From the NCBI GenBank assembly GCA_937924525.1, contig CALDSU010000009.1, forward strand, positions 62,001 through 126,000: 64,000 nucleotides of DNA, written 5' to 3'. Below are positions 1 to 64,000 of this stretch, piece by piece. The notes beneath the pieces were generated by a model. It was not told the origin of the DNA and ran no database searches. It was given only the letters and a program-made list of their open reading frames with translations. This stretch comes from an uncultured Bryobacteraceae bacterium (GTDB lineage: Bacteria > Acidobacteriota > Terriglobia > Bryobacterales > Bryobacteraceae). Made by a program: the position numbers and the translations under genes. Position 1 is the stretch's first letter. Every line of letters starts with the position of its first letter.

Positions 1-1
1 G

Positions 2-1660
2 CGGCGGTTTTCGGAGCGGGACATGATGCTGATCACCTACGGCGACCTGGTCCGCGCCGAAGGCCGCCCCGCGCTCGCCGCGCTGGGGGATTTTCTTCAC
101 GCCCTGCGCCGGCGGGCGCCCGTCTTCAACACGCTCCATATTCTTCCGTTTTTCCCCTACACGTCCGACCGCGGTTTCTCAGTGACCGATTTCCGCGCCG
201 TCGATCCCAACCTCGGCACCTGGAGCGACATCGCCGAACTGGGGAAAACCTGCCGGCTGATGTTTGACGGCGTGTTCAACCATGCTTCCTCGAAAAGCCA
301 CGCTTTTCGGGAGATGCTCAGCGGTAATCCGTCTTATCGGGATTTCGCGATCACGTTCCGTTCGCGGGATGAATTGAGCCCCGAGCACCGGATGATGCTG
401 CGGCGGCCGCGCACCTGCGACATCCTCACGCAGTTCTATTCCATCCACGGACCCGTGTGGGCGTGGACGACTTTTTCGCCGGACCAGATCGATCTCAACT
501 ACCGGAACCCGAAGGTGCTGCTGGACGTGATCGATACCCTGCTGCTGTACGTGCGGCGGGGCGCGGACCTGGTCCGCCTGGATGCGGTCACCTACCTGTG
601 GGTGGAGCCGGGCACGCCCGGCGCCAACCTCGCGCAAACCCACGAGATCATCCGGCTGTTCCGCGACATTCTGAACATCGCGGCGCCGCCGGTAGGCCTG
701 GTGACGGAAACCAACGTCCCGCACGAGGAGAACATCACCTACTTCGGCGACGGCACGGACGAGGCGCAGATGGTGTACAACTTCGCGCTGCCGCCCCTGG
801 TGCTGCATGCGTTCTATCGGGAGGACGCCTCGTGGCTATCCGCCTGGGCGCGCAAGCTGGAGTATCCGTCCACGACCACCACCTATCTGAATATGCTGGA
901 CACGCACGACGGGATCGGGCTGCCGGGCGTGGCGAACATTCTGCCCCCCGGGGAGTTGGACTTCCTGATCCGTTCGGCGCGGCGGCATGGCGCCTTCATC
1001 TCCTACCGGTCGGTGGAAGGCGGGGGACGCGCGCCTTACGAGATCAACTCCACCTGGTACAGCGCGCTCAACCTGGACAACAGCGGCGAGGACCGCGCCT
1101 TCCAGGTGAAGCGGTTCGTGGCGTCGCGCAGCATCGCGCTGGCCCTGCGCGGCGTGCCGGCCATTTATCTGCACGGGCTGGTGGGGAGTCGCAACGACGT
1201 GCAGCGCGCTCTGCGCTCCAAGGTCAAGCGCGACGTCAACCGCGCGGTGTTGGATTACGAGCGCCTGATGACCGACTTCAACACCCGCGGCTCGAAGTTG
1301 CACCTGATCGCGGACCAACTGGGGAGGCTACTGGAGATGCGGGTGCGCCACCGGTCCTTCCATCCCAACGGCGCGCAGCGCATTCTGTCGCTGCACCCGG
1401 GCGTCTTTGCGGCGCTGCGCATGTCGCCGGATGGCGACGAACGGATCGTGGCCCTGACCAACGTGACCGGCAGACCCTGCCGGCTTCCCATCCCGCTCGC
1501 CGAGATCGGTCCGGAACAGACCACCTGGTACGACCTGGTGGCCGGGCGCGGCTGGGCGGCCGCCGGCGACACGCTGACGGTTGAGTTACAGCCTTACGAT
1601 GTCCTGTGGCTCACGCCCTTCGGCGAACTGGAACGCCGGATCGAGACCGACAGCGTGTAG
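2..1660 (+). CDS. GH13 sucrose-phosphorylase-type glycosidase, 5'-truncated by window edge
   Basis: Alpha-amylase superfamily enzyme of the GH13_18 type (sucrose, glucosylglycerate or sucrose-6-phosphate phosphorylases), which cleave a glucoside with phosphate in the cytoplasm. The frame is open from base 2 with no stop upstream of the first ATG (base 23). Family members begin well before the ITYGD motif, so the true start lies outside the window. Visible motifs: ILPFFPYTSDRGFS (beta2-alpha2 loop), FNHAS, the nucleophile region DLVRLDAVTYLW, the acid/base region LVTETNVPHEEN, and NMLDTHDGIGL with the transition-state stabilising Asp. The C-terminal 80 residues look like the small beta domain. 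The stop is TAG. Which acceptor sugar it uses cannot be told from the sequence. Confidence 0.88.
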   Translation, partial: RRFSERDMMLITYGDLVRAEGRPALAALGDFLHALRRRAPVFNTLHILPFFPYTSDRGFSVTDFRAVDPNLGTWSDIAELGKTCRLMFDGVFNHASSKSHAFREMLSGNPSYRDFAITFRSRDELSPEHRMMLRRPRTCDILTQFYSIHGPVWAWTTFSPDQIDLNYRNPKVLLDVIDTLLLYVRRGADLVRLDAVTYLWVEPGTPGANLAQTHEIIRLFRDILNIAAPPVGLVTETNVPHEENITYFGDGTDEAQMVYNFALPPLVLHAFYREDASWLSAWARKLEYPSTTTTYLNMLDTHDGIGLPGVANILPPGELDFLIRSARRHGAFISYRSVEGGGRAPYEINSTWYSALNLDNSGEDRAFQVKRFVASRSIALALRGVPAIYLHGLVGSRNDVQRALRSKVKRDVNRAVLDYERLMTDFNTRGSKLHLIADQLGRLLEMRVRHRSFHPNGAQRILSLHPGVFAALRMSPDGDERIVALTNVTGRPCRLPIPLAEIGPEQTTWYDLVAGRGWAAAGDTLTVELQPYDVLWLTPFGELERRIETDSV

Positions 1661-1668
1661 GCTTCCGG

Positions 1669-2805
1669 CTAATACCGGTACACCGCGGCGAGCGGGAGCC
1701 CGTCCGGCATCTTTTCCGGCGGGACGGCGAACACGGACCCGCTCTTTTCCAGGGTGAGGACCGCGGCGAGGTCGAGCAGGTCCTCGTCGCCCGGCTGCGC
1801 GGCGGGGTGGACTTGCACCTCCCGGCGGACGGGGTCGTATACGCCCCATTGCTGTTTGCCTACCGCCACGAGCAGGGACTCGACGCGTCCATCCGCCGCC
1901 GCCGGCACCACCGCCGCCACGTCCCCGCTGGCGCGACCGCCGGGAATCGCTTCCCGGAACGCGGCGATGGCCCGCGCCCGCCGAGCCGTCACGATGGGCT
2001 CCACCACCTTCCACGCTCGCGCGCGGAGCTCGTCGTTGCGGAGCGTCTCCGGGTTGCCCAGGACGGCTTCGGGGCTGAGGCGGGGGTGATCGCTCGCCTC
2101 CCGGTAAATCGGGAACAGATATTCGACGCACGCCAGCACCAGCGGCGCATCGTCCGGGCCGATGGCGTCGCGCAGGCTGCGGTCCAGGCGCTGAAAACGC
2201 GTGAGGAGGCGCATTTTGTTTTCCTCGAGGCCCGCGGGATTGCCGTGGAAGATCGCGTTCCCTTGCGCCCCCCCGGCCGAGCGCGCCTGCACCTGAATCT
2301 CAGGCAGATCGGCGGAGACGTTCGCCAGCGCCGCCAACGCTTCCGCGGGCAACGCCAGTTCTTCCTGGGTAAACCGCGTGCACCGCAGCAGGCGGAGATG
2401 CTTTTGGCTCAAACCGAGCGTGTAAAAGCGGTCCTCCTCGGTCAGCATCTGGAGGACCGGCTTCACGTGAAACCGGCCGGTGACCACTACCAGGTCCTGC
2501 AACGTGACTGGCAGACGAAAGGTTCGCTGAAAACTTGGCGCTGCGTACAGGGCCAGTCCGCCTGCCTGGTGCTGCCAGAACTCGAAATCATCCACCAGTT
2601 TGCGGAAAGGGGCCAGCAGCGCGCTGTGGCCGTTCCACCCGGCTTGCGCGAGTTGTTGTTCGGCCTCGCGAAGGTGATTCTTTAGCCGGATCGGTCCTTG
2701 GAGGGTATCCACGCCCGCCCGGTGCGCAGGCATGAAGACAGAGATGCAGGGGCCCTCCCGCCAGCGGCTGAGGGCGGCAATATCCTCGATGCGCACAATG
2801 TCCAT
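1669..2805 (-). CDS. baeRF7-like (bacterial archaeo-eukaryotic release factor fold) protein
   Basis: 378 residues. The N-terminus reads ISVFMPAHRAG followed by QGPIRLKNHLREAEQQL, the signature of the baeRF family, bacterial proteins related to the eRF1/Pelota core. A role at the ribosome is suggested for the family, but the function of this subfamily is not established. No transmembrane segments or signal peptide are visible. The reading frame opens four bases earlier at a TTG; the ATG at 2805 was preferred because GGAG lies 10 bases upstream. It is convergent with the GH13 gene (8-base gap) and separated by 81 bases from the amidohydrolase gene upstream. It could be transcribed with that gene, but nothing ties their functions together. 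Confidence 0.75.
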   Translation of the reverse strand: MDIVRIEDIAALSRWREGPCISVFMPAHRAGVDTLQGPIRLKNHLREAEQQLAQAGWNGHSALLAPFRKLVDDFEFWQHQAGGLALYAAPSFQRTFRLPVTLQDLVVVTGRFHVKPVLQMLTEEDRFYTLGLSQKHLRLLRCTRFTQEELALPAEALAALANVSADLPEIQVQARSAGGAQGNAIFHGNPAGLEENKMRLLTRFQRLDRSLRDAIGPDDAPLVLACVEYLFPIYREASDHPRLSPEAVLGNPETLRNDELRARAWKVVEPIVTARRARAIAAFREAIPGGRASGDVAAVVPAAADGRVESLLVAVGKQQWGVYDPVRREVQVHPAAQPGDEDLLDLAAVLTLEKSGSVFAVPPEKMPDGLPLAAVYRY

Positions 2806-2886
2806 GTGCAAGGGTCTCCGGTTTCAGTGTAGGGTTCGTGGCCCTCCCGCGGCAAACGTTACGGGAAGGAGGACCAAAGCGGGGGG

Positions 2887-3708
2887 TCAGGAAAACCAGA
2901 GCCGCGCCGCCGTCCCGCCCAGGATCTGCGCACGGTCGGAGTGGCGGAACGGCAGTTCGTAGGCGAACAAGCGCAGGTGCTGCGCGTAGGTCAGGCGCGG
3001 GGCCCACAGTTCCAGGGGAAAATCGCTGCCCCATACGCAGCGGTTCGCGCCGTAGGCTTCCACCACCTTCCCACACGGCTCGTGCATGTCGGCGCAGGGA
3101 TAGCCGGTGGCGCTGCCGGTAGGCAAGAACGTCAGTTTGGCGTGCAGGTTCGGATGCGCCGCCAGGCGCTGGACGGTTTCCAGCGTGGGCGCCAGTTCCG
3201 GACCCGCCTTCAGGTTCAGGCAGTGGTCGAGCACCACGCGCAGCGTGCGAAACTCCCGCAAGAGGCGTCCGAGTTCGGCGGCGTGGCCACGCCCCACCAG
3301 GACATTGATCACCAGGCCAAGTTCGGCGGCCGTCTTCCAGAGAGCGCGCACTCCCGGGTGATCCAACCGCCCGTCGGCGGCCGGGATGCTGCGCATGCCG
3401 CGGCAATGGAATTCCGCAGCGTACCGGCGCAGCAGGCCCGGGCTGGCCGGGTCATCGGGAGAAAGCGTGCAGACGCCGGCGGTCCAGCCGGGCGCCGCGC
3501 GCGAGCAGTCCATCGTGTAGCGGTTGTCGAACCGGTAAAACGTGCTGGTCTGCACCAGGCACGCTTTGGCGACGCCGTGGGCGAGCGTTTCGCGGCGCAG
3601 GTGTGCAAAGGAGCCTGTGCCGGCCGGCGGGCGCAGCGGCTGCGCAATCGGCGGGTACTTGGCTTCATCGGGCGCGTAGACGTGCGCATGGGTGTCCACG
3701 ATCAGCAT
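2887..3708 (-). CDS. Amidohydrolase family 2 (TIM-barrel metal-dependent hydrolase)
   Basis: 273 residues. It begins with the metal-binding HxH motif (DTHAHVYAPD) a few residues from the start and ends with the WGSDFP motif supplying the last metal-ligand Asp, as in the amidohydrolase-2 family (lactonases, decarboxylases, hydrolases of sugar-derived lactones). VLDHC in the middle fits the barrel histidine strand. It is cytoplasmic, with no signal peptide. The gene starts 3 bases after the stop of the SDR gene upstream on the same strand. A sugar lactonase paired with a sugar dehydrogenase is a common layout, so the two may act in sequence; the substrate is not visible. Confidence 0.85.
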   Translation of the reverse strand: MLIVDTHAHVYAPDEAKYPPIAQPLRPPAGTGSFAHLRRETLAHGVAKACLVQTSTFYRFDNRYTMDCSRAAPGWTAGVCTLSPDDPASPGLLRRYAAEFHCRGMRSIPAADGRLDHPGVRALWKTAAELGLVINVLVGRGHAAELGRLLREFRTLRVVLDHCLNLKAGPELAPTLETVQRLAAHPNLHAKLTFLPTGSATGYPCADMHEPCGKVVEAYGANRCVWGSDFPLELWAPRLTYAQHLRLFAYELPFRHSDRAQILGGTAARLWFS

Positions 3709-3711
3709 GGG

Positions 3712-4434
3712 TTACAGCGTAAGACCTCCGTCGATGGTGAGAGCCTGGCCGGTGATGTAGTTGTCCGGCTCGAGTAAGAACCTCACCGCCCGGGCTACGT
3801 CGGCGGCGCGGCCGAAGCGGGGGATGGCGCCCTCGTCCACAAAGCGATGGTACTTGCCGGCGGCGATGCTAGCCTCCGCCATACCCGCTTGCATCACGCC
3901 CGGGCTGATCACGTTGACCCGGATGTTCGCCGGGCCGCGGCACTCCTTGGCCAGGATGCGCGCTGCGTGGAGGAGGGCGGCTTTGGGCGCGGCATAGGCC
4001 GTCGAGTTGGGAAACAGCGCCATCGCCTGCATGGTGGAGACCAGCACGATGGCGCCGGGAACCGCCGTTTCGCGCAGGCGCGCGGCCGCCGCACGCGCCA
4101 GCAGCAGCGGCCCGATCAGGTTCACCTCGGTCGAGCGGCGCAGGACGTCTTCCATCTGCTCGGGCGCCGCGACCCGGGCGGGATCGCCCGTGAGGACCAC
4201 CAAGCCATAGAGCCCCGTCGCGGCATCCAGCAGCCGTTGCCGGTCCGCCGCCGACGTGAGATCCGCCTGGATAACCTCCCCGAACGCGGCTGCCTGCGCC
4301 GAGTGTTCCGCGTTGCTCCGGTAACTGATCCACAGTTGCGCTCCCTCGGCGTGGAGCAGTTCGGCGCAGGCGCGCCCCAGTCCGCCGGCGCCGCCCGCCA
4401 GCAAGATCCGCCGGCCGCGGAGCGTTTCAGGCAT
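3712..4434 (-). CDS. SDR family oxidoreductase
   Basis: 240 residues, a classical short-chain dehydrogenase length. It has a glycine-rich NAD(P) motif (AGGAGGLGR, a variant of TGxxxGxG), the active-site YAAPK motif (YxxxK), an upstream Ser in VLVSTMQ, PGV after the active site and the C-terminal GQALTIDGG signature. The usual NNAG segment is replaced by VLTGDP, a notable departure in the strand after the adenine pocket. The start overlaps the stop of the upstream ligase gene by 8 bases, indicating translational coupling, and the amidohydrolase follows 3 bases downstream. It probably oxidises a sugar or hydroxyacyl substrate. Confidence 0.88.
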   Translation of the reverse strand: MPETLRGRRILLAGGAGGLGRACAELLHAEGAQLWISYRSNAEHSAQAAAFGEVIQADLTSAADRQRLLDAATGLYGLVVLTGDPARVAAPEQMEDVLRRSTEVNLIGPLLLARAAAARLRETAVPGAIVLVSTMQAMALFPNSTAYAAPKAALLHAARILAKECRGPANIRVNVISPGVMQAGMAEASIAAGKYHRFVDEGAIPRFGRAADVARAVRFLLEPDNYITGQALTIDGGLTL

Positions 4435-5626
4435 GCCGTGCCTCCGGCGCCTCGGCCGCCGCGTAGGCCGCGGCGGTAATCACCAGGAACATCGTCAACA
4501 CTTCGCTGTCTCCCAGGTTCAGTTCGAAGATACCCACCACCAGCGTGGCCAGCACGCACGCCACGGCGCCGTGCAGCAGGAAGCGCGCCTCTCCACGGCC
4601 CGGCGGAAGCCGGCGCAACGCGCGAACCGCGTCATACGGGATGCGGCCCAGCAGCCAAAGCAGCATCAACAGGGTGGGAATGCCGCGCTCGGCGGCGTAG
4701 TGCAGATAGATGTTGTGCAGGTGCCCGTACCAGCCATGCGGAAGCGGGCGGGGAATATCCGGGGGCACATAGTGGTCAAAGTCGATGCGGACGAACTCCG
4801 GGCCCACCCCCACCAACGGATGCGCCTTGACCATTTCGATCCCGGTACGCCAGGTGACCACGCGATGTCGATTCGAGTCCGCGGCGCCGGGCTGAAGGAT
4901 CGATGCGGCGCGGGAACGCAGCGAAGGCGGGGCGAGGAAAAACCCTGCTGCGCCAAGCACGGGCAATACGGCCAGGGCGCGGCGGTCCCAGCACCAAAGC
5001 AGGTAGATCAATCCCGCGGCCGTAGCCAGCCAGATGCTCCGCGTGAAGCCGAGCAGCAGCGCGGCCCCCAGCAGGCTGCCGCACAGCAACCAGATCCAGA
5101 GCCGCCGCCGGGCCACGGGCGAGAACGCCAGGAACGCCAGCAGCAGCAGCAGGACATACATCTGGAGGCTGCCAAAGGTCATCCAGTGGCCCATAAAGCC
5201 CGTGATCCGCTGGCCAACATACGCTTGATAGAAGTCCACCCCGGCCTCGCGGCTGGCCTGGAGCTTCTCCTGAAACTGAATGAGGCCGCGGGCCGCGACC
5301 AGCGCCCCCACCACCATCCAGGCCTGCATCAGGCGGCGCCAGTCCGCCACCTCGCGCAACGTGCAATAACAGACCAGGAGCATCGCGAAAACGAAGAACT
5401 TCCGCACCTGGTCGACGCCTTGCATCGGGTCGGGCGAAAGCGCGAGCGAGACGGTGGTTCCGCCCATAAACAGGGCCATCGGCAGCCAGATGGGCGGCAG
5501 GCGCAAACGCACGTCGGAAACCAGCAGCGCCACCAGCGCCAGGCCCAGCAGGATCTGGCTCACCGCAATCGAGAAAAGAATGCTGACCGCGGATGCGCAG
5601 GTCAGGTAGAAGGCCGCAGAGCGCAA
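4427..5626 (-). CDS. O-antigen ligase/polymerase-type membrane protein (copy 1)
   Basis: 399 residues with about ten hydrophobic segments, the layout of the Wzy_C/O-antigen ligase family (WaaL, Wzy, PglL-like), which transfers or polymerises lipid-linked glycans at the periplasmic face. The long periplasmic loop carries DSNRHRVVTWRTG and VGVGPEFV, then GHLHNIYLHYAAERG, matching the conserved Arg/His-rich loop of this family. It is a clear paralogue of the gene immediately upstream: the same motifs occur in the same order. Its start overlaps the end of that paralogue by 25 bases, so the two are probably co-translated. Glycan substrate unknown; no glycosyltransferases accompany it. Confidence 0.85.
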   Translation of the reverse strand: MRSAAFYLTCASAVSILFSIAVSQILLGLALVALLVSDVRLRLPPIWLPMALFMGGTTVSLALSPDPMQGVDQVRKFFVFAMLLVCYCTLREVADWRRLMQAWMVVGALVAARGLIQFQEKLQASREAGVDFYQAYVGQRITGFMGHWMTFGSLQMYVLLLLLAFLAFSPVARRRLWIWLLCGSLLGAALLLGFTRSIWLATAAGLIYLLWCWDRRALAVLPVLGAAGFFLAPPSLRSRAASILQPGAADSNRHRVVTWRTGIEMVKAHPLVGVGPEFVRIDFDHYVPPDIPRPLPHGWYGHLHNIYLHYAAERGIPTLLMLLWLLGRIPYDAVRALRRLPPGRGEARFLLHGAVACVLATLVVGIFELNLGDSEVLTMFLVITAAAYAAAEAPEARHA

Positions 5627-6879
5627 GCTTCAGTATGCCATGCGTCCTCGCGGGCGACGTAACCGGCCGCCGCGGAAACCAGAAACAGGGTGAGCACCTC
5701 GCTGTCGCCCAGGTTGTGCTCGAACAGGCCAGTGACCATGGCGGCGATGCCCACCGCCGTCGCCCCCTCCAGCAAGTAGCGCCGGGCCGGGCCAGCGCGC
5801 GCCCGCGCACGCTGGAAATCGACAAACATTAGGCCCAAGCCTGCCAGCAGCGCCAGCAGCGCCGGCAAGCCGCGCTCGGCGGCGTAGTGCAGGTAGAAGT
5901 TGTGGAGGTGTCCGTAGTAGCCGTCGGGCAGGGGACGCGGGATATCCGCCGGCACGAATTCGGGGAAGCGGCGGTTGACGAATTCGGGGCCGAGTCCGAG
6001 CCAGGGGTGGGCCCGGATCATCGCGAGACCGGTTCGCCAGGTGACCACGCGGTGCTGGTTGGAATCCACCTTGGCCGGACGGACGATAGAGGCGGTGCGC
6101 GCGGGGGCCAAGACCCACAACAGGGCGGCGGCGCAGGGCGTCAGCAGCACCGCGGCGCGCCGCCAGCGCCACAACAGATACGCCGAACCGGCCAGCGCTC
6201 CCAGCCAGATGCCGCGCGTCATGCCCAGCGCCAGGCTGAGGGCGATCAGGGCCAAAGCCGCCGCCCACAGACGCCGCCGCGCGACTCCCGGCGCGAACAG
6301 CAGCACGGCCAACGCCCATAGCAGGACGAACATCTGTTCGCCGCCGAACGTCATCCAGTGGCTCATCAGCCCGGTGGTGCGTTCCACGATGTAGTAGTCG
6401 TAGAAGTCGCGCCCGGCGGCGCGGGCCGCCAGCCACTTCTGGAAAAACTGCCCGCAGGAGAGGAGCGCGGCGGCGGAGGCCACCGCCGTCCACCAGGCGA
6501 CCAGCTTCCGCCACAGGCCCAGATCGCGCAGGGCGGTGAACGCGGCAAGCAGGATCGTGTAGACGTAGATCTTTTTGACCTGCGGCAGACCGTGGGCAGG
6601 ATCCAGCGAGGCAGCCATTGAGATCAGCGTGAGGGCCAGGAAGATGCCCAGCGGAACGGCCAGGCGGGGAAAACGCGGCCGCACGCGCCCCGCGATCAAC
6701 GCCAGCCAGGCCGCGCCCAGCAGCAGTTGACTGGCCCGGATGGACACCAGAATCGACAGAGCCGAAGCGAACGTCAGCAGCGCGGCGAGGCGGGGCAAGT
6801 CCTCATTGTGCCACTGCGGGCCAAGCTGCGGCCCAGCGGCCCGCTCAAGCCTCTTTCCTCCGCCCCGAAAGCACAACAA
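5602..6879 (-). CDS. O-antigen ligase/polymerase-type membrane protein (copy 2)
   Basis: Paralogue of the downstream gene, with DSNQHRVVTWRTG, LGLGPEFV and GHLHNFYLHYAAERG in the large periplasmic loop. The ATG at 6879 gives 425 residues, but the first 30 are not membrane-like. Alignment with copy 1 suggests translation really begins near a TTG at 6798 (LPRLAALLTFASALSIL matching the start of copy 1); the choice is unresolved. The 5' coding end (6767-6816) is repeated, with an 8-base deletion, at 8566-8607 on the far side of the decayed ATPase module. The start region therefore seems to have been disturbed by that insertion or duplication. Confidence 0.83.
   Translation of the reverse strand: MLCFRGGGKRLERAAGPQLGPQWHNEDLPRLAALLTFASALSILVSIRASQLLLGAAWLALIAGRVRPRFPRLAVPLGIFLALTLISMAASLDPAHGLPQVKKIYVYTILLAAFTALRDLGLWRKLVAWWTAVASAAALLSCGQFFQKWLAARAAGRDFYDYYIVERTTGLMSHWMTFGGEQMFVLLWALAVLLFAPGVARRRLWAAALALIALSLALGMTRGIWLGALAGSAYLLWRWRRAAVLLTPCAAALLWVLAPARTASIVRPAKVDSNQHRVVTWRTGLAMIRAHPWLGLGPEFVNRRFPEFVPADIPRPLPDGYYGHLHNFYLHYAAERGLPALLALLAGLGLMFVDFQRARARAGPARRYLLEGATAVGIAAMVTGLFEHNLGDSEVLTLFLVSAAAGYVAREDAWHTEACALRPST
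6767..6816. repeat. Imperfect direct repeat, copy A (inside ligase 5' end)
   Basis: A 12-base identical block (6767-6778) and a 27-base block with one mismatch (6790-6816) recur in the same order and orientation at 8566-8607. This copy lies in the coding start of the second O-antigen ligase and still reads as its first membrane segment on the minus strand, so it is the parental copy. The spacer between blocks is 11 bases here and 3 bases in copy B. Confidence 0.85.
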
Positions 6880-6892
6880 GGGCCGCGCCGGC

Positions 6893-7505
6893 TCAGGACG
6901 CCATTTCCGCCACCACGTCTCGAAAGGCTTGGAAACTACGCGAGCGATTCGCCGCAGGGTTCATCCGGTCCGCGATCGCTTGGGCTGCCTCCAACTTCCG
7001 GAGACCGGTTCGAAAATACCCTGCCCGCTGGAAAATCCGCTCCAGCGCTTCCCACGTTCCGCCCGAAATCGCATCCGCATCCCGGAACTTGCTCTTCTCG
7101 AAGGACGCTTGCATGGACCCGTGGATAGGCGGAACAGACCGCCTCCCAGTCTCCGAAAAGCCAAGCTTCCCACTCCTCCATCGCCAGGCGGTTTGCCGCC
7201 TGGTAAAGGCCTCCCCTGCGGCGTGTTTTGGAAGTCAGACGAGCATCCTGCGCCATCCTCTCCAGTCGCCGCTTGAGCGCGATGCAATCGTCGCTGTCTC
7301 TGTCCAGGATCACCGGGATGCGCCAGTTCGCCGGCAACCAGGCGGCCTAGCCCTTCAGGCGCGCGGGCAGTTTCTTGAGCAGGTCCTGTTTACGCTGGAA
7401 GCGGTACACCTCGAACGACCCGAACTCGCTGATTTTCGGAACGATCAGGCGCAGCGCCCCCTCCATGGACGGTTCCTCGACCAGGATCTCCACGTGCGTG
7501 ACCAT
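6893..7505 (-). pseudogene. Decayed DUF4276-like gene (nonsense codon plus frameshift)
   Basis: Reads as a DUF4276 protein, a family usually encoded next to AAA/OLD-like ATPases. It starts at an ATG overlapping the ATPase stop by one base (MVTHVEILVEEPSMEG). An in-frame TAG interrupts it at 7347-7349, where relatives carry an aromatic residue before AAWLPANW; the same frame then continues with VILDRDSDDC and AMEEWEAWLFGDWEA. After YPRV the frame shifts near 7115, and KFRDADAISGGTWEALERI and NRSRSFQAFRD follow in another frame to the stop at 6893. Reassembled, it gives about 204 residues, the normal family length. Two independent lesions argue for real decay rather than a single sequencing error. 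Confidence 0.8.
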
Positions 7506-8401
7506 CAGCGCAAAACCCCCCTCGGGCGGGGCGCGCCAGCGTTCACCAACGGGTCTCCCACACCGAACCGTCCTTCCAGCCACAGATGGCCCATCGTCGC
7601 GCCGGCCTCAATGAACTCTTGCACCCCTTCCACGTCCGCCGCACGAACCGTTTGGGTGTACCCGCTCTCATCCCGAAAGAGGATGCGAACCTCGTTGGGC
7701 TGGGCCGCATCCAGAAAAAATGGCGAGTGCGTGGTCACCAGAAGTTGGAAGTGTTCGGTGGCTTTGCGGCACTCTTCCCCAAGGCCAGGCAAGAGTCTGG
7801 GGTGAAGAAAATTCTCCGGCTCGTCGATCCCGACGAGCTGTGGCGGATCGGGATCGTACAAGACGGTGAGATACGAAAGCATTCTGAGGGTCCCGTCGGA
7901 AGCGAACCGCGACAGGATCGGCTGATCGAAAGGTGCGTCTTTGATCTGGAGCAGGAGCCTGCCATCCGCCATCGCGTCCGCCAGCACGGTTTCCAAACGC
8001 GGCACGCGCCGCCGCAAGCTTTCGAAAATCTGCTCCAGGCGTTCAGGGTGTCTCTCCCGCAGGGATTGGATCACGTTGGCCAGATTGTCGCCGGTCTTGC
8101 TAAGGCGCGCGTGGGATCCGGCCTCCGGTTGGCCCCGAGTGTCCTCGATCGAAAGATAAGAGACGTACCGGTCCGTGATGAAATCGCGCAGCGCCGCCAC
8201 GCGCGGGTGGTCGGCAAACTGCCCGAGAGCGTTCACCGCGATCCGGTCGGGGGACAAAAATGGTGGACTTGCCGCTGCCGTTGGGGCGAGCAAGATGGTC
8301 AGGGGCGTGATTTCCTTGACCTCCACGGATCGCAGGGCGCGATAGTTTTCCACGCGAAGCTGCTCGATGCGGGCGGGACGGGGTGACTGTGGTGTGGCCA
8401 T
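7505..8401 (-). pseudogene. Decayed AAA/OLD-like ATPase with disrupted Walker A and internal deletion
   Basis: The N-terminus ([19 protein letters not shown]) and C-terminal half ([44 protein letters not shown] with Walker [11 protein letters not shown]) are those of the AAA ATPases found beside DUF4276 genes. The P-loop is not in frame. Around 8263-8291 the minus strand encodes PNGSGKST only in a shifted frame, consistent with loss of one base after TILL. Immediately after it roughly 100 codons are missing and the frame resumes at [13 protein letters not shown]. The ATG at 8401 has GGAAGG upstream. The remaining 298-codon ORF is open but cannot encode a nucleotide-binding P-loop, so it should be inactive. 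Confidence 0.8.
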
Positions 8402-8565
8402 GAACTCGACCTTCCCTTCACCATACGCTCTGCGGCGCGGCGACACGGTGTCGCGCCTTGCAAACCGGCGTGGGAAATGCTCTGATTCCTGCGTTTGGCC
8501 CAAGGTGGACGCTGCTGGCGCGAACACCGGGATGAGCGGCGACCTTGCCCCACCTCCGCTGCCAC

Positions 8566-8607
8566 GCGAACGTCAGCCGCGCGGGGCAAGTCCTCAGTGT
8601 GCCACTG
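8566..8607. repeat. Imperfect direct repeat, copy B (ligase 5' fragment)
   Basis: Copy of 6767-6816: a 12-base identical block (8566-8577) and a 27-base block with one mismatch (8581-8607), with an 8-base deletion between them. On the minus strand it is a fragment of the ligase start that no longer leads into a ligase frame. It ends 26 bases before the sixA start codon, so it also forms part of the sixA leader. Confidence 0.82.
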
Positions 8608-8633
8608 GACGCCGGCGCTAGAATGAAGGCGCC

Positions 8634-9116
8634 ATGCGTCTGTACCTGCTCCGCCATGCGATCGCCGAGGACGCCGCGCCGACCGGCAAGGACGCCGATC
8701 GCGAACTGACTCCCAAGGGCGTCAAGAAGCTGCGTGAGGTGCTCAAAATGGCGGAGAAATACCGGTATCGCGCCGGACTTGTTCTCACCAGTCCCCTGCT
8801 GCGCGCCCGGCAGACCGCCGAGGTGGCCGTCAGCTCCCGGGGAGCCGCCGGTTCGCTGCTCGAGACGCGCGCCCTGGCCCCGGATTCCACGCCGGAAGCG
8901 GTGTGGGACGAGGTTCGCATGCACAGCGACGAGCCGGACGTGACGCTGGTGGGACACGAGCCGCTGTTCAGCAGCCTCTATGCGTACCTGCTGGATGCGC
9001 CCACCCTGCGCGTGAACGTCAAGAAGGCGTCCCTCGGGCGGATCGATCTGGACGCGGCTTCTCCCGCTCCGCGGGGCGTGTTGCGCTGGCTGCTTGCGCC
9101 GGAGGGCGAGGGGTAG
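8634..9116 (+). CDS. sixA: SixA-type phosphohistidine phosphatase (histidine phosphatase superfamily)
   Basis: 160 residues. It begins with the catalytic RHAIAE motif (His8), followed by TPKGVKKL, the second Arg in TSPLLRARQTAE, and VGHEPLFS with the second catalytic His near residue 107, as in SixA proteins that remove phosphate from phosphohistidine on phosphorelay or PTS proteins. It is cytoplasmic. A GAAGG site lies 6 bases before the ATG. The leader contains the partial ligase repeat, so its original promoter may have been altered by that rearrangement. It is divergent from the decayed module and convergent with the PQQ-propeller gene. Confidence 0.88.
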   Translation: MRLYLLRHAIAEDAAPTGKDADRELTPKGVKKLREVLKMAEKYRYRAGLVLTSPLLRARQTAEVAVSSRGAAGSLLETRALAPDSTPEAVWDEVRMHSDEPDVTLVGHEPLFSSLYAYLLDAPTLRVNVKKASLGRIDLDAASPAPRGVLRWLLAPEGEG

Positions 9117-9209
9117 CGGGCGATGCGCAGAGGGGGCAGCGGAAGCTGCGCTGCGCGCTTCCAGCGCGCCACCCGCGCGGAGGCCCAACGCGCTCAAGGC
9201 TGCGCCCGG

Positions 9210-9234
9210 CGTAAGCTGGGAGAGCCTCGCCCCA
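9210..9234. repeat. Dispersed intergenic motif, copy 1
   Basis: About 25 bases resembling copies at 9311-9335 and 39491-39515 (consensus roughly GCAAGYCGGAGACTSGCCCCA; this copy is the most diverged). It lies between the convergent ends of sixA and the PQQ-propeller gene. It may be a REP-like or terminator-associated element. Confidence 0.4.
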
Positions 9235-9310
9235 TGAACTCGCAGCGGCGGCGCACGCCTACGCGGCGCCTGGAAACTTGAGTTCCGCCGCCCGCCGCGG
9301 GCTGCGCCCT

Positions 9311-9335
9311 GCGGCAAGTCGGAGACTGGCCCCAC
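9311..9335. repeat. Dispersed intergenic motif, copy 2
   Basis: Matches 22 of 25 bases of the copy at 39491-39515, which is also in a convergent intergenic gap. It sits 36 bases past the stop codon of the PQQ-propeller gene. The rest of the 9117-9370 gap is GC-rich and holds no recognisable gene. Confidence 0.5.
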
Positions 9336-9370
9336 GAGAGACGGTGGCGCCGGATCGAAGGACGCGGCGG

Positions 9371-10777
9371 CTACTCCAGCGCGCCAATCGCGTACAGGGC
9401 GTTTTGGGTTCGAATATACATCCGGCCTTCGGCGACGGCCGGAGTCGCGTAGATGTCCGAGTCAAACTCATTGATCGCGAGGATCTCCCATTCGCCCGCG
9501 GCGCGCAGCACCACCACCTTGCCATGTTCGCTCGCGAGATACACTTTGCCGTCGGCGCCGACGGGAGAAGCGTAATAGTCTTCGAGCGCGCCCGCCAGAC
9601 GTCCCTGCTTGAGCACCTTGCCCGTGCGGGCGTCCAGCGAGGTCGCGATGCCGCCGCTGCGCACCAGAAACACCACATCCTGGTACACAAGCGGCGAAGG
9701 CACGTCCGGCAGAGATTTTTCGAAGCGCCACAGCACGTGGGTGTCCGTCACATCGCCGCTGCCACCCAGCTTGACCGCCAGCAAGCCGTTGCGCGAGGCA
9801 CGGCGGGTACGGAAGAAGTTCCATTCCCGCTCGTTCAGCACGCCATCCCGGTCCAGGTCCACCGCGCGCCAGGTTCCCGTGGGCTGCCAGGGCTGGGGAA
9901 GTTCCTGCGGGGACAGCTTCCCGTCCCGATTCGCGTCCGCCGCGGCGATCACCTCGGCGAACGGCGGCAGGTCCACCTGTTGTCCCGGGTCGGCGCCGGA
10001 CGTCCAGCCGCTGAAGTAAAGCACTCCGCCGGCGATGGCCGGCGCGGACTTGGGCTGGCAGGTCAGGCCACGCACGAACCAGAGCGCCTCGCCATCCACG
10101 ATGGAGTATGCGGTGAGCTGGTAGGAGCCCGGCGCGATCACCTGCGCGGGACCGCGTCCCGGCCGGTGGATGATCGGCGTCGAATAGCCGTTAATCACGT
10201 TGCGAGGCGTTTTCCACGCGATCTGGCCGGTACCCGCGTCCACCCCGAGGATGTACGCATCGGTGTCCTGATCGCAGACCAGGACGACTCTCCCGTCGCT
10301 GACCACCGGCGAGGCCACCACGCCATGCTGGCTGTTGAAAGGCCCGAGCGGCAACTGCCATCGCTGCCTGCCGCCGGCATCGTAGGCGACCAAGCCGAAA
10401 TCCGCGAAGAAAACATAGACGCTGCTTCCATCGGTCACCGGCGTCGGCGCGGCGGCGTGGTTGAGGCTGTGCCGGGCGTCGCGCCGGGCGGCGCGGACCG
10501 ACCGGCGCCACTGCACCTGGCCGGTGGCGCGGCTGAGGCACATCGTGATCAACTCGTCGCCCTCGGCGGCGGTCAGGAAAATCCAGTCTCCCGCCAGAAT
10601 GGGGGAGGACTTTCCCGGCGGCGTCGCGGTTTTCCACACGACGTTCTTCCCCGGCCCGAACTCGGCGGGCAGCCTCCCGCAGGAGGCGCACCATCCTGAT
10701 CCGTGCGGGCCGCGAAACTGCGGCCAATCGGCGCCGCTCAGACTGAGGGCGATCAGCGGAAGCAAAAAGGCGCGCAT
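9371..10777 (-). CDS. Exported PQQ-like beta-propeller protein with EF-hand insert
   Basis: 468 residues from the ATG at 10777, which begins a clear signal peptide (MRAFLLPLIALSLSGA). DWPQFRGPHGSG at the mature N-terminus is the usual opening of the BamB/PQQ-like outer-membrane WD40 family. Repeated blade signatures follow (TGQVQWRR, TGQIAWKTP, DARTGKVLKQ). Two EF-hand-like calcium loops, DANRDGKLSPQE and DLDRDGVLNERE, are inserted between blades near residues 260-300. Such proteins are common in Acidobacteria and Planctomycetes; the role is probably binding or scaffolding in the periplasm. It is separated by about 175 bases from the membrane-protein gene upstream on the same strand. Confidence 0.85.
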   Translation of the reverse strand: MRAFLLPLIALSLSGADWPQFRGPHGSGWCASCGRLPAEFGPGKNVVWKTATPPGKSSPILAGDWIFLTAAEGDELITMCLSRATGQVQWRRSVRAARRDARHSLNHAAAPTPVTDGSSVYVFFADFGLVAYDAGGRQRWQLPLGPFNSQHGVVASPVVSDGRVVLVCDQDTDAYILGVDAGTGQIAWKTPRNVINGYSTPIIHRPGRGPAQVIAPGSYQLTAYSIVDGEALWFVRGLTCQPKSAPAIAGGVLYFSGWTSGADPGQQVDLPPFAEVIAAADANRDGKLSPQELPQPWQPTGTWRAVDLDRDGVLNEREWNFFRTRRASRNGLLAVKLGGSGDVTDTHVLWRFEKSLPDVPSPLVYQDVVFLVRSGGIATSLDARTGKVLKQGRLAGALEDYYASPVGADGKVYLASEHGKVVVLRAAGEWEILAINEFDSDIYATPAVAEGRMYIRTQNALYAIGALE

Positions 10778-10951
10778 GAGTCTGCTCCCGATAGGCTGGG
10801 TGAACAAACCGGGGACGGCCATTTTTTTCGAGCCGCCGATCGTTGATTCTGCGCTGCTCGCTGAGCGAAAACGGCTGCCTGTCACCGGTTTTTTCTCAGC
10901 CTCTATAGTAAGCGGTTTTCCCGGGCGGCGAGGGGGCGCTCTCCAGGGATG

Positions 10952-12565
10952 CTAGCGGGTGGCGTAGACGCGATAGCGGGAGTTGACGAAGCTGGCCTGG
11001 GCATCCGGATAGCGCCGTCCGGGGGCCACGACGATGTAGTCGATGCCGCGCTCGGCATACCAGGAAAGCGGCGCGTTGGGGTGACCGCCCACTTCCTTCC
11101 ACCTGCGCCACCATTCGAAAGCGAGCGCCGCGAAGTAGTTGACCTGCCCGCCGCCTTTCCAATCCACGTACAGAGCGCGCTGCGCCTGGACGCGAAAGAT
11201 GCCGGGATCCAGCGAGCGCCGCGCGTGCGGGAACAGGAACAGCGCCTCGCGCGGCGTGTGGCTCTTCGCCCAAGCCGCCAGTTCCGCCACCTCGGGCGTA
11301 TGCAGCGGCGGGTAGTTGCGGATGCCGGCGAAGCGCGGGATGGCGAAGAAAGGAAGCGTCACGGCGGCGGCGAGCGCGACCCAACCCCAAGGCCGGTGCT
11401 GGACCAGCAGCGCCATCGCCGCGAGCGCGGCCAGCAGCACGATCGTCAGCAAGCGCGGCGCCGGCGGCCAGTCCCACAACCACATGTTGGCCGGGATCCC
11501 ATAGACGGGGATCGCCCACAGGAACGCTTCCGCCCAGCGACGGCGGCTGGCCGCATGCGCGCCGGCGAGCACGCACAACAGAACCCCCATCAACGTGACA
11601 AACAGCACCGCGCGCATGGGCTGAAACTGGGGCATCAGGGCCCACTTGCCTTGCTCCAACAGCAGGTAGGAAGCCGGCATGGAAAGCATTCCGTAAAGCG
11701 GCAGGCCCAGGGCCAGCCATCGCCAGAGCACGGGCAGCGCTCCCCATATTCGCCACGCCGCGGCCAAGCCGAGCGCATACAACAGCAGATAGTGGGCCAG
11801 CCACTTGTTTCCCCAGGTCTGCCACCAGGCGGAAATCCAGTTGTAGGAGGCGCGCATGCGCTGGAGTTGTTCCAGTTCCGGCGTCAGGCGGCCGAAGAGG
11901 ATCTGCGGCTCAGTGGCTTGGATGCGCGCCGCGACGAACAGCACGCCGGCCGCGACGCCGACCGCCGCCAGGGTGCGCCAGAGGCCCCCCGGCCGGCGCC
12001 GGATGGCGGCCACCGCGAGGACAAGCACCACGGGCGCCACCGTCGGCGGGTGATACCACAGCGAACCGGCCAGCGCCAGACCCGCCAGCCAGAACCGGGC
12101 ATGCACGGCCAGCCCCATACCCAAGATCAGCAGCGCGACCGCAAAGCCCCGCGGCACCGGTTCGTATTCGATGGTGAGCACGGACGGCCCGAGGATGGTC
12201 GCGCCGAGCGAGAGCGCCGCCGCCGCCAGCACCGCCGCCGGCGCGCTCAGGCCCGCCGCCGTCGCCAGCAGGTAGCATCCTGTCACCTGGCCGAAACGCC
12301 ACCACGCCTGCTGCCCCTTCAGCGCGGCGAACATGCTCATACCCGTGGCCTTCCGCAACCCGAGCACGATCTCGTCGTAGAGGGTGTAGGAGACGTGCGG
12401 ATGCTGCACGATCAGTTCGCGGGTAAACAGGGAAGCGTCGTACTGGTGCTCGAGGATGGGACCGTATACCTGCGTGTCCGATTGGAGCCAGGTGTGTCCC
12501 GGGAAATGATACGTCAGCGCGGTGACCAACAGGAGGGCGGCGCCGGCGGCAGGACGGATCAGCAT
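10952..12565 (-). CDS. Polytopic membrane protein of unknown function (glycosyltransferase-C-like layout)
   Basis: 537 residues with around a dozen hydrophobic helices and a C-terminal soluble tail of about 130 residues. The first extracytoplasmic loop after TM1 (HTWLQSDTQVYGPI) carries an Asp, and the tail ends with YAERGIDYIVVAP, a pattern seen in PMT/ArnT-like GT-C membrane proteins. I cannot assign a family with confidence. It starts 1 base after the stop of the TPR gene upstream, so it is almost certainly translated from the MFS-TPR message. A link with surface glycans or lipids is possible but is inference. Confidence 0.7.
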   Translation of the reverse strand: MLIRPAAGAALLLVTALTYHFPGHTWLQSDTQVYGPILEHQYDASLFTRELIVQHPHVSYTLYDEIVLGLRKATGMSMFAALKGQQAWWRFGQVTGCYLLATAAGLSAPAAVLAAAALSLGATILGPSVLTIEYEPVPRGFAVALLILGMGLAVHARFWLAGLALAGSLWYHPPTVAPVVLVLAVAAIRRRPGGLWRTLAAVGVAAGVLFVAARIQATEPQILFGRLTPELEQLQRMRASYNWISAWWQTWGNKWLAHYLLLYALGLAAAWRIWGALPVLWRWLALGLPLYGMLSMPASYLLLEQGKWALMPQFQPMRAVLFVTLMGVLLCVLAGAHAASRRRWAEAFLWAIPVYGIPANMWLWDWPPAPRLLTIVLLAALAAMALLVQHRPWGWVALAAAVTLPFFAIPRFAGIRNYPPLHTPEVAELAAWAKSHTPREALFLFPHARRSLDPGIFRVQAQRALYVDWKGGGQVNYFAALAFEWWRRWKEVGGHPNAPLSWYAERGIDYIVVAPGRRYPDAQASFVNSRYRVYATR

Positions 12566-12566
12566 G

Positions 12567-13238
12567 TTATTGCGCCGGCGTCTTATCGAGTTGCTGCTGG
12601 GTCCACACGCGGGCGGGGTTGAGCTGGAGCGACCGCTCGAACGCGCGGCGGGCGTCGGCGAGCCGGTTGAGTTTGCGGAGCGTAAGACCCATCCACAGAA
12701 ACGCTTCGTCAGACTTCGGGTCGCGCTGGGCCGCTTGCTCGAACTGTTCCAGGGCCAGGGCCGGGCCGCCGCCCAGCGCCTCGGGCAGATAGTAATAGCC
12801 CACCCCCCGACTGAGCAGCACTTTTGGATTCCCGGGCTCGAGTTGGACCGCCCGGTCGAGCGCCTCGCGGGCGCGTTTGCCGTAGCGGAGACCGGCCAGC
12901 ACGTTGGCGGGGATCACCTGGCCGCAAAGCGTGCCGAGCACCCGGTGATGCTCGGCGGAATCGGGTTTGGCCGCCGCGGCTTGCTCGGCGAAGCGGATTC
13001 CCGCTTCCGCCAGCGCCCGGGCCTTTTGCTTGTCCCGCAGTTCGAGGGCGACTTCCGCGGCAAACGCGTACGCCTCGGCAGCCCCGTGTTGCGAGGCGGC
13101 ATCCTTCGCGGCCCCGGCGCGCTGCTGCGCGATCCGCTCGAGGGCGGCCAGATCCTGGCGGTTCCGGGCTTCTTCGAGCGGGCCCGCCCAAGCCGCGGCG
13201 GCCAGCGTGAGCCCCAGCACGGGCATTAAAAACCTCAT
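12567..13238 (-). CDS. Exported TPR-repeat protein
   Basis: 223 residues. Signal peptide MRFLMPVLGLTLAAAAWA, then helical pairs matching tetratricopeptide repeats, best seen near the C-terminus (GNPKVLLSRGVGYYYLPEA, SDEAFLWMGLTLRKLNRLA, DARRAFERSLQLNPA). It is a periplasmic protein, probably mediating protein contacts. Its ATG overlaps the stop of the MFS gene by 4 bases (ATGA type), so it is translationally coupled to it. Another 1-base gap leads into the downstream membrane protein, giving a compact three-gene unit. Confidence 0.82.
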   Translation of the reverse strand: MRFLMPVLGLTLAAAAWAGPLEEARNRQDLAALERIAQQRAGAAKDAASQHGAAEAYAFAAEVALELRDKQKARALAEAGIRFAEQAAAAKPDSAEHHRVLGTLCGQVIPANVLAGLRYGKRAREALDRAVQLEPGNPKVLLSRGVGYYYLPEALGGGPALALEQFEQAAQRDPKSDEAFLWMGLTLRKLNRLADARRAFERSLQLNPARVWTQQQLDKTPAQ

Positions 13239-14437
13239 AGATCGCGCACCTTCCGCTGCATGGTGAAGAAGTAAAGACCGAGGGCGAACAACAGCACGCC
13301 ATTGACCGCCAACACCACCGGCGCCGTCAGGATGGGAACGAAGTAGCCCGACACCAGGTTGCCCAGCGGCATCCCTCCCCGGAACGCCACGTTATAGACG
13401 CTCATCACCCGCCCCCGCATCTCGTCGCCCGTAATCAGTTGGACGAGCGAACTGATCATGGCGAATACGGCGATCAGCGCCGCGCCGGTAAGGAACATCA
13501 GCGCGAAACTGAGCAACAGCGACTTGGAAAGCGCAAACGCCGTCATGCCGAGCCCCAGGAGCGTCAACACCGACAGCGCCACTTTTCCCTTGCTCCGGAC
13601 ATTGCCGAGCCAGGCGACCACCAGCGCGCCGAACACCGCTCCCGCGCCGGACGTGGAGAGCAATTGGGTGAACACCTCCGGCCCCTGATGGAAGACCTCC
13701 TTGGCGATCACCGGCAGGAAGGTCAACAGCGGGATGCCGAGAAAGGTCATCAGGAACGCCAGGGCGATGAGGGCTTCCATGGAGCCGTGGCTGCGAATGA
13801 ACCGGATGCCCTCCTTCATGCTGTCCAGCATGGAGCCGGTCGCCTTCGGGATGAACTTGTTGGTAAGCAGCAGCAGCGTGATGATGACGGCGACGTAGGA
13901 GAGCCCGTTGAGGGAGAAGCACCACACATAGCCGAACTTGGTGAAGACGATGCCGCCGAGGGCCGGTCCGACGACGCGCGCGAGGTTGAACTGAATCGAG
14001 TTCAGAGCGATGGCGTTCGGCAAATCGTTGGGTCTCACCAGGGTCGGAATCAGCGCCTGGTAAGCAGGGCCGCCGAACGCCTGCGCCGTGCCGACGACAA
14101 AGGACAGCGTGAGGATGTGCCAGATGCGCACCACGCCAAAACCGATCAGCGCCGCCAGCAGGAACGCACAACTCAACTGCACAAGCTGGGAGACGATCAA
14201 CAGGCGGCGGCGGTCCATGCGATCGGCGACGACGCCGCCGATCAGCGAGAACAGGAAGATGGGAATCTCACCGAGGAACGCGTCCACGCCGAGCAGAAAC
14301 GGCGACTGGGAAATCTCAAAAATCAGCCAGCTTTGGGCCACCTTCTGCATCCAGGTGCCGACGCTGGATACGCAAGCGCCCGTCCACAGCAGCCGGAAGT
14401 CGGGATACGCAAAAGCCTTGAAGACGCGGCTGAACAC
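13235..14437 (-). CDS. MFS transporter (EntS/MFS_3-type exporter)
   Basis: 400 residues with 12 predicted helices. The start FRLLWTGACVSSVGTWMQKVAQSWL and the motif-A-like ADRMDRRRLL are typical of the MFS_3 group that contains enterobactin exporter EntS and macrolide efflux proteins. It is an inner-membrane, proton-driven exporter; the substrate is unknown. It heads the MFS-TPR-membrane protein unit, and the VOC gene ends 12 bases upstream on the same strand, so all four may be co-transcribed. No siderophore genes are present here. Confidence 0.87.
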   Translation of the reverse strand: MFSRVFKAFAYPDFRLLWTGACVSSVGTWMQKVAQSWLIFEISQSPFLLGVDAFLGEIPIFLFSLIGGVVADRMDRRRLLIVSQLVQLSCAFLLAALIGFGVVRIWHILTLSFVVGTAQAFGGPAYQALIPTLVRPNDLPNAIALNSIQFNLARVVGPALGGIVFTKFGYVWCFSLNGLSYVAVIITLLLLTNKFIPKATGSMLDSMKEGIRFIRSHGSMEALIALAFLMTFLGIPLLTFLPVIAKEVFHQGPEVFTQLLSTSGAGAVFGALVVAWLGNVRSKGKVALSVLTLLGLGMTAFALSKSLLLSFALMFLTGAALIAVFAMISSLVQLITGDEMRGRVMSVYNVAFRGGMPLGNLVSGYFVPILTAPVVLAVNGVLLFALGLYFFTMQRKVRDL

Positions 14438-14449
14438 ATCGAGTCCGGA

Positions 14450-14824
14450 CTACGGAAGCGGTGTTTCGCGATGAATCAGGTGGCAGATGTTGCCGTCGCC
14501 GTCGGCGAAGAACACCAGCCGGTTGCCTTCGATCACAAACGGTTCGCCGAGGAAACGGACGCCCTTGGCCTGCAAATGCGCGTACGCGGCGTCGAAGTCC
14601 TCGGGAATGATGGCCAGGTGGCGGATGCCCGGATCCTTCGGCTGGTTGGAACCGCGCTCGCCCACCGAGGGGATGATTTCCAGCATCGTGCCGTTGCGCG
14701 CTTTGACGAAATAGTTGCCCTGGTAGGTGTAGTTGATGACGAACTCGAGGTGGTCGACGTACCACTGCGCGAGTTTTTGCGGATCGGGCGACGCGATGGC
14801 GGTGTGCTCAATGCCAAGAAACAT
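14450..14824 (-). CDS. VOC family (glyoxalase-fold) protein
   Basis: 124 residues from the ATG at 14824. GIEHTAIASPDPQKLAQWYVDHL is the classic opening of the vicinal-oxygen-chelate fold, with the first metal-ligand His in EHTAI. IRHLAIIPEDFDAAYAHL starts the second beta-alpha-beta module and supplies the next His. The last strand reads RLVFFADGDGNICHLI, where the usual Glu of the DPDGN.xE ligand appears to be His (CHLI). The function is probably metal-dependent isomerisation or dioxygenation of a small molecule. An in-frame upstream extension to 14998 is judged non-coding. Confidence 0.83.
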   Translation of the reverse strand: MFLGIEHTAIASPDPQKLAQWYVDHLEFVINYTYQGNYFVKARNGTMLEIIPSVGERGSNQPKDPGIRHLAIIPEDFDAAYAHLQAKGVRFLGEPFVIEGNRLVFFADGDGNICHLIHRETPLP

Positions 14825-14853
14825 AAACCGTGATTGTATCAGGGGCGGGGAGG

Positions 14854-16380
14854 TCACGCCCCGAACTGAAAAGCGTACAGGCGCGCCCGCCGGAGCAGGA
14901 AACGGACGCGAACCAGCCTCCCCTCCAGGGCGCCGACGTTGACATTGCCCCGCCAGCTCATGGGCTGCCAGAGTTGATCTCCTTCCAGCCCGTCGCATTC
15001 ATCCAGGGAAAAGCCCGGGGACGGCTGCCCGTCGGCGTCGGCCAGTTCCACCAGCACGCGGCTGCCGAGCGTTCCCCAGCAGTTCAGCCGGAGGCGCGCG
15101 CCCTGAAACGTCGCCGGCTGCGTCCAGCACTCGCCCTGCGTCTCGGCTTCCAGCGCCATGAGGCCGTCCTCCCGCAAGCGCGGCAGGAAAATGGCGCCGT
15201 GCCGCTGCCCGCCCAGCAGCTCCGGCCAGTTTTCGTTGTGGGTGGTCGCATAGCGTGTGATCGGAAACATCCATTGGCCCCGGCCCGCCGGAGTGAGGCC
15301 CACGCCGGCGTAGACCGCTCCTTCCAAGCCGGAGCCGGGTTCGCCGGCGGGCAGCCACGCGGAGCGTTGCGGCCGCTCCCAGCGGACGCCGTCCCGACTC
15401 ACCGCGATTTGCAGATCCACCCGGTCGGAGCTGCGGTGGTAAATCGCCGGCATCATGATGTGTGCGTTGCGGGCGCCCGGCCAGCGCTGGTAGGCGTTGG
15501 TGTAAATGTCGGCGTCGGGTGGATCGTCCGGTCCGAGCGCGAGCGCCAGCCGCGGCTCGCCGAACGCCTCGAAACGATCCCCCTCCGTGCGCATGACGAC
15601 CCGGCGCCCGCCGTACCCGGCCCGTGTCCGCGGCTCCCACCCGCGGACGTAGGCGATGTACTTGCCGCGCTCCTGGTCGCGGATCGCCACCGACTGCGTG
15701 TCGCTGGTGTGCGCGAGAATCGGTTTGGCCAGCCGCCGCCACCCGATGCCGTCCGGCGACACCGCCCCGAACACCATGCTGTTGATCTGGCGCCCGCCCA
15801 CTTCCTGGAGTGGCACAGCGCCCAGGTGGATCAGCTTGTAGCGCTCCGCCGGCGGCGCGTCCGGATCGAGAAACACCGTGCCCCCAGGGCCGCCTTTGAA
15901 AACAATGTTGTGATTGCGCGAGCCTTCGTGCTCCACGCTCCCCACCGGCGGTTTGCGCCACGTCTCGCCGTCGTCCGATTCGGCGTAGCAGATCCTGGCC
16001 TCTTCGTCGCTGGTGAGCGTGCCGAACGCTTCGTACCAGAGCCGGTATTTGCCGCCGTCCTTGAGGAGCGTGGTGTAGGCGCCCATCATGACGCCGTCGG
16101 TGGGCGTATCGGGCACGAGCGCCGGCGCGGCCGCCGGCAGCGGCGGATATACGCGCAGCGTGACCCCGTAGGGCATGAACTGGGGCCGGCGCTGGCGCCG
16201 TTGTTGCTCCCGGTAGAAAAAAGGAAGTCCGTAGCCCGCTTCCACGAAATACCAGTCGGCAAACACTTGCTTGGCGGAGCCGAACTCGACCGGCAAGGTC
16301 CGGATTTCGGGCCGCGGCGTCTGCGGCCGCGCCGGGGCTGCCAGCGCGGCGGCGCTCTGAAGGAAGCAGCGGCGATTCAT
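14854..16380 (-). CDS. Exported five-bladed-propeller-like hydrolase (sialidase/GH32-43-like), uncertain
   Basis: 508 residues. The N-terminus MNRRCFLQSAAALAAPA is a Tat-like signal, then a beta-rich protein with repeated blade-like phrases: GGKYRLWYEAFG, YAESDDGETWRKP, VSPDGIGWRRLAKP and VSRDGVRWERP. These resemble Asp-box/propeller glycosidases (sialidase, GH32/43/117-like), and family-known Acidobacterial homologues are usually annotated only as hypothetical. A C-terminal beta-sandwich of about 110 residues follows. It probably acts on polysaccharide in the periplasm. It lies 29 bases upstream of the VOC gene on the same strand. Confidence 0.65.
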   Translation of the reverse strand: MNRRCFLQSAAALAAPARPQTPRPEIRTLPVEFGSAKQVFADWYFVEAGYGLPFFYREQQRRQRRPQFMPYGVTLRVYPPLPAAAPALVPDTPTDGVMMGAYTTLLKDGGKYRLWYEAFGTLTSDEEARICYAESDDGETWRKPPVGSVEHEGSRNHNIVFKGGPGGTVFLDPDAPPAERYKLIHLGAVPLQEVGGRQINSMVFGAVSPDGIGWRRLAKPILAHTSDTQSVAIRDQERGKYIAYVRGWEPRTRAGYGGRRVVMRTEGDRFEAFGEPRLALALGPDDPPDADIYTNAYQRWPGARNAHIMMPAIYHRSSDRVDLQIAVSRDGVRWERPQRSAWLPAGEPGSGLEGAVYAGVGLTPAGRGQWMFPITRYATTHNENWPELLGGQRHGAIFLPRLREDGLMALEAETQGECWTQPATFQGARLRLNCWGTLGSRVLVELADADGQPSPGFSLDECDGLEGDQLWQPMSWRGNVNVGALEGRLVRVRFLLRRARLYAFQFGA

Positions 16381-16419
16381 GGAAACAGGTTACCCCAGCG
16401 CCGGCGGGGCAAACAGGGT

Positions 16420-17598
16420 TCAGAATGAAAGCTGAAACAGCAGTTCCACCTGGTCCGGCCGGAAGCGCCACATTCCCCGATCCTGCCCCCAGCGCGTGTA
16501 GCGGAGCACCGGACCGAACCTCCGCTCGCCCGCGCGCACGTCCGCTCCGAGCCCGGCGGTCCATCCACCCCACGAAGGATAGTAGCCGTTGCGGTTGCCC
16601 GACAGCCGGAAAGACGGACCGGTCTCGAGAACGGGCCGGACACCGGTCCCCGGCGCTGGCGTCCACTTCACCAGCACGGGGAACTGCCACGTCAGCACCG
16701 TAAAGTGGTCGCCCGCCACCCGCTCGCCATCGAGGCGATAGAAAACGAATCGCGCCCGGGTTGGCCGGTACAGCCCCTGCGCTTCCAGCGTCAGGCTGCG
16801 GGTTAGTTCCCATCCCAGAGAGAGCCCGGCCGCGTAGCCCTGTTTTTCCAGGGTGAGCGGCAGCAGCCGCGGACCGGCGTCCAGCGCCCCGGTGAGCGGG
16901 ATGCCCGCGACGAGGCCGAGGCGGACTCTGCGGTCCCTCACCTTCCAGGACGAAGGCGAGGTGGCGTAGCCGATGCCGGCCAGCACTTCCACCTGGTCGG
17001 ACTTGGTGAGCAGGTATCGCGATCCCCCGTCCGCCGCCCAGCGGGTGTAGCGGATTCTGGGCGTAAGGCGGAGCGGACCCTTGCGGAATTCCGCCCCGAG
17101 TCCAGCCGTGAAACCGAGCTGGGATGGTTCGCTGGGAGGCTGATTCTTGCGGGTCCGGAAGGAAGGGCCTGCTTCCACGAACGGACGGGCGGCTGTTCCC
17201 GGCAGACGATACCGGATGAGCAGGGGCCACTCCCAGGTGCCGATCAAACTTCCCCCGGCGTCCAAGCGCTCCCCCGTGGGCGGGAGGAACTCCAGCTGGA
17301 GGGCCAGATTGCGGTGCAGGGCGTTCAATTCGAACGCCAAGGCATCGGAGAGCTCGATGGCGCACGAGGCTCCAGCCAACCAGCCGCGGCTTCCTGACCG
17401 CAGGCGGAACGTGGTGGGGCCTTGCGGGTAGAAATCATCCTGGTAGACCACGCTCACCGCGGAAAAATCCCGCGTGAGGTTGGTTCCCCCCAGCAAGCTG
17501 AAAGTAACTCGCTGCGCCGGGAGAGTTTCGGCCAGAAAGAATGCGGAAAGCGCGAGAAAAGCCGCGCCGGGACGTGGGGACAGGGGAGTAGGTCGCAT
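16420..17598 (-). CDS. Outer-membrane beta-barrel protein with internal duplication
   Basis: 392 residues from the ATG at 17598. A signal peptide ends near LPAQR. The protein has two similar halves of about 190 residues, each shaped like a small OMP barrel: RPFVEAGPSFRTRKN parallels RPVLETGPSFRLSGN, FTAGLGAEFRKGPLRLTPRIRYTRW parallels WTAGLGADVRAGERRFGPVLRYTRW, and both end in a DQVE strand. The last residue is Phe (LLFQLSF), as expected for BAM insertion. Either it folds as two tandem 8-strand barrels or as one larger barrel. Gene position: 39 bases downstream of the propeller-like gene start, tail-to-head on the same strand. Confidence 0.78.
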   Translation of the reverse strand: MRPTPLSPRPGAAFLALSAFFLAETLPAQRVTFSLLGGTNLTRDFSAVSVVYQDDFYPQGPTTFRLRSGSRGWLAGASCAIELSDALAFELNALHRNLALQLEFLPPTGERLDAGGSLIGTWEWPLLIRYRLPGTAARPFVEAGPSFRTRKNQPPSEPSQLGFTAGLGAEFRKGPLRLTPRIRYTRWAADGGSRYLLTKSDQVEVLAGIGYATSPSSWKVRDRRVRLGLVAGIPLTGALDAGPRLLPLTLEKQGYAAGLSLGWELTRSLTLEAQGLYRPTRARFVFYRLDGERVAGDHFTVLTWQFPVLVKWTPAPGTGVRPVLETGPSFRLSGNRNGYYPSWGGWTAGLGADVRAGERRFGPVLRYTRWGQDRGMWRFRPDQVELLFQLSF

Positions 17599-17927
17599 GA
17601 AGAGGGTCCGGCCTCGGGCCGTGCGCCTCTTCGGCCGCCAGGGACGGAGAATCCGGCACACGCCAGCGTGCATGAGTCCCCACGAGAGCAAGCCTGGTGC
17701 CACCGTGTTTGACCGCGAACGCGGCAGGGTTCATGCGGCGGCCCAGAGTCTGTTTCCGTGACGGCTACGCCACACCTGTGACTGCCGGGAGCGCGGCGGG
17801 CGTGCCTGGGCTGAACGAGTGCGCCACCGGGGCGCGTCTGGTTCAGCCGGATTCACTTGCATCATGCAAGAATAAATGCGCGGCGGCGGCCGGTTTTCCA
17901 GGCCCCGCGGGAGGCATCCTACACCCT
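17599..17927. other. Intergenic region, divergent OMP / DUF350
   Basis: Holds the leaders of the minus-strand barrel gene and the plus-strand DUF350 gene. No gene is supported. The only structure noticed is the palindrome at 17856-17870. Confidence 0.6.
17856..17870. promoter_or_regulatory. Perfect palindrome CTTGCAT-C-ATGCAAG
   Basis: Two 7-base perfect half-sites around one base, in an A/T-richer patch 57 bases before the DUF350 start codon. The size and symmetry suit a dimeric repressor operator. No cognate regulator is encoded nearby. Confidence 0.4.
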
Positions 17928-18137
17928 ATGGACTTCCATTTCACGTCGCTGTTGAACGCGGTGGTTTTCGCGTGCGCCGGCATTGTGCTCTTTCTCGCCT
18001 CGTTTACGTTTGTCGACCGGATGACGCCCTACGACCTGTGGGAGGAGATCGTGCGGAACAAGAATGTGGCCCTGGCGGTCCTGGTCGGCGCGATTTCGCT
18101 TGGGATCAGCATCATCATCGCCGCCGCGGTGCACTGA
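17928..18137 (+). CDS. DUF350 small membrane protein
   Basis: 69 residues. Two transmembrane helices flank a short charged loop: LLNAVVFACAGIVLFLASF, then DRMTPYDLWEEIVRNKNVA, then LAVLVGAISLGISIIIAA. The Asp-Leu-Trp-Glu-Glu loop followed by a glycine-rich helix is typical of DUF350 proteins, found in the inner membrane with unknown function and often near stress or polyamine-related genes. An upstream in-frame extension of 77 codons is judged non-coding because it is rich in rare codons and lacks a start with a ribosome site. It lies 47 bases before the dehydratase gene. Confidence 0.8.
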   Translation: MDFHFTSLLNAVVFACAGIVLFLASFTFVDRMTPYDLWEEIVRNKNVALAVLVGAISLGISIIIAAAVH

Positions 18138-18184
18138 CGGCGAGCCGTGAGTTCGCGCCCGGGCTGCGATAGAATCCCCTCGTG

Positions 18185-19441
18185 ATGAGGTTCTGCCGCC
18201 GCGAGTTTCTAGCAGGCGCCGTCGCCGCGCCTTTTCTGGCCCGCTTCCCTGCGCTGGCGGCTTCGGCCGCGGTTTCCGTCACCATCCGCGATGTGCAGGT
18301 CATGATCCTGCAAGGCGCGCGGACATACACGCTCATCAAGATCACCGCCGACAACGGGGTGTACGGCATCGGCGAGGCGTACGGCAGTCCCGGCGTCGGC
18401 GTGAAGGAGCAGGTGCTGTCGCTCAAGCCCTGGCTGGTCGGAAAGAACCCCCTGGAGATCGACTACCTGTACACGATGCTGGGCGCCACCGGGCCGAACC
18501 TGGCGGGCAGCCGCACCGACGGGTCCGCGCATATGCTGATTCGCGCCGCCAGCGGCATCGAAATGGCGTTGTGGGACCTGGCGGGCAAACTGCTGGGCGT
18601 GCCCGCCACGACCCTGTTAGGCGGCCGTTTCCGGGACAAGGTCCGCGTCTACGATCACGCCGCGCCCCGCAACATGCTGGACAAGGCGGCGTGCCGTGAG
18701 TGGGCGGCCCGCTGCAAGGAAAACCCCGCCGGCTTCACCGCGCACAAGTTCGGGTTCCCTCGCACCGACCCGGCGAAGGACAAGGCGCGGGACCGCGGCA
18801 ATCGCGTCCTGACCACCCAGGAACTTTTGCAAATCGCCAAAGGCTTTGAGAACTGCCGCGAGGCGATCGGCTTCGAGCACGACCTCCTGGTGCACTGCCA
18901 TTGGGAGTACGACGTCCGGACAGCGATTCAGCTTGCCGAGGCCGTCGCCCCCATCAAGCCGCTGTGGCTGGAGGATCCCCTCACGGTGGAGTACAGCGAA
19001 TCCTGGAAGCGGCTGACCGCCAGTTCGCCGGTGCCGATCTGTACGGGCGAGAACCTGGCCCGCCGCCAGGGCTTCAAAGATTTCATCATCAACAGCGGCT
19101 GTGACATTCTGCACCCCGATCTGCGGAACTCCGGCGGGTTTCTGGAGACGAAGCGGATCGCGGATCTGGCCGACTCGTGGGGCTTGCCCATGGCGACGCA
19201 CAACACCGGCAGCCAACTGAACACGTGGGCCACCTGCCAATGGGCCGGGTCGATCCGCGACTTCATGGCTTGCGAGACGGTCACCGGCAAAGGCGACTGG
19301 ATGGACCAGGTGCTGTTGCTCGACGGCCCGTATATTCAGGACGGATACATCCGCATCACCCAGCAACCCGGCCTCGGCGCGGACCTGAATCCCGACGTGG
19401 TGAAGGCGCATCTGGCGCCAGGCGAAACCTGGTGGGGATAG
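18185..19441 (+). CDS. Enolase-superfamily sugar-acid dehydratase, Tat-exported
   Basis: 418 residues. A twin-arginine signal (CRREFLAGAVAAPFLARF) precedes the mandelate racemase/galactonate dehydratase fold: capping domain (NGVYGIGEAYGSPG, ASGIEMALWDLAGKLLGVP) and a barrel with metal ligands in LEDP and TGEN, plus the catalytic ATHNTGS loop. At the first metal position (about residue 236) HCHWEYD stands where most relatives have Asp, so His may be a ligand. The likely reaction is dehydration of an aldonic or uronic acid. The next gene is an ACS-type transporter 45 bases downstream, which supports sugar-acid use. Tat export of such an enzyme is unusual. Confidence 0.85.
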   Translation: MRFCRREFLAGAVAAPFLARFPALAASAAVSVTIRDVQVMILQGARTYTLIKITADNGVYGIGEAYGSPGVGVKEQVLSLKPWLVGKNPLEIDYLYTMLGATGPNLAGSRTDGSAHMLIRAASGIEMALWDLAGKLLGVPATTLLGGRFRDKVRVYDHAAPRNMLDKAACREWAARCKENPAGFTAHKFGFPRTDPAKDKARDRGNRVLTTQELLQIAKGFENCREAIGFEHDLLVHCHWEYDVRTAIQLAEAVAPIKPLWLEDPLTVEYSESWKRLTASSPVPICTGENLARRQGFKDFIINSGCDILHPDLRNSGGFLETKRIADLADSWGLPMATHNTGSQLNTWATCQWAGSIRDFMACETVTGKGDWMDQVLLLDGPYIQDGYIRITQQPGLGADLNPDVVKAHLAPGETWWG

Positions 19442-19485
19442 CGGAGGGGCCCGACCCGCGCGGCGAAGCCGCGGAGGGCGCGGCG

Positions 19486-20733
19486 GTGGCGGAGCGCTTC
19501 GCGTGGCGCGTGCTGGCGTTCTTGTTCGCGGCGTCGATGTTGAACTACATCGACCGCGCCGTGCTGGGCGTCGTGATGCCTCAGGTGCGCCGCGACCTTG
19601 GACTCACCAACACCGACTACGGCCTGGCGGTAAACGCCTTCCTGATTACGTACGCGGTCTGCTACGTCTGGGGCGGACGCCTGGCCGACCGCTTCGGCTG
19701 CCGGAGGGCGTTCTCCGCGACGGTGGGCTTGTGGTCCGTGGCGAACATGCTGCACGCCCTGTCGCATGGACTGCTGTCGCTCAGCCTGTTCCGCGCCCTG
19801 CTGGGCATCGGCGAGGGCGCCTTTTATCCCACGGCGATTCGCGGCGTCACCGAGTGGTTCACCTCCCGGGACCGGGCCAAAGCCGTGGGGCTGATTCTGT
19901 CGAGCATCAGCGTCGGCACCTTGTTGACCCCTCCGCTCGCGGCGTGGATCAGCGTCCAGGCGGGGTGGCGGATGGCCTTTGTGGTTACGGGAGCGGCGGG
20001 ACTGTTGCTGCTGCCCGGTTGGTGGTGGCTGCAACGCCGCATCCATGCGGCTTATGGGGAGACCGATCCGGCGCCCGCCGCCCGCCGGGCCGCGGCGGAA
20101 GTGGGCCTGGAAAGCTCCGCCGCTTCCGCGCGTGACGCGCTGGCCCATCCGAAATACTGGATCGCGCTGCTCAGCCGCGCTGCCACCGACGCGGCCTGGT
20201 ACTTCTACCTGTTCTGGATGCCGGGCTACTTCCAGGAGGTCCGGGGCTTCACGCCCGCGATGGTGGGCCAATGGCTCTGGATTCCATTTCTGGCCGCGGG
20301 TTGCGGCGCGGTGGGCGGAGCGTGGATTTCCAGCGAACTGCTTCGCCGCGGCTTCAGTCTCGATTTCAGCCGGAAGAGCGTCCTGTTTGTTTCCGCCGCG
20401 TTGGGCAGCCTGGGGGCCCTGGCCTACTGGATCCCGGACCCGATCCTGGCGGTGGCGGTCATCAGCGTGACCCTGTTCGGTCACACTTCGTTTGCCTCCA
20501 ACATCCACACCGTAATCACCGAGATCAGTCCCCCGCGGCATGTCGCTATGCTCTACGGCATCACGGGCGCGGCGGGCACGCTGCTGGGGGCGGTCGTCCA
20601 GCCGCTCATCGGCCGGGTGGTCGACTTGCAGGGATATGGACCGGCCTATGCGTTCGCGGGCATTTCGTACTGGATCGCGATCGCGCTGCTGGCGGGTATC
20701 GGCCGCATCGAGCCGATCCGGCCGCGCACCTGA
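19486..20733 (+). CDS. ACS-type MFS transporter (hexuronate/galactonate permease-like)
   Basis: 415 residues from a GTG at 19486 with GGAGGG about 8 bases upstream. The start SMLNYIDRAVLGVVMPQVRRDLGLT and motif A (GGRLADRFGCRR) are signatures of the anion:cation symporter family (ExuT, DgoT, GudP). It has 12 helices in the inner membrane. It follows the enolase-superfamily dehydratase by 45 bases on the same strand, so the pair is probably an uptake-plus-degradation unit for an organic sugar acid. The reading frame is open back into the dehydratase gene, but that overlap is judged non-coding. Confidence 0.87.
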   Translation: MAERFAWRVLAFLFAASMLNYIDRAVLGVVMPQVRRDLGLTNTDYGLAVNAFLITYAVCYVWGGRLADRFGCRRAFSATVGLWSVANMLHALSHGLLSLSLFRALLGIGEGAFYPTAIRGVTEWFTSRDRAKAVGLILSSISVGTLLTPPLAAWISVQAGWRMAFVVTGAAGLLLLPGWWWLQRRIHAAYGETDPAPAARRAAAEVGLESSAASARDALAHPKYWIALLSRAATDAAWYFYLFWMPGYFQEVRGFTPAMVGQWLWIPFLAAGCGAVGGAWISSELLRRGFSLDFSRKSVLFVSAALGSLGALAYWIPDPILAVAVISVTLFGHTSFASNIHTVITEISPPRHVAMLYGITGAAGTLLGAVVQPLIGRVVDLQGYGPAYAFAGISYWIAIALLAGIGRIEPIRPRT

Positions 20734-20749
20734 GCGGAATGCCGCGTCA

Positions 20750-21886
20750 CTACAGACCCGCGTAGCGCTCGCACACCTCCGCATACAGGGCTTCGTACCG
20801 GGGAATGATGAGGTTGGTGCAGAAGCGCCGGCGGGCCGTGGCCCGCGCCGCGGCGGAAACCCGTTCATAAAGGCTGGCGTCGGTCAGCAACTCCACGGCC
20901 CGCGCGGCGTGCGCCGCGACGTCCGCCACGCTCTCCAGATACCCGTCCTCGCCGTGCGTGACCAGTTCGGGAAGCCCGCCCACGCGGGTGGCGATGGGAG
21001 GCACTCCACAAGCCATTCCCTCCAACGCCGCAAGGCCGAAGCTTTCGAGTTCGCTCGGCAACAACAACACGTCCGCCTGGGGGAGCAGCCGTTCCACATG
21101 GTTCTGCTTGCCCAGAAACGAGACATGGCGCTCGACGCCCAGGCCGGCGGCCAGTTGTTCACAGGGTCCGCGATCGGGTCCATCGCCCACCATCAGCAGG
21201 TGCGCGGCGACGTGACGCCGGACTTCCGCCAGAATGCGAATGCAATCCTGCGTCCGTTTCACGGGCCGGAAGTTGGACAGGTGGATCAGTACTTTCTCTC
21301 CGGGCGGGGCCAGCGGCGTGTGCTCCCGCAGTTCCGGGGAGGGATGATACAGGTCGCAATTGACGAAATTGGGAATCACGCGGATGTCGCCGGTGACGCC
21401 GAATACTTCGCGGGTGCGCTGGCAGAGGTATTCGCTGATGGAAGTCACCGCGTTGGAAGCCGCAATGGAGAAGCGGGTGATGCGCAAGTACGAGCGGTCG
21501 GTTCCCACCAGGGTGATATCGGTGCCATGCAACGTCGTGATGAACGGCAGCTTGCGCGATGGCGCTTGCATCTGCTGCGCCAGCAGCGCCGAAATCGAAT
21601 GCGGGATGGCGTAGTGCACGTGCAGCAGATCCAGATCGTAACGTTCGGCCACCTCCGCCATGCGGGACGCCAGAGCCAGACAGTATGGCGGGTACTGAAA
21701 CAGTGGGTACGTCGACACTTCCACTTCGTGGTAATGCACGCGCGGGTTGCCCGTGTCGAGCCGGATGGGATTGGCGTAGCTGACGAAGTGGACATCATGG
21801 CCGCGGTTGGCCAGTTCGATGCCCAATTCGGTAGCGACGATGCCGCTGCCTCCGTAGGTGGGGTAGCAGGTGATCCCGATCTTCAC
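20750..21886 (-). CDS. bshA: N-acetyl-alpha-D-glucosaminyl L-malate synthase BshA
   Basis: 378 residues, GT4 glycosyltransferase. KIGITCYPTYGGSGIVATELG is the highly recognisable BshA N-terminus. HVHYAIPHS, TTLHGTDITLVG, NFVNCDLYHP and the C-terminal ESFGLAALEGMACG (EX7E donor site) follow in order. It transfers GlcNAc from UDP-GlcNAc to L-malate, the first step of bacillithiol synthesis, in the cytoplasm. The GTG at 21886 was chosen because homologous sequence begins exactly there; the ORF extends 75 codons upstream without support. No bshB or bshC is in the window. It is convergent with the transporter gene (16-base gap). Confidence 0.9.
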   Translation of the reverse strand: MKIGITCYPTYGGSGIVATELGIELANRGHDVHFVSYANPIRLDTGNPRVHYHEVEVSTYPLFQYPPYCLALASRMAEVAERYDLDLLHVHYAIPHSISALLAQQMQAPSRKLPFITTLHGTDITLVGTDRSYLRITRFSIAASNAVTSISEYLCQRTREVFGVTGDIRVIPNFVNCDLYHPSPELREHTPLAPPGEKVLIHLSNFRPVKRTQDCIRILAEVRRHVAAHLLMVGDGPDRGPCEQLAAGLGVERHVSFLGKQNHVERLLPQADVLLLPSELESFGLAALEGMACGVPPIATRVGGLPELVTHGEDGYLESVADVAAHAARAVELLTDASLYERVSAAARATARRRFCTNLIIPRYEALYAEVCERYAGL

Positions 21887-21980
21887 GCCTGCTAGCGTAA
21901 CAGGTCCTCGACGCCCCGCCGGCAAACGTGCGGCGAAAACGCTATGAAGTTTGAGCGAATACCGCCGATGAATAAGCAAG

Positions 21981-22000
21981 CGGGGCGAGAAAAAGCCCCG
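21981..22000. promoter_or_regulatory. GC-rich hairpin in the bshA leader
   Basis: Perfect 6-base stem (CGGGGC/GCCCCG) closing an A-rich 8-base loop, 95-114 bases upstream of the bshA start codon. It has no adjacent U tract for transcription toward bshA, so it is more likely a leader structure than a terminator. Confidence 0.35.
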
Positions 22001-22158
22001 CGAGCAGAAGCAAGCCGCCCCCCGCCGCGCGAGGCGGCCAAGGCAGACCGGCAGCCGTGCCGGACAACTTCGCGCGAGTCTTGCGCCCGGTGACAGGCGC
22101 ACCGGAAACACCTCTCCATCCTCGGGAACCGAAGCGTCCCCGAATCAGGCGGACTTTC

Positions 22159-22174
22159 GTCACCCTTTGGTGAC
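22159..22174. promoter_or_regulatory. Inverted repeat GTCACC-CTTT-GGTGAC
   Basis: Perfect 6-base half-sites with a 4-base centre, 205 bases before the zinc-finger gene and 273 bases before bshA. It could be an operator for the divergent promoters. No regulator gene is adjacent. Confidence 0.35.
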
Positions 22175-22378
22175 CACCCGCCGCCTCTTCAGATTGCTCG
22201 GGAGCCAGCACGGGCTCGCCACATCGTGTTGCGCGATACTGGTGCGCCCGAGGCGAGGGGGGAATCTGCCTGGAGCATACCGCACGCCGTCCCGTCGTGG
22301 GCGCCGAGCCAGGGGTCTGCCTGCCAGGCGGAACAGCAGCGGGCGCGAATTCATCGCAACCCGGAGGGATACCGAACC

Positions 22379-22804
22379 ATGGGAGCACGTCAAATCACGA
22401 ATCAACGCGGCCAGCAGCCCAACGCCGCCGAAGCTTTCTTCTATCGGAAGCTCCTGCTGGAAAAGAGGCGAGGAGTGACGCGGGCGCTGGCGGCCAAGGC
22501 GGGAACGTTTGCCCGTTTTGATCGAATCGCCGATGAGGATCAGGCCCAGTACTCGCACGAGGAATTTGTATCCTTGCGCTTGAACCGCATGGACTACGAA
22601 CAGTTACGCCAGGTTGAGGAGGCGCTGGACCGCCTGGAGAGCGGAGATTTCGGGATCTGCCAGGCGTGCGGGGAGCCGATTCCGGCCAAGCGCCTTCAGG
22701 CGGTGCCGTGGGCGAAGTACTGTGTGCCGTGCCAGCAACGGCTGGCTGACACGCCTTACCGAGAGCCGATTCGGCTGGTTTTGGAAGAGGAGGCGCCCTG
22801 TTGA
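22379..22804 (+). CDS. DksA/TraR-type zinc-finger protein
   Basis: 141 residues from the ATG at 22379, with GGAGGG 9 bases upstream. A coiled-coil-like front (FYRKLLLEKRRGVTRALAAK, then MDYEQLRQVEEALDRLESGDFG) leads into the C4 zinc finger Cys94-x2-Cys97...Cys115-x2-Cys118 (GICQACGEPI and YCVPCQ). This is the DksA/TraR architecture, which binds RNA polymerase through the secondary channel in stringent-type control. The acidic DxxDxA tip motif of true DksA is not evident; DRIADEDQAQ may take its place, so a DksA-like paralogue is the safer call. A strong hairpin lies 196 bases past its stop. Confidence 0.85.
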   Translation: MGARQITNQRGQQPNAAEAFFYRKLLLEKRRGVTRALAAKAGTFARFDRIADEDQAQYSHEEFVSLRLNRMDYEQLRQVEEALDRLESGDFGICQACGEPIPAKRLQAVPWAKYCVPCQQRLADTPYREPIRLVLEEEAPC

Positions 22805-23138
22805 GGGAAGCCAGACTCCCGCCCGCGCCCTCCGCCGGGCGCCGCGCAGACCCGGTGGCGCGCGCTTCCGCGCGCAGAGAAGCTTCCGCTTTCCTGCTTC
22901 GGGCGATGGCCGGGCAAGAGTGATGGGAGCGCGCCCAGGCCGGGCAGGACGGAAGACAGCAGACGTTTGCTGCGCGAGGAAGGCAGTCAGCCAGCACGCA
23001 TGCCTGCCGGATCCGGCGGCCGGCAGGCATCGCACTTGCGGAGCTGAAGGCAACCAGGAGCAGTGGAGCTGAATCTCCTTTCCCTGCGAGAAACGCGCGC
23101 ACCCTGTCGAAATGTCGCCGGAGGCGCGGCCCGGTGCG
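22805..23138. other. Intergenic region with one strong hairpin
   Basis: Convergent gap of about 330 bases between the zinc-finger and GH2 genes. No gene is supported. It contains the 11-base-pair hairpin at 23000-23030. Confidence 0.55.
23000..23030. terminator. 11-bp perfect hairpin, possible bidirectional terminator
   Basis: ATGCCTGCCGG pairs perfectly with CCGGCAGGCAT around a 9-base loop. It sits in the gap between two converging genes. There is no T run on either side, so classical intrinsic termination is uncertain. It could instead be a REP-like element. Confidence 0.4.
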
Positions 23139-26100
23139 CTAGCGGGCCGGTGTCAGACACCGTTCGAGGAATTCGCGTGCCGGGGGTTCCACCTGCACCC
23201 GTCCGGTCAACCGCAGTTGCGAAAAGATGAGCCGGCCTTGGCCGAGGTCGCGTTCGGCCACCACGGGCAGCGGGACGCGGAGGGCGTAGGGATCGCCCGC
23301 CTGTGCGTCGCGCCCGGTGATGAGAATGGGCCGCAACTCGGCGCCCTCCAGGTAAGCGGTGGCGGTGTATTCGATGAAGTCCTTGGCGGGATCGTACCAG
23401 TAGGCGAAGTCGAAGGGCTGAAAGGCGCTCACCAGGGGATGGCCCGTCTTGCGCGACACGAATTCCTTGCCGCGAGCCGGCTTCACCAGCACCGGCGAAC
23501 CCTCCACCCGCCACACGGACGCCGTTTCCTGTTCGAGGAACAGCGCCGTCCCCCCGGCGCGCACCCACTCGAGCAGGCGGGGGGCAGCCGCTTCAAAGGC
23601 CGCGGGCTGGTCGACCAGCGCAATGCGGGCGGCGGCGGGCGGGGAGCTAAAGCTCTGCGGCGTCCAACCGAGTTCCTGGGCGAGACGCCACGCGCGCCCG
23701 TCCTGCTCACCCACGATCAGGGCCACCGCCGCCTCCGGACGCGGCGCGGGAAACACCTCCACCGTCATTTCCGAATCGTGCAACAGCCGTCCGGCGGAAT
23801 CCTGGAGACCCAACCTCAAACGGAGAGTCTCGCGGGCTGACAACTGCGGCGTCCGGTAGCGAAAATAGCCCTGAAACGCCGCGCCGAACGACGGCAACAC
23901 CGCGGACGCGCGTTGGGCGAACACCCGCCGGTTCTGTCGCCACACCTCCCAAACTAGATAGGCGGGCTCGCGCGGCGCGCGCCGGTCGTTGGCCACCCAG
24001 AACTCGACCGCCAGCGGTTCGCCGCCGAAGTACCGCCGCCGGTCCGCGCGGATGTCCGCCAGCAGCGGCGTCAGCGCTTCGCGAAATTCGAAGTACGCCG
24101 GCTTGGGCCGCCGGTCGACGTCCACCAGCGATTTCATCCATCCCGCCGGCCAGGTGTCCAGCAGCAGGTGCACCGCGGTGGACACAATCCGGTCGGACTG
24201 CCGGCGGAAAGCGCGCGTCATCTCCCGGATGCCCCACGCTTGGTGCGCCTGGCTTGCGGCGATCCATTCCCGCATGGTTTCCTGCGCGTCGAACCAGCCA
24301 TGGTGCATGGTCCACGTCTGGGCCGAGGCGATCTTGTCGGGATTCCAGGGGGCATCGAGGTTGGCCGGCAACCAGTCCTTGGGATAGTGCCGGAACATGG
24401 TTTCGGCGTCTTCCAGTCCTTCCACCCCGTACTCGCCGCTGCCGAACTTCCAGCCGGGCTTCTGGTTGACCCAGTAGCCACGGATGAATTTGCCGATGGG
24501 CACGGCGTGGGAACCGTACCAGGTGGAGTAGATGTGATTATCGGGCAGTCCCGGGGCGGGCGGATCGTAGTCGCCATCCACGGGCTTGATCACCCGGTCG
24601 GGATGGTGCGTCCGGATCACGGCCGAGGCGGCGGTAAAGAATTCCTCCAACTCGGCGCGGGTCAATTGGCGATGGCCGGCCTTGCGGGAGTCCGGCGAGA
24701 ACGGCTCATTGATATAAGACACCTGGATGCTCGAAGCGTGACCGCGGATCAGCCGCTCCATTTCGCCGGCCTGCTTGATTGCCTCCACCAGTTGCGGCCG
24801 GCGCAGGAAGCCGAACAACGGCAGGTCGGTTTGCAGCATCATCCCCAGCCGGTCGCACACCTCATAGACCTCGGTGGGTACGGGGCTTTGCGTCAGCCGG
24901 AAGAAGTTCATGTTCGCCAGCCTGGCGATCAGGACATCCTCGATCAGGCGCTCGCGGTCGCCGCGCATCACGGCGGTCAGGAAGTGCCCCATGGTGTTGG
25001 CGCCGCGCAGGATCACCGGCTCGCCATTCAGGTAGTACGTGCCCTTGACCGGACTGTGGTCGTCCATCCGGAATTCGCGCATGCCGAAGCGCGTCTGCTG
25101 CACGTCTCCGCTGCCTCCCTGCTTCGGCCGGATCTCCGCCCGCAGGGCATACAGGTACGGTTCGTCCGGCGTCCAGGAGCGAAAGCCCCGCAGTTCGATG
25201 CGTGCGCGGTATTCGCTGAAGCCCGGTCCGGCGGGCTGGACCTCCACGGGAAACTCGGCGATCCGGGGACCGCGGAAGTTGGCGGGGTAGACCGCAAGTT
25301 TTAGCTCGATCTCCTTGAGATCGGTGTCGGGCTGGTAGACCTCGATCCGCGCCTCGATGGCGCCGGCGGCCCACAGGGGCCGGACAAACACATCGGTGAT
25401 CGCCACGCGTGGCCGGCCTTCCAGGTAGACGCGTTGCCAGATCCCCGCGCCCGGCGGACAGTGGTGCCACCCCGTACCCGGTTCGTCCCAGCCCGGACCC
25501 ACGGCCGCGTAAAGCTTGTCGCCGTCAATGTTCGGCCCCTTCCAGGAGTTCACGGTGATCGGGATGGATTCGTTCTCGATCCGGATCGCAAGCACGTTTT
25601 CGCGGTCTGTCCACAAGAACGGGGTGACATCCACCTCGAAGGGCGCAAAGAAGCCCTCGTGCGCTTTCACCATGCGGCCGTTGACATAAACCTGGCAGCG
25701 GTAGTCGACGCCGAGGAAGCGCAGAAACATCCGCTCCGCGGCGGCGACCGCCGCAGGCACGCGCAGCGTTTTCCGGTACCATGCCGACCACCAGCCGACC
25801 GGTCCCTGGTAATGCGGGATGCGCACGGATCGCCAGGCGCCCTCTCCGCGGAAGACGCGAGTGATGTCCTGCCGGTCGGCTTCCTCCTCCATGCGAAAGT
25901 CGAACGTATCGAGTTCGGCACGCGCCCGCGTCGCGGGCAGCGGAGGCGTATGGTCCTCGAGGAAGGGCTGAAAGCGCTCCCGCAGGCGGGCGAGTTGAGC
26001 GCGGAAGTCGGCGGCGTTGCGCAAGACCGGGCGCTCGCCGAACTGGATGCGGTCGTCGGACCGGGCCGCCTCCAACTCGATCGGCGGCAAGACCGGGGGC

Positions 26101-26252
26101 CGGTTCTCGCGCAAGCCTCCGCGCTGCGGCGGAGGCGTCTCGAGGGCGATGGCGGCAAACGCGTCCGGTGGCGCCTTCTCTCCCGGCTGCGCCCAGCTAC
26201 CCGCCCCCGCACTCAGCGCCGCGCCCAGCGCCAGCAGTCGAATCGAAATCAT
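23139..26252 (-). CDS. Exported glycoside hydrolase family 2 protein (beta-galactosidase-like)
   Basis: 1037 residues from the ATG at 26252, which has AAGGGAG upstream and opens a signal peptide (SIRLLALGAALSAGAGSWA). The order is GH2: sugar-binding jelly roll (CQVYVNGRMVKAHEGFFAPF), immunoglobulin-like domain, then TIM barrel with RGANTMGHF, NFFRLTQSPVPTEVYEVCDRLGM, the acid/base Glu in SYINEPF and a probable nucleophile Glu in GSGEYGVEG. The C-terminal 300 residues form additional beta domains, ending with a glutamine-amidotransferase-like or sandwich region. It is periplasmic or secreted, cleaving beta-galactosides, mannosides or glucuronides. Substrate cannot be set from sequence. Confidence 0.87.
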   Translation of the reverse strand: MISIRLLALGAALSAGAGSWAQPGEKAPPDAFAAIALETPPPQRGGLRENRPPVLPPIELEAARSDDRIQFGERPVLRNAADFRAQLARLRERFQPFLEDHTPPLPATRARAELDTFDFRMEEEADRQDITRVFRGEGAWRSVRIPHYQGPVGWWSAWYRKTLRVPAAVAAAERMFLRFLGVDYRCQVYVNGRMVKAHEGFFAPFEVDVTPFLWTDRENVLAIRIENESIPITVNSWKGPNIDGDKLYAAVGPGWDEPGTGWHHCPPGAGIWQRVYLEGRPRVAITDVFVRPLWAAGAIEARIEVYQPDTDLKEIELKLAVYPANFRGPRIAEFPVEVQPAGPGFSEYRARIELRGFRSWTPDEPYLYALRAEIRPKQGGSGDVQQTRFGMREFRMDDHSPVKGTYYLNGEPVILRGANTMGHFLTAVMRGDRERLIEDVLIARLANMNFFRLTQSPVPTEVYEVCDRLGMMLQTDLPLFGFLRRPQLVEAIKQAGEMERLIRGHASSIQVSYINEPFSPDSRKAGHRQLTRAELEEFFTAASAVIRTHHPDRVIKPVDGDYDPPAPGLPDNHIYSTWYGSHAVPIGKFIRGYWVNQKPGWKFGSGEYGVEGLEDAETMFRHYPKDWLPANLDAPWNPDKIASAQTWTMHHGWFDAQETMREWIAASQAHQAWGIREMTRAFRRQSDRIVSTAVHLLLDTWPAGWMKSLVDVDRRPKPAYFEFREALTPLLADIRADRRRYFGGEPLAVEFWVANDRRAPREPAYLVWEVWRQNRRVFAQRASAVLPSFGAAFQGYFRYRTPQLSARETLRLRLGLQDSAGRLLHDSEMTVEVFPAPRPEAAVALIVGEQDGRAWRLAQELGWTPQSFSSPPAAARIALVDQPAAFEAAAPRLLEWVRAGGTALFLEQETASVWRVEGSPVLVKPARGKEFVSRKTGHPLVSAFQPFDFAYWYDPAKDFIEYTATAYLEGAELRPILITGRDAQAGDPYALRVPLPVVAERDLGQGRLIFSQLRLTGRVQVEPPAREFLERCLTPAR

Positions 26253-26364
26253 GGGTCGCTCCCTTGGGGTAGCATGCCATCTCGCGGCGGCAAGGTAAAT
26301 GCGCCCGCGAAAGCGCTCGCGCGGCGCGCGCACGCTGGGGGACAATAAGGAGACTCGAACGGTT

Positions 26365-29094
26365 ATGAGGCACTGCCCCAGCTGTGGAGCGGAAACCGCC
26401 GTGGATTCCGAGAAATGCCCACGGTGCGGCGAGCTGGCCGCCGAGTCCCTGTCGCGCACCGCCACGCTGCCGGCGGGAAATCCCGCCGGACTCAGGCGGC
26501 GTGATTCGCTCTCCCGGCTCAGCAGTTCGACAGAAGACGAAGGGCGCTTTCTGCCGGGAACGCTCGTGGCGGGCCGTTACCGGGTGATCGGCCTGTTAGG
26601 GCGCGGGGGCATGGGTGAAGTGTATCGCGCCACCGATCTGACCTTGGGGCAGTCCGTGGCGTTGAAGTTTCTTCCGGAAGCCGCCGTCCGCGATCGCCGT
26701 CTGCTCGAGCGGTTCCACAACGAAGTGCGGGTGGCGCGCCAGGTCTCCCACCCCAACGTCTGCCGGGTCTACGACATCGGGGAAGCAGACGGACAGCCGT
26801 TCATCTCGATGGAATACGTGGACGGCGAGGACCTGGCGTCGCTGCTAGGCCGGATTGGGCGGTTGCCGGCGGAAAAAGCGGTGGAAGTCGCGCGGAAGAT
26901 CTGCGCCGGCCTGGCCGCCGCCCACGCCCGCGGCATTGTCCACCGGGATCTGAAACCGCACAACATCATGCTGGACCGGCGCGGCGAGGCGGTCATCATG
27001 GACTTCGGCCTGGCCGCGGTCGCCAGCGAACTGAAGGCGGCGGATATTCGCAGCGGCACCCCGACGTACATGTCGCCCGAGCAATTACGCGGGGCCGAGG
27101 TGACGGCCAAGAGCGACATCTACGCGCTCGGGCTGATTTTCTACGAACTGTTCACCGGACGCCGCGCTTACGAAGCGAAGACGGTGGCGCAGTTGCTCGA
27201 ATTGCAGGAGGCGGCGCAGCCCGCCAGCGTCACCTCCGTGGCGGGCGAAGTGGACCCGGTGATCGAGCGGGTGATTCAGCGCTGCCTGCATCCCGATCCG
27301 GCGATGCGCCCGGCCAGCGCCCTGGCGGTAGCGGCGGCGCTGCCCGGCGGGGATCCGCTGGCGGCGGCGCTGGCGGCCGGGGAGACGCCCTCCCCGGAGT
27401 TGGTCGCGGCGTCAGGCCGCACCGAGGGAATTTCCGTCCGGTGGGCGATTCCCTGCCTCTTCGTGATCGTGTTCGCGGTCGTGGTGCAAGTGGTATTGAG
27501 CCCCCGGCTGACCACCTTGGGATTGACCCCCGCCGAGCTCTCCCCGGAGGTGCTGGCACAGAAGGCGCGGGAAGCCGCCGCGGCGCTCGGCTGGCCCGAT
27601 AAGCCCGCGGATCGCACCTGGTGGATGCAGCAGGACGCCGACTACCTGCGCGATGCGGGACGCCGGGGCAGAGGCGGGCGCTCCTGGGGGGCGTGGTTCG
27701 AAGCCGAGCCGCCGGTGCACCTCGTCTATCGCCAAAGCCCGCAGATGCTCGAATCGCTGCCGGACGGCGAAATCACGGTGAAGCGGCCGGCGCCGATTCT
27801 GCCCGGCATGGTCCGGGTGCAAGTGGACGCGCGCGGCCGCCTGCGGGAGTTTGAGGCCGTGCCGCCGGAATGGGACGAATCGGATGCGGCCAATGCCGAG
27901 ACGGATGCCACGCCGGTATTCCACTGGGCCGGCCTGGACCCGGCGCGGTTTCAACCGGCGCCGCCGCGCTATCTGCCGGCTGTCGCGTTCGACCGCCGCG
28001 CCGCCTGGACCGGGACGCTCGCCGGGTTGCCGGAGGTGACCCTCACCCTCGAGGTGGCCTGGTGGAAGCAGCGGGTGACCTCGGCGCGGGTCATCTGGCC
28101 TTGGACGCGGGCCATGCGCGGCGAGGAGCGCGAGCGCAGCAAGCGCGAGTGGGCGGGCGCCGTCTTCTCCCTCGCCCTGGCCGGAACGGCCCTGTTCTTC
28201 ATTCTGCTGCTGGCCCGCCGGAACCTCGGCTCGGGCCGCGGCGACCGGCGGGGGGCGTTTCGCCTCGCTGCGTTCACCTTCGCCTTGGGAGCCGTGGAGT
28301 GGCTGGGCGCCGTCCACTTCATCCCGCGGCCCAGCATGGTCGGGATCGTCATGGCCAACGTCAGCTTCGGGCTCACCTCCGCCATGGGCCTGTGGTTGCT
28401 GTACATCGCCCTCGAGCCCTATGTGCGGTCCCACTGGCCCCAAGCGATGATCACCTGGAGCCGCGTGCTGTCCGGCAAACTGTCCGACCCGCGGGCCGCG
28501 GCCGACCTGCTGTACGGCTGTGTCATCGGCGGCGTGGTGATCTCCGCGTATCAGCTTCGCAGTTGGTGGGGGATCGCGCGCGGCGCCGCGCCGGAAGGTT
28601 TTCTTATGCGCGGTCTGTCGGGCGCGGTCGAATGGGCGGGGCTGCTGGCGACGATCGTCTTCACCGCGATTCTCTCCGGTCTGGTGATTTTTCTCCTGCT
28701 TTTCGGTCTGCGGACGCTGCTGCGCAGGGATTACCTGGCCGCGGCCGTCGCGGCGTTCGTGCTAGCCCTCAACCGGGTCCTGCCGCGGCCGGACGCCGTG
28801 CTGACCCTGGACCTGCCGCTGTACTTCGTCATCTATGGGGCGCTGGCGCTCGCGCTGCTGCGTCTCGGCCTCCTGACGACCACGGCCTCGATGATCGTCG
28901 CCAACCTGCTCGGCGCGGGGGTGGTCAATCCCTGGGCGCCGGCCTGGTATAACGCGGCCGGGGCGGCAACGCTGGCCGTGGTCGTGGGGATGGCGGTGTA
29001 CGCGTTTGCGCGGGCGATCGGCACGGCCGCGCCCCGGGCGGCGGAGTGGCTGCCGGGGCAGGCCCCCGTCAAGAGATCGGCCGCCGGAAGGTGA
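26365..29094 (+). CDS. Zinc-ribbon Ser/Thr protein kinase with polytopic membrane domain
   Basis: 909 residues from the ATG at 26365 (AAGGAG upstream). The N-terminus carries a zinc ribbon, CPSCG (4-8) and CPRCG (17-21). A Hanks-type kinase follows: GLLGRGGMGEVY (76-87), Lys101 in VALKF, HRDLKP with Asp195, DFG 213-215 and SPEQ in the activation segment. After a single TM segment (VIVFAVVVQVVL) comes a soluble region of about 230 residues, then a block of roughly eight further TM helices to the C-terminus. All catalytic residues are present, so it should be active. The multi-helix tail suggests sensing within the membrane. Confidence 0.9.
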   Translation: MRHCPSCGAETAVDSEKCPRCGELAAESLSRTATLPAGNPAGLRRRDSLSRLSSSTEDEGRFLPGTLVAGRYRVIGLLGRGGMGEVYRATDLTLGQSVALKFLPEAAVRDRRLLERFHNEVRVARQVSHPNVCRVYDIGEADGQPFISMEYVDGEDLASLLGRIGRLPAEKAVEVARKICAGLAAAHARGIVHRDLKPHNIMLDRRGEAVIMDFGLAAVASELKAADIRSGTPTYMSPEQLRGAEVTAKSDIYALGLIFYELFTGRRAYEAKTVAQLLELQEAAQPASVTSVAGEVDPVIERVIQRCLHPDPAMRPASALAVAAALPGGDPLAAALAAGETPSPELVAASGRTEGISVRWAIPCLFVIVFAVVVQVVLSPRLTTLGLTPAELSPEVLAQKAREAAAALGWPDKPADRTWWMQQDADYLRDAGRRGRGGRSWGAWFEAEPPVHLVYRQSPQMLESLPDGEITVKRPAPILPGMVRVQVDARGRLREFEAVPPEWDESDAANAETDATPVFHWAGLDPARFQPAPPRYLPAVAFDRRAAWTGTLAGLPEVTLTLEVAWWKQRVTSARVIWPWTRAMRGEERERSKREWAGAVFSLALAGTALFFILLLARRNLGSGRGDRRGAFRLAAFTFALGAVEWLGAVHFIPRPSMVGIVMANVSFGLTSAMGLWLLYIALEPYVRSHWPQAMITWSRVLSGKLSDPRAAADLLYGCVIGGVVISAYQLRSWWGIARGAAPEGFLMRGLSGAVEWAGLLATIVFTAILSGLVIFLLLFGLRTLLRRDYLAAAVAAFVLALNRVLPRPDAVLTLDLPLYFVIYGALALALLRLGLLTTTASMIVANLLGAGVVNPWAPAWYNAAGAATLAVVVGMAVYAFARAIGTAAPRAAEWLPGQAPVKRSAAGR

Positions 29095-29504
29095 CGCCGT
29101 GATCCGTTCGTTCGCCATGGAAACGGAGGCGATTCCTTTACCGCCGGCCGCGGCGCTGGCCCGTGCGCAGACCAGCGAGCCGCCGACCTGGGCTCACAAG
29201 GCAGCCTGCCGCGATCCGGAACTCCGCGCCGCGACGCCGAGCCGCGACCGGAAAGGAGCGGGCCTTGCTGCGCGGGCCTGAGGAGCGGGCCGGAAGCAGA
29301 CGCAACCTCCAACCCCCGGGCCCACTCGCTTCCGCTCGTAGTTCGGAACCTAGTTGGAACGATCGAACTCGGCGCGGAAGCGGACAACCGGAAACAGTTT
29401 GGGCGCCCTCCGCCGAAAGGCTGTTCAACGCGCGCGGCTGGCGCTACACTCGGAGTGGAAGTGAACGCGTTCCGGTCCCGGAAAGGTACGCGAGGAGGTT
29501 CGCC
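29095..29504. other. Intergenic region upstream of small membrane protein
   Basis: About 410 GC-rich bases with no supported gene; short ORFs here lack start sites. A possible promoter precedes the small gene (29424-29450). Confidence 0.5.
29424..29450 (+). promoter_or_regulatory. Possible sigma-70-like promoter
   Basis: TTCAAC (29424-29429) and TACACT (29445-29450) separated by 15 bases, 55 bases before the start codon of the small membrane protein. The -10 box is good, but the -35 box is weak and the spacing is short. Confidence 0.3.
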
Positions 29505-29666
29505 ATGACACTTCATCAATTCTTCCAGCATGAAGAACAGGTGGCCAAGAAGGCGGTCATGGACCACCTGCAAACGGCGGGCGTGGTGCTGATCACGCTG
29601 CTGATTCTGATCGGGTTGCTGCTCGGCGCATTTGTCGCCGCCGAATTGCACCAGTTCAACCCGTAG
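29505..29666 (+). CDS. Small single-pass membrane protein
   Basis: 53 residues. A strong AGGAGG lies 6 bases before the ATG, good support that this is a real gene despite its size. A charged/amphipathic head (TLHQFFQHEEQVAKKAVMDHLQ) precedes one hydrophobic helix (VVLITLLILIGLLLGAFVA) and a short tail. No family is recognised; small proteins of this type often modulate larger membrane complexes. It follows the membrane kinase gene by 410 bases on the same strand, and any functional link is speculative. Confidence 0.65.
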   Translation: MTLHQFFQHEEQVAKKAVMDHLQTAGVVLITLLILIGLLLGAFVAAELHQFNP

Positions 29667-29699
29667 AGGTACCGCGCTTTCGTTGCCCAGGGAAGGCGG

Positions 29700-29980
29700 A
29701 CGCCGCGGGGGCCGCAAGGACCTAAGCCTTTCCTGCACGGCAGCAAAGCCGTCCGTCGTGACGATGGCTCCGGCTTCCGTCCCGGGCGTCGGGGCGCCGG
29801 CATCCCGCAAACCGGCGAGGGTGGTTTCGGGCACGGTCCCGGCAGGCGTCACACGCGCGTAGAGGGCCGCCAGGCCGTGGCGGCCCTAGCCCATTTTGCG
29901 CAGCAGATCAAGCGCCGCCGCGTCCGCCTTGGCTTCGCGTTCCTCCTGTTGATCCTGCCGCGAACGGCCAGGCAGGATTC
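29700..29980 (-). pseudogene. Possible degraded ORF interrupted by TAG
   Basis: In one minus-strand frame, a charged segment (QDQQEEREAKADAAALDLLRKMG) runs into a TAG at 29886-29888. The same frame then continues with GRHGLAALYARVTPAGTVPETTLAGLRDAG and GAIVTTDGFAAVQERL. The composition looks coding on both sides of the stop, and there is no start codon with a ribosome site upstream. I do not recognise the family. It may be a relic gene tail, or the second part may be a separate small gene from the GTG at 29852. Confidence 0.3.
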
Positions 29981-30006
29981 CTCTTCCATCGGCTCGGACG
30001 GTCTCC

Positions 30007-30150
30007 CTATTGTTCGTGGCAACCCCGCAACCGCTGCTGGTAGCGGGTGATTTCGCACTCCCCGCCGCCGCACCGAATCCTGCCCTGGGCCGAATCGCAC
30101 AGCCACGGCGGCGGAAGGTCCACAAAATCCGCGCGCTGGCCTTGGCGCAT
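30007..30150 (-). CDS. Small cysteine-containing ORF (hypothetical)
   Basis: 47 codons from the ATG at 30150 to a TAG. The protein has four Cys residues, in LCDSAQ, IRCGGGEC and RGCHEQ. The spacing is not a standard zinc finger. No clear ribosome site precedes the ATG, and an in-frame stop lies two codons upstream. It could be the 5' part of the degraded ORF just downstream, shifted in frame. It is divergent from the acyl-CoA dehydrogenase gene. Confidence 0.3.
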   Translation of the reverse strand: MRQGQRADFVDLPPPWLCDSAQGRIRCGGGECEITRYQQRLRGCHEQ

Positions 30151-30228
30151 AAATTGCTAAGGAAAGACCATACACCGGTTCCCGTGGAGACCTCCGCGCG
30201 GGGGAGGAGCCGGTGAGGAGACCTCTGG

Positions 30229-32457
30229 ATGCGAGCGACGGCTATCGGTAAGGAAACCCAAACGCTGCGGACTCTCCCGGGCGACGACGTGCGGCAGATC
30301 CTGTGGCGCTTTGGCGACCGCTTCGACTTGCAAATGCTGGTGCAGTCGGTGCGGGCGGTGGCCCGGGGGCCGGTGGCCCGCGCGGTAGCGAATGGGGCGC
30401 GACACAGCCACCAGTGGACCAAAGAAAAGGACGATTTGCTGCGCGAGTTCGACGCCGCCGGCATTACCAGCGTGTTCCTGGACCCCGAGTTCGGCGGCTA
30501 TCTGGCCGGGCCGAAAAACCTCGCCCTGGCGCTGACCGCGTTCGAACTGGCGTGGGTGGATGCGGGCGCGGCCACCGCCAGCCTGGCGGGATGCCTGGGC
30601 CTGGCGCCGATTCACGAACGGGGCACGCCGGAACAGAAAGCCGAGTACATGTCGCGGTCGGCGCCGGGCGGCGATCGCACCCCCCTGCGCGGCGCATTCT
30701 GCCTGACCGAACCGATCCCTTATGTGGGCGTCGAAACGGGGCTGCTTTCCGGCAAGGTGCGCATTGCCGAGTGGCGGGAAGGCCAGGAACCGCTGCTGCA
30801 CGTCACCAAGCGCGGCCGGTTCATCACCAACATGGACTTCGCCGGGTTCGTCACGGCGGCGGTGGATTCGGGCGATCCCAAGATCCACGGCAGCTGCATG
30901 GTGATTCTGGAGAAGACCGATGCCGGCGTCTTCGATCCCGGCGCGCCCGCCCGCAAGCTGGTCCACCAGCTTTCTTCCACCACCGATCCCATCTTCGATC
31001 TCACGGTGCCGGCGAGCCGGATCGTGGGCGGCTACACGATCGAGGACGGCGTGGTGGTGCCGAACTATTCGCACAGCGAGATCATCGAAGCCGTGTTCCG
31101 CCGCACGCGCGTGACCGTCGGGCTGATGACGGCGGCCAAGCTGCTCAGCGCGGTCGAGCCGTTGATCCGCTATCACCGCGAGCGGTTCCGCGGGGGAGAA
31201 TCCGTGCCGCCGGGTTCGCCGCGGTTCGAACTGGGCTTGCAGCAGCGCGAGGACGTGTTGCACCGCCTGCTGGAGGTCTGGTCGACCGGGGAGGCGGCGG
31301 CTTCGCTCGGCTTCTCGACCGCCCGGCTATTCGATGAGCTGGACCCGCTCGAGCGGGAGAAGGAGCGCGTCCTGGCGGCGCAGGGCGTCCACGGCGGGAC
31401 CGCGTTGTTCAAGGCGCTGCGCAAACGGCAACCGGACGCGATCGAGTGTCTGACCCTGGCCGCGCAGCCCGCCGGACGGAGGAACCAGGAGCGCTACGAC
31501 GCGCTGGCCGCGGATCCGGTGGTCCGCTTCCTCGCGCTCGACGCCCAGGCGAATGTCCTGTGTCCGGCGGTGAAACTCTGGAATACCGGACACGGCGCCA
31601 ACGTGCTGCGCGAGGCGGTCAGCCTGATGGGCGGCTACGGCATCACGGAGGATTGCCCGGGCTTCCTCGGCTACAAGTGGATGGACGCGCAACTGGAGGC
31701 CACCTACGAGGGGCCCGAAGCGGTGCAGCGCCGCCAGTTGTCCCTGACGATGACCAACGAAGTCTTCCTGGCGCAGTTCAAACTGTGGATCGGGGAGATG
31801 CGGCGCATCGCCGCGCGATATCCCGGCAGCGGGGCGTGCGCCCTGGCCACGGCGATGGAGCTCTGGCTTTGGACCTTGAACCATCTTCAGAAAGCCACCG
31901 ATGCCGCCGGGGTCAAGCTGTACTCGGGCAATCGCCAGGGTGTGACGTTCCCGCTCGCGGACGCCTTGTGCTGGTTGCTGGCCAGCCGCGCCCAGATCCT
32001 CGACGTTGTCGAACTGGCCGAGCAGGGGCCCAGCCACCCGGTGGTCTCCGAAGGGCTGGAGGGACTCCAGAACTTCTTCACCGATCTGTGCCACGCCCAG
32101 GCCGCGCGCGCAGCGGGCGAAGTCGGCCGGATTTGCGCGGAGTTGGTTTTCGGCTACCGGAGACACCCCTCCTGGGACGCGGAAGGCGACTACCAGGGCT
32201 GCTACCAGGAAGACGAACTGATCGCGATCGAAAGTCTGGTGCCCGGCATGTCGGCATGGACGCCGGATATGATCCGGGAGGATGGCTCGCACGCCAGCAA
32301 GGCCGGGCCCTGCGCGCGGATGGACGGGCTGCACGATTTCACGCGGCTGCGCGCCAAGCTGGACGGCTGCCTGACCGGCTCGCTCCTGGCCCGCGACCGG
32401 GCGGCGCATGCGCTGGCTCACGTGATGATTCCCCAAGCGCTGGATTACCCCGCATGA
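30229..32457 (+). CDS. Oversized acyl-CoA dehydrogenase family protein
   Basis: 742 residues, far longer than the 380-600 typical of acyl-CoA dehydrogenases. N-terminal alpha domain, then the FAD strand region (GAFCLTEP, the ACAD 'xCxTEP'-like motif) and the C-terminal helical domain with SLMGGYGITEDCPGF and YEGPEAVQRRQL near residue 491, corresponding to the YEGT motif whose Glu is the catalytic base. About 230 further residues follow, as in extended ACADs, with no recognised motif. The stop overlaps the start of the ETF-QO-like gene by 4 bases (ATGA). It probably oxidises an acyl-CoA and passes electrons to the ETF encoded downstream. Confidence 0.87.
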   Translation: MRATAIGKETQTLRTLPGDDVRQILWRFGDRFDLQMLVQSVRAVARGPVARAVANGARHSHQWTKEKDDLLREFDAAGITSVFLDPEFGGYLAGPKNLALALTAFELAWVDAGAATASLAGCLGLAPIHERGTPEQKAEYMSRSAPGGDRTPLRGAFCLTEPIPYVGVETGLLSGKVRIAEWREGQEPLLHVTKRGRFITNMDFAGFVTAAVDSGDPKIHGSCMVILEKTDAGVFDPGAPARKLVHQLSSTTDPIFDLTVPASRIVGGYTIEDGVVVPNYSHSEIIEAVFRRTRVTVGLMTAAKLLSAVEPLIRYHRERFRGGESVPPGSPRFELGLQQREDVLHRLLEVWSTGEAAASLGFSTARLFDELDPLEREKERVLAAQGVHGGTALFKALRKRQPDAIECLTLAAQPAGRRNQERYDALAADPVVRFLALDAQANVLCPAVKLWNTGHGANVLREAVSLMGGYGITEDCPGFLGYKWMDAQLEATYEGPEAVQRRQLSLTMTNEVFLAQFKLWIGEMRRIAARYPGSGACALATAMELWLWTLNHLQKATDAAGVKLYSGNRQGVTFPLADALCWLLASRAQILDVVELAEQGPSHPVVSEGLEGLQNFFTDLCHAQAARAAGEVGRICAELVFGYRRHPSWDAEGDYQGCYQEDELIAIESLVPGMSAWTPDMIREDGSHASKAGPCARMDGLHDFTRLRAKLDGCLTGSLLARDRAAHALAHVMIPQALDYPA

Positions 32458-34286
32458 GCGAACCGGTGGAACGCCAGACGATGGACGTCGACATCGTGTG
32501 CGTGGGGTTCGGTCCCGCGAGCGCCGGATTTCTGACCACGCTGGGGCGCGGCATCGTGCAGGATGATGGCGCGCCGCGCTTCGAAAGCCCGTCGGCGCCC
32601 GGGGTGCCGCTCCAGGTAATTTGCTACGAGCGCGCCGACGACGTGGGCTTCGCCGTCTCCGGCGTCGTGACGCGGGCGCGGGCGATTCGCGAGACCTTCC
32701 CCGACTTGAATCCCGCGGAGATCCCCATGGCCGCGCCGGTGCGGGAGGAAAAACTGGTCTACCTGCTCGACCCGGTAGGCGCCAGCCGCCGTCCCTGGGT
32801 CTTGCGCGCCGCCGACCGGGCGCTGCGGCTGGCAGGGGTGCGGGACGAAGCGTTCGAGCTGCCGTATTTGCCCGAGTTCCTCGCGAAACGCGACGGGCTG
32901 CTCCTCTCGCTCGGACAGTTTCAGCAGTGGGTGAGCCAGCAGGTGTTGGCCACCGGCGCGGTGCAGGTGTGGCCATGCACCCCGGTGGTGGAACCGTTGA
33001 TCGAAGGGGAGCGGGTGGCCGGGGTGCGCCTGGCGGACCAGGGTACGGACGCAAAAGGAAATCCGGCGGAGGTGTTCCTGCCGGGAATGGACGTGCGCGC
33101 GGCGCTCACCGTAGTGGGAGACGGGCCGGTGGGCGCGATCGGCCGCGCCCTGGACGAACGCTTCGGCCTGCCCGCGGAACATCAGCGCGACGAGTGGGCG
33201 GTGGGGATGAAGATGGTGATCGAGCTGCCCGCGGGGTGCGAACTCGAAGCTGGCACGGTGATCCATACCATCGGGTTTCCGGAGCCGGAGATCTTCGGCT
33301 TTTTCTACGTGCACCCGGAGCGGGTCGCCTCGGTGGGCATCTTCGTGCCGAGCTGGTTCGACAGCCCCGTGCGCACCGCCTACCGCTATTTGCAGCACTA
33401 CGTGCAGCATCCCTACCTGTGGCGGCATCTCGCCGGAGGCACGCTGCGAAGCTGGGGGGCCAAGTCGCTGCTGGAATCCGGGCGGCGCGGCGAGCCGCGG
33501 CTGGCGGGGGACGGCTACGCCCGCATTGGCGAGAGTTCCGGCAGTACGAATGTGCTTACCGGGTCCGGCGTGGATGAAGCCTGGCACACGGGCGCGCTGC
33601 TCGCCGAATCCGTCCTGGAACTACTGCGCGAGGGGAAGCCGTTTTCCAAGGAGAACCTTGAAGCCACCTATGTCCGCCGGCGCCGCGCCAGTTGGCTGGA
33701 CAAGGAAGCGCGCGTGGCGGAAAGAGCGCGCGACGGATTTCAGCGCGGCTTCCTGACCGGCATGTTTGGCATGGCGCTGGCCGGCTTCACGGGCGGCCGC
33801 CTGGCGATCCCGGCCCGGAGGCGGCCGTCCTGGAAAACGCGCCCGATCGAAGAGTATTACGCCGGCCGCATCCCCCGCGCCGAGATGGAAGCGTTGCGTC
33901 GGCAGTGCGCGGCGGAGGGCAGGCCGCTGCACGACGCCCTGATGACGCGCGCGGGCTGGCCCGCGATTCCCTACGACGGCCGTCTGCTGGTGACGCACCA
34001 GGACGCGCTGCTGCTGGGCGGCAAGGTGCAAGCGCCGCCGTCGGCCTTCGATCACGTCGTCTTTCTGTATCCCCATCTCTGCGAGACCTGCGGCGCGCAG
34101 GTGTGCGTCGAGATCTGCTCGGGCGAAGCCATTCGCCCCGGCGACGCCGGCGCGCCCGTCTTTGACCGCGACAAGTGCGTGCACTGCGGCGCCTGCTTCT
34201 GGAACTGCGGACAGCGGACCCCGGAGGGCCGGACGAACCTGCAATTCCGCGCCGGTTTTGGCGGTCTGCATTCTTCCGAAAACTGA
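32454..34286 (+). CDS. ETF-quinone oxidoreductase-like (FixC/FixX-type) flavoprotein with extra cysteines
   Basis: 610 residues. An N-terminal FAD-binding Rossmann motif (VDIVCVGFGPASAGFL) and the ETF-QO-type middle (VVGDGPVGAIGRALDERFG, GFPEPEIFGFFYVHPERVASVG) precede a ferredoxin-like C-terminus. Canonical ETF-QO holds one 4Fe-4S cluster on four Cys. Here there are eight: Cys543, 546, 551, 555 and 575, 578, 581, 585, the last four as CxxCxxCxxxC. A second cluster is therefore possible. It presumably moves electrons from the ETF encoded next to a quinone in the inner membrane. Coupled to the dehydrogenase gene by ATGA overlap; the ETF-beta gene starts 7 bases after its stop. Confidence 0.87.
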   Translation: MSEPVERQTMDVDIVCVGFGPASAGFLTTLGRGIVQDDGAPRFESPSAPGVPLQVICYERADDVGFAVSGVVTRARAIRETFPDLNPAEIPMAAPVREEKLVYLLDPVGASRRPWVLRAADRALRLAGVRDEAFELPYLPEFLAKRDGLLLSLGQFQQWVSQQVLATGAVQVWPCTPVVEPLIEGERVAGVRLADQGTDAKGNPAEVFLPGMDVRAALTVVGDGPVGAIGRALDERFGLPAEHQRDEWAVGMKMVIELPAGCELEAGTVIHTIGFPEPEIFGFFYVHPERVASVGIFVPSWFDSPVRTAYRYLQHYVQHPYLWRHLAGGTLRSWGAKSLLESGRRGEPRLAGDGYARIGESSGSTNVLTGSGVDEAWHTGALLAESVLELLREGKPFSKENLEATYVRRRRASWLDKEARVAERARDGFQRGFLTGMFGMALAGFTGGRLAIPARRRPSWKTRPIEEYYAGRIPRAEMEALRRQCAAEGRPLHDALMTRAGWPAIPYDGRLLVTHQDALLLGGKVQAPPSAFDHVVFLYPHLCETCGAQVCVEICSGEAIRPGDAGAPVFDRDKCVHCGACFWNCGQRTPEGRTNLQFRAGFGGLHSSEN

Positions 34287-34293
34287 ACCGATC

Positions 34294-35094
34294 ATGAGCG
34301 TTTCCTATCAAATCGTCGTCTGCGCCGGCCTGGCGCCCGATCCTTTGCAAACCTTGGAGCCCGTTCCCGGACCAGCGTTGAAGAACGAGCTGGCGCTGCC
34401 CGCGGTCCTGGACCCCTGGGCGGCGCATGCTCTGTATGAAGCGGCCCATCTGGCGAAGTCGCGCCCGGGCTCCAAGGTGTACCTGGTGGCGCTGGCGCCG
34501 AAGGCCAAGCTGCAACAGGTGATGATGACCGTGGCGCAGAAACTGCCGTTTGAGCTGATCGCCCTCGACGGGCCGATGAGCGGGTTTGCCGATGCGGCGG
34601 AAGTCGCGGCGGCGCTCAGCGCCGCAGTGAGCGGCATCGCCGGCCTCGACCGCGAGCGGTGGTTGCTGTTTGGCGGCTGGGAATCGGCTACGCGGGGCGC
34701 CGGCGCCACGATGCAGATGCTGGCGGAACGGCTCGGCATCATCGACCAATTCCTGGCCGTGGACGAACTGCGCGTGGAGGAGGACGGGTCGCTGCGCGTG
34801 TGGGAGCGGGTGGAAGGCGGGGGACACCAGGTTTCGCTATGCGAGGGGCCGCCGGCCATGCTGGCGTGGGCGACCGGGAGACTGCCCGAGCCGGTGAACA
34901 ACCCGCAGATCGGCATGGCCAACATGCGCGGCGTGATGCCCGCGCTGCAACGCGCCAGACCCGCGCCGCCGCTGGGGGGCGGCATCGAGTACCGCAAAGT
35001 GGCGCTGCCCGCGCAACAGCGCCAGACGCGCGTCGTCAAGGACGCCGCGCCGGAGGAGATTGCGCGCGAACTGGCCGCCTGGATCCGGGAGTAA
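34294..35094 (+). CDS. Electron transfer flavoprotein beta subunit
   Basis: 266 residues from the ATG at 34294. SYQIVVCAGLAPDPL at the start, ELALPAVLDPWAAHALYEAAHL (the adenine/AMP-site helix region), LLFGGWESATRGAGATMQMLAERLG (the ETF-beta 'G.xS.DxDxGQTGP..A..LG' region, heavily changed) and GMANMRGVMPALQRARP near the end fit ETF-beta/FixA. The recognition-loop Lys/Leu anchor of canonical ETF-beta is not obvious. It pairs with the ETF-alpha gene 13 bases downstream and belongs to the dehydrogenase-ETF-QO cluster. It is cytoplasmic. Confidence 0.85.
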   Translation: MSVSYQIVVCAGLAPDPLQTLEPVPGPALKNELALPAVLDPWAAHALYEAAHLAKSRPGSKVYLVALAPKAKLQQVMMTVAQKLPFELIALDGPMSGFADAAEVAAALSAAVSGIAGLDRERWLLFGGWESATRGAGATMQMLAERLGIIDQFLAVDELRVEEDGSLRVWERVEGGGHQVSLCEGPPAMLAWATGRLPEPVNNPQIGMANMRGVMPALQRARPAPPLGGGIEYRKVALPAQQRQTRVVKDAAPEEIARELAAWIRE

Positions 35095-35107
35095 CGGGAG
35101 CAACGCG

Positions 35108-36136
35108 ATGGAGACGATTCTGGTTTTGCTGCACACCGAAGCGGACGGCTCGCTGGGAAGGAACGCCTGGGAAGCCTGCCAGGCCGCGCGCGCGGCGGCG
35201 GAGGCATCCTCCGGCGGAGGAAGGCTGGTGGCGGGCGTCGTGGGCGCGGGCGCGCGGGCGGCGGCCGAGCGTCTGGGCGGGCTGGGGGCGCAGCGCCTGC
35301 TGGCGGTCGAGGGCGAGGCCTACGCCGTATCCCGCTATGCGACCGACGCGGCGGCGGCGGAAGCGCTGGCGCGCGCAGCCCAGGCCACGCTGGTGCTCGC
35401 GCCGGGCACCTCGCGCTGGTCGCGCGCCCTGCCGGGGGTGGCGCAGCGGCTGAACGCTAAGGTGGATACGCACGTCACCGCGCTGAGCTGCGACGGCGGC
35501 GCGCTCACGATCTCCCGGTGGTATTACCGCCAGCGCATCGACGTGACGCTGGCCCGCCAGGCCCGGCCCTGGGTTCTGTTGTTGGACGGCGGCGCCTTCC
35601 CGGCGTGGGCGCCCACGGATGGGCAGGCGCAGGTCGAGTCCGTCGCGCCCTCGCCCCCCGCCGTGCGCACGCGCGTCGAGGGCATCGAATCCCCGGCCGC
35701 CGACCGGCAGACCATCCGTCCGGACGCCCCGCTGCTGTTTGTCGCGGGCGCCGGCTGGACCAAGAAGCAGCGCGATGGGCAGCCCCATGTCGAAGAAGCC
35801 GCCTCGCTGATCCTCGATTTCGTCACCCGCGCGCAGTGCTCGCTCGGCAGCAGCAAGTCTCTGGTGGATTTGAGCGGCGAGGGGCAGGCCGTCCTGCCGT
35901 TCCTGACCCATTTGCACCAGGTCGGCCAGACCGGTTCCACTCCCCGCCACCCAAAAGGATTGGCGACCTGCTGCCATGGCGAAGAGCCCCACGTGGTCGG
36001 CTGGCGGTTCATCGCGGACCGGCGCGCCGTCAACCTCGATGCCAATTGCGGCTGGGCGCGCGGCAAGGCGGACGTGCTGTACGTCGCCGACGCGTTTGCC
36101 GTCATGCGCCACCTGAACGCCTTGCTGGACGGATAG
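35108..36136 (+). CDS. Electron transfer flavoprotein alpha subunit, divergent FAD site
   Basis: 342 residues from the ATG at 35108. TILVLLHTEADGSLGRNAWEA opens the ETF-alpha N-domain. The FAD domain retains HQVGQTGSTP, but where ETF-alpha normally has GISGAIQH the protein reads CCHGEEPH, and the usual GGRG segment reads GAGW. The FAD-binding site is thus altered or uses other contacts. The end, KADVLYVADAFAVMRHL, matches the family. It forms the heterodimer with the ETF-beta encoded upstream, taking electrons from the oversized acyl-CoA dehydrogenase and delivering them to the ETF-QO-like protein. Confidence 0.82.
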   Translation: METILVLLHTEADGSLGRNAWEACQAARAAAEASSGGGRLVAGVVGAGARAAAERLGGLGAQRLLAVEGEAYAVSRYATDAAAAEALARAAQATLVLAPGTSRWSRALPGVAQRLNAKVDTHVTALSCDGGALTISRWYYRQRIDVTLARQARPWVLLLDGGAFPAWAPTDGQAQVESVAPSPPAVRTRVEGIESPAADRQTIRPDAPLLFVAGAGWTKKQRDGQPHVEEAASLILDFVTRAQCSLGSSKSLVDLSGEGQAVLPFLTHLHQVGQTGSTPRHPKGLATCCHGEEPHVVGWRFIADRRAVNLDANCGWARGKADVLYVADAFAVMRHLNALLDG

Positions 36137-36312
36137 TTCGTCAGCCGCGCCGCCGGCCCGGTGGCGACCTGGCCGGCGGTTGGCATCCACTCCGGAGCGC
36201 GTCCCGGCCCGATCTTGGAGGCCGGGATGCCGGGGATCTGGGCGTCCTTAGGCTGAACAGGCTGCGGGCGCCGCGCCTTGGCCGCCTATCGCGACGAGTA
36301 GACTGGTAAAGC

Positions 36313-37998
36313 ATGCTCCCCACGCGACGCGAGGCGATGCGCCGGACCGCGGTGGCCGTAGCCATGCTGGGCGAAGGCGCGGCCTCCACTCGGCAAGCCG
36401 CCGGGCGGGCGCGCTACTTCTACAACGACGACCTGGACCGGCCTTTTGTTTTCTACTCAGCACCCTTTCAAATCCAGCACCTCCATGACGTGGTCGATGT
36501 CTTGCTGGGAACGCCGGTGACCACCTTGGTCTGCAACAGCGGCGACGACCTGCCATATTACCCGTCACGGGTCGCGCCGGGGATCGGCTGGCGGAAGACG
36601 GCCCTGGAGGAGACAGATCCGCTCTACCGGCGGCGCTACCGGGTGGCGCAGGAGATCCGCGCGCAGGGCGTCGATGTCCTGGGCGTGATTCGCGATCGCG
36701 CGAGCGCCAAGGGCCTCGAGTTCGTCCCATCGTTACGTATGAACGACGGCCATTTCGGGCAGCGGTATCCTCCCGCGGAGAACCCCGCGACCTCGAAATT
36801 CTGGTGGGACCATCAGCACCTTGCGCTCGGGCGGTCCGACCCGACCATGACCGGCTTCGGCCGCTTCCAGTTCGACTTCACTCATCGCGAGGTGCGGCAA
36901 TACCGCTTGGCGATGATTCACGAACTGATCGACGGGTACGCCGAAGATGGCTTTGAGATGGACTTCACCCGTCACAACACGTACTTCCCGCGCGGCAGGG
37001 CCCGTCCCGAGCTGATTACCGATTTGGTGCGAGAGGCGCGCCGCCGGTTGGACCAGCGCGGCAAGCGGGTGGGGCGCCGTCTGCCCCTGATGGTGCGTGT
37101 GCTCGCCAATCTCCGTTCCAGCCGTGCGGCGACGCCGGAAGAGCAAACGCTCCACTTCCGCTGTCCGCTGGAGTTGAGCCTGCGGACCGGGCTGGACATC
37201 CGCGAGTGGATTCGCGCGGGTTACGTGGACCGGCTGGTGGTGGCCGACCCCACGCGCATCATGGGCATGGACCGGCCTTTGCACAAGTTCCTGGAGGCAG
37301 CTCGCGGATCCGGGTGCGCGGTCTTCGCGAGCCCGGAGACCCGGGCGCACCGCGCGGACGGAAAAGCCACGCTCGAAATGTACCGCGCCGCCTGGACCAA
37401 TTACTTTGCACTCGGCCAGCACGGGACCTATGTGTTCAACTTCTTCACGCGACATTGGCCCCTCACCTCGGAAGACTACGGGCTGCTGCGTGACCTGACG
37501 TCACCGGAAACGTTAAGGGGCCAGAACAAGCTGTATGTCGCCAACCACGAATCGTTCCTGGAGCCTCCCTATCTTCCGCTGGCTCTCAGCGGCGGGGAGC
37601 GGGACGGGTTCCTTCGCATCCTGATTCTTGAAGATCTGGACCCGGCGAGGCGGCAGCAGATCCTCAAGCGCATCGAGCTGCGGCTTCGGGTGGAAGGTCT
37701 CCGCGAACAGGACCTCCTCGACGTGACGTGGAACGGCCAACCTCTCAGCTTCGCCGCCGCGGACTGGGAGCGGGTGGATTTCGGCTGGTATCAGAAGCAG
37801 CCGGGCTGGAGCGTCGATCGGAGCGTCGTGCAAGGGCCGTTCGTGTGGCTGGTCTGGGACATTACCGGGCATGAGACGCTACGCGGCGTCAATCAGACAG
37901 GCATCCGCCTCTCGGGCCCCGGCATGCAAGTTCGCATCTCGGGACTGGAAGTGTCGATCCAGTACGATGCGGATCCGTTTCCGGTGCTACGCCTGTGA
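36313..37998 (+). CDS. Exported TIM-barrel-like protein of unknown function
   Basis: 561 residues. A twin-arginine-like signal (TRREAMRRTAVAVAM) precedes an alpha/beta barrel-like protein: FVPSLRMNDGHF, FDFTHREVRQYRLAMIHELIDGYAEDGFEMDFTRH, LMVRVLANL, and VFASPETRAHRAD. The layout (catalytic-looking acids on successive strands, FEMDF and DPTRI) resembles glycoside-hydrolase-like families annotated in Acidobacteria as 'family 10-like' or hypothetical. A C-terminal beta domain follows (about 150 residues). I cannot name a substrate. It is a single gene downstream of the ETF cluster; a 176-base gap suggests its own promoter. Confidence 0.6.
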   Translation: MLPTRREAMRRTAVAVAMLGEGAASTRQAAGRARYFYNDDLDRPFVFYSAPFQIQHLHDVVDVLLGTPVTTLVCNSGDDLPYYPSRVAPGIGWRKTALEETDPLYRRRYRVAQEIRAQGVDVLGVIRDRASAKGLEFVPSLRMNDGHFGQRYPPAENPATSKFWWDHQHLALGRSDPTMTGFGRFQFDFTHREVRQYRLAMIHELIDGYAEDGFEMDFTRHNTYFPRGRARPELITDLVREARRRLDQRGKRVGRRLPLMVRVLANLRSSRAATPEEQTLHFRCPLELSLRTGLDIREWIRAGYVDRLVVADPTRIMGMDRPLHKFLEAARGSGCAVFASPETRAHRADGKATLEMYRAAWTNYFALGQHGTYVFNFFTRHWPLTSEDYGLLRDLTSPETLRGQNKLYVANHESFLEPPYLPLALSGGERDGFLRILILEDLDPARRQQILKRIELRLRVEGLREQDLLDVTWNGQPLSFAAADWERVDFGWYQKQPGWSVDRSVVQGPFVWLVWDITGHETLRGVNQTGIRLSGPGMQVRISGLEVSIQYDADPFPVLRL

Positions 37999-38221
37999 CG
38001 ATCGGGGGAGGCCGAACGTGATTCCGAGCAGGTGGCGGGCCAAGCGAAATCGTCGCCCGCCTCACGCCGGAGTGCCTCGCACGTCCTGCCAAACCACCGC
38101 GCGTCCAGGCTCGTGCGGGATATGATTGCTTGACCTGCCACCCGCTTGCTAGCCTGCTAAGGCTCGCGGCGCGAGGTTCCTGGTGGGACGTTCCGCGCGG
38201 CGGCGGAAGGAATTCCAGCTG

Positions 38222-39475
38222 ATGACTTCTCTCCCCCATGCCCGCCGGCGGCCTGTCCGCGTCCGGCGGGTCGACGATTGCCAGACGCTGGCGGAATTGT
38301 TCGAACACTGCCTGCCCGCCTTTGGTGGAGCGTTCCTGCGCAGAATTTACGGTATCCTCGACCGGGCGATCGGACTGGGCTGCCCCCTGACGCTTGCCGT
38401 CGCGGGACCGGTGACGGTCTCCGGGCAACACCAGACGTGGCTGATTCCGCTCCTCGAAACCGGCTGGGTTGCTTACCTGAGCACCACGGACGCGGTTTGC
38501 TATCACGACGGGCACCGCAGCCTCACCGGACACCGCGACCACCCGGTGTTCGAAGTTCCAATCTTTGGCGACGACGCCGCGCTGCGGCAAGAGCGTACGA
38601 TTCGCGTCACCGACATGGCGTTCGACGAGGAGGTCCTGCTCGACCAGGACCGTTTTCTCACGGCCATGTTGCAACGGCCCGAGTTTCAACGCCGGATGAC
38701 GGGCACCGAACTCCGTTACCGGCTGGGAGCGTATTACGCCGCCGAGGAGCGCAAGCAGGGCGTGCCCGAGGGTCTGCTGGCGGCGTGCCACCGCCTGGCC
38801 ATCCCCGTGTTCGTCGGCGCGCCGGGCGACGGCAGCGTGTTCCTCAATTCGATGAAGCTGTGGGCGATGCGCGAGGCGGGTTTGATCGGCGAATACGGTT
38901 TCGACCTCGACCTGCACGGGGAGGTGTTCGAAGCGTGCGCGTATCACTACTGGGGCCTGTTCGATCACCCCGCGCATGCGCTCGGGACGTGGATCTTGGG
39001 CGGGGGCGTGCCCAAGAATTTCAACTTGCAACCGGAACCGGCGCTCGGCCAAGTGCTGGGGTTGGAGGGGGTGCGCGGCTACCAGTTCGATGTCCAGATC
39101 GTCACCGCCCCCGTGACCGATGGCTCGCTGTCCTCCTGCCCGCCCGCCGAGGCGGTCACCTGGGGCAAGGTGGATGCCGCATCATATCAGCAAACCACGG
39201 AAAGCATGCAGGCGGATTATTCGGTGGTGATGCCGTTCCTGGTCAAGGCGCTGCTCGACCGGCGCGCCGCCTATGCCGCCCGCGCCGCCGAAATGGGCGA
39301 GGAGGCCCTGTTCGCCGAGGACCCGCGTGCACGCGGATACTTACGGCCCCGCGCCGGCTACCGCCTCTTCGAAAAGCGGGAAGAGTTGAGACGCCGCCTG
39401 CTGGAAGCGGTGCGGAACAACCGCGCCTGGCTGCTGGAGACGCTGCAATATCCGCTTGCGCGCGGCGCCGCGTGA
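38222..39475 (+). CDS. Deoxyhypusine-synthase-like protein
   Basis: 416 residues from the ATG at 38222 (GAAGGA upstream). The core GGGVPKNF near residue 259, followed by GYQFDVQIVTAPVTDGSLSS and the EAVTWGKVD motif near residue 311, is the signature of the DHS family. GDGSVFLNSMKLW is the first NAD-binding region and LDLHGEVFEA precedes it. Eukaryotic and archaeal DHS transfer an aminobutyl group from spermidine to eIF5A, using the Lys of the WGK motif. Bacteria lack eIF5A, so the family there is linked to polyamines (homospermidine synthase-like or other spermidine chemistry). The Lys is conserved. It is convergent with fhs. Confidence 0.85.
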   Translation: MTSLPHARRRPVRVRRVDDCQTLAELFEHCLPAFGGAFLRRIYGILDRAIGLGCPLTLAVAGPVTVSGQHQTWLIPLLETGWVAYLSTTDAVCYHDGHRSLTGHRDHPVFEVPIFGDDAALRQERTIRVTDMAFDEEVLLDQDRFLTAMLQRPEFQRRMTGTELRYRLGAYYAAEERKQGVPEGLLAACHRLAIPVFVGAPGDGSVFLNSMKLWAMREAGLIGEYGFDLDLHGEVFEACAYHYWGLFDHPAHALGTWILGGGVPKNFNLQPEPALGQVLGLEGVRGYQFDVQIVTAPVTDGSLSSCPPAEAVTWGKVDAASYQQTTESMQADYSVVMPFLVKALLDRRAAYAARAAEMGEEALFAEDPRARGYLRPRAGYRLFEKREELRRRLLEAVRNNRAWLLETLQYPLARGAA

Positions 39476-39490
39476 AGCCCTGGCGAGCAA

Positions 39491-39515
39491 GCGGCAAACC
39501 GGAGACTCGCCCCAC
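39491..39515. repeat. Dispersed intergenic motif, copy 3
   Basis: 22 of 25 bases match the copy at 9311-9335. An inverted pair GGCGAG (39482-39487)/CTCGCC (39506-39511) spans it, so it can fold. It lies between the converging DHS-like and fhs genes, the same kind of site as the other copies. Confidence 0.5.
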
Positions 39516-39590
39516 CCGCGCGAGCTTGCGGCCGCCCTCCGGCGCCTTGCTAGGTACGCCCTCCGCTTCCACCATACGCCCCGCGGGGCT

Positions 39591-41222
39591 CTATTCCAAA
39601 CCGATCATATTGCCCCGTGCGTCCACGTCCATACGCAAAGCGGCCGGCGATTTGCCCAGGCCCGGCATCAGCAGCATGTTGCCCGCGATCACGACCACGA
39701 AGCCGGCGCCGGCGGACAGGAACGCGTTGGTGACGGTAAACGGAAAACCCTCCGGCGCGCCCAGCGTCTTCGGGTTATCGGTCAGCGACGATTGCGTCTT
39801 GGCCATGCAAACGGGCAGGTGCCCGAAGCCGAGTTCACGGAAGCGCTTCAGTTTACGGCGGGCTTCGCCTTCGAAATAGACCGAGCCCGCGCCGTAGATT
39901 TCCCGCGCGATCCGTTCCACTTTTTCCTCCAGCGCGAGGCCGGGATCGTAAAGCGGAGTGGCCTCGGGTTCGCCGTTGGCGTCGGCGGCAGCCGCGGTGA
40001 TCTCGGCCAGTTCGATGCCGCCCTCGCCGCCCCGCTGGAACACATCGGCGATGGCGCTGGCCGCGCCGTGATCCCGGCAGAAGTCGCGCAACCAGTGAAG
40101 TGATTCCTCGCTGTCGGAGGGAAAACGGTTCACGGCCACCACCACCGGCACCCGGAACTTGCGGAGGTTCTCCAGATGCTTCCGAAGGTTGGCGGACCCC
40201 TTGGCCAGTGTGGCGGGAGAGACCCGGTCGACCCCGCTTTGCGCCGCCACCGCCCGTACAGACGCGATCAGCACGGCCACGGCAGGGCGCAATCCAGCGG
40301 CCGGCATCACAATGTCGAAGTATTTCTCCGCGCCCAGGTCGGCGGCAAAACCGCATTCGTTCACCACGTAGTCGGCCAGGCCGGCCCCCATTTTCTGCGC
40401 CAGGATGCTGCTGGTGCCGTGGGCGATGTTGGCGAAGGGGCCCGCGTGGACGATGGCGGGGGTGTGCTCGGTGGTCTGCACCAGATTGGGCATGATGGCC
40501 TCGTTCAGCAGGACCATCATCGCCCCGGTCGCGCCCAGGTCGCGGGCGCGTACCACCTCGCCCTTCAGGTTGAAGCCGATGACGATGTCGCCCAAGCGCT
40601 GCCGCAGGTCCTCACGGGAGCGCGCCAAGGCGAGGCACGCCATGACTTCCGAGGCGGCCGTGATCACGAAACCGCTCTCACGCGGCACGCCGTTCGCCTT
40701 CCCGCCCAGTCCGACCACGATGTGGCGCAACGCGCGGTCGTTGGTGTCGAGCGTCCGCGGCCAAAAGATGTTGTCCACGTCCAAGCCGAGGTCATTGCCA
40801 TGATGCAAGTGCGCGTCGATCAGGGCCGCCAGCAGGTTGTGCGCGGCCGTGACCGCATGGAAATCGCCGTTGAAATGCAGGTTGATGATCTCGCTCGGTT
40901 CCAGCTTCGAGCGCCCCCCGCCGGTCGCTCCGCCTTTGATCCCAAAGACCGGGCCAAGCGATGGCTCGCGGATGGTGGCGACGGCGCGGCGGCCGATCCG
41001 CCAGAGAGCCTGGGCGAGGCCGATCGAGACGACGGTCTTTCCCTCGCCATGCGCGGTCGGAGTCACCGCCGTGACCAGGATGAGTTTCCCACGGCTGGGC
41101 GGGTGCTGATCGAGAAGTTCCAGGCGGAGCTTCGCGTTGTAGTTGCCGTATGATTCCAGTAAGGCAGCCGGGATCTGCAACTTGGCAGCGATGTCCCGGA
41201 TCGGGAGCAGGTTTTCATGCAT
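39591..41222 (-). CDS. fhs: Formate-tetrahydrofolate ligase
   Basis: 543 residues from the ATG at 41222, with GGGGG upstream; a second ATG lies at 41234. The P-loop-like TPTAHGEGKT (residues 54-63), AIREPSLGPVFGIKGGATGGG and HAGPFANIAHG are hallmark motifs of formyl-THF synthetase. It makes 10-formyl-THF from formate, ATP and THF in one-carbon metabolism (the first methyl-branch step of acetogens, but also found in many non-acetogens). Full length compared with the usual 550-560. No other Wood-Ljungdahl genes are here, so an anabolic role is likelier. Confidence 0.93.
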   Translation of the reverse strand: MHENLLPIRDIAAKLQIPAALLESYGNYNAKLRLELLDQHPPSRGKLILVTAVTPTAHGEGKTVVSIGLAQALWRIGRRAVATIREPSLGPVFGIKGGATGGGRSKLEPSEIINLHFNGDFHAVTAAHNLLAALIDAHLHHGNDLGLDVDNIFWPRTLDTNDRALRHIVVGLGGKANGVPRESGFVITAASEVMACLALARSREDLRQRLGDIVIGFNLKGEVVRARDLGATGAMMVLLNEAIMPNLVQTTEHTPAIVHAGPFANIAHGTSSILAQKMGAGLADYVVNECGFAADLGAEKYFDIVMPAAGLRPAVAVLIASVRAVAAQSGVDRVSPATLAKGSANLRKHLENLRKFRVPVVVAVNRFPSDSEESLHWLRDFCRDHGAASAIADVFQRGGEGGIELAEITAAAADANGEPEATPLYDPGLALEEKVERIAREIYGAGSVYFEGEARRKLKRFRELGFGHLPVCMAKTQSSLTDNPKTLGAPEGFPFTVTNAFLSAGAGFVVVIAGNMLLMPGLGKSPAALRMDVDARGNMIGLE

Positions 41223-41334
41223 ACGCGCCCCCATTCTAGGCCAAGCGAACCCCGTTGCCTAGCCGGCTATTCCGGACCAAAATGGTCAATATATCAATGC
41301 TTCTGGATCTTTGAATCCTTTTCGGCGCTCTGGT

Positions 41335-41346
41335 ATCTTTTAAGAT
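41335..41346 (+). promoter_or_regulatory. Short inverted repeat at ferredoxin start
   Basis: ATCTT-TT-AAGAT lies directly before the GTG start codon at 41347, within an A/T-rich stretch (41280-41346) that stands out in this GC-rich genome. It may be a promoter or operator, but it occupies the place of the ribosome-binding site. Confidence 0.3.
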
Positions 41347-41748
41347 GTGCCGAAGGTAACGTTTCTACCCGCGAATCAGACGGTGGAATTCGACTTGGAG
41401 AATCTGCCCTATCAGGGCCATGGGAAGCCGGGGTCGCTGTTGGACATCGCGATGAACTTCGGGATCCACCTGGAGCACGCCTGTGGCGGAAGCTGCGCTT
41501 GTACGACGTGTCACGTCGTGGTGAAGGAGGGCGAGGCGAACCTCTCACCGATGGAAGACGATGAGGCGGACCGTTTGGACATGGCTGCGGACCTGACGCT
41601 CCACAGCCGGCTGGGTTGCCAATGCGTGGTGCAGGGTGACGTAGTGGTGGAGATTCCGGCGTGGAACCGGAACTACGTCAGTGAAGGCGGCGGATCGATT
41701 TTGGGGGACGCGATTCCGAGCCCGAAGCGGACGGCGGTGGAGGCGTAG
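41347..41748 (+). CDS. fdx: ISC-type [2Fe-2S] ferredoxin
   Basis: 133 residues. PKVTFLP at the start and the ligand set Cys46, Cys52, Cys55 and Cys91 (CGGSCACTTCH ... LGCQC), plus the extra Cys50 common to this class, identify an adrenodoxin-like ferredoxin of the Fe-S assembly type. It donates electrons for cluster assembly or to oxygenases. A TAA lies two codons upstream, so the GTG at 41347 is the only possible start at the homologous position; no ribosome site is visible. It carries a C-terminal extension of about 25 residues beyond the usual ISC ferredoxin. No isc genes adjoin it. Confidence 0.9.
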   Translation: MPKVTFLPANQTVEFDLENLPYQGHGKPGSLLDIAMNFGIHLEHACGGSCACTTCHVVVKEGEANLSPMEDDEADRLDMAADLTLHSRLGCQCVVQGDVVVEIPAWNRNYVSEGGGSILGDAIPSPKRTAVEA

Positions 41749-42008
41749 AGGGCGGTCCGGCCAGTTGCGGGAACGGTCCTCGAAAGGGTACAATTTGGGC
41801 TGGTCCGCCAGGACCACGGGTGCGCTCCCCCTCTGGGCGCGCAGCGCACCACTTTTGAATCCTGGATTTCAACAAGGGCAGTGCGGCGGGCGGAAGGGTT
41901 GGTGTGCGCCCCCAGGTTCGCCCGCGGGGCTCGTCATCGGGCCGCAAAATTTGCTGAACCTTTTGGTGAAATCCAACGTCCTTTGAAGCGAGTGAGGAGT
42001 ACGGAACG

Positions 42009-42194
42009 ATGACAGCAGTAATGATGGATAACAAGAGCGTGGGCGTTCTCTACTGCCCCATCTGCACGCGGTATGTGGAGGGGCAGGTGATTCGAGGCGG
42101 AAAGAAGGCGGTGGTGGCTCCGGGTCAGAAGTGCCCGCGCTGCGCCTCCAGCCTGGACGCGGCGATGGTCGTGAAGTTCCCGCAGGCGGCATGA
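42009..42194 (+). CDS. Small zinc-ribbon protein
   Basis: 61 residues with a GAGGAG ribosome site 9 bases upstream. Cys pairs LYCPICTRY (CxxC) and KCPRCASS (CxxC) about 25 residues apart define a zinc ribbon. It is otherwise short, basic and without recognised domains; such proteins may bind nucleic acid or partner proteins. It precedes a second tiny CxxC protein by 80 bases on the same strand, and the ferredoxin gene lies 260 bases upstream. Confidence 0.7.
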   Translation: MTAVMMDNKSVGVLYCPICTRYVEGQVIRGGKKAVVAPGQKCPRCASSLDAAMVVKFPQAA

Positions 42195-42274
42195 ATTGCT
42201 GCCTGCGGATTCGCGGCTCTTGTGCCGATCCGCGGATTCTGCCATAGTGAAAAGCGAGGGGGGAGCCCAGCCAG

Positions 42275-42520
42275 ATGCGCAAACGATCGCCCAAACCGGA
42301 TTCGGTGGTTTCACCCGAAATCCTGGAACAAGCCAAGCGATCCGTCGTGAGCGATCGGCTGACGAAGCCCGGACGCTGTGTCGTGTGCGGCGCGGAGGCG
42401 TCGCTCGAGTTGACCGCGGATCCGTCCGGTGAGGCGCCCGAGCGTCTCTGTTGGGTCTGCCGCCGGCTGAAGATCAGCGCCTGGCGGGAGATCGAACAGC
42501 AACTGGGCGCTCAAGAATAG
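42275..42520 (+). CDS. Small C4 zinc-finger protein
   Basis: 81 residues. GGGGGGAG ribosome site upstream. RCVVCGAEAS and RLCWVCRRLK form two CxxC knuckles 22 residues apart. A basic front (MRKRSPKP) and an acidic tail suggest a small adaptor or RNA-binding protein. No family recognised. Its last 10 bases overlap the 3' end of the convergent ornithine cyclodeaminase gene, so one transcript end lies inside the other gene. Confidence 0.7.
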   Translation: MRKRSPKPDSVVSPEILEQAKRSVVSDRLTKPGRCVVCGAEASLELTADPSGEAPERLCWVCRRLKISAWREIEQQLGAQE

Positions 42521-43452
42521 AACATCTTCCATTCCTGCCCGCGTTTTTGTTTCAGTGCTTGCTCGTAAACATAACCCGCCACCGCAACATCCTGCACGCC
42601 CAGCCCGTTCGACTTGAAAATCGTCGGCCCTTCGCGTCGCTTCCCGGCGACACCGGCCAATTCGACAATTTTGCTCGGATCCCAGTGATGCACCTCTTCG
42701 CTCAAGATCAGATCGCCTGACTCGAGGCGGGCCTGTTCGAGCGAATCCACCGCGATCAAGGCAGCCTTTGCGATCAATTCCGCCGGCAGTTCTCTCCGGT
42801 TTGCCTGGTTGGAGCCAATCGCGTTGATATGCGCGTCCGGGGAAACCCAGGCGGCGTCCAGGACCGGGTCCTTGGCGCTGGTGGCGGTAACCACGATGGA
42901 GGCGCCCCGGACGGCGTCCTCCGCTGTCGCGGCCGCTTCGACCGCGACGCCAAGCTGGACCGCGCACTCCACCGCAAACCGCTGCCGGTTGGTTTCCGAG
43001 CGGCTCCAGACCCGCGCGCGGCGGAGCGGGCGGACGGCGGCCAGGGCTTCCAGTTGCGTCCGGGCCTGGAAGCCGCTCCCGATCAGACCCACCGTGTCGG
43101 CGTCCGGCGCGGCCAGCAGACGCGTGGCGTAGCCGCTCGCCGCGCCGGTGCGGATTTGACCAAGGTGGTTGGCCTCCATCAGGGCCAGCGGACGGCCATC
43201 TTCGGCGCGGTACAGCGCCAACAGAAACCAGGCGCCGTGCCGCCGGTTGGTCGAGTAGAACTTGGCGCCAAAGTAGGGACCGCAGGCTCCCGCCATCTGG
43301 TGCAGGACGCTGCCCGTGGGCAGGATCAAGCGCCGCCGCGGCTGGTTGAGCGCCGTGCCCGACCCGAGGCCGGCAAAAGCGTCCGCCACCAGGCCGATCG
43401 CCGCCGGCATAGGCAACAACGCGCGAACGTCCTGCTCGGAAAGGAAAAGCAT
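42511..43452 (-). CDS. Ornithine cyclodeaminase/mu-crystallin family protein
   Basis: 313 residues. LFLSEQDVRALLPMPAAIGLV at the start, ALMEANHLGQIRTGAASGYATRLL (substrate-binding Arg/Lys region) and the NAD motif GLIGSGFQARTQLEAL mark the OCD/mu-crystallin family. Members cyclise ornithine to proline or act as imine reductases and amino-acid dehydrogenases. The IRTGAAS motif is intact. The exact substrate is open. It is a single gene, convergent with the small zinc-finger gene and divergent from the PspC gene. Confidence 0.88.
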   Translation of the reverse strand: MLFLSEQDVRALLPMPAAIGLVADAFAGLGSGTALNQPRRRLILPTGSVLHQMAGACGPYFGAKFYSTNRRHGAWFLLALYRAEDGRPLALMEANHLGQIRTGAASGYATRLLAAPDADTVGLIGSGFQARTQLEALAAVRPLRRARVWSRSETNRQRFAVECAVQLGVAVEAAATAEDAVRGASIVVTATSAKDPVLDAAWVSPDAHINAIGSNQANRRELPAELIAKAALIAVDSLEQARLESGDLILSEEVHHWDPSKIVELAGVAGKRREGPTIFKSNGLGVQDVAVAGYVYEQALKQKRGQEWKMFYS

Positions 43453-43529
43453 GTTCTCAGGGTAGCGCGACTGAACTTTTGGCTGGCCAAACGCGTATCA
43501 GTTTGATAGCAAGCCAGAGGGAGGCGACG

Positions 43530-43871
43530 ATGTACTGCACGCACTGCGGACGCCAGTTGGGCGAGGGCGACCGGTTCTGTCCATCTTGCGGCTGGTCCAC
43601 GGACCCCAACGCGCCGTCTCCGGCGACGCGGCCGGCGCAGCGGTTGAGCCGGCCCATGCACGAGAAAAAGATTGCCGGCGTCTGCGCGGGGTTTGCGCGT
43701 TACCTGAACGTGGACGTCACGCTGGTGCGGATCATCTGGCTGGTGGTGGCCCTGGCGTTTGGCACCGGCTTCCTGGCGTACCTTGTCGCCTGGATCGCGA
43801 TGCCGGCAGACTACGGGGAGACGCGCGCCGTCGACCGGCCGCCAGCGTTGCCGCCGCCCGCCCCCGTCTAG
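43530..43871 (+). CDS. PspC domain protein with N-terminal zinc ribbon
   Basis: 113 residues from the ATG at 43530 (GGGAGG upstream). A zinc ribbon MYCTHCG...FCPSCG precedes the PspC domain (HEKKIAGVCAGFARYLNVDVTLVRIIWLVVAL, then GFLAYLVAWIAMP), which contains two TM segments. PspC proteins respond to membrane stress (phage-shock response). It is a common architecture in Acidobacteria. No pspA or pspF accompanies it here. It is divergent from the ornithine cyclodeaminase gene. Confidence 0.88.
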   Translation: MYCTHCGRQLGEGDRFCPSCGWSTDPNAPSPATRPAQRLSRPMHEKKIAGVCAGFARYLNVDVTLVRIIWLVVALAFGTGFLAYLVAWIAMPADYGETRAVDRPPALPPPAPV

Positions 43872-43873
43872 AC

Positions 43874-44494
43874 CTACAGCTTGAACGCCACCGAGACCCC
43901 GTCGCGCAAGGGGAGCAGGCTGGTGCAAAAGCGGGAGTCCTGGGAGAGCAGGCGGTTGAATTCCACGACTCCGTGATCGGACGGTTCGCGAGGCTCCAAC
44001 ACGCGCCCGTGCCACAGCGTATTGTCGGTGACGAACAAGCCGCCTTGGCGAAGACGGGACGGGACGGCGCGCCACACGTCCGGGTAGCCTTCTTTGTCGA
44101 CATCGTTGAAGATCAAGTCGAACTCCCCGGTGGTGGAGGCGAGCGCCGCGAGCGCGTCGCCGGTATGGACGCGAATCCGGTCCGCCACGCCGGCGCGCGC
44201 GAAATAGTCCGCGGCGCGGCGGGCGTTGGCCGGGCTGCCATCGGAGTAGTGCACTTCCGCATGCTCGCCCGCCGCGCGCGCCAGCCAGATGGTGGAGTAG
44301 CCGATCGCCGATCCCAGTTCAAAGATTCTCCGCGCCCCGCGCAACCGGACCAGCAGGGCGAGCAACTGGCCCACCGCAGGCCCGACGATCGGCACCCGCC
44401 GTTCGGCCGCGAAGTTCTCCATTTCCGCCAGCACGGGGTCGCGTGGCGGCAGCAAGGAAAGCAAGTATTGCTCGAGGGCGGGCGCGGTGATCAT
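43874..44494 (-). CDS. Class I SAM-dependent O-methyltransferase (COMT-type)
   Basis: 206 residues. The SAM motif FELGSAIGYSTIWLARA, the acidic strand VHYSDGSP and FDLIFNDVDKEGYPDVW (metal-binding Asp region) are typical of the caffeoyl-CoA/catechol O-methyltransferase family, using a divalent metal. It is a soluble enzyme. Its ATG overlaps the stop of speA by 4 bases (ATGA), so it is translationally coupled to arginine decarboxylase, which makes a methyl acceptor linked to polyamine or agmatine metabolism conceivable, though unproven. Confidence 0.88.
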   Translation of the reverse strand: MITAPALEQYLLSLLPPRDPVLAEMENFAAERRVPIVGPAVGQLLALLVRLRGARRIFELGSAIGYSTIWLARAAGEHAEVHYSDGSPANARRAADYFARAGVADRIRVHTGDALAALASTTGEFDLIFNDVDKEGYPDVWRAVPSRLRQGGLFVTDNTLWHGRVLEPREPSDHGVVEFNRLLSQDSRFCTSLLPLRDGVSVAFKL

Positions 44495-46446
44495 AGCGAG
44501 TGCGGCTCCTCCAGGTACGTGTAGCCGTGCAGTCCGTCCTCGTAAAAGCGGAGCAGGCGGCCCGATTCCTCGTAGCCGATCCTCCCCTCGCGTAACGCCC
44601 GTTCGACATCGCGCCGCAGTTGATTCATGAGGGCGTCGGTGGAGAACTGCACGTAGTTGAGCACCTCCCGGACCGTGTCGCCCTTGATCACGGTTTCCAG
44701 CAGCGCCTCGCCGGATTCGCTCAGGCGCACATGGACGGCGTTGGTGTCGCCAAACAAATTATGCAGGTCGCCGAGGATCTCCTGATAAGCCCCCACGAGG
44801 AAGGCGCCCAGGTAATAATCGTTCCCGTCAAAGCGGTGCAGCGGCAGCGTGCGCTTCACGTCCCGCCGGTCGATGAATTGATCCACCTTCCCGTCGGAAT
44901 CGCACGTAATGTCGCCGAGCACGCCGTGGCGGTCGGGCTTCTCGTCCAGGCGGTGAATCGGCATGATGGGGAAAAGCTGCTTGATCGCCCAACTGTCGGG
45001 CATGCTCTGGAACAGGGAAAAATTGCAGAAGTACGTATCCGAGAGCATCGCGTCCAGCCCTTCGAGTTCCTCGGGAAAGTAATCGAGTTCGTGCGCGAGC
45101 TTGGCGATGCGCCGGCAAATGTTCCAGTAAAGAGACTCGGCGAGGCAGCGCTGCTCGATGGGCAGGTAGCCGAGGCTGAACAGGTTCAGGGCCGCGTCGA
45201 GCGCCTGCTGCGCGTCGTGGAAGCTCTCGAGCAGGTTCTTCACCGTGAGCGAGCGGTAGGTCTCCTGCAAATCCACCAGCGGCTGCTCGGGTTCGCCGGG
45301 CAGATTCGGCAGCGTGTCGTCCTCGGCGAAGCCGGAAACGCCGAGGACGTTGAACACCAGCACGCTGTGGTAGGCCGCGATGGCGCGGCCGCTCTCGGTG
45401 ACGATGTGGGGGTGCGGCACGCCGGCCTCGTCGCACACGCTCTGGACATGGTAAATCACGTCGTTGGCGTACTCCTGCAACGTGTAGTTCACGCTGGATT
45501 CGAAGTCGGTCTGCGAGCCATCGTAGTCGATGCCGAGCCCGCCGCCGACGTCGAGGTAGCGCAAGCCGGCGCCGAGCCGGCACAGCTCGGCATACAGGCG
45601 GGCGGCTTCGTTGACCGCGCCCTTCACCTGCCGGATGTTGGTGATCTGGCTGCCGAGATGGAAATGCAGCAGTTGCAGGCAGTCGGCCATGCCGCGGGCC
45701 TTGAGTTGATCGAGCACCTCCATGGCCTCCCCGACGGTCAGCCCAAACTTCGAGCGGTAGCCGCCGGAAGATTTCCAGCGCCCCGAGCCGCGGCTGGCCA
45801 GCTTGACGCGAATGCCGATTGTCGGCCGCACGCCCACCTTGGCCGCGTAACGCAGCACCAGTTCCAGTTCGGTGAACTTCTCGATCACCGGAACGATCTG
45901 CCGGCCGATCTTCTGCGCCAGCATGGCCATCTCGATGTACTCGTCATCCTTGAAGCCATTGCAGATGATCGGCGTGGTGTTGTCGGCCAGCGCCATCACC
46001 GCCAGCAACTCCGGCTTGGAACCCGCCTCGAGTCCGAACCCCAGCGGCCGCCCGAACTCCAGCACCTCTTCGACCACCTGGCGCTGCTGGTTCACCTTAA
46101 TCGGATACACGCAGATGTAACGTCCGGTGTACTTGTGCTCAGCGATCGCCTGCGCGAAGGTTTCGTGCAATTCGCCCAGCCGGTGCTTCAGGATTTCGGC
46201 GAAACGGATGAGGATCGGCAGCGAAATGCCGCGCAGGACCAGTTTGTCGACCAATTCCTTGAGGTCGATCGACCGGTCCGGTTGCTTGGTCGGGTGCACG
46301 CGCACGTGGCCGTGGTCATCGATCGAGAAGTAGCCCTTGCCCCAGGCCGCGATGTCGTACAGGTCGCGGGAGTCCTGCACCGTCCACCGTTCGGAGGGGT
46401 CGATGATGAGCGCGGTTTTCCTGCCGTTGCGTTCGAGCGAAGCCAT
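44491..46446 (-). CDS. speA: Biosynthetic arginine decarboxylase
   Basis: 651 residues from the ATG at 46446, which has AGGA 6 bases upstream; the ORF begins 16 codons earlier with a TTG. The PLP lysine lies in YPIKVNQ (Lys117). GRWKSSGGYRSKFGL, LLHFHLGSQI (PLP phosphate-side His) and YLDVGGGLGIDYDGS mark the group III SpeA family (usual length about 630-660). It makes agmatine from arginine, the entry to putrescine and spermidine. The next gene downstream is an O-methyltransferase. A deoxyhypusine-synthase-like gene lies 5 kb away. It is divergent from hom (135-base gap). Confidence 0.95.
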   Translation of the reverse strand: MASLERNGRKTALIIDPSERWTVQDSRDLYDIAAWGKGYFSIDDHGHVRVHPTKQPDRSIDLKELVDKLVLRGISLPILIRFAEILKHRLGELHETFAQAIAEHKYTGRYICVYPIKVNQQRQVVEEVLEFGRPLGFGLEAGSKPELLAVMALADNTTPIICNGFKDDEYIEMAMLAQKIGRQIVPVIEKFTELELVLRYAAKVGVRPTIGIRVKLASRGSGRWKSSGGYRSKFGLTVGEAMEVLDQLKARGMADCLQLLHFHLGSQITNIRQVKGAVNEAARLYAELCRLGAGLRYLDVGGGLGIDYDGSQTDFESSVNYTLQEYANDVIYHVQSVCDEAGVPHPHIVTESGRAIAAYHSVLVFNVLGVSGFAEDDTLPNLPGEPEQPLVDLQETYRSLTVKNLLESFHDAQQALDAALNLFSLGYLPIEQRCLAESLYWNICRRIAKLAHELDYFPEELEGLDAMLSDTYFCNFSLFQSMPDSWAIKQLFPIMPIHRLDEKPDRHGVLGDITCDSDGKVDQFIDRRDVKRTLPLHRFDGNDYYLGAFLVGAYQEILGDLHNLFGDTNAVHVRLSESGEALLETVIKGDTVREVLNYVQFSTDALMNQLRRDVERALREGRIGYEESGRLLRFYEDGLHGYTYLEEPHSL

Positions 46447-46581
46447 GAGTTTCCTGAAACTTTTAGTGTCCTTCAGTTCCCCGGGCAGCGGCAAGAGGAA
46501 AAAGCGGTCCGTTGCGCGAGCGGGTCGTTTCGTTGCGGTGCAGGGACGTTCAACGGTAGACGCGCGTTATGCTGGTGCTTG

Positions 46582-47886
46582 ATGAACGAAGTGCGCGTCG
46601 GGATAGTGGGTTTGGGCAATGTGGGGTCCGGAACGCTGGCGATTCTGGCGGGGAATCGCGAGGCGATCGAGCAAAAACTGGGCTTTCCGCTGCGCGTGAC
46701 GGCGGTGTGCAGCCGCGCGGTGCATACCAAGACGCTGCCCGAGGCGTTCGCCGGCGTGCTGCGCACCACCGACTGGCGGGAGGTGGTGCGGCATCCGGAA
46801 GTCGATGTGGTGGCGGAACTGGTCGGGGGCACCTCTGTCGCGCGGCAAATCATCGAGGCGGCCATTGCGCACGGCAAGTCGGTGGTGACCGCCAACAAGG
46901 AACTCATCGCTCTGGAGGGCGCTGAACTCTGGGACCGGGCGATCGGCGCCGGCATCAACCTGGCCATGGAGGCGAGCGTGGCGGGCGGGATCCCGATCCA
47001 TGCCGTACTGCGGGAAGGCATCTCGGGCGATCAGGTGATGTCGCTGTGGGGCATCCTCAATGGCACCAGCAACTACATCCTGACCGAGATGGAGCAGCGC
47101 GGCGCGCCCTTCGACTCCGTGCTGCGGGAAGCCCAGGGCTTGGGCTACGCGGAGGCCGACCCGTCGGCGGACGTAGACGGTTACGACGCGCGCTCCAAGC
47201 TCGCCATTCTGGCGGCCCTGGCGTTCGGCGAGCGGATCCGCCCGGCCGACATCTACGTCGAGGGCATCCGGCGCATTTCGCCGATGGACTTTCAATACGC
47301 CCGCAAGCTGGGACACCGGATCCGGTTGCTGTGCGCGGCGCACCGGCGGGACGATGGATTCCTCCTTTCGGTGCGGCCGACGCTGGTGCCGGTCGGATCG
47401 ATGCTGGCCAGCGTGATGGGCGCCTACAACGCGGTTATGGTCAAAGGACGTTACGGCGCCGACACGCTCTACTACGGCCGGGGCGCGGGACCCCATCCCA
47501 CCGGCGTGGCGGTGGTCAGCGACCTGATGCGCGTCGCCCGGGAGATCCGGTCGGGGAGTCCGGAGCGGGTCTCGCCGTTTGCCCACGAGCGGCTGGCCCA
47601 GCACCAACCGCTGCCGGTGACCATCCAGAAACGCGCTTTTTACTTGCGGTTTCGCGTCCAGGACCGGCCGGGAATCATCGCCGCGCTCGCGGGCATCCTG
47701 GCCGAAAAGCGCGTCAGCCTCGACGCTGTGCTCCAGGAACCCTGCGACACCAAAGACGACCTGCCGTTTGTCATCACCGTGGAGCCGACCCGGGAAGAAG
47801 CCCTGCGCGAGGCAGTGGACCGCATGGCCGGACTCGATTTTATGGTGGAGCCGCCGTTGGCCTTACCGATGGAACCGCAGTTGTAG
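46582..47886 (+). CDS. hom: Homoserine dehydrogenase
   Basis: 434 residues from the ATG at 46582. NAD motif GIVGLGNVGSGT, ANKELIA, EASVAGGIPI (catalytic Lys region preceding SLWGILNGTSNYILTEM) and the C-terminal ACT domain (FYLRFRVQDRPGIIAALAGILAEKRV) are all present. It reduces aspartate semialdehyde to homoserine for threonine and methionine synthesis. The ACT domain suggests allosteric control by threonine. The frame stays open for about 650 codons upstream, antisense to speA; that is not part of the gene. The leader separates it from the divergent speA. Confidence 0.95.
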   Translation: MNEVRVGIVGLGNVGSGTLAILAGNREAIEQKLGFPLRVTAVCSRAVHTKTLPEAFAGVLRTTDWREVVRHPEVDVVAELVGGTSVARQIIEAAIAHGKSVVTANKELIALEGAELWDRAIGAGINLAMEASVAGGIPIHAVLREGISGDQVMSLWGILNGTSNYILTEMEQRGAPFDSVLREAQGLGYAEADPSADVDGYDARSKLAILAALAFGERIRPADIYVEGIRRISPMDFQYARKLGHRIRLLCAAHRRDDGFLLSVRPTLVPVGSMLASVMGAYNAVMVKGRYGADTLYYGRGAGPHPTGVAVVSDLMRVAREIRSGSPERVSPFAHERLAQHQPLPVTIQKRAFYLRFRVQDRPGIIAALAGILAEKRVSLDAVLQEPCDTKDDLPFVITVEPTREEALREAVDRMAGLDFMVEPPLALPMEPQL

Positions 47887-47901
47887 GATAGAAAGATCCG
47901 C

Positions 47902-48567
47902 ATGAAAACGCTTTTCTTCACCCTGATCGCGTCCGGGCTGGCGATGGCGCAGGTGGCGGCCAACGCCAACAAAGGCTACACGACCACCGAAGGCCGGGCC
48001 CGCGTGGCCGCCATGCTGTTGCGGTCGGATCGGGACCACACCCAGAAGCCGGAGGAACTGCTTCGTTTGCTGGATTTACGCCCGGGCATGGTGGTGGCCG
48101 ATATCGGCGCGGGCGCCGGATACATGCTGCCCTTTCTCTCCAAGGCGGTGGGGCCGGAAGGCCGGGTGGTGGCCGAGGATATTCACGACGATTTTTTGGA
48201 AAAGGCCAGGGAGTACGCGGCGCAGCAAGGGCTTGGCAATGTTCAGTTTGTGAAGGGCACCGAACGCGACCCGCGCCTGACGCCCGCCAGCGTGGATCTG
48301 GCTTTGACGCTGGACGCCTATCACCATTATGACTATCCCGCGGACATGCTGGCCGGACTGCGCCGCGGAATCCGGCCGGGCGGACGCCTGGTGGTGGTCG
48401 ATTTCTACCGCCGCCCCGAGGCTATGCCGTGCGGCAACGCCATGGAGCATATCCGGGCGGATCAACCCGAGGTGATTCAAGAGATCGAAGCGGCCGGGTT
48501 CCGCCTCTTGTCCCGGCGCGACCACCTCCCCGGCAGCCAATATGTGCTGGTTTTCGAAAGGCCTTGA
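47902..48567 (+). CDS. SAM-dependent methyltransferase with an apparent signal peptide
   Basis: 221 residues. The N-terminus MKTLFFTLIASGLAMAQ looks like a cleavable signal peptide, then a class I methyltransferase: VVADIGAGAGYMLPFL (SAM motif I), GRVVAEDIHDDFLEKA, VDLALTLDAYHHYDYP and IRPGGRLVVVDFYR. SAM is a cytosolic cofactor, so export would be puzzling; the hydrophobic start may be a membrane anchor or a non-signal helix. It follows hom by 15 bases on the same strand, probably co-transcribed. Function unknown. Confidence 0.8.
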   Translation: MKTLFFTLIASGLAMAQVAANANKGYTTTEGRARVAAMLLRSDRDHTQKPEELLRLLDLRPGMVVADIGAGAGYMLPFLSKAVGPEGRVVAEDIHDDFLEKAREYAAQQGLGNVQFVKGTERDPRLTPASVDLALTLDAYHHYDYPADMLAGLRRGIRPGGRLVVVDFYRRPEAMPCGNAMEHIRADQPEVIQEIEAAGFRLLSRRDHLPGSQYVLVFERP

Positions 48568-48712
48568 CCGCTGGTACTCCCGGACGGGGCCAGTACGCAG
48601 ATAGAGGAAAATTGGGGGGATATTCAGGGGATTCCTTGCCCCTCCCCTAGCGTCTCCGGACCGCCGTTGACGATATCATAAAGGGAAGTCCTGGAAAGGA
48701 CCCGTGTACAGC

Positions 48713-49333
48713 ATGGCAGACGAAGAGTTCGTTGACTATTACGAACTGCTCCAGATTGAACCCAAGGCGGATATCGAGGCGATCCAGCGCGTCTACCGCC
48801 TGCTGGCGGGGCGCTACCATCCGGACAACACCGAAACCGGCGACCTGGAGAAGTTCCTGCGCGTCAAGGAAGCCTACAAGGTGCTCTCCGACGAGCAGCG
48901 GCGCAAAGAATACGATCAACTTTGGGAATCGCAGAAGCACAGCCCCGTCCCGATCTTCATGACCAGGGAGTTCACCGAAGGCGTGGACGGGGAGGCCAAC
49001 CGGCGGATGGGCATCCTCTGCCTCCTGTACAACCGCCGCAAGACGAACCCCGGGCAGCCGGCGCTTTCCATGCTCGAGTTGGAAAACCTGATGTTCGTGC
49101 CGCGCGAACACCTGACCTTCACCGTCTGGTATCTGAAGGCTAAGCGATACATCATGCCGGACGACCGCTCCAGCCTGATGATTACCGCCGAGGGCATCGA
49201 CTTTCTCGAGGCCAACTTGCCGCAGCACAAGACCGTCTACAAGCTGCTGAAGGCGGCGGAGATGGGCACGAGCCGGACCGCCGGCCAGACGCACTTCACC
49301 AGCGGCTGGGCCGAGACGGAAGTCAAATCGTAG
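48713..49333 (+). CDS. J-domain (DnaJ-like) protein
   Basis: 206 residues from the ATG at 48713; a GTG 9 bases earlier sits nearer the AAGGA ribosome site, so the start is uncertain. The J domain reads DYYELLQIEPKADIEAIQRVYRLLAGRYHPDN with the HPD motif and continues to VLSDEQRRKEYDQLW. The C-terminal 120 residues contain a winged-helix-like region (LTFTVWYLKAKRYI, SLMITAEGIDFLEANL). It should stimulate a DnaK-type ATPase; a separate role as a transcription-associated co-chaperone is only inferred. Confidence 0.85.
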   Translation: MADEEFVDYYELLQIEPKADIEAIQRVYRLLAGRYHPDNTETGDLEKFLRVKEAYKVLSDEQRRKEYDQLWESQKHSPVPIFMTREFTEGVDGEANRRMGILCLLYNRRKTNPGQPALSMLELENLMFVPREHLTFTVWYLKAKRYIMPDDRSSLMITAEGIDFLEANLPQHKTVYKLLKAAEMGTSRTAGQTHFTSGWAETEVKS

Positions 49334-49357
49334 GTCGACGCTTTGCCCGCCGCGCCG

Positions 49358-50821
49358 TCAGGCCAGCAGCCCCTTGACAACGTGCGCAGGCTCCACGCCC
49401 GTTAGCCGCTGATCCAGCCCCTGATACTTGTAGGAAAACTTCTCGTGCTGGATGCCAAACAGGTGGAGCAGGGTAGCCTGGAAGTCGCGCACGTGCACCG
49501 GCTGATTGACGATGTTGTAGGAAAAGTCGTCCGTTTCACCGTACACGATGCCGCCCTTCACGCCCCCGCCGGCGAGCCAGAGACTGAAGCACCGCGGGTG
49601 ATGGTCGCGCCCGTAGTCGGTGGGGGTCAGCTTGCCCTGGGAATAAATCGTGCGGCCGAATTCCCCGCCCCAGACCACCAGCGTGTCCTCCAGCAGTCCG
49701 CGCTGTTTCAAATCCTGGACTAGCGCCCAACAGGGCTGATCGACGTCTTTGCACTGGCTGGGGAGAACCTCGGGCAGGTTGCCGTGCACGTCCCAGCCGC
49801 GGTGGTAGATCTGCACAAACCGCACGCCGCGCTCGATCAACCGGCGCGCCATGAGCGCGCTATAGGCGAACGTGCCGGGCTTTCGCGCATCCGGGCCATA
49901 CATCTCGTAGATGCTCTCGGGCTCCTTGGTCAGGTCGGTCAGTTCGGGAACCGAGGCTTGCATGCGGAACGCCATTTCGTACTGGGCGACGCGCACCTGG
50001 GTTTCGGGGTCGCCCAACCGCTCGTGCTGTATCTGGTTCAGTTCCCCCAGCGCGTCGAGCATGCGGCGGCGCATCGCGACGGGCACGCCGTCGGGATTGT
50101 TAATGTAGAGCACCGGGTCGGCGCCGGACCGCAACGCCACGCCCGCGTACTGCGCCGAGAGGAACCCGGCGCTCCACAAACGGGCCGAGATTGCCTGCAC
50201 ATTCGCCCGCGGGTGCGTGTGGCTGGCGTTCATCACGACGAAGGTGGGCAGGTCCTGGTTCATGCTGCCCAGTCCGTAGGCGATCCAGGAGCCAATGCAC
50301 GGCCGGCCGGCGATCATGTTGCCGGTTTGGATGAACGTGATGGCCGGCTCATGGTTAATGGCTTCGGTGTGCATCGACCGGATGATGGCGATGTCGTCGG
50401 CCATCCTGGCGGTGTAGGGGAGCAGTTCCGAAATCCACGCCCCGCTCTGGCCATGCTGCTGGAACTTGAACACCGAGGGCGCAATCGGAAAGCGGCTCTG
50501 GCCGGACGTCATCGTGGTCAGTCGCTGGCCTTGCCGGATGGAATCCGGCAGGTCCTTGTCGAACCACTCCGCCATTTGCGGTTTGTAGTCAAACAGTTCG
50601 ATCTGCGGCGGCGCGCCGACCATGTGCAGGTAGATGGCGCGGCGCGCCTTGGGCGGAAAATGGGGCAAGCCGGGCAGGCCGCCCTTGCTCTCCAGGCGGG
50701 CGGCGCCCCGGGCGTCGCGGCCGAGCAGCGCGGCCAGGGCCAGCGCGCCGAATCCGCGCGCCCCCTGTCCCAGCAGTTGCCTCCGCGTTTGCAACAACAC
50801 GGTTTCATCGGAAGGGTGCAT
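49358..50821 (-). CDS. DUF1501 domain protein (sulfatase/alkaline-phosphatase-like fold)
   Basis: 487 residues. [19 protein letters not shown] near the start is a Tat-like signal without a full twin-arginine. [44 protein letters not shown] and [15 protein letters not shown] are standard DUF1501 motifs; the family is related to alkaline-phosphatase-like hydrolases and is usually paired with DUF1549/DUF1553 proteins, as here. It starts 12 bases downstream of that partner's stop on the same strand. It is periplasmic or surface-exposed; biochemical function not established. Confidence 0.9.
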
Positions 50822-50833
50822 GGCTCGGTTCCT

Positions 50834-53800
50834 TTACTTGTTCAGCACTTCGTCCAGATTCATCATCTGGTTGGCCACCATGGTGAAGGCGGCGAACTCG
50901 GCCTTGGGCAGGCGCGGGTCCGCCGGAATCTCGCCGACGCTCAGCAGTTTACCCGCCTCGGCCGGTTGCGAATCGTAGAAGCGCAGATAGTCCTGATACG
51001 CGCGGCGAGCCACGGCGCGCTCGCGCTCGTCGAGCGGGCGCGAGATCAGGCGCGCGGTCAGGAAATCCAACCGCTGGTCAAAATCCGCGCCGCCTTCTCG
51101 CAGGGTCCGTTCCGCGAGCACCCGGGCAGCCTCCACAAACTGGGGGTCGTTCATGGTGACCAGCGCCTGCAGCGGCGTATTGGTGCGCTCGCGCCGGACG
51201 GTGCAGGATTCGCGCGTGGGCGCGTTGAAAATCTCCAGGGAAGCCGGCGGCGCGCTCCGCTTCCAGAACCAATAGAGGCTGCGGCGGTAGAGCGACTCGC
51301 CGTGGTCGCGTTTGTAGAAACGGGTGTTGCTCCCGTTCATCGCCACCGCTTCCCAAATTCCCTCCGGCTGGTACGGCTTGACGCTGGGGCCGCCGACGGC
51401 GGGCGACAACAGGCCGCTAGCCGCCAGGGCGTAGTCGCGGACCATTTCGCCTTCCATGCGGAAGCGCGGCCCGCGGGATAGCAGGCGGTTGTCCGGATCT
51501 TTTTCCAGCTTGTCCGGCGTCGTGACAGCCGCCTGACGATAGGTGCTCGACAGCAGCATCAGCTTGAACAGCCGCTTGACGTCCCAGCCGGACTCGCGAA
51601 ACTCCACCGCAAGCCAGTCCAGCAATTCGGGGTGCGACGGCGGCTCGCCTTGGGAACCGAAGTCCTCGCTGGTCTTCACCAGGCCGGTTCCGAACACCTC
51701 CTGCCAGAACCGGTTCACCGTCACCCGGCTGGTCAGCGGGTTGGCCGGGTCCACCAGCCACCGCGCCAACCCCAGGCGATTACGCGGAAACGCGGCTGGC
51801 ATCGGCGGCAGCGCCGCAGGCACATCGGCCTCCACCCGGTCCCGCGGCTGGTCGTATTGACCGCGGTGCAGGATGTGCGCGAATGGCTTGCTGTCCGTCT
51901 TTTCCTCCATCACATGCGTGATGGCGCCGCGCTGCCGGATGGCGCGCTTCTCGGCGGCATAGGCGGCCAATTGCTCGCCCAGCACCTGGTACGGGCGGTC
52001 ATAGTGGTGCAGATAATAGCGGTGCAAGGCCTCCCGCTCTTCGGCGTTCAGTTGCTCCGGCGTCTTGGCGCGCGCGGCCACCAGATGCGGCCACGACCCC
52101 GCCACCAGCGCTTCCTCCTCGGTGAGCGCGCGATTGAAAATGCGGAAATCGGCGATCGCGCCGTTCTCGAAAAACCGCTTTCCCTCGTTGCCGAGCCGCA
52201 GCGGCTGCTTCACCAGCAGCGTCCCCTTGAGCAGGGTATTCTGATCGCCTCTGCCCTGCGTCGGGATCGCGCGGCCGTTCAAGTACATGTTCAATCCAGG
52301 CTGTTCGCGCGATCCGTCGTAAGTGAACACCAGATGATTCCAGGTGCCGGCTTTCAACTGCTGGAGGTGGCCGGCCCGAATCGTGATGGCCTTGCCTTCG
52401 TCGCCCACCAGGCGCAGCAGGGAGACCCGCGCGCCGATCTCGATGGCCCAGCCGCGTCCTTTGTCGTCGGGATCGGACTGGCTGGCCAGCACGAAGGTAT
52501 CTTCATTGGCCGGGAAGAAAAACCAGATCGCCAGCGAGAACGCGCGGTCCCCGTCCAGCGCGTCGACGCGCGGAAGCTCCAGCGCAGCGCCCTTGGCGAA
52601 GTACAGGGCCGGCTGGCCAGGCACGGGCGATTGGCCCAGCGTCACGCCCTCGCGCAAGGGCGCCCGTCCGGCATGCAGCGCCTCCACCTGATCTCCCGCC
52701 AGGGTGAGGTACGTCAGTTCCGCTCCCGGCGCCAGCGGCGTTGCGATGCGCCGGTAGGCGCCTTCGCGGAGCCACGCCGCAAATTTCTCTCCCGGCGCGT
52801 GCAGCCGCTGCTTCAGCGCCTCGCGGACCGTCGCTTCGTTCCGGTTCGCCGCCACCCAACGATCCCGGTCCTCATCCCGCGGCACCACAACCACCGGCGG
52901 GGTATCCGGGATGTTGCCGTCCATCGCGTTTTGCGTCGTGTTGCGGAAGAACGCAGTCAGCGAGTAGAAATCCTTCATCGAGATCGGATCGAACTTGTGG
53001 TCGTGGCAGCTGGCGCAGCCGACGGTCAGGCCGAGGAACACGGCGCCGGTCGTATCCGCGCGATCCTTCGCATAGATCGCTTCGACTTCCTCAATGATCA
53101 CGCCCGCTTCATTGGTGGTGACGTTGCAGCGGTGGAAACCGGAGGCGATCTGCTGATCGAGCGTGCGTTCCGGCAACAGGTCGCCGGCTACCTGCTCGAC
53201 GGTGAAGACGTCGAAGGGAAGGTTGCGGTTGAACGCCTTGATGACCCAGTCGCGATAAGGCCACATCTCGCGGTAATTGTCCACGTGGATGCCGTGGGTG
53301 TCGGCGTAGCGGGCCGCATCCAGCCAATACTTGGCGCGGTGCTCGCCATAGCGGGGCGAGCTCAGGTAGCCGTCGATGAGCTTTTCGTACGCGTCGGGCG
53401 CCGGATTGTGGACAAAGGCTTCCACCTCCTCGGGACGGGGAGGCAACCCGGTCAGGTCCAGCGCGACCCGGCGCGCCAGCGTGCGGCGGTCGGCTTCGGG
53501 GCCAGGAGAGAGATTCGCTGCCTCCAGGCGCGCCAGAATGAAACGGTCAATCGGCGTGCGCACCCACTCCTTGCGTTTCACCGGAGGCAGAGGCGGGCGA
53601 ACCGGGGTCACAAACGACCAGTGCTCCTGCCACGGCGCGCCCTGCGCGATCCAGCGCTTGAGCACCTCCTGCTGTTGGCTGGATAGCGTCTTGTGCGAGT
53701 AAGGCGGCGGCATGCGCCGGGCCGGCTTCTCTTCCACAATCCGCTTCCATAGCAAACTGGCCTCCGGCTTTCCGGGCACGATGGCCGCGCCGTTCTTCCT

Positions 53801-54010
53801 GGCGGCGGTGGCGTCCTCGCGGGTGTCCAGCCGCAAATCCGCCATGCGCGTCCCTTTGTCCGGACCGTGACAAGCGAAACAGGCGTCGGAGAGGATCGGA
53901 CGCACTTCGCGTTGAAAATCCACCTGCCGCTTCGCTTGCGCCGCGGCAGGACTGCTGTGGAACATCAGCCCCAAAAGAAGGGCCAGCCAACTACGCCCCA
54001 TCGGTCTCAT
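50834..54010 (-). CDS. Planctomycete-type cytochrome C / DUF1549 / LamG / DUF1553 protein
   Basis: 1058 residues from the ATG at 54010. Signal peptide ([18 protein letters not shown]), then a cytochrome-c-like PSCyt1 motif ([18 protein letters not shown]), DUF1549 ([45 protein letters not shown]), an inserted concanavalin/LamG-like domain ([29 protein letters not shown]), and DUF1553 ([51 protein letters not shown]). The heme CxxCH is intact. Paired with the DUF1501 gene downstream. Related systems are abundant in Planctomycetes and Acidobacteria and proposed to act on surface polysaccharides; that role is unproven. Confidence 0.92.
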   Translation of the reverse strand: [1058 protein letters not shown]

Positions 54011-54104
54011 AATCTTATGCCGAGCGCGCTCTTCCCGGGGGCGCCGCCGCGCGGCTGCGGGCCCGCACCCGGGATCACACGCGAGAATGAACGCGACCTC
54101 CCCT

Positions 54105-55016
54105 CTATTGTGCCAGGAAATCGGCAGGCCGCGCGGAGGGAGAGAACGGTTCACGTTCGAGAAAACGGCGGATCGTTTCGTTGACCAGGGATGGCTTCTG
54201 GTGGACGATCCAGTGCCCTGCGTCGGGCACGCGGACTACTTCCAGATCCGGCGCCCAGCGCTCCAAACCTTCCAGGTTGGACGGGAGCAGATACGGATCC
54301 TGTTCGCCCCAGATCACGAGCGTGGGTACGGGTATCCGGAGCGGAGGCAGGTCAGGCGCCGGTTCGAACGCCGGATCGGGCGGTCCGAGGCGCGCCGCGC
54401 GGTAGTAGTTCAGCCCCCCGGTCAGCGCGCCCGGGCGCGACCAGGCGTCCAGATAGGCGGCCTGGTCTTCTTCATCCAAATACCCGTCGCGCAACCCCTC
54501 CCCGAGCACGGCCGCGGAAAGCAGACTGTAACAGTGCGCCGACAGTTTCGCTTCGGCGTCCGGATTCCGGAACTCCAGCATGTACCGGCTGGCCTGTTGT
54601 TGAGCCGGATCGGTGCGGAGCCGCTCCTGGAAGACGTTCGGATGCGGAGCGTTGATGGTCACCAGCCGCTCAACGGCTTCCGGGTGCAGCGCGGCCGCCG
54701 CCCACGCGATGATGCCGCCCCAGTCGTGCCCGACCAGGACCGCCCGGTCGTGTTGCAGGTGCCGGATCAGACCCAGCACGTCCGCCACCAGGTGAGGCAT
54801 CTCGTACCGCCGGACGTCCGCCGGCTTGGAGGAGAGGTTGTAGCCGCGCAAATCGCAGGCCACCGCCTGCGCGTCGCGCGAGAACTCCGCCAATTGGTCC
54901 TTCCACGCGTACCAGAACTCCGGAAAGCCGTGCAGGAAAAGAATCAGCCGGCCAGAGCCAGCGCTGAGATAGTGCAAGTTGACTTCGCCCAGGGGGGCGT
55001 TCCCATGAGTCCACAT
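54105..55016 (-). CDS. Alpha/beta hydrolase, epoxide-hydrolase-like
   Basis: 303 residues. HGFPEFWYAW (oxyanion-hole HGxP), GHDWGGIIAW (nucleophile Asp in G-x-D/S-x-G), WGEQDPYLLP (acid region) and DAGHWIVHQKP (catalytic His) fit soluble epoxide hydrolases and haloalkane-dehalogenase relatives. The Asp nucleophile favours epoxide hydrolase. It is the last gene of the zwf-opcA-pgl run, 9 bases after pgl, but has no obvious role in the pentose-phosphate pathway. No signal peptide. Confidence 0.87.
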   Translation of the reverse strand: MWTHGNAPLGEVNLHYLSAGSGRLILFLHGFPEFWYAWKDQLAEFSRDAQAVACDLRGYNLSSKPADVRRYEMPHLVADVLGLIRHLQHDRAVLVGHDWGGIIAWAAAALHPEAVERLVTINAPHPNVFQERLRTDPAQQQASRYMLEFRNPDAEAKLSAHCYSLLSAAVLGEGLRDGYLDEEDQAAYLDAWSRPGALTGGLNYYRAARLGPPDPAFEPAPDLPPLRIPVPTLVIWGEQDPYLLPSNLEGLERWAPDLEVVRVPDAGHWIVHQKPSLVNETIRRFLEREPFSPSARPADFLAQ

Positions 55017-55025
55017 GATCTGTTT

Positions 55026-55751
55026 TTATTTTTTCAGCAGGCGAGCCGCGGCATCATCGAGAAACCAGGTCACGCCGGGGTTGCCGCGCAGGATTTGCGC
55101 CGGGTAACGGTGTGGGTCGGCGGGTTCCTCGAAGACCGCGCGCACAGCTTCGGCTTTGTCCGCGCCGCTCACCAGGAACAGGCTGGCGCGGGCGCGTCGC
55201 AGGGTTCCAGGCAACAGGGTGACGCGCCACTGCGCGTGCTTTTCGACAAAAACCGCGGCGGCGCTCCGCTCGCGGTCCTCCAGCAGTTTCTCGCCCGGAA
55301 ACAGGCTCGCGGTATGCGCGTCGGCGCCCATGCCCAGTTGCATCACGTCGAACGCCGGCGGCTGGCCGACGGGCAACGCGAAGAACGCGGCCAGTTCCTG
55401 GCGATAGCGCTCCGCCGCGATTTCCGGGGGGAGTTCCGCGCGGACGCGGTGGATGTTTTTTTCCGGAACCCGTGCGGGCCTCAAGAGATGCTCGGCAGCC
55501 AGCCGGTAGTTGCTGCTCGCGTGCGTGGGAGGCGCCGCGCGCTCATCCACCCAAAAGACATGCACGCGCGCCCAGTCCACCGGCTGGCTCAGCAGTTCGT
55601 CGAACAGCAGGCGCGGCGTGGATCCGCCGGACACAGCGAAACTGGCCGAAGCGTTGCCGGCCAGCCTCGTGGCCAGCAACTCCGCGAGGTGGCGCGCCGC
55701 CGCCGCGGCTGCTTCGAGCGGGGTGGGATAGCAATGCCAGCGGAAACTCAT
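55026..55751 (-). CDS. pgl: 6-phosphogluconolactonase
   Basis: 241 residues. FAVSGGSTPRLLFDELL (substrate phosphate-binding), VHVFWVDERAAPPTHASSNYRLA and LGMGADAHTASLFPG are conserved SOL/DevB-type motifs. It hydrolyses 6-phosphogluconolactone, the second step of the oxidative pentose-phosphate pathway. It follows opcA by 9 bases and is preceded by zwf, so the operon runs in pathway order. Cytoplasmic. Confidence 0.93.
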   Translation of the reverse strand: MSFRWHCYPTPLEAAAAAARHLAELLATRLAGNASASFAVSGGSTPRLLFDELLSQPVDWARVHVFWVDERAAPPTHASSNYRLAAEHLLRPARVPEKNIHRVRAELPPEIAAERYRQELAAFFALPVGQPPAFDVMQLGMGADAHTASLFPGEKLLEDRERSAAAVFVEKHAQWRVTLLPGTLRRARASLFLVSGADKAEAVRAVFEEPADPHRYPAQILRGNPGVTWFLDDAAARLLKK

Positions 55752-55760
55752 CCTCTTCTT

Positions 55761-56744
55761 CTAGCCAAGAGTGGCGCAGACCCGGTCCAGCGCGGCCAGG
55801 AAGCTGCGATCCGGAGGCATCAGTCTTAATTCTTCGTCCAGCAACGACCGGTCCGAGGACGGCGGCAACACCGCGCGATTGCTCAGCCCATCCACCCGCA
55901 CCTCGACGAGCGCCGCATCCACCTTCTCCAGTTCCACGTGCATTCCGGTCCCGCGGAGGGAGACGCGCGAGATGCTGCTCTCGGCGGGACCGGGGTGAAG
56001 CGTCGTCTCCACGCCCCCGCCGGCGGCTTCCAGGCAGGTGGCAAGCCAAGCCGCCAGATACCGCGCCGAGGGATGGGGCTCCGCTCCGCCGTGCCAGACT
56101 TCCATTTTGCGGAGCGACGCCGCCCGCTCGAGATACGCCGGATTGGCGAACACTTGCGCGACCAGTTCCCGCCAGCGGGTCACCCGGGTCCACGCCAGGT
56201 CGGCGCACGGAAAACCCGCGTTCCGCAACTCGCGCAGCCGGCGCAAGGCGCGGTCGGGCTCATCCGCACGGGCGCTGTCGGTGATCAGCCTGCCGCCGAG
56301 GGAAACCAAGGCGTTCAGGTCGCGGTGCTCGAGCAGGGAGGGGTGGCGTAACCAAACCGCCACCGGCAAGTCCGCCGCAACCAGAGGGAGGACTGCCGCC
56401 GCGGCGTCCGCCAGTCCCTGGGGTGGCGTGCGGATCTCGATCTGCTCACAGCAAATCTGGCGGCGGCCGCCAAAGGGCAGCCAGCACTGGGCGAACACCC
56501 GGGCGGCCAGTTCCCCGCAGGCGGGCTCCAGGCGGAGGACGATCATCCGGCTGGGATGGTGGCGCATCAGCCCGGCCAGGGTTTCGCCGATCTCCTGCGC
56601 ATCGTCCTCCGGCCCGGCTACGGAGACCAGTGTCATCGCGCAGGCCCGCAGGACGCCGCCGCCTTCCTCCCCCTCTTTCCCCAGCGACACCCACAGATCG
56701 GCCAGCTCCCGGAGCACCCGGTCAGGTTGCACGGCGGAAGTCAT
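55761..56744 (-). CDS. opcA: Glucose-6-phosphate dehydrogenase assembly protein OpcA
   Basis: 327 residues starting directly after the zwf stop (no gap). RACAMTLVSVAGPEDDAQEIGETLAGL, PSRMIVLRLEPACGE and AAAVLPLVAADLPVAVWLRHP are OpcA-type motifs. OpcA is required for activity or redox control of G6PDH in cyanobacteria and actinobacteria. Its position between zwf and pgl supports that role here. Seeing it in an acidobacterium-like genome suggests G6PDH here also needs an activator. Confidence 0.88.
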   Translation of the reverse strand: MTSAVQPDRVLRELADLWVSLGKEGEEGGGVLRACAMTLVSVAGPEDDAQEIGETLAGLMRHHPSRMIVLRLEPACGELAARVFAQCWLPFGGRRQICCEQIEIRTPPQGLADAAAAVLPLVAADLPVAVWLRHPSLLEHRDLNALVSLGGRLITDSARADEPDRALRRLRELRNAGFPCADLAWTRVTRWRELVAQVFANPAYLERAASLRKMEVWHGGAEPHPSARYLAAWLATCLEAAGGGVETTLHPGPAESSISRVSLRGTGMHVELEKVDAALVEVRVDGLSNRAVLPPSSDRSLLDEELRLMPPDRSFLAALDRVCATLG

Positions 56745-58301
56745 TTACGGACGCCTCCACGCGTGGCCCCGGCGGGCCAGCATCTCATCCGCGGCCGCCG
56801 GTCCCCAGCTACCCGCCGCGTAGTTCGGAAACGCGAAACGCGTTTCCCCCCACACCTGCAAAATCGGCTCCACTACTTTCCAGCTTGCCTCGACCATGTC
56901 TTGCCGGGTGTACAGCGTCGCGTCGCCCCGGATGGCATCCAGCAGCAGCGTCTCGTACGCGGCCGGCGAACGGTCGCCGAAACTCGCGCCGTAGTTGAAG
57001 TCCATCGACACCGGACGCAACTGCATTCCCGCGCCCGGCTTCTTGGACTGGAACTTGAGCGAAATTCCCTCTTCCGGCTGGATGCGCAACACCAGCAGGT
57101 TCGGCGCCAGCCGGCCCCGCTCAGGGCCGAAGACCGAGTGCGGCGCTTCATTGAATTGAATCGCGATCTCGGAGACGCGCTTCGGCAGGTGCTTGCCCGT
57201 GCGGATGTAGAACGGAACGCCCGCCCAGCGCCAGTTGTCCACGAAGAAGGTCGCGGCGGCGTACGTTTCGGTTTGGCTTTCCGGGTCCACGCCGGGCTCC
57301 TCCCGAAAACCGTGGAACTCGGCGCCGCCGACGCGCCCCGGTCCGAATTGCCCGGCCGCCGCGTGCGTGGGCACCTCTTCCGGCTTCAGAATCCGGATGG
57401 ACCGCAGGAGCTTGGCGCGCTCGTCCCGGACCGCATCGGGTTCGAAAGTGGCGCACGGCTCCATGGCGACGGTCGCCATCACCTGAAGCAGGTGATTCTG
57501 GATCATGTCGCGGAGCGCGCCGGCCTCCTGATAGTAAGCGCCGCGCCCCTCCAGTCCGATTGATTCGGCGGCCGTGATCTGCACGTGGTTGACGTAACGC
57601 CGGTTCCACAGCGGCTCAAAGATGCCGTTGCCAAACCGGAACGCAAGAATATTCTGGACGGTTTCCTTGCCCAGGTAGTGGTCGATCCGGTACACCTCGG
57701 ATTCCGGGAAGAACTCCTGCAAGCTGCGGCTCAATTGGCGCGCGCTGGCGAAATCGCGCCCGAAGGGTTTTTCCACCACCAGCCGCCTCCAGCCGCGCCC
57801 GCGGGCAAGTCCGGCCTCCCCTAAACCGCGGGCCACGGCTTCGTACTGGCTCGGCTGCGTGGAGAGGTAGAAGAGCGCGTTGCCTCCCGTCCGCCGGGCG
57901 GCCTCGATTTCGTCCAGCCGGGCTCGCAACCTCGTGTAAGTTTCCGCCGTGAACAGATCGCCTGCCAGGTAGAACAGGCCCTTCGCGAATCCCTCCCACA
58001 CCTCCGCTTCAAACGGCGAGTCCTCCAGGTGCCGGGCGACGGCGTCACGCATTTTTTCCCGGAACGCTTCGTCGCCCATCGGCGAGCGGGAAATCCCGAG
58101 GATCGCAAAGCCGGGCGACAGCCGCCGCTCATAGGACAGCCGGTACAACGCGGGCAGCAATTTCCGTTTGGTCAGGTCGCCGTTGGCGCCGAAGATCACA
58201 ACGACGCATTCGGGAACCGGGGAGGCCAGCCGGTACAAATCCTGAAACGGATTGGGCAGCGACACGGTCCACCATAACAGTTCGCCGCGAGAGGCGTCCA
58301 T
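56745..58301 (-). CDS. zwf: Glucose-6-phosphate 1-dehydrogenase
   Basis: 518 residues. NADP-binding FGANGDLTKRKLLPAL, active-site RIDHYLGKETVQNIL and FYIRTGKHLPKRV are all intact. It makes 6-phosphogluconolactone and NADPH in the first oxidative pentose-phosphate step. It heads the operon zwf-opcA-pgl-hydrolase. The start ATG at 58301 has no clear ribosome site; a GTG at 58265 is an alternative. An inverted repeat (58353-58367) lies 52 bases upstream and may control the operon. Confidence 0.95.
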   Translation of the reverse strand: MDASRGELLWWTVSLPNPFQDLYRLASPVPECVVVIFGANGDLTKRKLLPALYRLSYERRLSPGFAILGISRSPMGDEAFREKMRDAVARHLEDSPFEAEVWEGFAKGLFYLAGDLFTAETYTRLRARLDEIEAARRTGGNALFYLSTQPSQYEAVARGLGEAGLARGRGWRRLVVEKPFGRDFASARQLSRSLQEFFPESEVYRIDHYLGKETVQNILAFRFGNGIFEPLWNRRYVNHVQITAAESIGLEGRGAYYQEAGALRDMIQNHLLQVMATVAMEPCATFEPDAVRDERAKLLRSIRILKPEEVPTHAAAGQFGPGRVGGAEFHGFREEPGVDPESQTETYAAATFFVDNWRWAGVPFYIRTGKHLPKRVSEIAIQFNEAPHSVFGPERGRLAPNLLVLRIQPEEGISLKFQSKKPGAGMQLRPVSMDFNYGASFGDRSPAAYETLLLDAIRGDATLYTRQDMVEASWKVVEPILQVWGETRFAFPNYAAGSWGPAAADEMLARRGHAWRRP

Positions 58302-58352
58302 GCCCCGGGCGACGCAGCCTTGCGCAGGCGACTCGGTAGAAAATTCCTTTTC

Positions 58353-58367
58353 CGGTAAGATTTACCG
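58353..58367. promoter_or_regulatory. Inverted repeat CGGTAA-GAT-TTACCG
   Basis: Perfect 6-base half-sites, 3-base centre, in the A/T-rich gap between the divergent zwf and STAS-like genes. Likely a regulator site for one or both. A second small hairpin (GGGG...CCCC, about 58383-58396) follows toward the STAS-like gene. Confidence 0.4.
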
Positions 58368-58469
58368 TACCCAACTCGTTCGTGGGGGTCTTGCCCCTGC
58401 TCTTCTAACTTTTGGTGTTCAGCACTTTAACTGTCTGGCGTTTGGCGTGCCCTCTCAGAGGTATCAGCT

Positions 58470-58835
58470 ATGCGCGAGATGAAGTCCTCCCGGCTCGAAG
58501 TATCGTTATCCTGCCCGCCTGGCGCGCTCACCGTCCACGTGCGCGGCAAACTCATTTATCCCTGGACTCGCACCCTGCGCAGCCGCTGGCAGGAAGCCTG
58601 CGCGGTTTCCTACGGCGTCCGGAAAACGCTGGATCTGTCCGGAGTGCGCCAGATCGATGCCGATGGCGCCGACCTGTTGCGCGAGATGATGCGCAGCGGT
58701 TTTCGCCTGGTGGCCCGGGATCCGGCGTTGCAGGATCTGGTGGAAAGCATGGAAACCCAGATCCGGGAAGCCAATTTCCTGCTCGAGTACGAGGTGCGCC
58801 CGCAGTGGCCGCTCCTCCGGGCGATGTCTCGATAA
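58470..58835 (+). CDS. STAS-like small protein
   Basis: 121 residues, AGAGG ribosome site 8 bases upstream. LTVHVRGKLIYPWTRTLRSRWQEACA followed by VRKTLDLSGVRQIDADGADLLREMM matches the beta-alpha layout of STAS (anti-sigma-factor antagonist) domains: the strand ending in DLSGVxxIDxxG is the usual phosphorylation-site region, but the usual Ser/Thr position is Ala (DADGADLL). A regulatory, non-phosphorylatable STAS role is possible. Divergent from zwf. No anti-sigma partner is present. Confidence 0.65.
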   Translation: MREMKSSRLEVSLSCPPGALTVHVRGKLIYPWTRTLRSRWQEACAVSYGVRKTLDLSGVRQIDADGADLLREMMRSGFRLVARDPALQDLVESMETQIREANFLLEYEVRPQWPLLRAMSR

Positions 58836-58984
58836 CGGCCCGTCCGCCGCGTTTCGTCCGCTCCGCACAGCTAGGGGAAAAACTCATCCGCCGCAGCAAG
58901 TCCTGACATCGCGGATCGGATGGCGACCGCGGCCACGCACTCTTTCTGAACGTGGGGCGCTGCTGTATGCTGGTGACGCTTGCC

Positions 58985-60910
58985 ATGCGCTGCTCCTCCT
59001 ATCTGGTTCCATGCTTGCTCGTTGGTTGCGTCATCTCTGCTCCCGCCCAGACGGATCCGCAGCAGGTGCAGCGGGTCCTGGAGCCGGCTCTGGTTTCGCC
59101 CGAAGTAATCGCCGCCGAGCTGCGCTCCTATCTGTTCGCCAAAGCGCCGCGGCCGCGGCTGCCTGGTTCGGCGGCGGAGTGGACCGCCGAATCGCGCCGG
59201 CTGCGCGACACTCTCCTGCGCGACGTGGTGTTCCACGGCTGGCCCGACGAGTGGGTCCGCGCGCCGCTGCGTGTCGAGGACGTGGGGGAAATCCAGACCG
59301 ACGGGTCGTACCGGATGCGGAAGCTGCGCTACGAGATCGTTCCCGGCCTCTGGTCGTCGGCCATTCTGTATCTGCCGCTGAAGCTGAGCGGCCGCGCGCC
59401 CGCCGTGCTGAACGTGAACGGCCACGTGGGTCCCGAGGGCAAAGCGGTCGAGTACAAGCAGAAACGTTGCATCCACTTGGCGCGGCACGGACTGATCGCC
59501 TTGAACCTGGAGTGGCTCTCGTTCGGCGAACTGACCCACCAAGAGAACGTCCACTGGTTCGGCGGCCACCTCGACCTGGCGGGCGCCAACAGTCTGGGTC
59601 TGTTTTACCTGGCCATGCGCAAAGGCCTCGACTTCCTTGCCGGCTACCCGAAGGCGGATCCGCGCCGCCTGGCGGTGACCGGACTGTCCGGAGGCGGCTG
59701 GCAGACCATCGTGCTGAGCGCGCTGGATGAGCGCGTCGACGTCTCCATCCCCGTGGCGGGCTACGCATCGGTGATCTCGCGCATCGAGCGGACGGCCGAC
59801 GTTGGCGATGTCGAGCAGAACGCCACCGACCTGCTCACCGTCGCCGATTACCCGGCGCTGACCGCCATGCGCGCGCCGAAACCGACCTTGCTGGTTTACA
59901 ACTCCGAAGACGACTGCTGCTTCCGCGCTCCCCTGGTGCGCCGCTATATCTTCGACGAAATCCTGCCGTTCTTCCGCCTGGCGGGCAAGCCTGACCACTT
60001 GGCGTGGCACGAAAACGCCGATCCGGGCACGCACAACTACCAACGGGACAACCGCCGCGCCGCGTACCGGTTTCTGGCGCGTCACTGGCGAGTCCCGCTG
60101 CCGGAGGCGGAGGGCGAGGCGGACCTGAAGAGCTACGCGGAGTTAGAGGTAGGATTGCCGGCGGACAATCTGACGATCCTCGGCGTGGCCCGCAAACTGG
60201 CGGCCCGCCGGCCAGGCGCGGTCCCGGGCGAGAGCGCGGATGCGCGCCGCGCCCGTCTGCGCGAACTGGTCCGGTATCGTCCGGTCCAGGTTGGCCATCC
60301 CTGGGCGGTGGCGAACACGCGCCAGAAGGGATTGGCCACCCGTGGCTACCGGTTTGCGTTTGACAACGGGCTCAGCGCGGCGGGAGTTTGGTTGCGGGCT
60401 TTGGACGCTTCTGGTGCGGCCGCCACCGTCGTGCTGCACGATGAAGGCAAGAAGGCCGCCGGACGGCTGGTCTCGGACCGCGTGAACCGCGGCGAGACGG
60501 TCCTGGCCGCGGATCTGCTGTTCACCGGCGACGCCGCGGGATCGAGTCCGGGCGCGCGCGGCTACGCCCAGTTGCTCGCCACCCTCGGGGAACGCGCTCT
60601 GGGATGCCGCGCCGCGCAACTGGCCGCGCTGGCGCGCTGGCTCCGTCCGCAAGGTCCCCCCGTGCGCCTGGAGGTCGCCGGCAAACGCAGCCAGGTGGTG
60701 GCTCTGGTGGCCGCAGCGCTCGAGCCCGGATTGTTCCGGGAGGTGATCGTCTATGACGGCGTCGATTCGCTGGGCCACCTGCTGGAAGCTCCGGTGGACT
60801 ACGGAGATATGCCTGAATTGTTCTGCCTGGATCTCTACCGGACGTTCGACTTGAGCGTGATGGTCGCGCTGGCGGACGCCAAGGTTTCCCGAAGCGCGTT
60901 GCGGCCCTGA
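58985..60910 (+). CDS. Exported acetyl-xylan-esterase/dienelactone-hydrolase-like protein
   Basis: 641 residues. The start is one of several ATGs (58952, 58967, 58985); from 58985 it reads MRCSSYLVPCLLVGC, a signal with a lipobox-like LVGC, so the mature protein may be a lipoprotein. An alpha/beta hydrolase follows: nucleophile Ser in GLSGGGWQT (with VLNVNGHVG as oxyanion strand), Asp region NSEDDC and a probable catalytic His in ENADPGTHNYQRDNR. The C-terminal 240 residues form a second hydrolase-like half without obvious catalytic motifs. It could act on acetylated glycans. Confidence 0.78.
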   Translation: MRCSSYLVPCLLVGCVISAPAQTDPQQVQRVLEPALVSPEVIAAELRSYLFAKAPRPRLPGSAAEWTAESRRLRDTLLRDVVFHGWPDEWVRAPLRVEDVGEIQTDGSYRMRKLRYEIVPGLWSSAILYLPLKLSGRAPAVLNVNGHVGPEGKAVEYKQKRCIHLARHGLIALNLEWLSFGELTHQENVHWFGGHLDLAGANSLGLFYLAMRKGLDFLAGYPKADPRRLAVTGLSGGGWQTIVLSALDERVDVSIPVAGYASVISRIERTADVGDVEQNATDLLTVADYPALTAMRAPKPTLLVYNSEDDCCFRAPLVRRYIFDEILPFFRLAGKPDHLAWHENADPGTHNYQRDNRRAAYRFLARHWRVPLPEAEGEADLKSYAELEVGLPADNLTILGVARKLAARRPGAVPGESADARRARLRELVRYRPVQVGHPWAVANTRQKGLATRGYRFAFDNGLSAAGVWLRALDASGAAATVVLHDEGKKAAGRLVSDRVNRGETVLAADLLFTGDAAGSSPGARGYAQLLATLGERALGCRAAQLAALARWLRPQGPPVRLEVAGKRSQVVALVAAALEPGLFREVIVYDGVDSLGHLLEAPVDYGDMPELFCLDLYRTFDLSVMVALADAKVSRSALRP

Positions 60911-60923
60911 CTCGGGCGGTGGG

Positions 60924-61919
60924 TTACGACGGTCCGCCGCCGGCGGCGTAGTATCCTTTGCGGGCCTGCACTTTCAGGTCGCGCCGGGTGGTCCGGACCT
61001 CGACTCGCCGAAACTCGCCAGGCTGGCGCGGCCCCTCGGGCGTGTAGCCGATGGCGTACTGGCTGCGCATTTCCTCCTGGATCTGCTGAAAAATCATATC
61101 CAGGGTGAGCTTCTTGCTGACGCGGAACAGCCGTCCGCCGGTTTGCGTCGCCATCTTCGTTAGAGCGGAGTCGTCGACCGTCTCGCCCCACCCCATGTAC
61201 GCGAGCGGATCCACGTAGTGAATCGAATAGATGATGGCGTTGGCTTTTTGCGCCGCTTCCAGGGCCTCGCCGAGCTTAAGCCGGCTGCCCACGTCCACTC
61301 CATCGGTGATCAGCACGATCGCCTTGCGGCCGACTTCGTTGGCCAGACGCTCGGTGGCCGCCAGGTAGACGGCGTCGTAAAGCACGGTGCCGCGGATCTT
61401 GCCCACGGTGGGCACGGGACCGGGGTGCAGACCTCCTACCGCGGCGTTCAGCTTCAGCTTGTCCAGCGCCCGGTCGAGCAGGCTGATCGATCCGGTGAGG
61501 TCCTGCAACAATTCCGCCTCCGTGCCGAAACTGATCAGAAAGGCCATATCCTTCTTGCGAAGCACCTGCCGGAAGAATCGCCGGGCGGCTACGCGTTCCT
61601 CCTCAATCAGGCGCGCCTGGCTGCCGCTGACGTCCACCAGCAGGCCGATGGTCAGGGGCAGATCTGTTTCGCGGGAAAAATACCGGATCGTCTGTGGTTT
61701 GCCTTCCTCAAAGACCTGGAACTCGTCCCGGGTCAGGTCGGCGATCAGGGCGCCTTTCTTATCGCGGACCGAGCACAACAGGTTCACCACCTCGACATCG
61801 ACCTTGATGGTGGTTTCCGGACCCTCGGTCTCGGGAGGCAAGGCGGGGGGCGTCTGTCCGCTTAGCCACAGCGCGGTTCCCAGCGCCGCCAGCCCCGCCC
61901 AGCCGATCCGCATCGCCAT
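60924..61919 (-). CDS. Acidobacterial VWFA-related exported protein
   Basis: 331 residues from the ATG at 61919. A signal peptide ends near LSGQTPP. IKVDVEVVNLLCSVRDKKGALIADLTRDEFQVFEEGKPQTI is the front domain of the acidobacterial VWFA family. The von Willebrand A domain holds a MIDAS-like DVSGSQ and LITDGVDVGS. The end YAIGYTPEGPRQPGEFRRVEVRTTRRDLKVQARKGYY is also family-typical. It is periplasmic, probably metal-dependent adhesion or protein contact; function unknown. It is a strong lineage marker for Acidobacteriota. Confidence 0.9.
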   Translation of the reverse strand: MAMRIGWAGLAALGTALWLSGQTPPALPPETEGPETTIKVDVEVVNLLCSVRDKKGALIADLTRDEFQVFEEGKPQTIRYFSRETDLPLTIGLLVDVSGSQARLIEEERVAARRFFRQVLRKKDMAFLISFGTEAELLQDLTGSISLLDRALDKLKLNAAVGGLHPGPVPTVGKIRGTVLYDAVYLAATERLANEVGRKAIVLITDGVDVGSRLKLGEALEAAQKANAIIYSIHYVDPLAYMGWGETVDDSALTKMATQTGGRLFRVSKKLTLDMIFQQIQEEMRSQYAIGYTPEGPRQPGEFRRVEVRTTRRDLKVQARKGYYAAGGGPS

Positions 61920-61965
61920 ATACTCAATGTATCCGACGCGTTGCGTACGGAGGGTGTTTCCCACG

Positions 61966-62568
61966 ATGCGTCAGGCACTCGCGCACCTCAAACGCCGCGA
62001 TCCCGTGCTCCGGGAGGTGATCGCGGCGGCCGGTCCTTACCGGATGGTGTATCGCAAACCGGATTTCGATACGCTGGTCCGCTCCATCGTCTACCAGCAG
62101 GTAAGCGGGAAAGCGGCGGTGGCGATTTACCGGAGGCTGGAGGCGAAGGCGGGCGCTCCGGTAACGGCCGAGCGGATCGCACGGCTCCGGACCCCCACGC
62201 TGCGGTCCGCAGGTCTCTCCGGGCAGAAAGCCAGTTATCTCCGCGACCTGGCCCGGCGCACGCTGCACGGAGAACTTGATCTTGGCCGGCTGTCCGGCCT
62301 GCCCGACGAGGAAGTGATCGGCCAGTTGACCCAGGTGCGCGGCATCGGCGTCTGGACGGCGCAGATGTTCCTCATCTTCGCCCTGCGCCGCCCGGATGTG
62401 CTGCCCGTTACCGATCTGGGCATCCGCACCGCGATGAAACAGCTTTACGGGCTGTCCGAACTCCCCAAGCCGCCCGCCATGCATGAAATCGCGGCGAGGT
62501 GGATTCCCTACCGTTCCGTGGCGTCCTGGTATCTGTGGCGCATGTTGGACGGACCGGCTACGCTTTAA
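61966..62568 (+). CDS. DNA-3-methyladenine glycosylase II-like (AlkA/HhH-GPD)
   Basis: 200 residues from the ATG at 61966 (GGAGG upstream). LVRSIVYQQVSGKAAVAIYRRL opens the HhH-GPD core. The helix-hairpin-helix LTQVRGIGVWTAQMFLIF and the catalytic Asp in VLPVTDLGIR follow with the usual spacing. It removes alkylated bases, starting base excision repair. It lacks the N-terminal domain of E. coli AlkA, like many short bacterial versions. The gene is divergent from the VWFA gene, and the aminotransferase follows 7 bases after its stop. Confidence 0.9.
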   Translation: MRQALAHLKRRDPVLREVIAAAGPYRMVYRKPDFDTLVRSIVYQQVSGKAAVAIYRRLEAKAGAPVTAERIARLRTPTLRSAGLSGQKASYLRDLARRTLHGELDLGRLSGLPDEEVIGQLTQVRGIGVWTAQMFLIFALRRPDVLPVTDLGIRTAMKQLYGLSELPKPPAMHEIAARWIPYRSVASWYLWRMLDGPATL

Positions 62569-62575
62569 ACTTCCG

Positions 62576-63721
62576 ATGCGCCGTCTGCCCATGCGCGAAT
62601 CGGTGATTCGCCGCACCACCATCCGCTGCGCCCGGGAGGGCGCGGTCAATCTTTCGCAAGGCTTCCCGGACGACGACACGTCGCCGGAGATGAAGCAGTT
62701 CGCTCGCGAGGCGATCGAGGAGTCCTGCCACCAGTACACCGACCCGTGGGGGGCGCCGGCGCTGCGCCGCGCGATCGCCCGCAAGCTGGCCCGCTTCAAC
62801 GGGCTCAGCGTGGACCCGGACCGCCAAATCGTCGTGACGTGCGGCGCGACCGAGGGGATGATGATCGCCATGGAGGCGCTGGTCGAGCGCGGCGCTGCGC
62901 TGCTGACCTTTGCCCCCATGTACGAGAACTACGTGCTCCAGTCGATTGCGGCGGGCTTGGAGTTGCGCGTCCTCGAATTGCGCGAGCCGGACTTTTCCTT
63001 CACCCGCGCGGAACTGGAGCGGATGTGGACGCCGCGCTTGCAGGCGGTGCTGCTTTCCAATCCCTGCAATCCTACCGGCAAGGTGTTCACGCGCGAGGAA
63101 CTCCAGACCCTCGTGGATTTCGCCTGCGCCCACGATTTGCTGGTCTTTGCCGACGAAACCTATGAGTACCTGGTGTGGGAACCGCACCGGCATCTCAGCA
63201 TCGCCACGCTGCCCGGTGCGGCGGAGCGCACGGTCACCGTCACCTCGACCGGCAAGACGTACTCGGTCACCGGCTGGCGGGTCGGCTACGTGGTGGCGGA
63301 CGAGCCGCTCACCAATGAACTGCGCAAGATGCACGACTTCCACACCGTCACCGCGCCCCACCCCTTTCAGATCGCGATCGCGCGCGCCATGGACGAGCTG
63401 CCGGAGAGCTACTACGCGCGGCAGCGGGACAGCTTCGCCGAACGGAAACGGATCCTGACCACGGCGCTCGCCGCCGCCGGGCTCACCTATTGCGATCCCG
63501 GCGGCGCGTATTTCCTGTGGTGTGGTTACGACGCGCTCGCGGCGGAGGACGATGATCTGTTCGCCGAGCGCCTGCTCACGGAAGCGAAAGTGGCCGGGGT
63601 GGCCGGATCGGTGTTCTACCCCCGGACGGCGCAAAACCCGCGCCGCTTGCGGTTCACCTTTTCCAAGACCCGGCCGACCATTGAAGAGGCCGCGCGCCGT
63701 CTGTTAGCTTTAAGGCGATGA
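62576..63721 (+). CDS. Class I/II PLP-dependent aminotransferase
   Basis: 381 residues from the ATG at 62576. NLSQGFPDDDTSPE, YTDPWGAPALRRAIA, NPCNPTGKVF, FADETYEYLVW and the PLP lysine in STGKTYSVTGWRVGY give the classic aspartate/methionine/kynurenine aminotransferase fold-type I series. A final Arg for the substrate carboxylate lies in RLRFTFSKTRP. The SQGFP opening is typical of the kynurenine/methionine aminotransferase group. The stop overlaps the ATG of the SDR gene by 4 bases, so the two are co-translated. Cytoplasmic. Confidence 0.92.
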   Translation: MRRLPMRESVIRRTTIRCAREGAVNLSQGFPDDDTSPEMKQFAREAIEESCHQYTDPWGAPALRRAIARKLARFNGLSVDPDRQIVVTCGATEGMMIAMEALVERGAALLTFAPMYENYVLQSIAAGLELRVLELREPDFSFTRAELERMWTPRLQAVLLSNPCNPTGKVFTREELQTLVDFACAHDLLVFADETYEYLVWEPHRHLSIATLPGAAERTVTVTSTGKTYSVTGWRVGYVVADEPLTNELRKMHDFHTVTAPHPFQIAIARAMDELPESYYARQRDSFAERKRILTTALAAAGLTYCDPGGAYFLWCGYDALAAEDDDLFAERLLTEAKVAGVAGSVFYPRTAQNPRRLRFTFSKTRPTIEEAARRLLALRR

Positions 63722-64000
63722 ATTCCTCTCCGTTCCGTCTGGACGGGCGCGCCGCGCTCGTCACTGGCGGCGCCAGCGGCATTGGGGAAGCGGCCTGCCG
63801 CGTTCTTACCGCCGCCGGGGCTTCCGTTCTCATCGCCGATATCGATCGCGCCCGCGCCGAAGCGCTCGCCGCGCAGTTGCCGGGTTCTTCCGTACTGATC
63901 CTCGACATCACCGACGAAGCCGCGGTGCAGACCGCGCTGGGCGGCCTCCCGAAGCTCGACATCCTGGTCAACAACGCCGGCATCGGCCTGGTCGGCAATA
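63718..64000 (+). CDS. SDR family oxidoreductase, 3'-truncated by window end
   Basis: The visible 94 residues carry VTGGASGIGEAACRVL (TGxxxGIG NAD motif), an acidic strand-end Asp in LIADIDRARA (suggesting NAD preference), LDITDEAAV and NNAGIG. The YxxxK active site lies beyond the window. Overlaps the aminotransferase stop by 4 bases (ATGA), so an amino-acid/keto-acid route shared by both enzymes is plausible but unproven. Confidence 0.9.
   Translation, partial: MNSSPFRLDGRAALVTGGASGIGEAACRVLTAAGASVLIADIDRARAEALAAQLPGSSVLILDITDEAAVQTALGGLPKLDILVNNAGIGLVGN

Follow-up and report, generated by a model that had tools for sequence, protein, structure and literature searches.

Can a single acyl-CoA dehydrogenase (ACAD) own its entire electron path to the quinone pool? 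Ordinary ACADs share one ETF and one single-cluster ETF:quinone oxidoreductase (ETF-QO), and ETFs are mostly seen as shared hubs. An operon of an uncultured Bryobacteraceae bacterium raises this question. It lies in a window of 64,000 nt, the whole stretch of DNA analyzed here (GCA_937924525.1, CALDSU010000009.1, positions 62,001-126,000, forward strand). With a probability of roughly 0.6, we read its four genes as a module that acts as a stand-alone acyl-thioester:quinone oxidoreductase outside beta-oxidation.

A four-gene operon and its distribution

Four plus-strand genes form one tight operon (30229-36136) in the order ACAD, ETF-QO-like protein (QO), ETF-beta and ETF-alpha. ACAD and QO overlap by 4 bases, while gaps of 7 and 13 bases separate QO from ETF-beta and ETF-beta from ETF-alpha. 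An earlier note on this DNA had claimed a cluster with this spacing, and gene coordinates and Pfam families bear it out. The features are listed below.

30143..30158, + strand: putative sigma-54 (-24/-12) promoter TGGCGCATAAATTGCT, GG-N10-GC, 10 of 11 scored positions
30229..32457, + strand: two-domain ACAD, 742 aa
31702..31713, + strand: TYEG codons with the presumed catalytic Glu494 of ACAD
32454..34286, + strand: QO, 610 aa
33195..33470, + strand: quinone-binding domain of QO, PF21162 at residues 252-343 of P0002 (reading frame from 32442)
34080..34208, + strand: eight-cysteine segment of QO, C543-C585, CxxCx4CxxxC...CxxCxxCxxxC, with room for two [4Fe-4S] clusters
34294..35094, + strand: ETF-beta, 266 aa
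34894..34956, + strand: ETF-beta segment at the ACAD recognition loop, VNNPQIGMANMRGVMPALQRA, aligning with LNEPRYASLPNIMKAKK of ordinary ETF
35108..36136, + strand: ETF-alpha, 342 aa
35852..35857, + strand: Ser249-Lys250 of ETF-alpha, Arg in reference ETF-alphas
35924..36004, + strand: putative FAD-site segment of ETF-alpha, GQTGSTPRHPKGLATCCHGEEPHVVGW

All four proteins pass general Pfam cut-offs: ACAD with PF02771 (44.4 bits, cut-off 22.9) and PF00441 (38.7 bits, cut-off 22.4), QO with PF21162 (35.7 bits, cut-off 27.7), and both ETF subunits, as in ordinary ETFs, with PF01012 (beta 31.2 and alpha 85.4 bits, cut-off 26.7). Among the NCBIfam matches listed (for QO, the best 25 of 38), no model exceeds its cut-off for any of the four. 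The AlphaFold model of ACAD resembles two-domain ACAD chains such as VLCAD 2uxw (Z 27.2, rmsd 6.7, 505 aligned); the fold search predicts a two-domain ACAD fold and singles out no subfamily, the five best rows lying within 1 Z. The catalytic Glu of the ACAD family sits in YEG, and TYEG is found in 59/60 orthologues, its Glu494 presumably taking this role. Another family feature, the TEPxxGSD loop, is reduced: LTEP is present in 60/60 module ACADs and (T/S)EPxxGSD in 0/60.

Relatives of the module, with 57-72% identity, are scattered over several phyla, under the labels Acidobacteriota, Anaeromyxobacter, Desulfovibrionaceae, Verrucomicrobiota, Omnitrophota and others; the soil isolates Anaeromyxobacter oryzae (locus L097) and A. 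oryzisoli (locus L076) are among the carriers. A search for the gene order, proposed in the earlier note, finds all four genes in order in 31 of the 45 loci with contig room on both sides. Among loci with room, ACAD adjoins QO in 52/63 (no ACAD upstream in 11/63), and the ETF pair lies downstream of QO in 47/57 (missing there in 10/57). An ACAD orthologue, 60-68% identical, was found in 12/12 genomes searched, 10 of which had been picked because the fetched QO locus showed none, a contig end being near in some. In one of the genome searches, at most four candidates per genome were scored. The "stops inside" three ACAD matches apparently lie upstream of the start codon, judging from gene starts. 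Pairwise distances are correlated among the four families (r 0.65-0.73, as high in 0/2000 permutations), which in part reflects shared descent. Loci L044 and L122, from the same genomes as L068 and L045, were dropped from this correlation and from the promoter scan.

No widely conserved further neighbor is present in 84 loci (two genomes counted twice, many contigs short), the most frequent family beyond the module occurring in 11 loci and the next in 5; the neighborhood thus gives no lead to a substrate. Around ACAD in nine genomes there is likewise no common metabolic neighbor, and genes named by eye as glycosyltransferases, response regulators and phage-like genes are seen instead. ETF-alpha has only two plasmid matches, both weak (28.8% identity). 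No prior description of the four-gene set was recognized in the literature searched, a scope that leaves out most subscription journals.

Sigma-54-like sites scoring at least 9 lie upstream of ACAD in 23/69 loci. A site of this type is common to the acidobacterial clade of the window, and rpoN is present in the window's genome. In this clade, the operon would probably be switched on by sigma-54 RNA polymerase.

Altered sites in the three electron carriers

The earlier note had also claimed that all three carriers depart from canonical motifs, and these departures prove to be real and conserved. Motif counts kept 51/55 ETF-alpha, 54/59 ETF-beta, 67/89 QO and 60/67 ACAD family members, leaving out duplicates and proteins beyond set length limits. 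The 89 QO members include three ordinary ETF-QO loci (L047-L049), and the QO "CG" filter excluded zero sequences.

QO matches the profile of ETF-QO 2gmh_A (E 2e-40). Ordinary ETF-QO has a single C-terminal [4Fe-4S] cluster with four cysteines, whereas the module QO has eight cysteines in 67/67 sequences, all invariant across a 24-row alignment (A2). From this pattern we infer that the eight cysteines bind two [4Fe-4S] clusters.

Ordinary ETFs hold FAD in alpha and AMP in beta. The module ETF-beta carries NxPxxGMxNM in 54/54 sequences and reference ETFs in 0/22, at the ACAD recognition loop as placed in an excerpt of PMC4148887. ETF-alpha has the fold of ETF-alpha chains (e.g., 5ol2_A, Z 25.1, rmsd 10.4, 265 aligned), and its match to the FAD-domain model PF00766 falls below the 27-bit cut-off (13.4 bits, E 0.08). 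The canonical alpha FAD site is only partly kept: GQTG is retained in 51/51, the Arg of 23/23 references is Lys in 51/51, and GISGA(I/V)Q (18/23 references) is replaced by CCHGEEPH in 51/51. Since the AlphaFold model has pLDDT below 50 at residues 274-324, including this unusual segment, FAD binding by ETF-alpha remains putative. The GQTG...CCHGEEPH...CGW region has three cysteines that are present in 51/51 module ETF-alphas and absent from every reference. Altered redox potentials arising from the Lys-for-Arg exchange and from two clusters are plausible.

The phylogeny that the earlier note proposed places the module ETFs outside ordinary housekeeping ETFs. They form their own clade with 100/100 support in both the alpha tree (48 rows, 27 references) and the beta tree (43 rows, 22 references), joining neither ordinary ETFs nor Fix. 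The branch parting them from other ETFs measures 3.53 + 1.41 (alpha) and 3.15 + 0.67 (beta) changes per column across the midpoint root; the beta tree carries a warning that some long reference branches meet. Both trees disfavor a housekeeping ETF identity.

Proposed role and alternatives

In the scheme that we infer (its oxidative direction, the order of electron transfer, the number of clusters, the kind of quinone and the insulation), the two-domain ACAD would draw two electrons from a single kind of acyl thioester inside the cell. These would pass to the module's own ETF and, with no bifurcation, on to the module's ETF-QO, whose two [4Fe-4S] clusters and FAD would deliver them to a quinone pool that is probably menaquinone. 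The changed ETF-beta docking loop and ETF-alpha FAD site may insulate this wire from the ordinary ETF/EtfD route.

That the carriers are private to the cluster, as once claimed, holds in part: no second ETF-QO was found in the window's genome, but a second, ordinary ETF pair is present. An EtfD-like protein is also encoded (matching 9ojn_A, E 8e-85), and the ordinary pair can use it as an outlet in place of ETF-QO. This pair is perhaps of the same kind as the Desulfitobacterium ETFs beside a DUF224 gene, called "group 5" in an excerpt of PMC9888536. Together with this separate pair and outlet, the conserved gene order, the ACAD co-occurrence, the separate ETF clade and the changed docking loop support the dedicated path to the quinone pool that the earlier note had proposed.

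The chain may also run in reverse, from menaquinol through QO and ETF to an ACAD-like enzyme whose reduction of an enoyl thioester would serve either to dispose of electrons or as a saturation step in biosynthesis. The redox potentials of ACADs and of menaquinone differ little, so electrons may flow both ways; carriers mostly lacking detected later beta-oxidation enzymes could not process an enoyl product onward, and the best NCBIfam match of ACAD is acryloyl-CoA reductase, well short of the cut-off (46.9 against 640 bits). However, neither a partner nor a substrate for reduction can be seen, and the ETF-QO chains known from respiration run toward quinone; we consider this direction unlikely. 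A diverged but otherwise ordinary set of proteins for fatty-acid beta-oxidation is far more improbable still. In the fold comparison, VLCAD and other two-domain ACADs come closest to the ACAD model, and the window's genome holds thiolase, hydratase and 3-hydroxyacyl-CoA dehydrogenase (3HCDH), making a beta-oxidation role possible there. Yet the ETF clade is separate, no beta-oxidation neighbor is conserved, and the ten other carriers, neither acidobacteria nor Anaeromyxobacter, show 3HCDH in 0/10 (by a model matching only 7/14 control genomes), a weak thiolase match in 1/10 and an enoyl-CoA hydratase above cut-off in 1/10. A further ACAD and a further ETF beyond those of the module were each found in 1/10, leaving 9/10 without; these genomes are metagenome bins, in which single absences are weak. 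Genome G304 was left out of the thiolase, further-ACAD and further-ETF searches, and G304, G307 and seven other acidobacteria out of the hydratase and 3HCDH searches.

Bifurcating group 2 ETFs couple NADH oxidation to ferredoxin reduction. A FixABCX-like bifurcating or confurcating complex, with FixC and FixX fused and ferredoxin docking at two clusters, would accommodate the eight QO cysteines and the weak QO profile match to FixC 7koe_C (E 2.4e-6), and an excerpt of PMC6085437 attributes two [4Fe-4S] motifs to FixX. The group 2 motifs given in an excerpt of PMC10734219 are RPxFGG with its key Arg and, for the partner subunit, RxGV plus GxxSPTxV; RPxFGG was assigned to alpha from the 5ol2 large subunit, and GxxSPTxV was searched as SPTxV. 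Both rhizobial Fix references and the second ETF pair of genome G305 have all three, whereas the module has RPxFGG in 0/51 ETF-alphas (RWxYRQR in 49/51) and RxGV and SPTxV in 0/54 ETF-betas each. Since these motifs are likewise missing from the FixAB and YdiQR references of E. coli, their absence argues strongly only against the rhizobial/clostridial type. With the module also apart from Fix in the trees, the bifurcation that the earlier note had entertained is disfavored, and we give it little credence.

A bolder reading, which we regard as doubtful, sees a further deep ETF group with a rebuilt flavin site, in which the three ETF-alpha cysteines possibly form a metal, disulfide or cluster site. 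It would serve one ACAD, either in an acyl-thioester respiration of a single step or in enoyl reduction driven by quinol, independently of beta-oxidation, and would have passed between phyla as a cassette; the QO clusters might then also admit ferredoxin, driving an uphill step to menaquinone.

Comparison with known electron-transfer systems

Read as a stand-alone acyl-thioester:quinone oxidoreductase, the module would be a complete private line, and in several bacteria it holds the only ETF and only ACAD found by our searches, with most of beta-oxidation undetected. It raises the questions of how far one ETF can be re-tuned and re-docked for a single partner, and of which acyl thioester merits its own respiratory wire. 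Annotators should be cautious, as the family names suggest beta-oxidation proteins and that annotation is probably wrong in these genomes.

The module resembles the mitochondrial/bacterial ACAD-ETF-ETF-QO chain in its three protein kinds, presumed electron order and a PF21162 match above cut-off. It differs in reserving an ETF and a QO for one ACAD, as a rule within the same operon, in its changed ETF-alpha site and separate ETF clade, and in the eight C-terminal QO cysteines, where ordinary ETF-QO has four. With FixABCX/EtfABCX it shares an ETF pair, a flavin quinone oxidoreductase and a two-cluster ferredoxin-type segment; in contrast, the module joins QO and the ferredoxin part in one protein, includes an ACAD, and lacks the group 2 motifs in all sequences counted. 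Butyryl-CoA dehydrogenase/EtfAB and caffeyl-CoA reductase/EtfAB likewise combine a single enzyme of the ACAD family with a dedicated ETF pair, and neither is known to include a quinone oxidoreductase. An excerpt of PMC6085437 describes both as bifurcating three-subunit complexes. EtfD/EMO, such as mycobacterial EtfD, also passes ETF electrons to menaquinone and is not homologous to ETF-QO according to an excerpt of PMC13083937; the window's genome holds an EtfD homologue as a separate outlet beside the module.

Gene order, distribution and upstream site

The module consists of four plus-strand genes, and their coordinates bear out the lengths and spacings described in the earlier note:

30229-36136, plus strand: acyl-CoA dehydrogenase (ACAD, 742 residues), ETF:quinone oxidoreductase-like protein (QO, 610), ETF-beta (266) and ETF-alpha (342)
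35108-36136, plus strand: ETF-alpha gene, with the ATG at 35108 giving the 13-base gap (the ORF list instead has TTG 35060)
30143-30158: putative sigma-54-type (-24/-12) site, TGGCGCATAAATTGCT, starting 86 bases 5' of the ACAD ATG

All four products pass the general Pfam cut-offs; none came near the cut-off of any NCBIfam model listed (for the QO, the best 25 of 38).

Of 297 genomes sampled evenly across the phylum, with at most four QO candidates scored per genome, 112 contain QO matches at E <= 1e-20. Near full-length relatives occur in eight, including the window's genome, with the other seven at 61-67% identity; we infer that the remaining matches, at 27-37% identity, are ordinary ETF-QOs. 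A pattern-based scan of named genomes yielded 77 QO loci (57-72% identity) with scattered labels: Acidobacteriota, Verrucomicrobiota, Sumerlaeota, Anaeromyxobacter, Desulfovibrionaceae, Omnitrophota, Latescibacterota, Hydrogenedentota, Geobacteraceae and a few others. Individual labels may be wrong because most loci come from metagenome bins. Where the contig leaves room (2600 bases upstream and 2200 downstream), an ACAD lies within 1200 bases of QO at 52 of 63 loci and an ETF pair lies downstream at 47 of 57. The complete four-gene order, for which the earlier note proposed a neighborhood search, is kept at 31 of 45 such loci (38/77 over all loci). The retrieved flanks hold no further widely conserved gene, the next families occurring at 11 and then 5 loci. 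An ACAD orthologue (60-68%) was found in all 12 genomes searched, 10 of them picked for a QO locus without a visible ACAD, in some cases with a contig end close by, and two having the ACAD. Pairwise distances of the four families correlate (r 0.65-0.73 over 34 loci, a level that none of 2000 permutations reached). In the joint tree the 12 rows labeled Acidobacteriota require three changes, compatible with transfer of the module between phyla without proving it.

Upstream of the ACAD, promoter scores of at least 9 of 11 occur in 23 of 69 regions, compared with 2.7% of shuffles preserving base composition and nothing more, 24/557 other genes, 2/82 QOs and 0/57 ETF-betas. In a tree of 34 loci, the sites are concentrated in the window's acidobacterial clade (8 of 9 loci versus 2 of the 25 others; in seven of these 25, GG-N10-GC candidates are absent altogether). 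Because the 23 sites were chosen by score, independent evidence comes from the unscored columns alone: an A precedes TTGC in 87%, and the flanks are unconserved. The window's genome encodes rpoN, and a sigma-70 scan of the region upstream of the ACAD found no promoter-like site.

Phylogeny and motifs of the electron carriers

Module ETFs form a single clade with 100/100 support in both the alpha and the beta tree. They stand apart from the ETFs of alpha-proteobacteria, haloarchaea and acidobacteria, from FixAB and from E. coli FixAB and YdiQR; the alpha tree also separates them from clostridial bifurcating ETFs. The dividing branch is 3.53 + 1.41 (alpha) and 3.15 + 0.67 (beta) changes per column long, summed over the two sides of the midpoint root, in trees whose alpha bootstrap has not settled and whose beta references carry long-branch warnings. 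Because this clade is separate in both trees, refutation by placement among housekeeping ETFs fails, and the dedicated electron path proposed in the earlier note survives.

The departures from canonical motifs seen in the window are conserved. All 51 module ETF-alphas keep GQTG, carry CCHGEEPH at the place of GISGA(I/V)Q (18 of 23 references) and have Lys where all 23 references have Arg. PMC12630350 lists that Arg among three residues raising the FAD/semiquinone potential, with about 200 mV named in the title of a reference that it cites (Talfournier 2001). An Arg-to-Lys change of the same kind is known from an engineered protein, R236K (3clu). Cys288, Cys289 and Cys314 of ETF-alpha, present in 51/51 module sequences and 0/23 references, could form a disulfide or a metal site. 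In ETF-beta, the stretch matching the recognition loop in the alignment reads NxPxxGMxNM in 54/54 module sequences and 0/22 references; in human ETF this loop is described as the docking point for up to 13 dehydrogenases (PMC4148887). The QO has eight cysteines as two ferredoxin-like motifs (67/67), and the ACAD has TYEG (59/60) and LTEP (60/60), with TEPxxGSD in 0/60. Four module ACADs from Desulfovibrionales-type bins (L139, L140, L142, L143) are called at 672-683 residues, about 60 shorter than the window's.

For the AlphaFold model of ETF-alpha (mean pLDDT 80.1; residues 274-324, including the odd FAD segment, below 50), the nearest chains are ETF-alphas (5ol2_A, Z 25.1, rmsd 10.4, 265 aligned). 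For the ACAD model (mean pLDDT 76.6, pTM 0.83), the nearest chains come from two-domain ACADs, namely 3owa_B (Z 27.6, rmsd 3.4, 535 aligned), VLCAD 2uxw (Z 27.2, rmsd 6.7, 505 aligned) and ACAD9 8phe_A (Z 26.7, rmsd 6.7, 506 aligned), with Z scores that lie within 1 of each other.

Bifurcation, beta-oxidation and the second ETF pair

FixABCX-like bifurcation, which the earlier note had considered, is not borne out by its signatures RPxFGG, RxGV and SPTxV (PMC10734219), here assigned to subunits via the 5ol2 alignment. They occur in 0/51, 0/54 and 0/54 module ETFs and in both rhizobial Fix references; E. coli FixAB and YdiQR also lack all three.

The window's genome (5.52 Mb, 99.3% complete; module on contig C9) does contain the second ETF pair that was sought, on contig C4, but no second ETF-QO was found in a search of that genome. 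This ordinary etfBA (L010:9040-12326) lies, by eye, directly 3' of apparent acyl carrier protein and fabF genes. A membrane Fe-S protein (L194, contig C5, about 699.8 kb) matches 9ojn_A (E 8e-85), a 1042-residue entry named 'Iron-sulfur-binding reductase' that we take to be M. smegmatis EtfD; by sequence it appears EtfD/EMO-like. EtfD is described as connecting ETF with menaquinone (PMC13083937). Given the second pair and the EtfD-like protein, the ordinary ETF therefore probably has its own outlet.

Nineteen module carriers were searched for ETF, thiolase and ACAD, and eleven for hydratase and 3-hydroxyacyl-CoA dehydrogenase (3HCDH). Among 14 known control genomes, thiolase was detected in 12, 3HCDH in 7 and hydratase in 13. 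Ten carriers lie outside acidobacteria and Anaeromyxobacter (G297-G303, G305, G306, G308: six Desulfovibrionales, two proteobacteria, a verrucomicrobial bin and a sumerlaeotal bin, all of unstated completeness). In these, 3HCDH was found in 0/10 (with control detection just 7/14), and matches over the cut-off in one each for thiolase (G306, weak) and hydratase (G303, two matches; G305 has one below it). An ACAD beyond the module's occurs in G301 only, and a further ETF pair in G305 only, with a lone ETF match in G301. The second pair of G305, the verrucomicrobial bin (L150, L168), carries all three group 2 bifurcation motifs. Thiolase matches are strong in Anaeromyxobacter oryzae and in six of eight acidobacteria, the other two (G104 and G156) having one weak match each, and all eight acidobacteria have ETF matches additional to the module's. 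A. oryzae has six ETF-domain matches besides the module's two (L153, L169; G307:C1:588697-589970, 5284644-5287989). We take the module not to be beta-oxidation equipment, at least outside acidobacteria; given the thiolases and further ETFs of acidobacteria, this reading there rests on orthology.

Proposed function and relation to known families

We take the module to be a putative private, non-bifurcating chain outside beta-oxidation, in which electrons would pass from an acyl thioester to quinone, oxidation being the more likely direction. All parts of the module come from known families, but literature searches yielded no recognized description of the ETF clade, the putative two-cluster QO or the fixed pairing, and we know of none.
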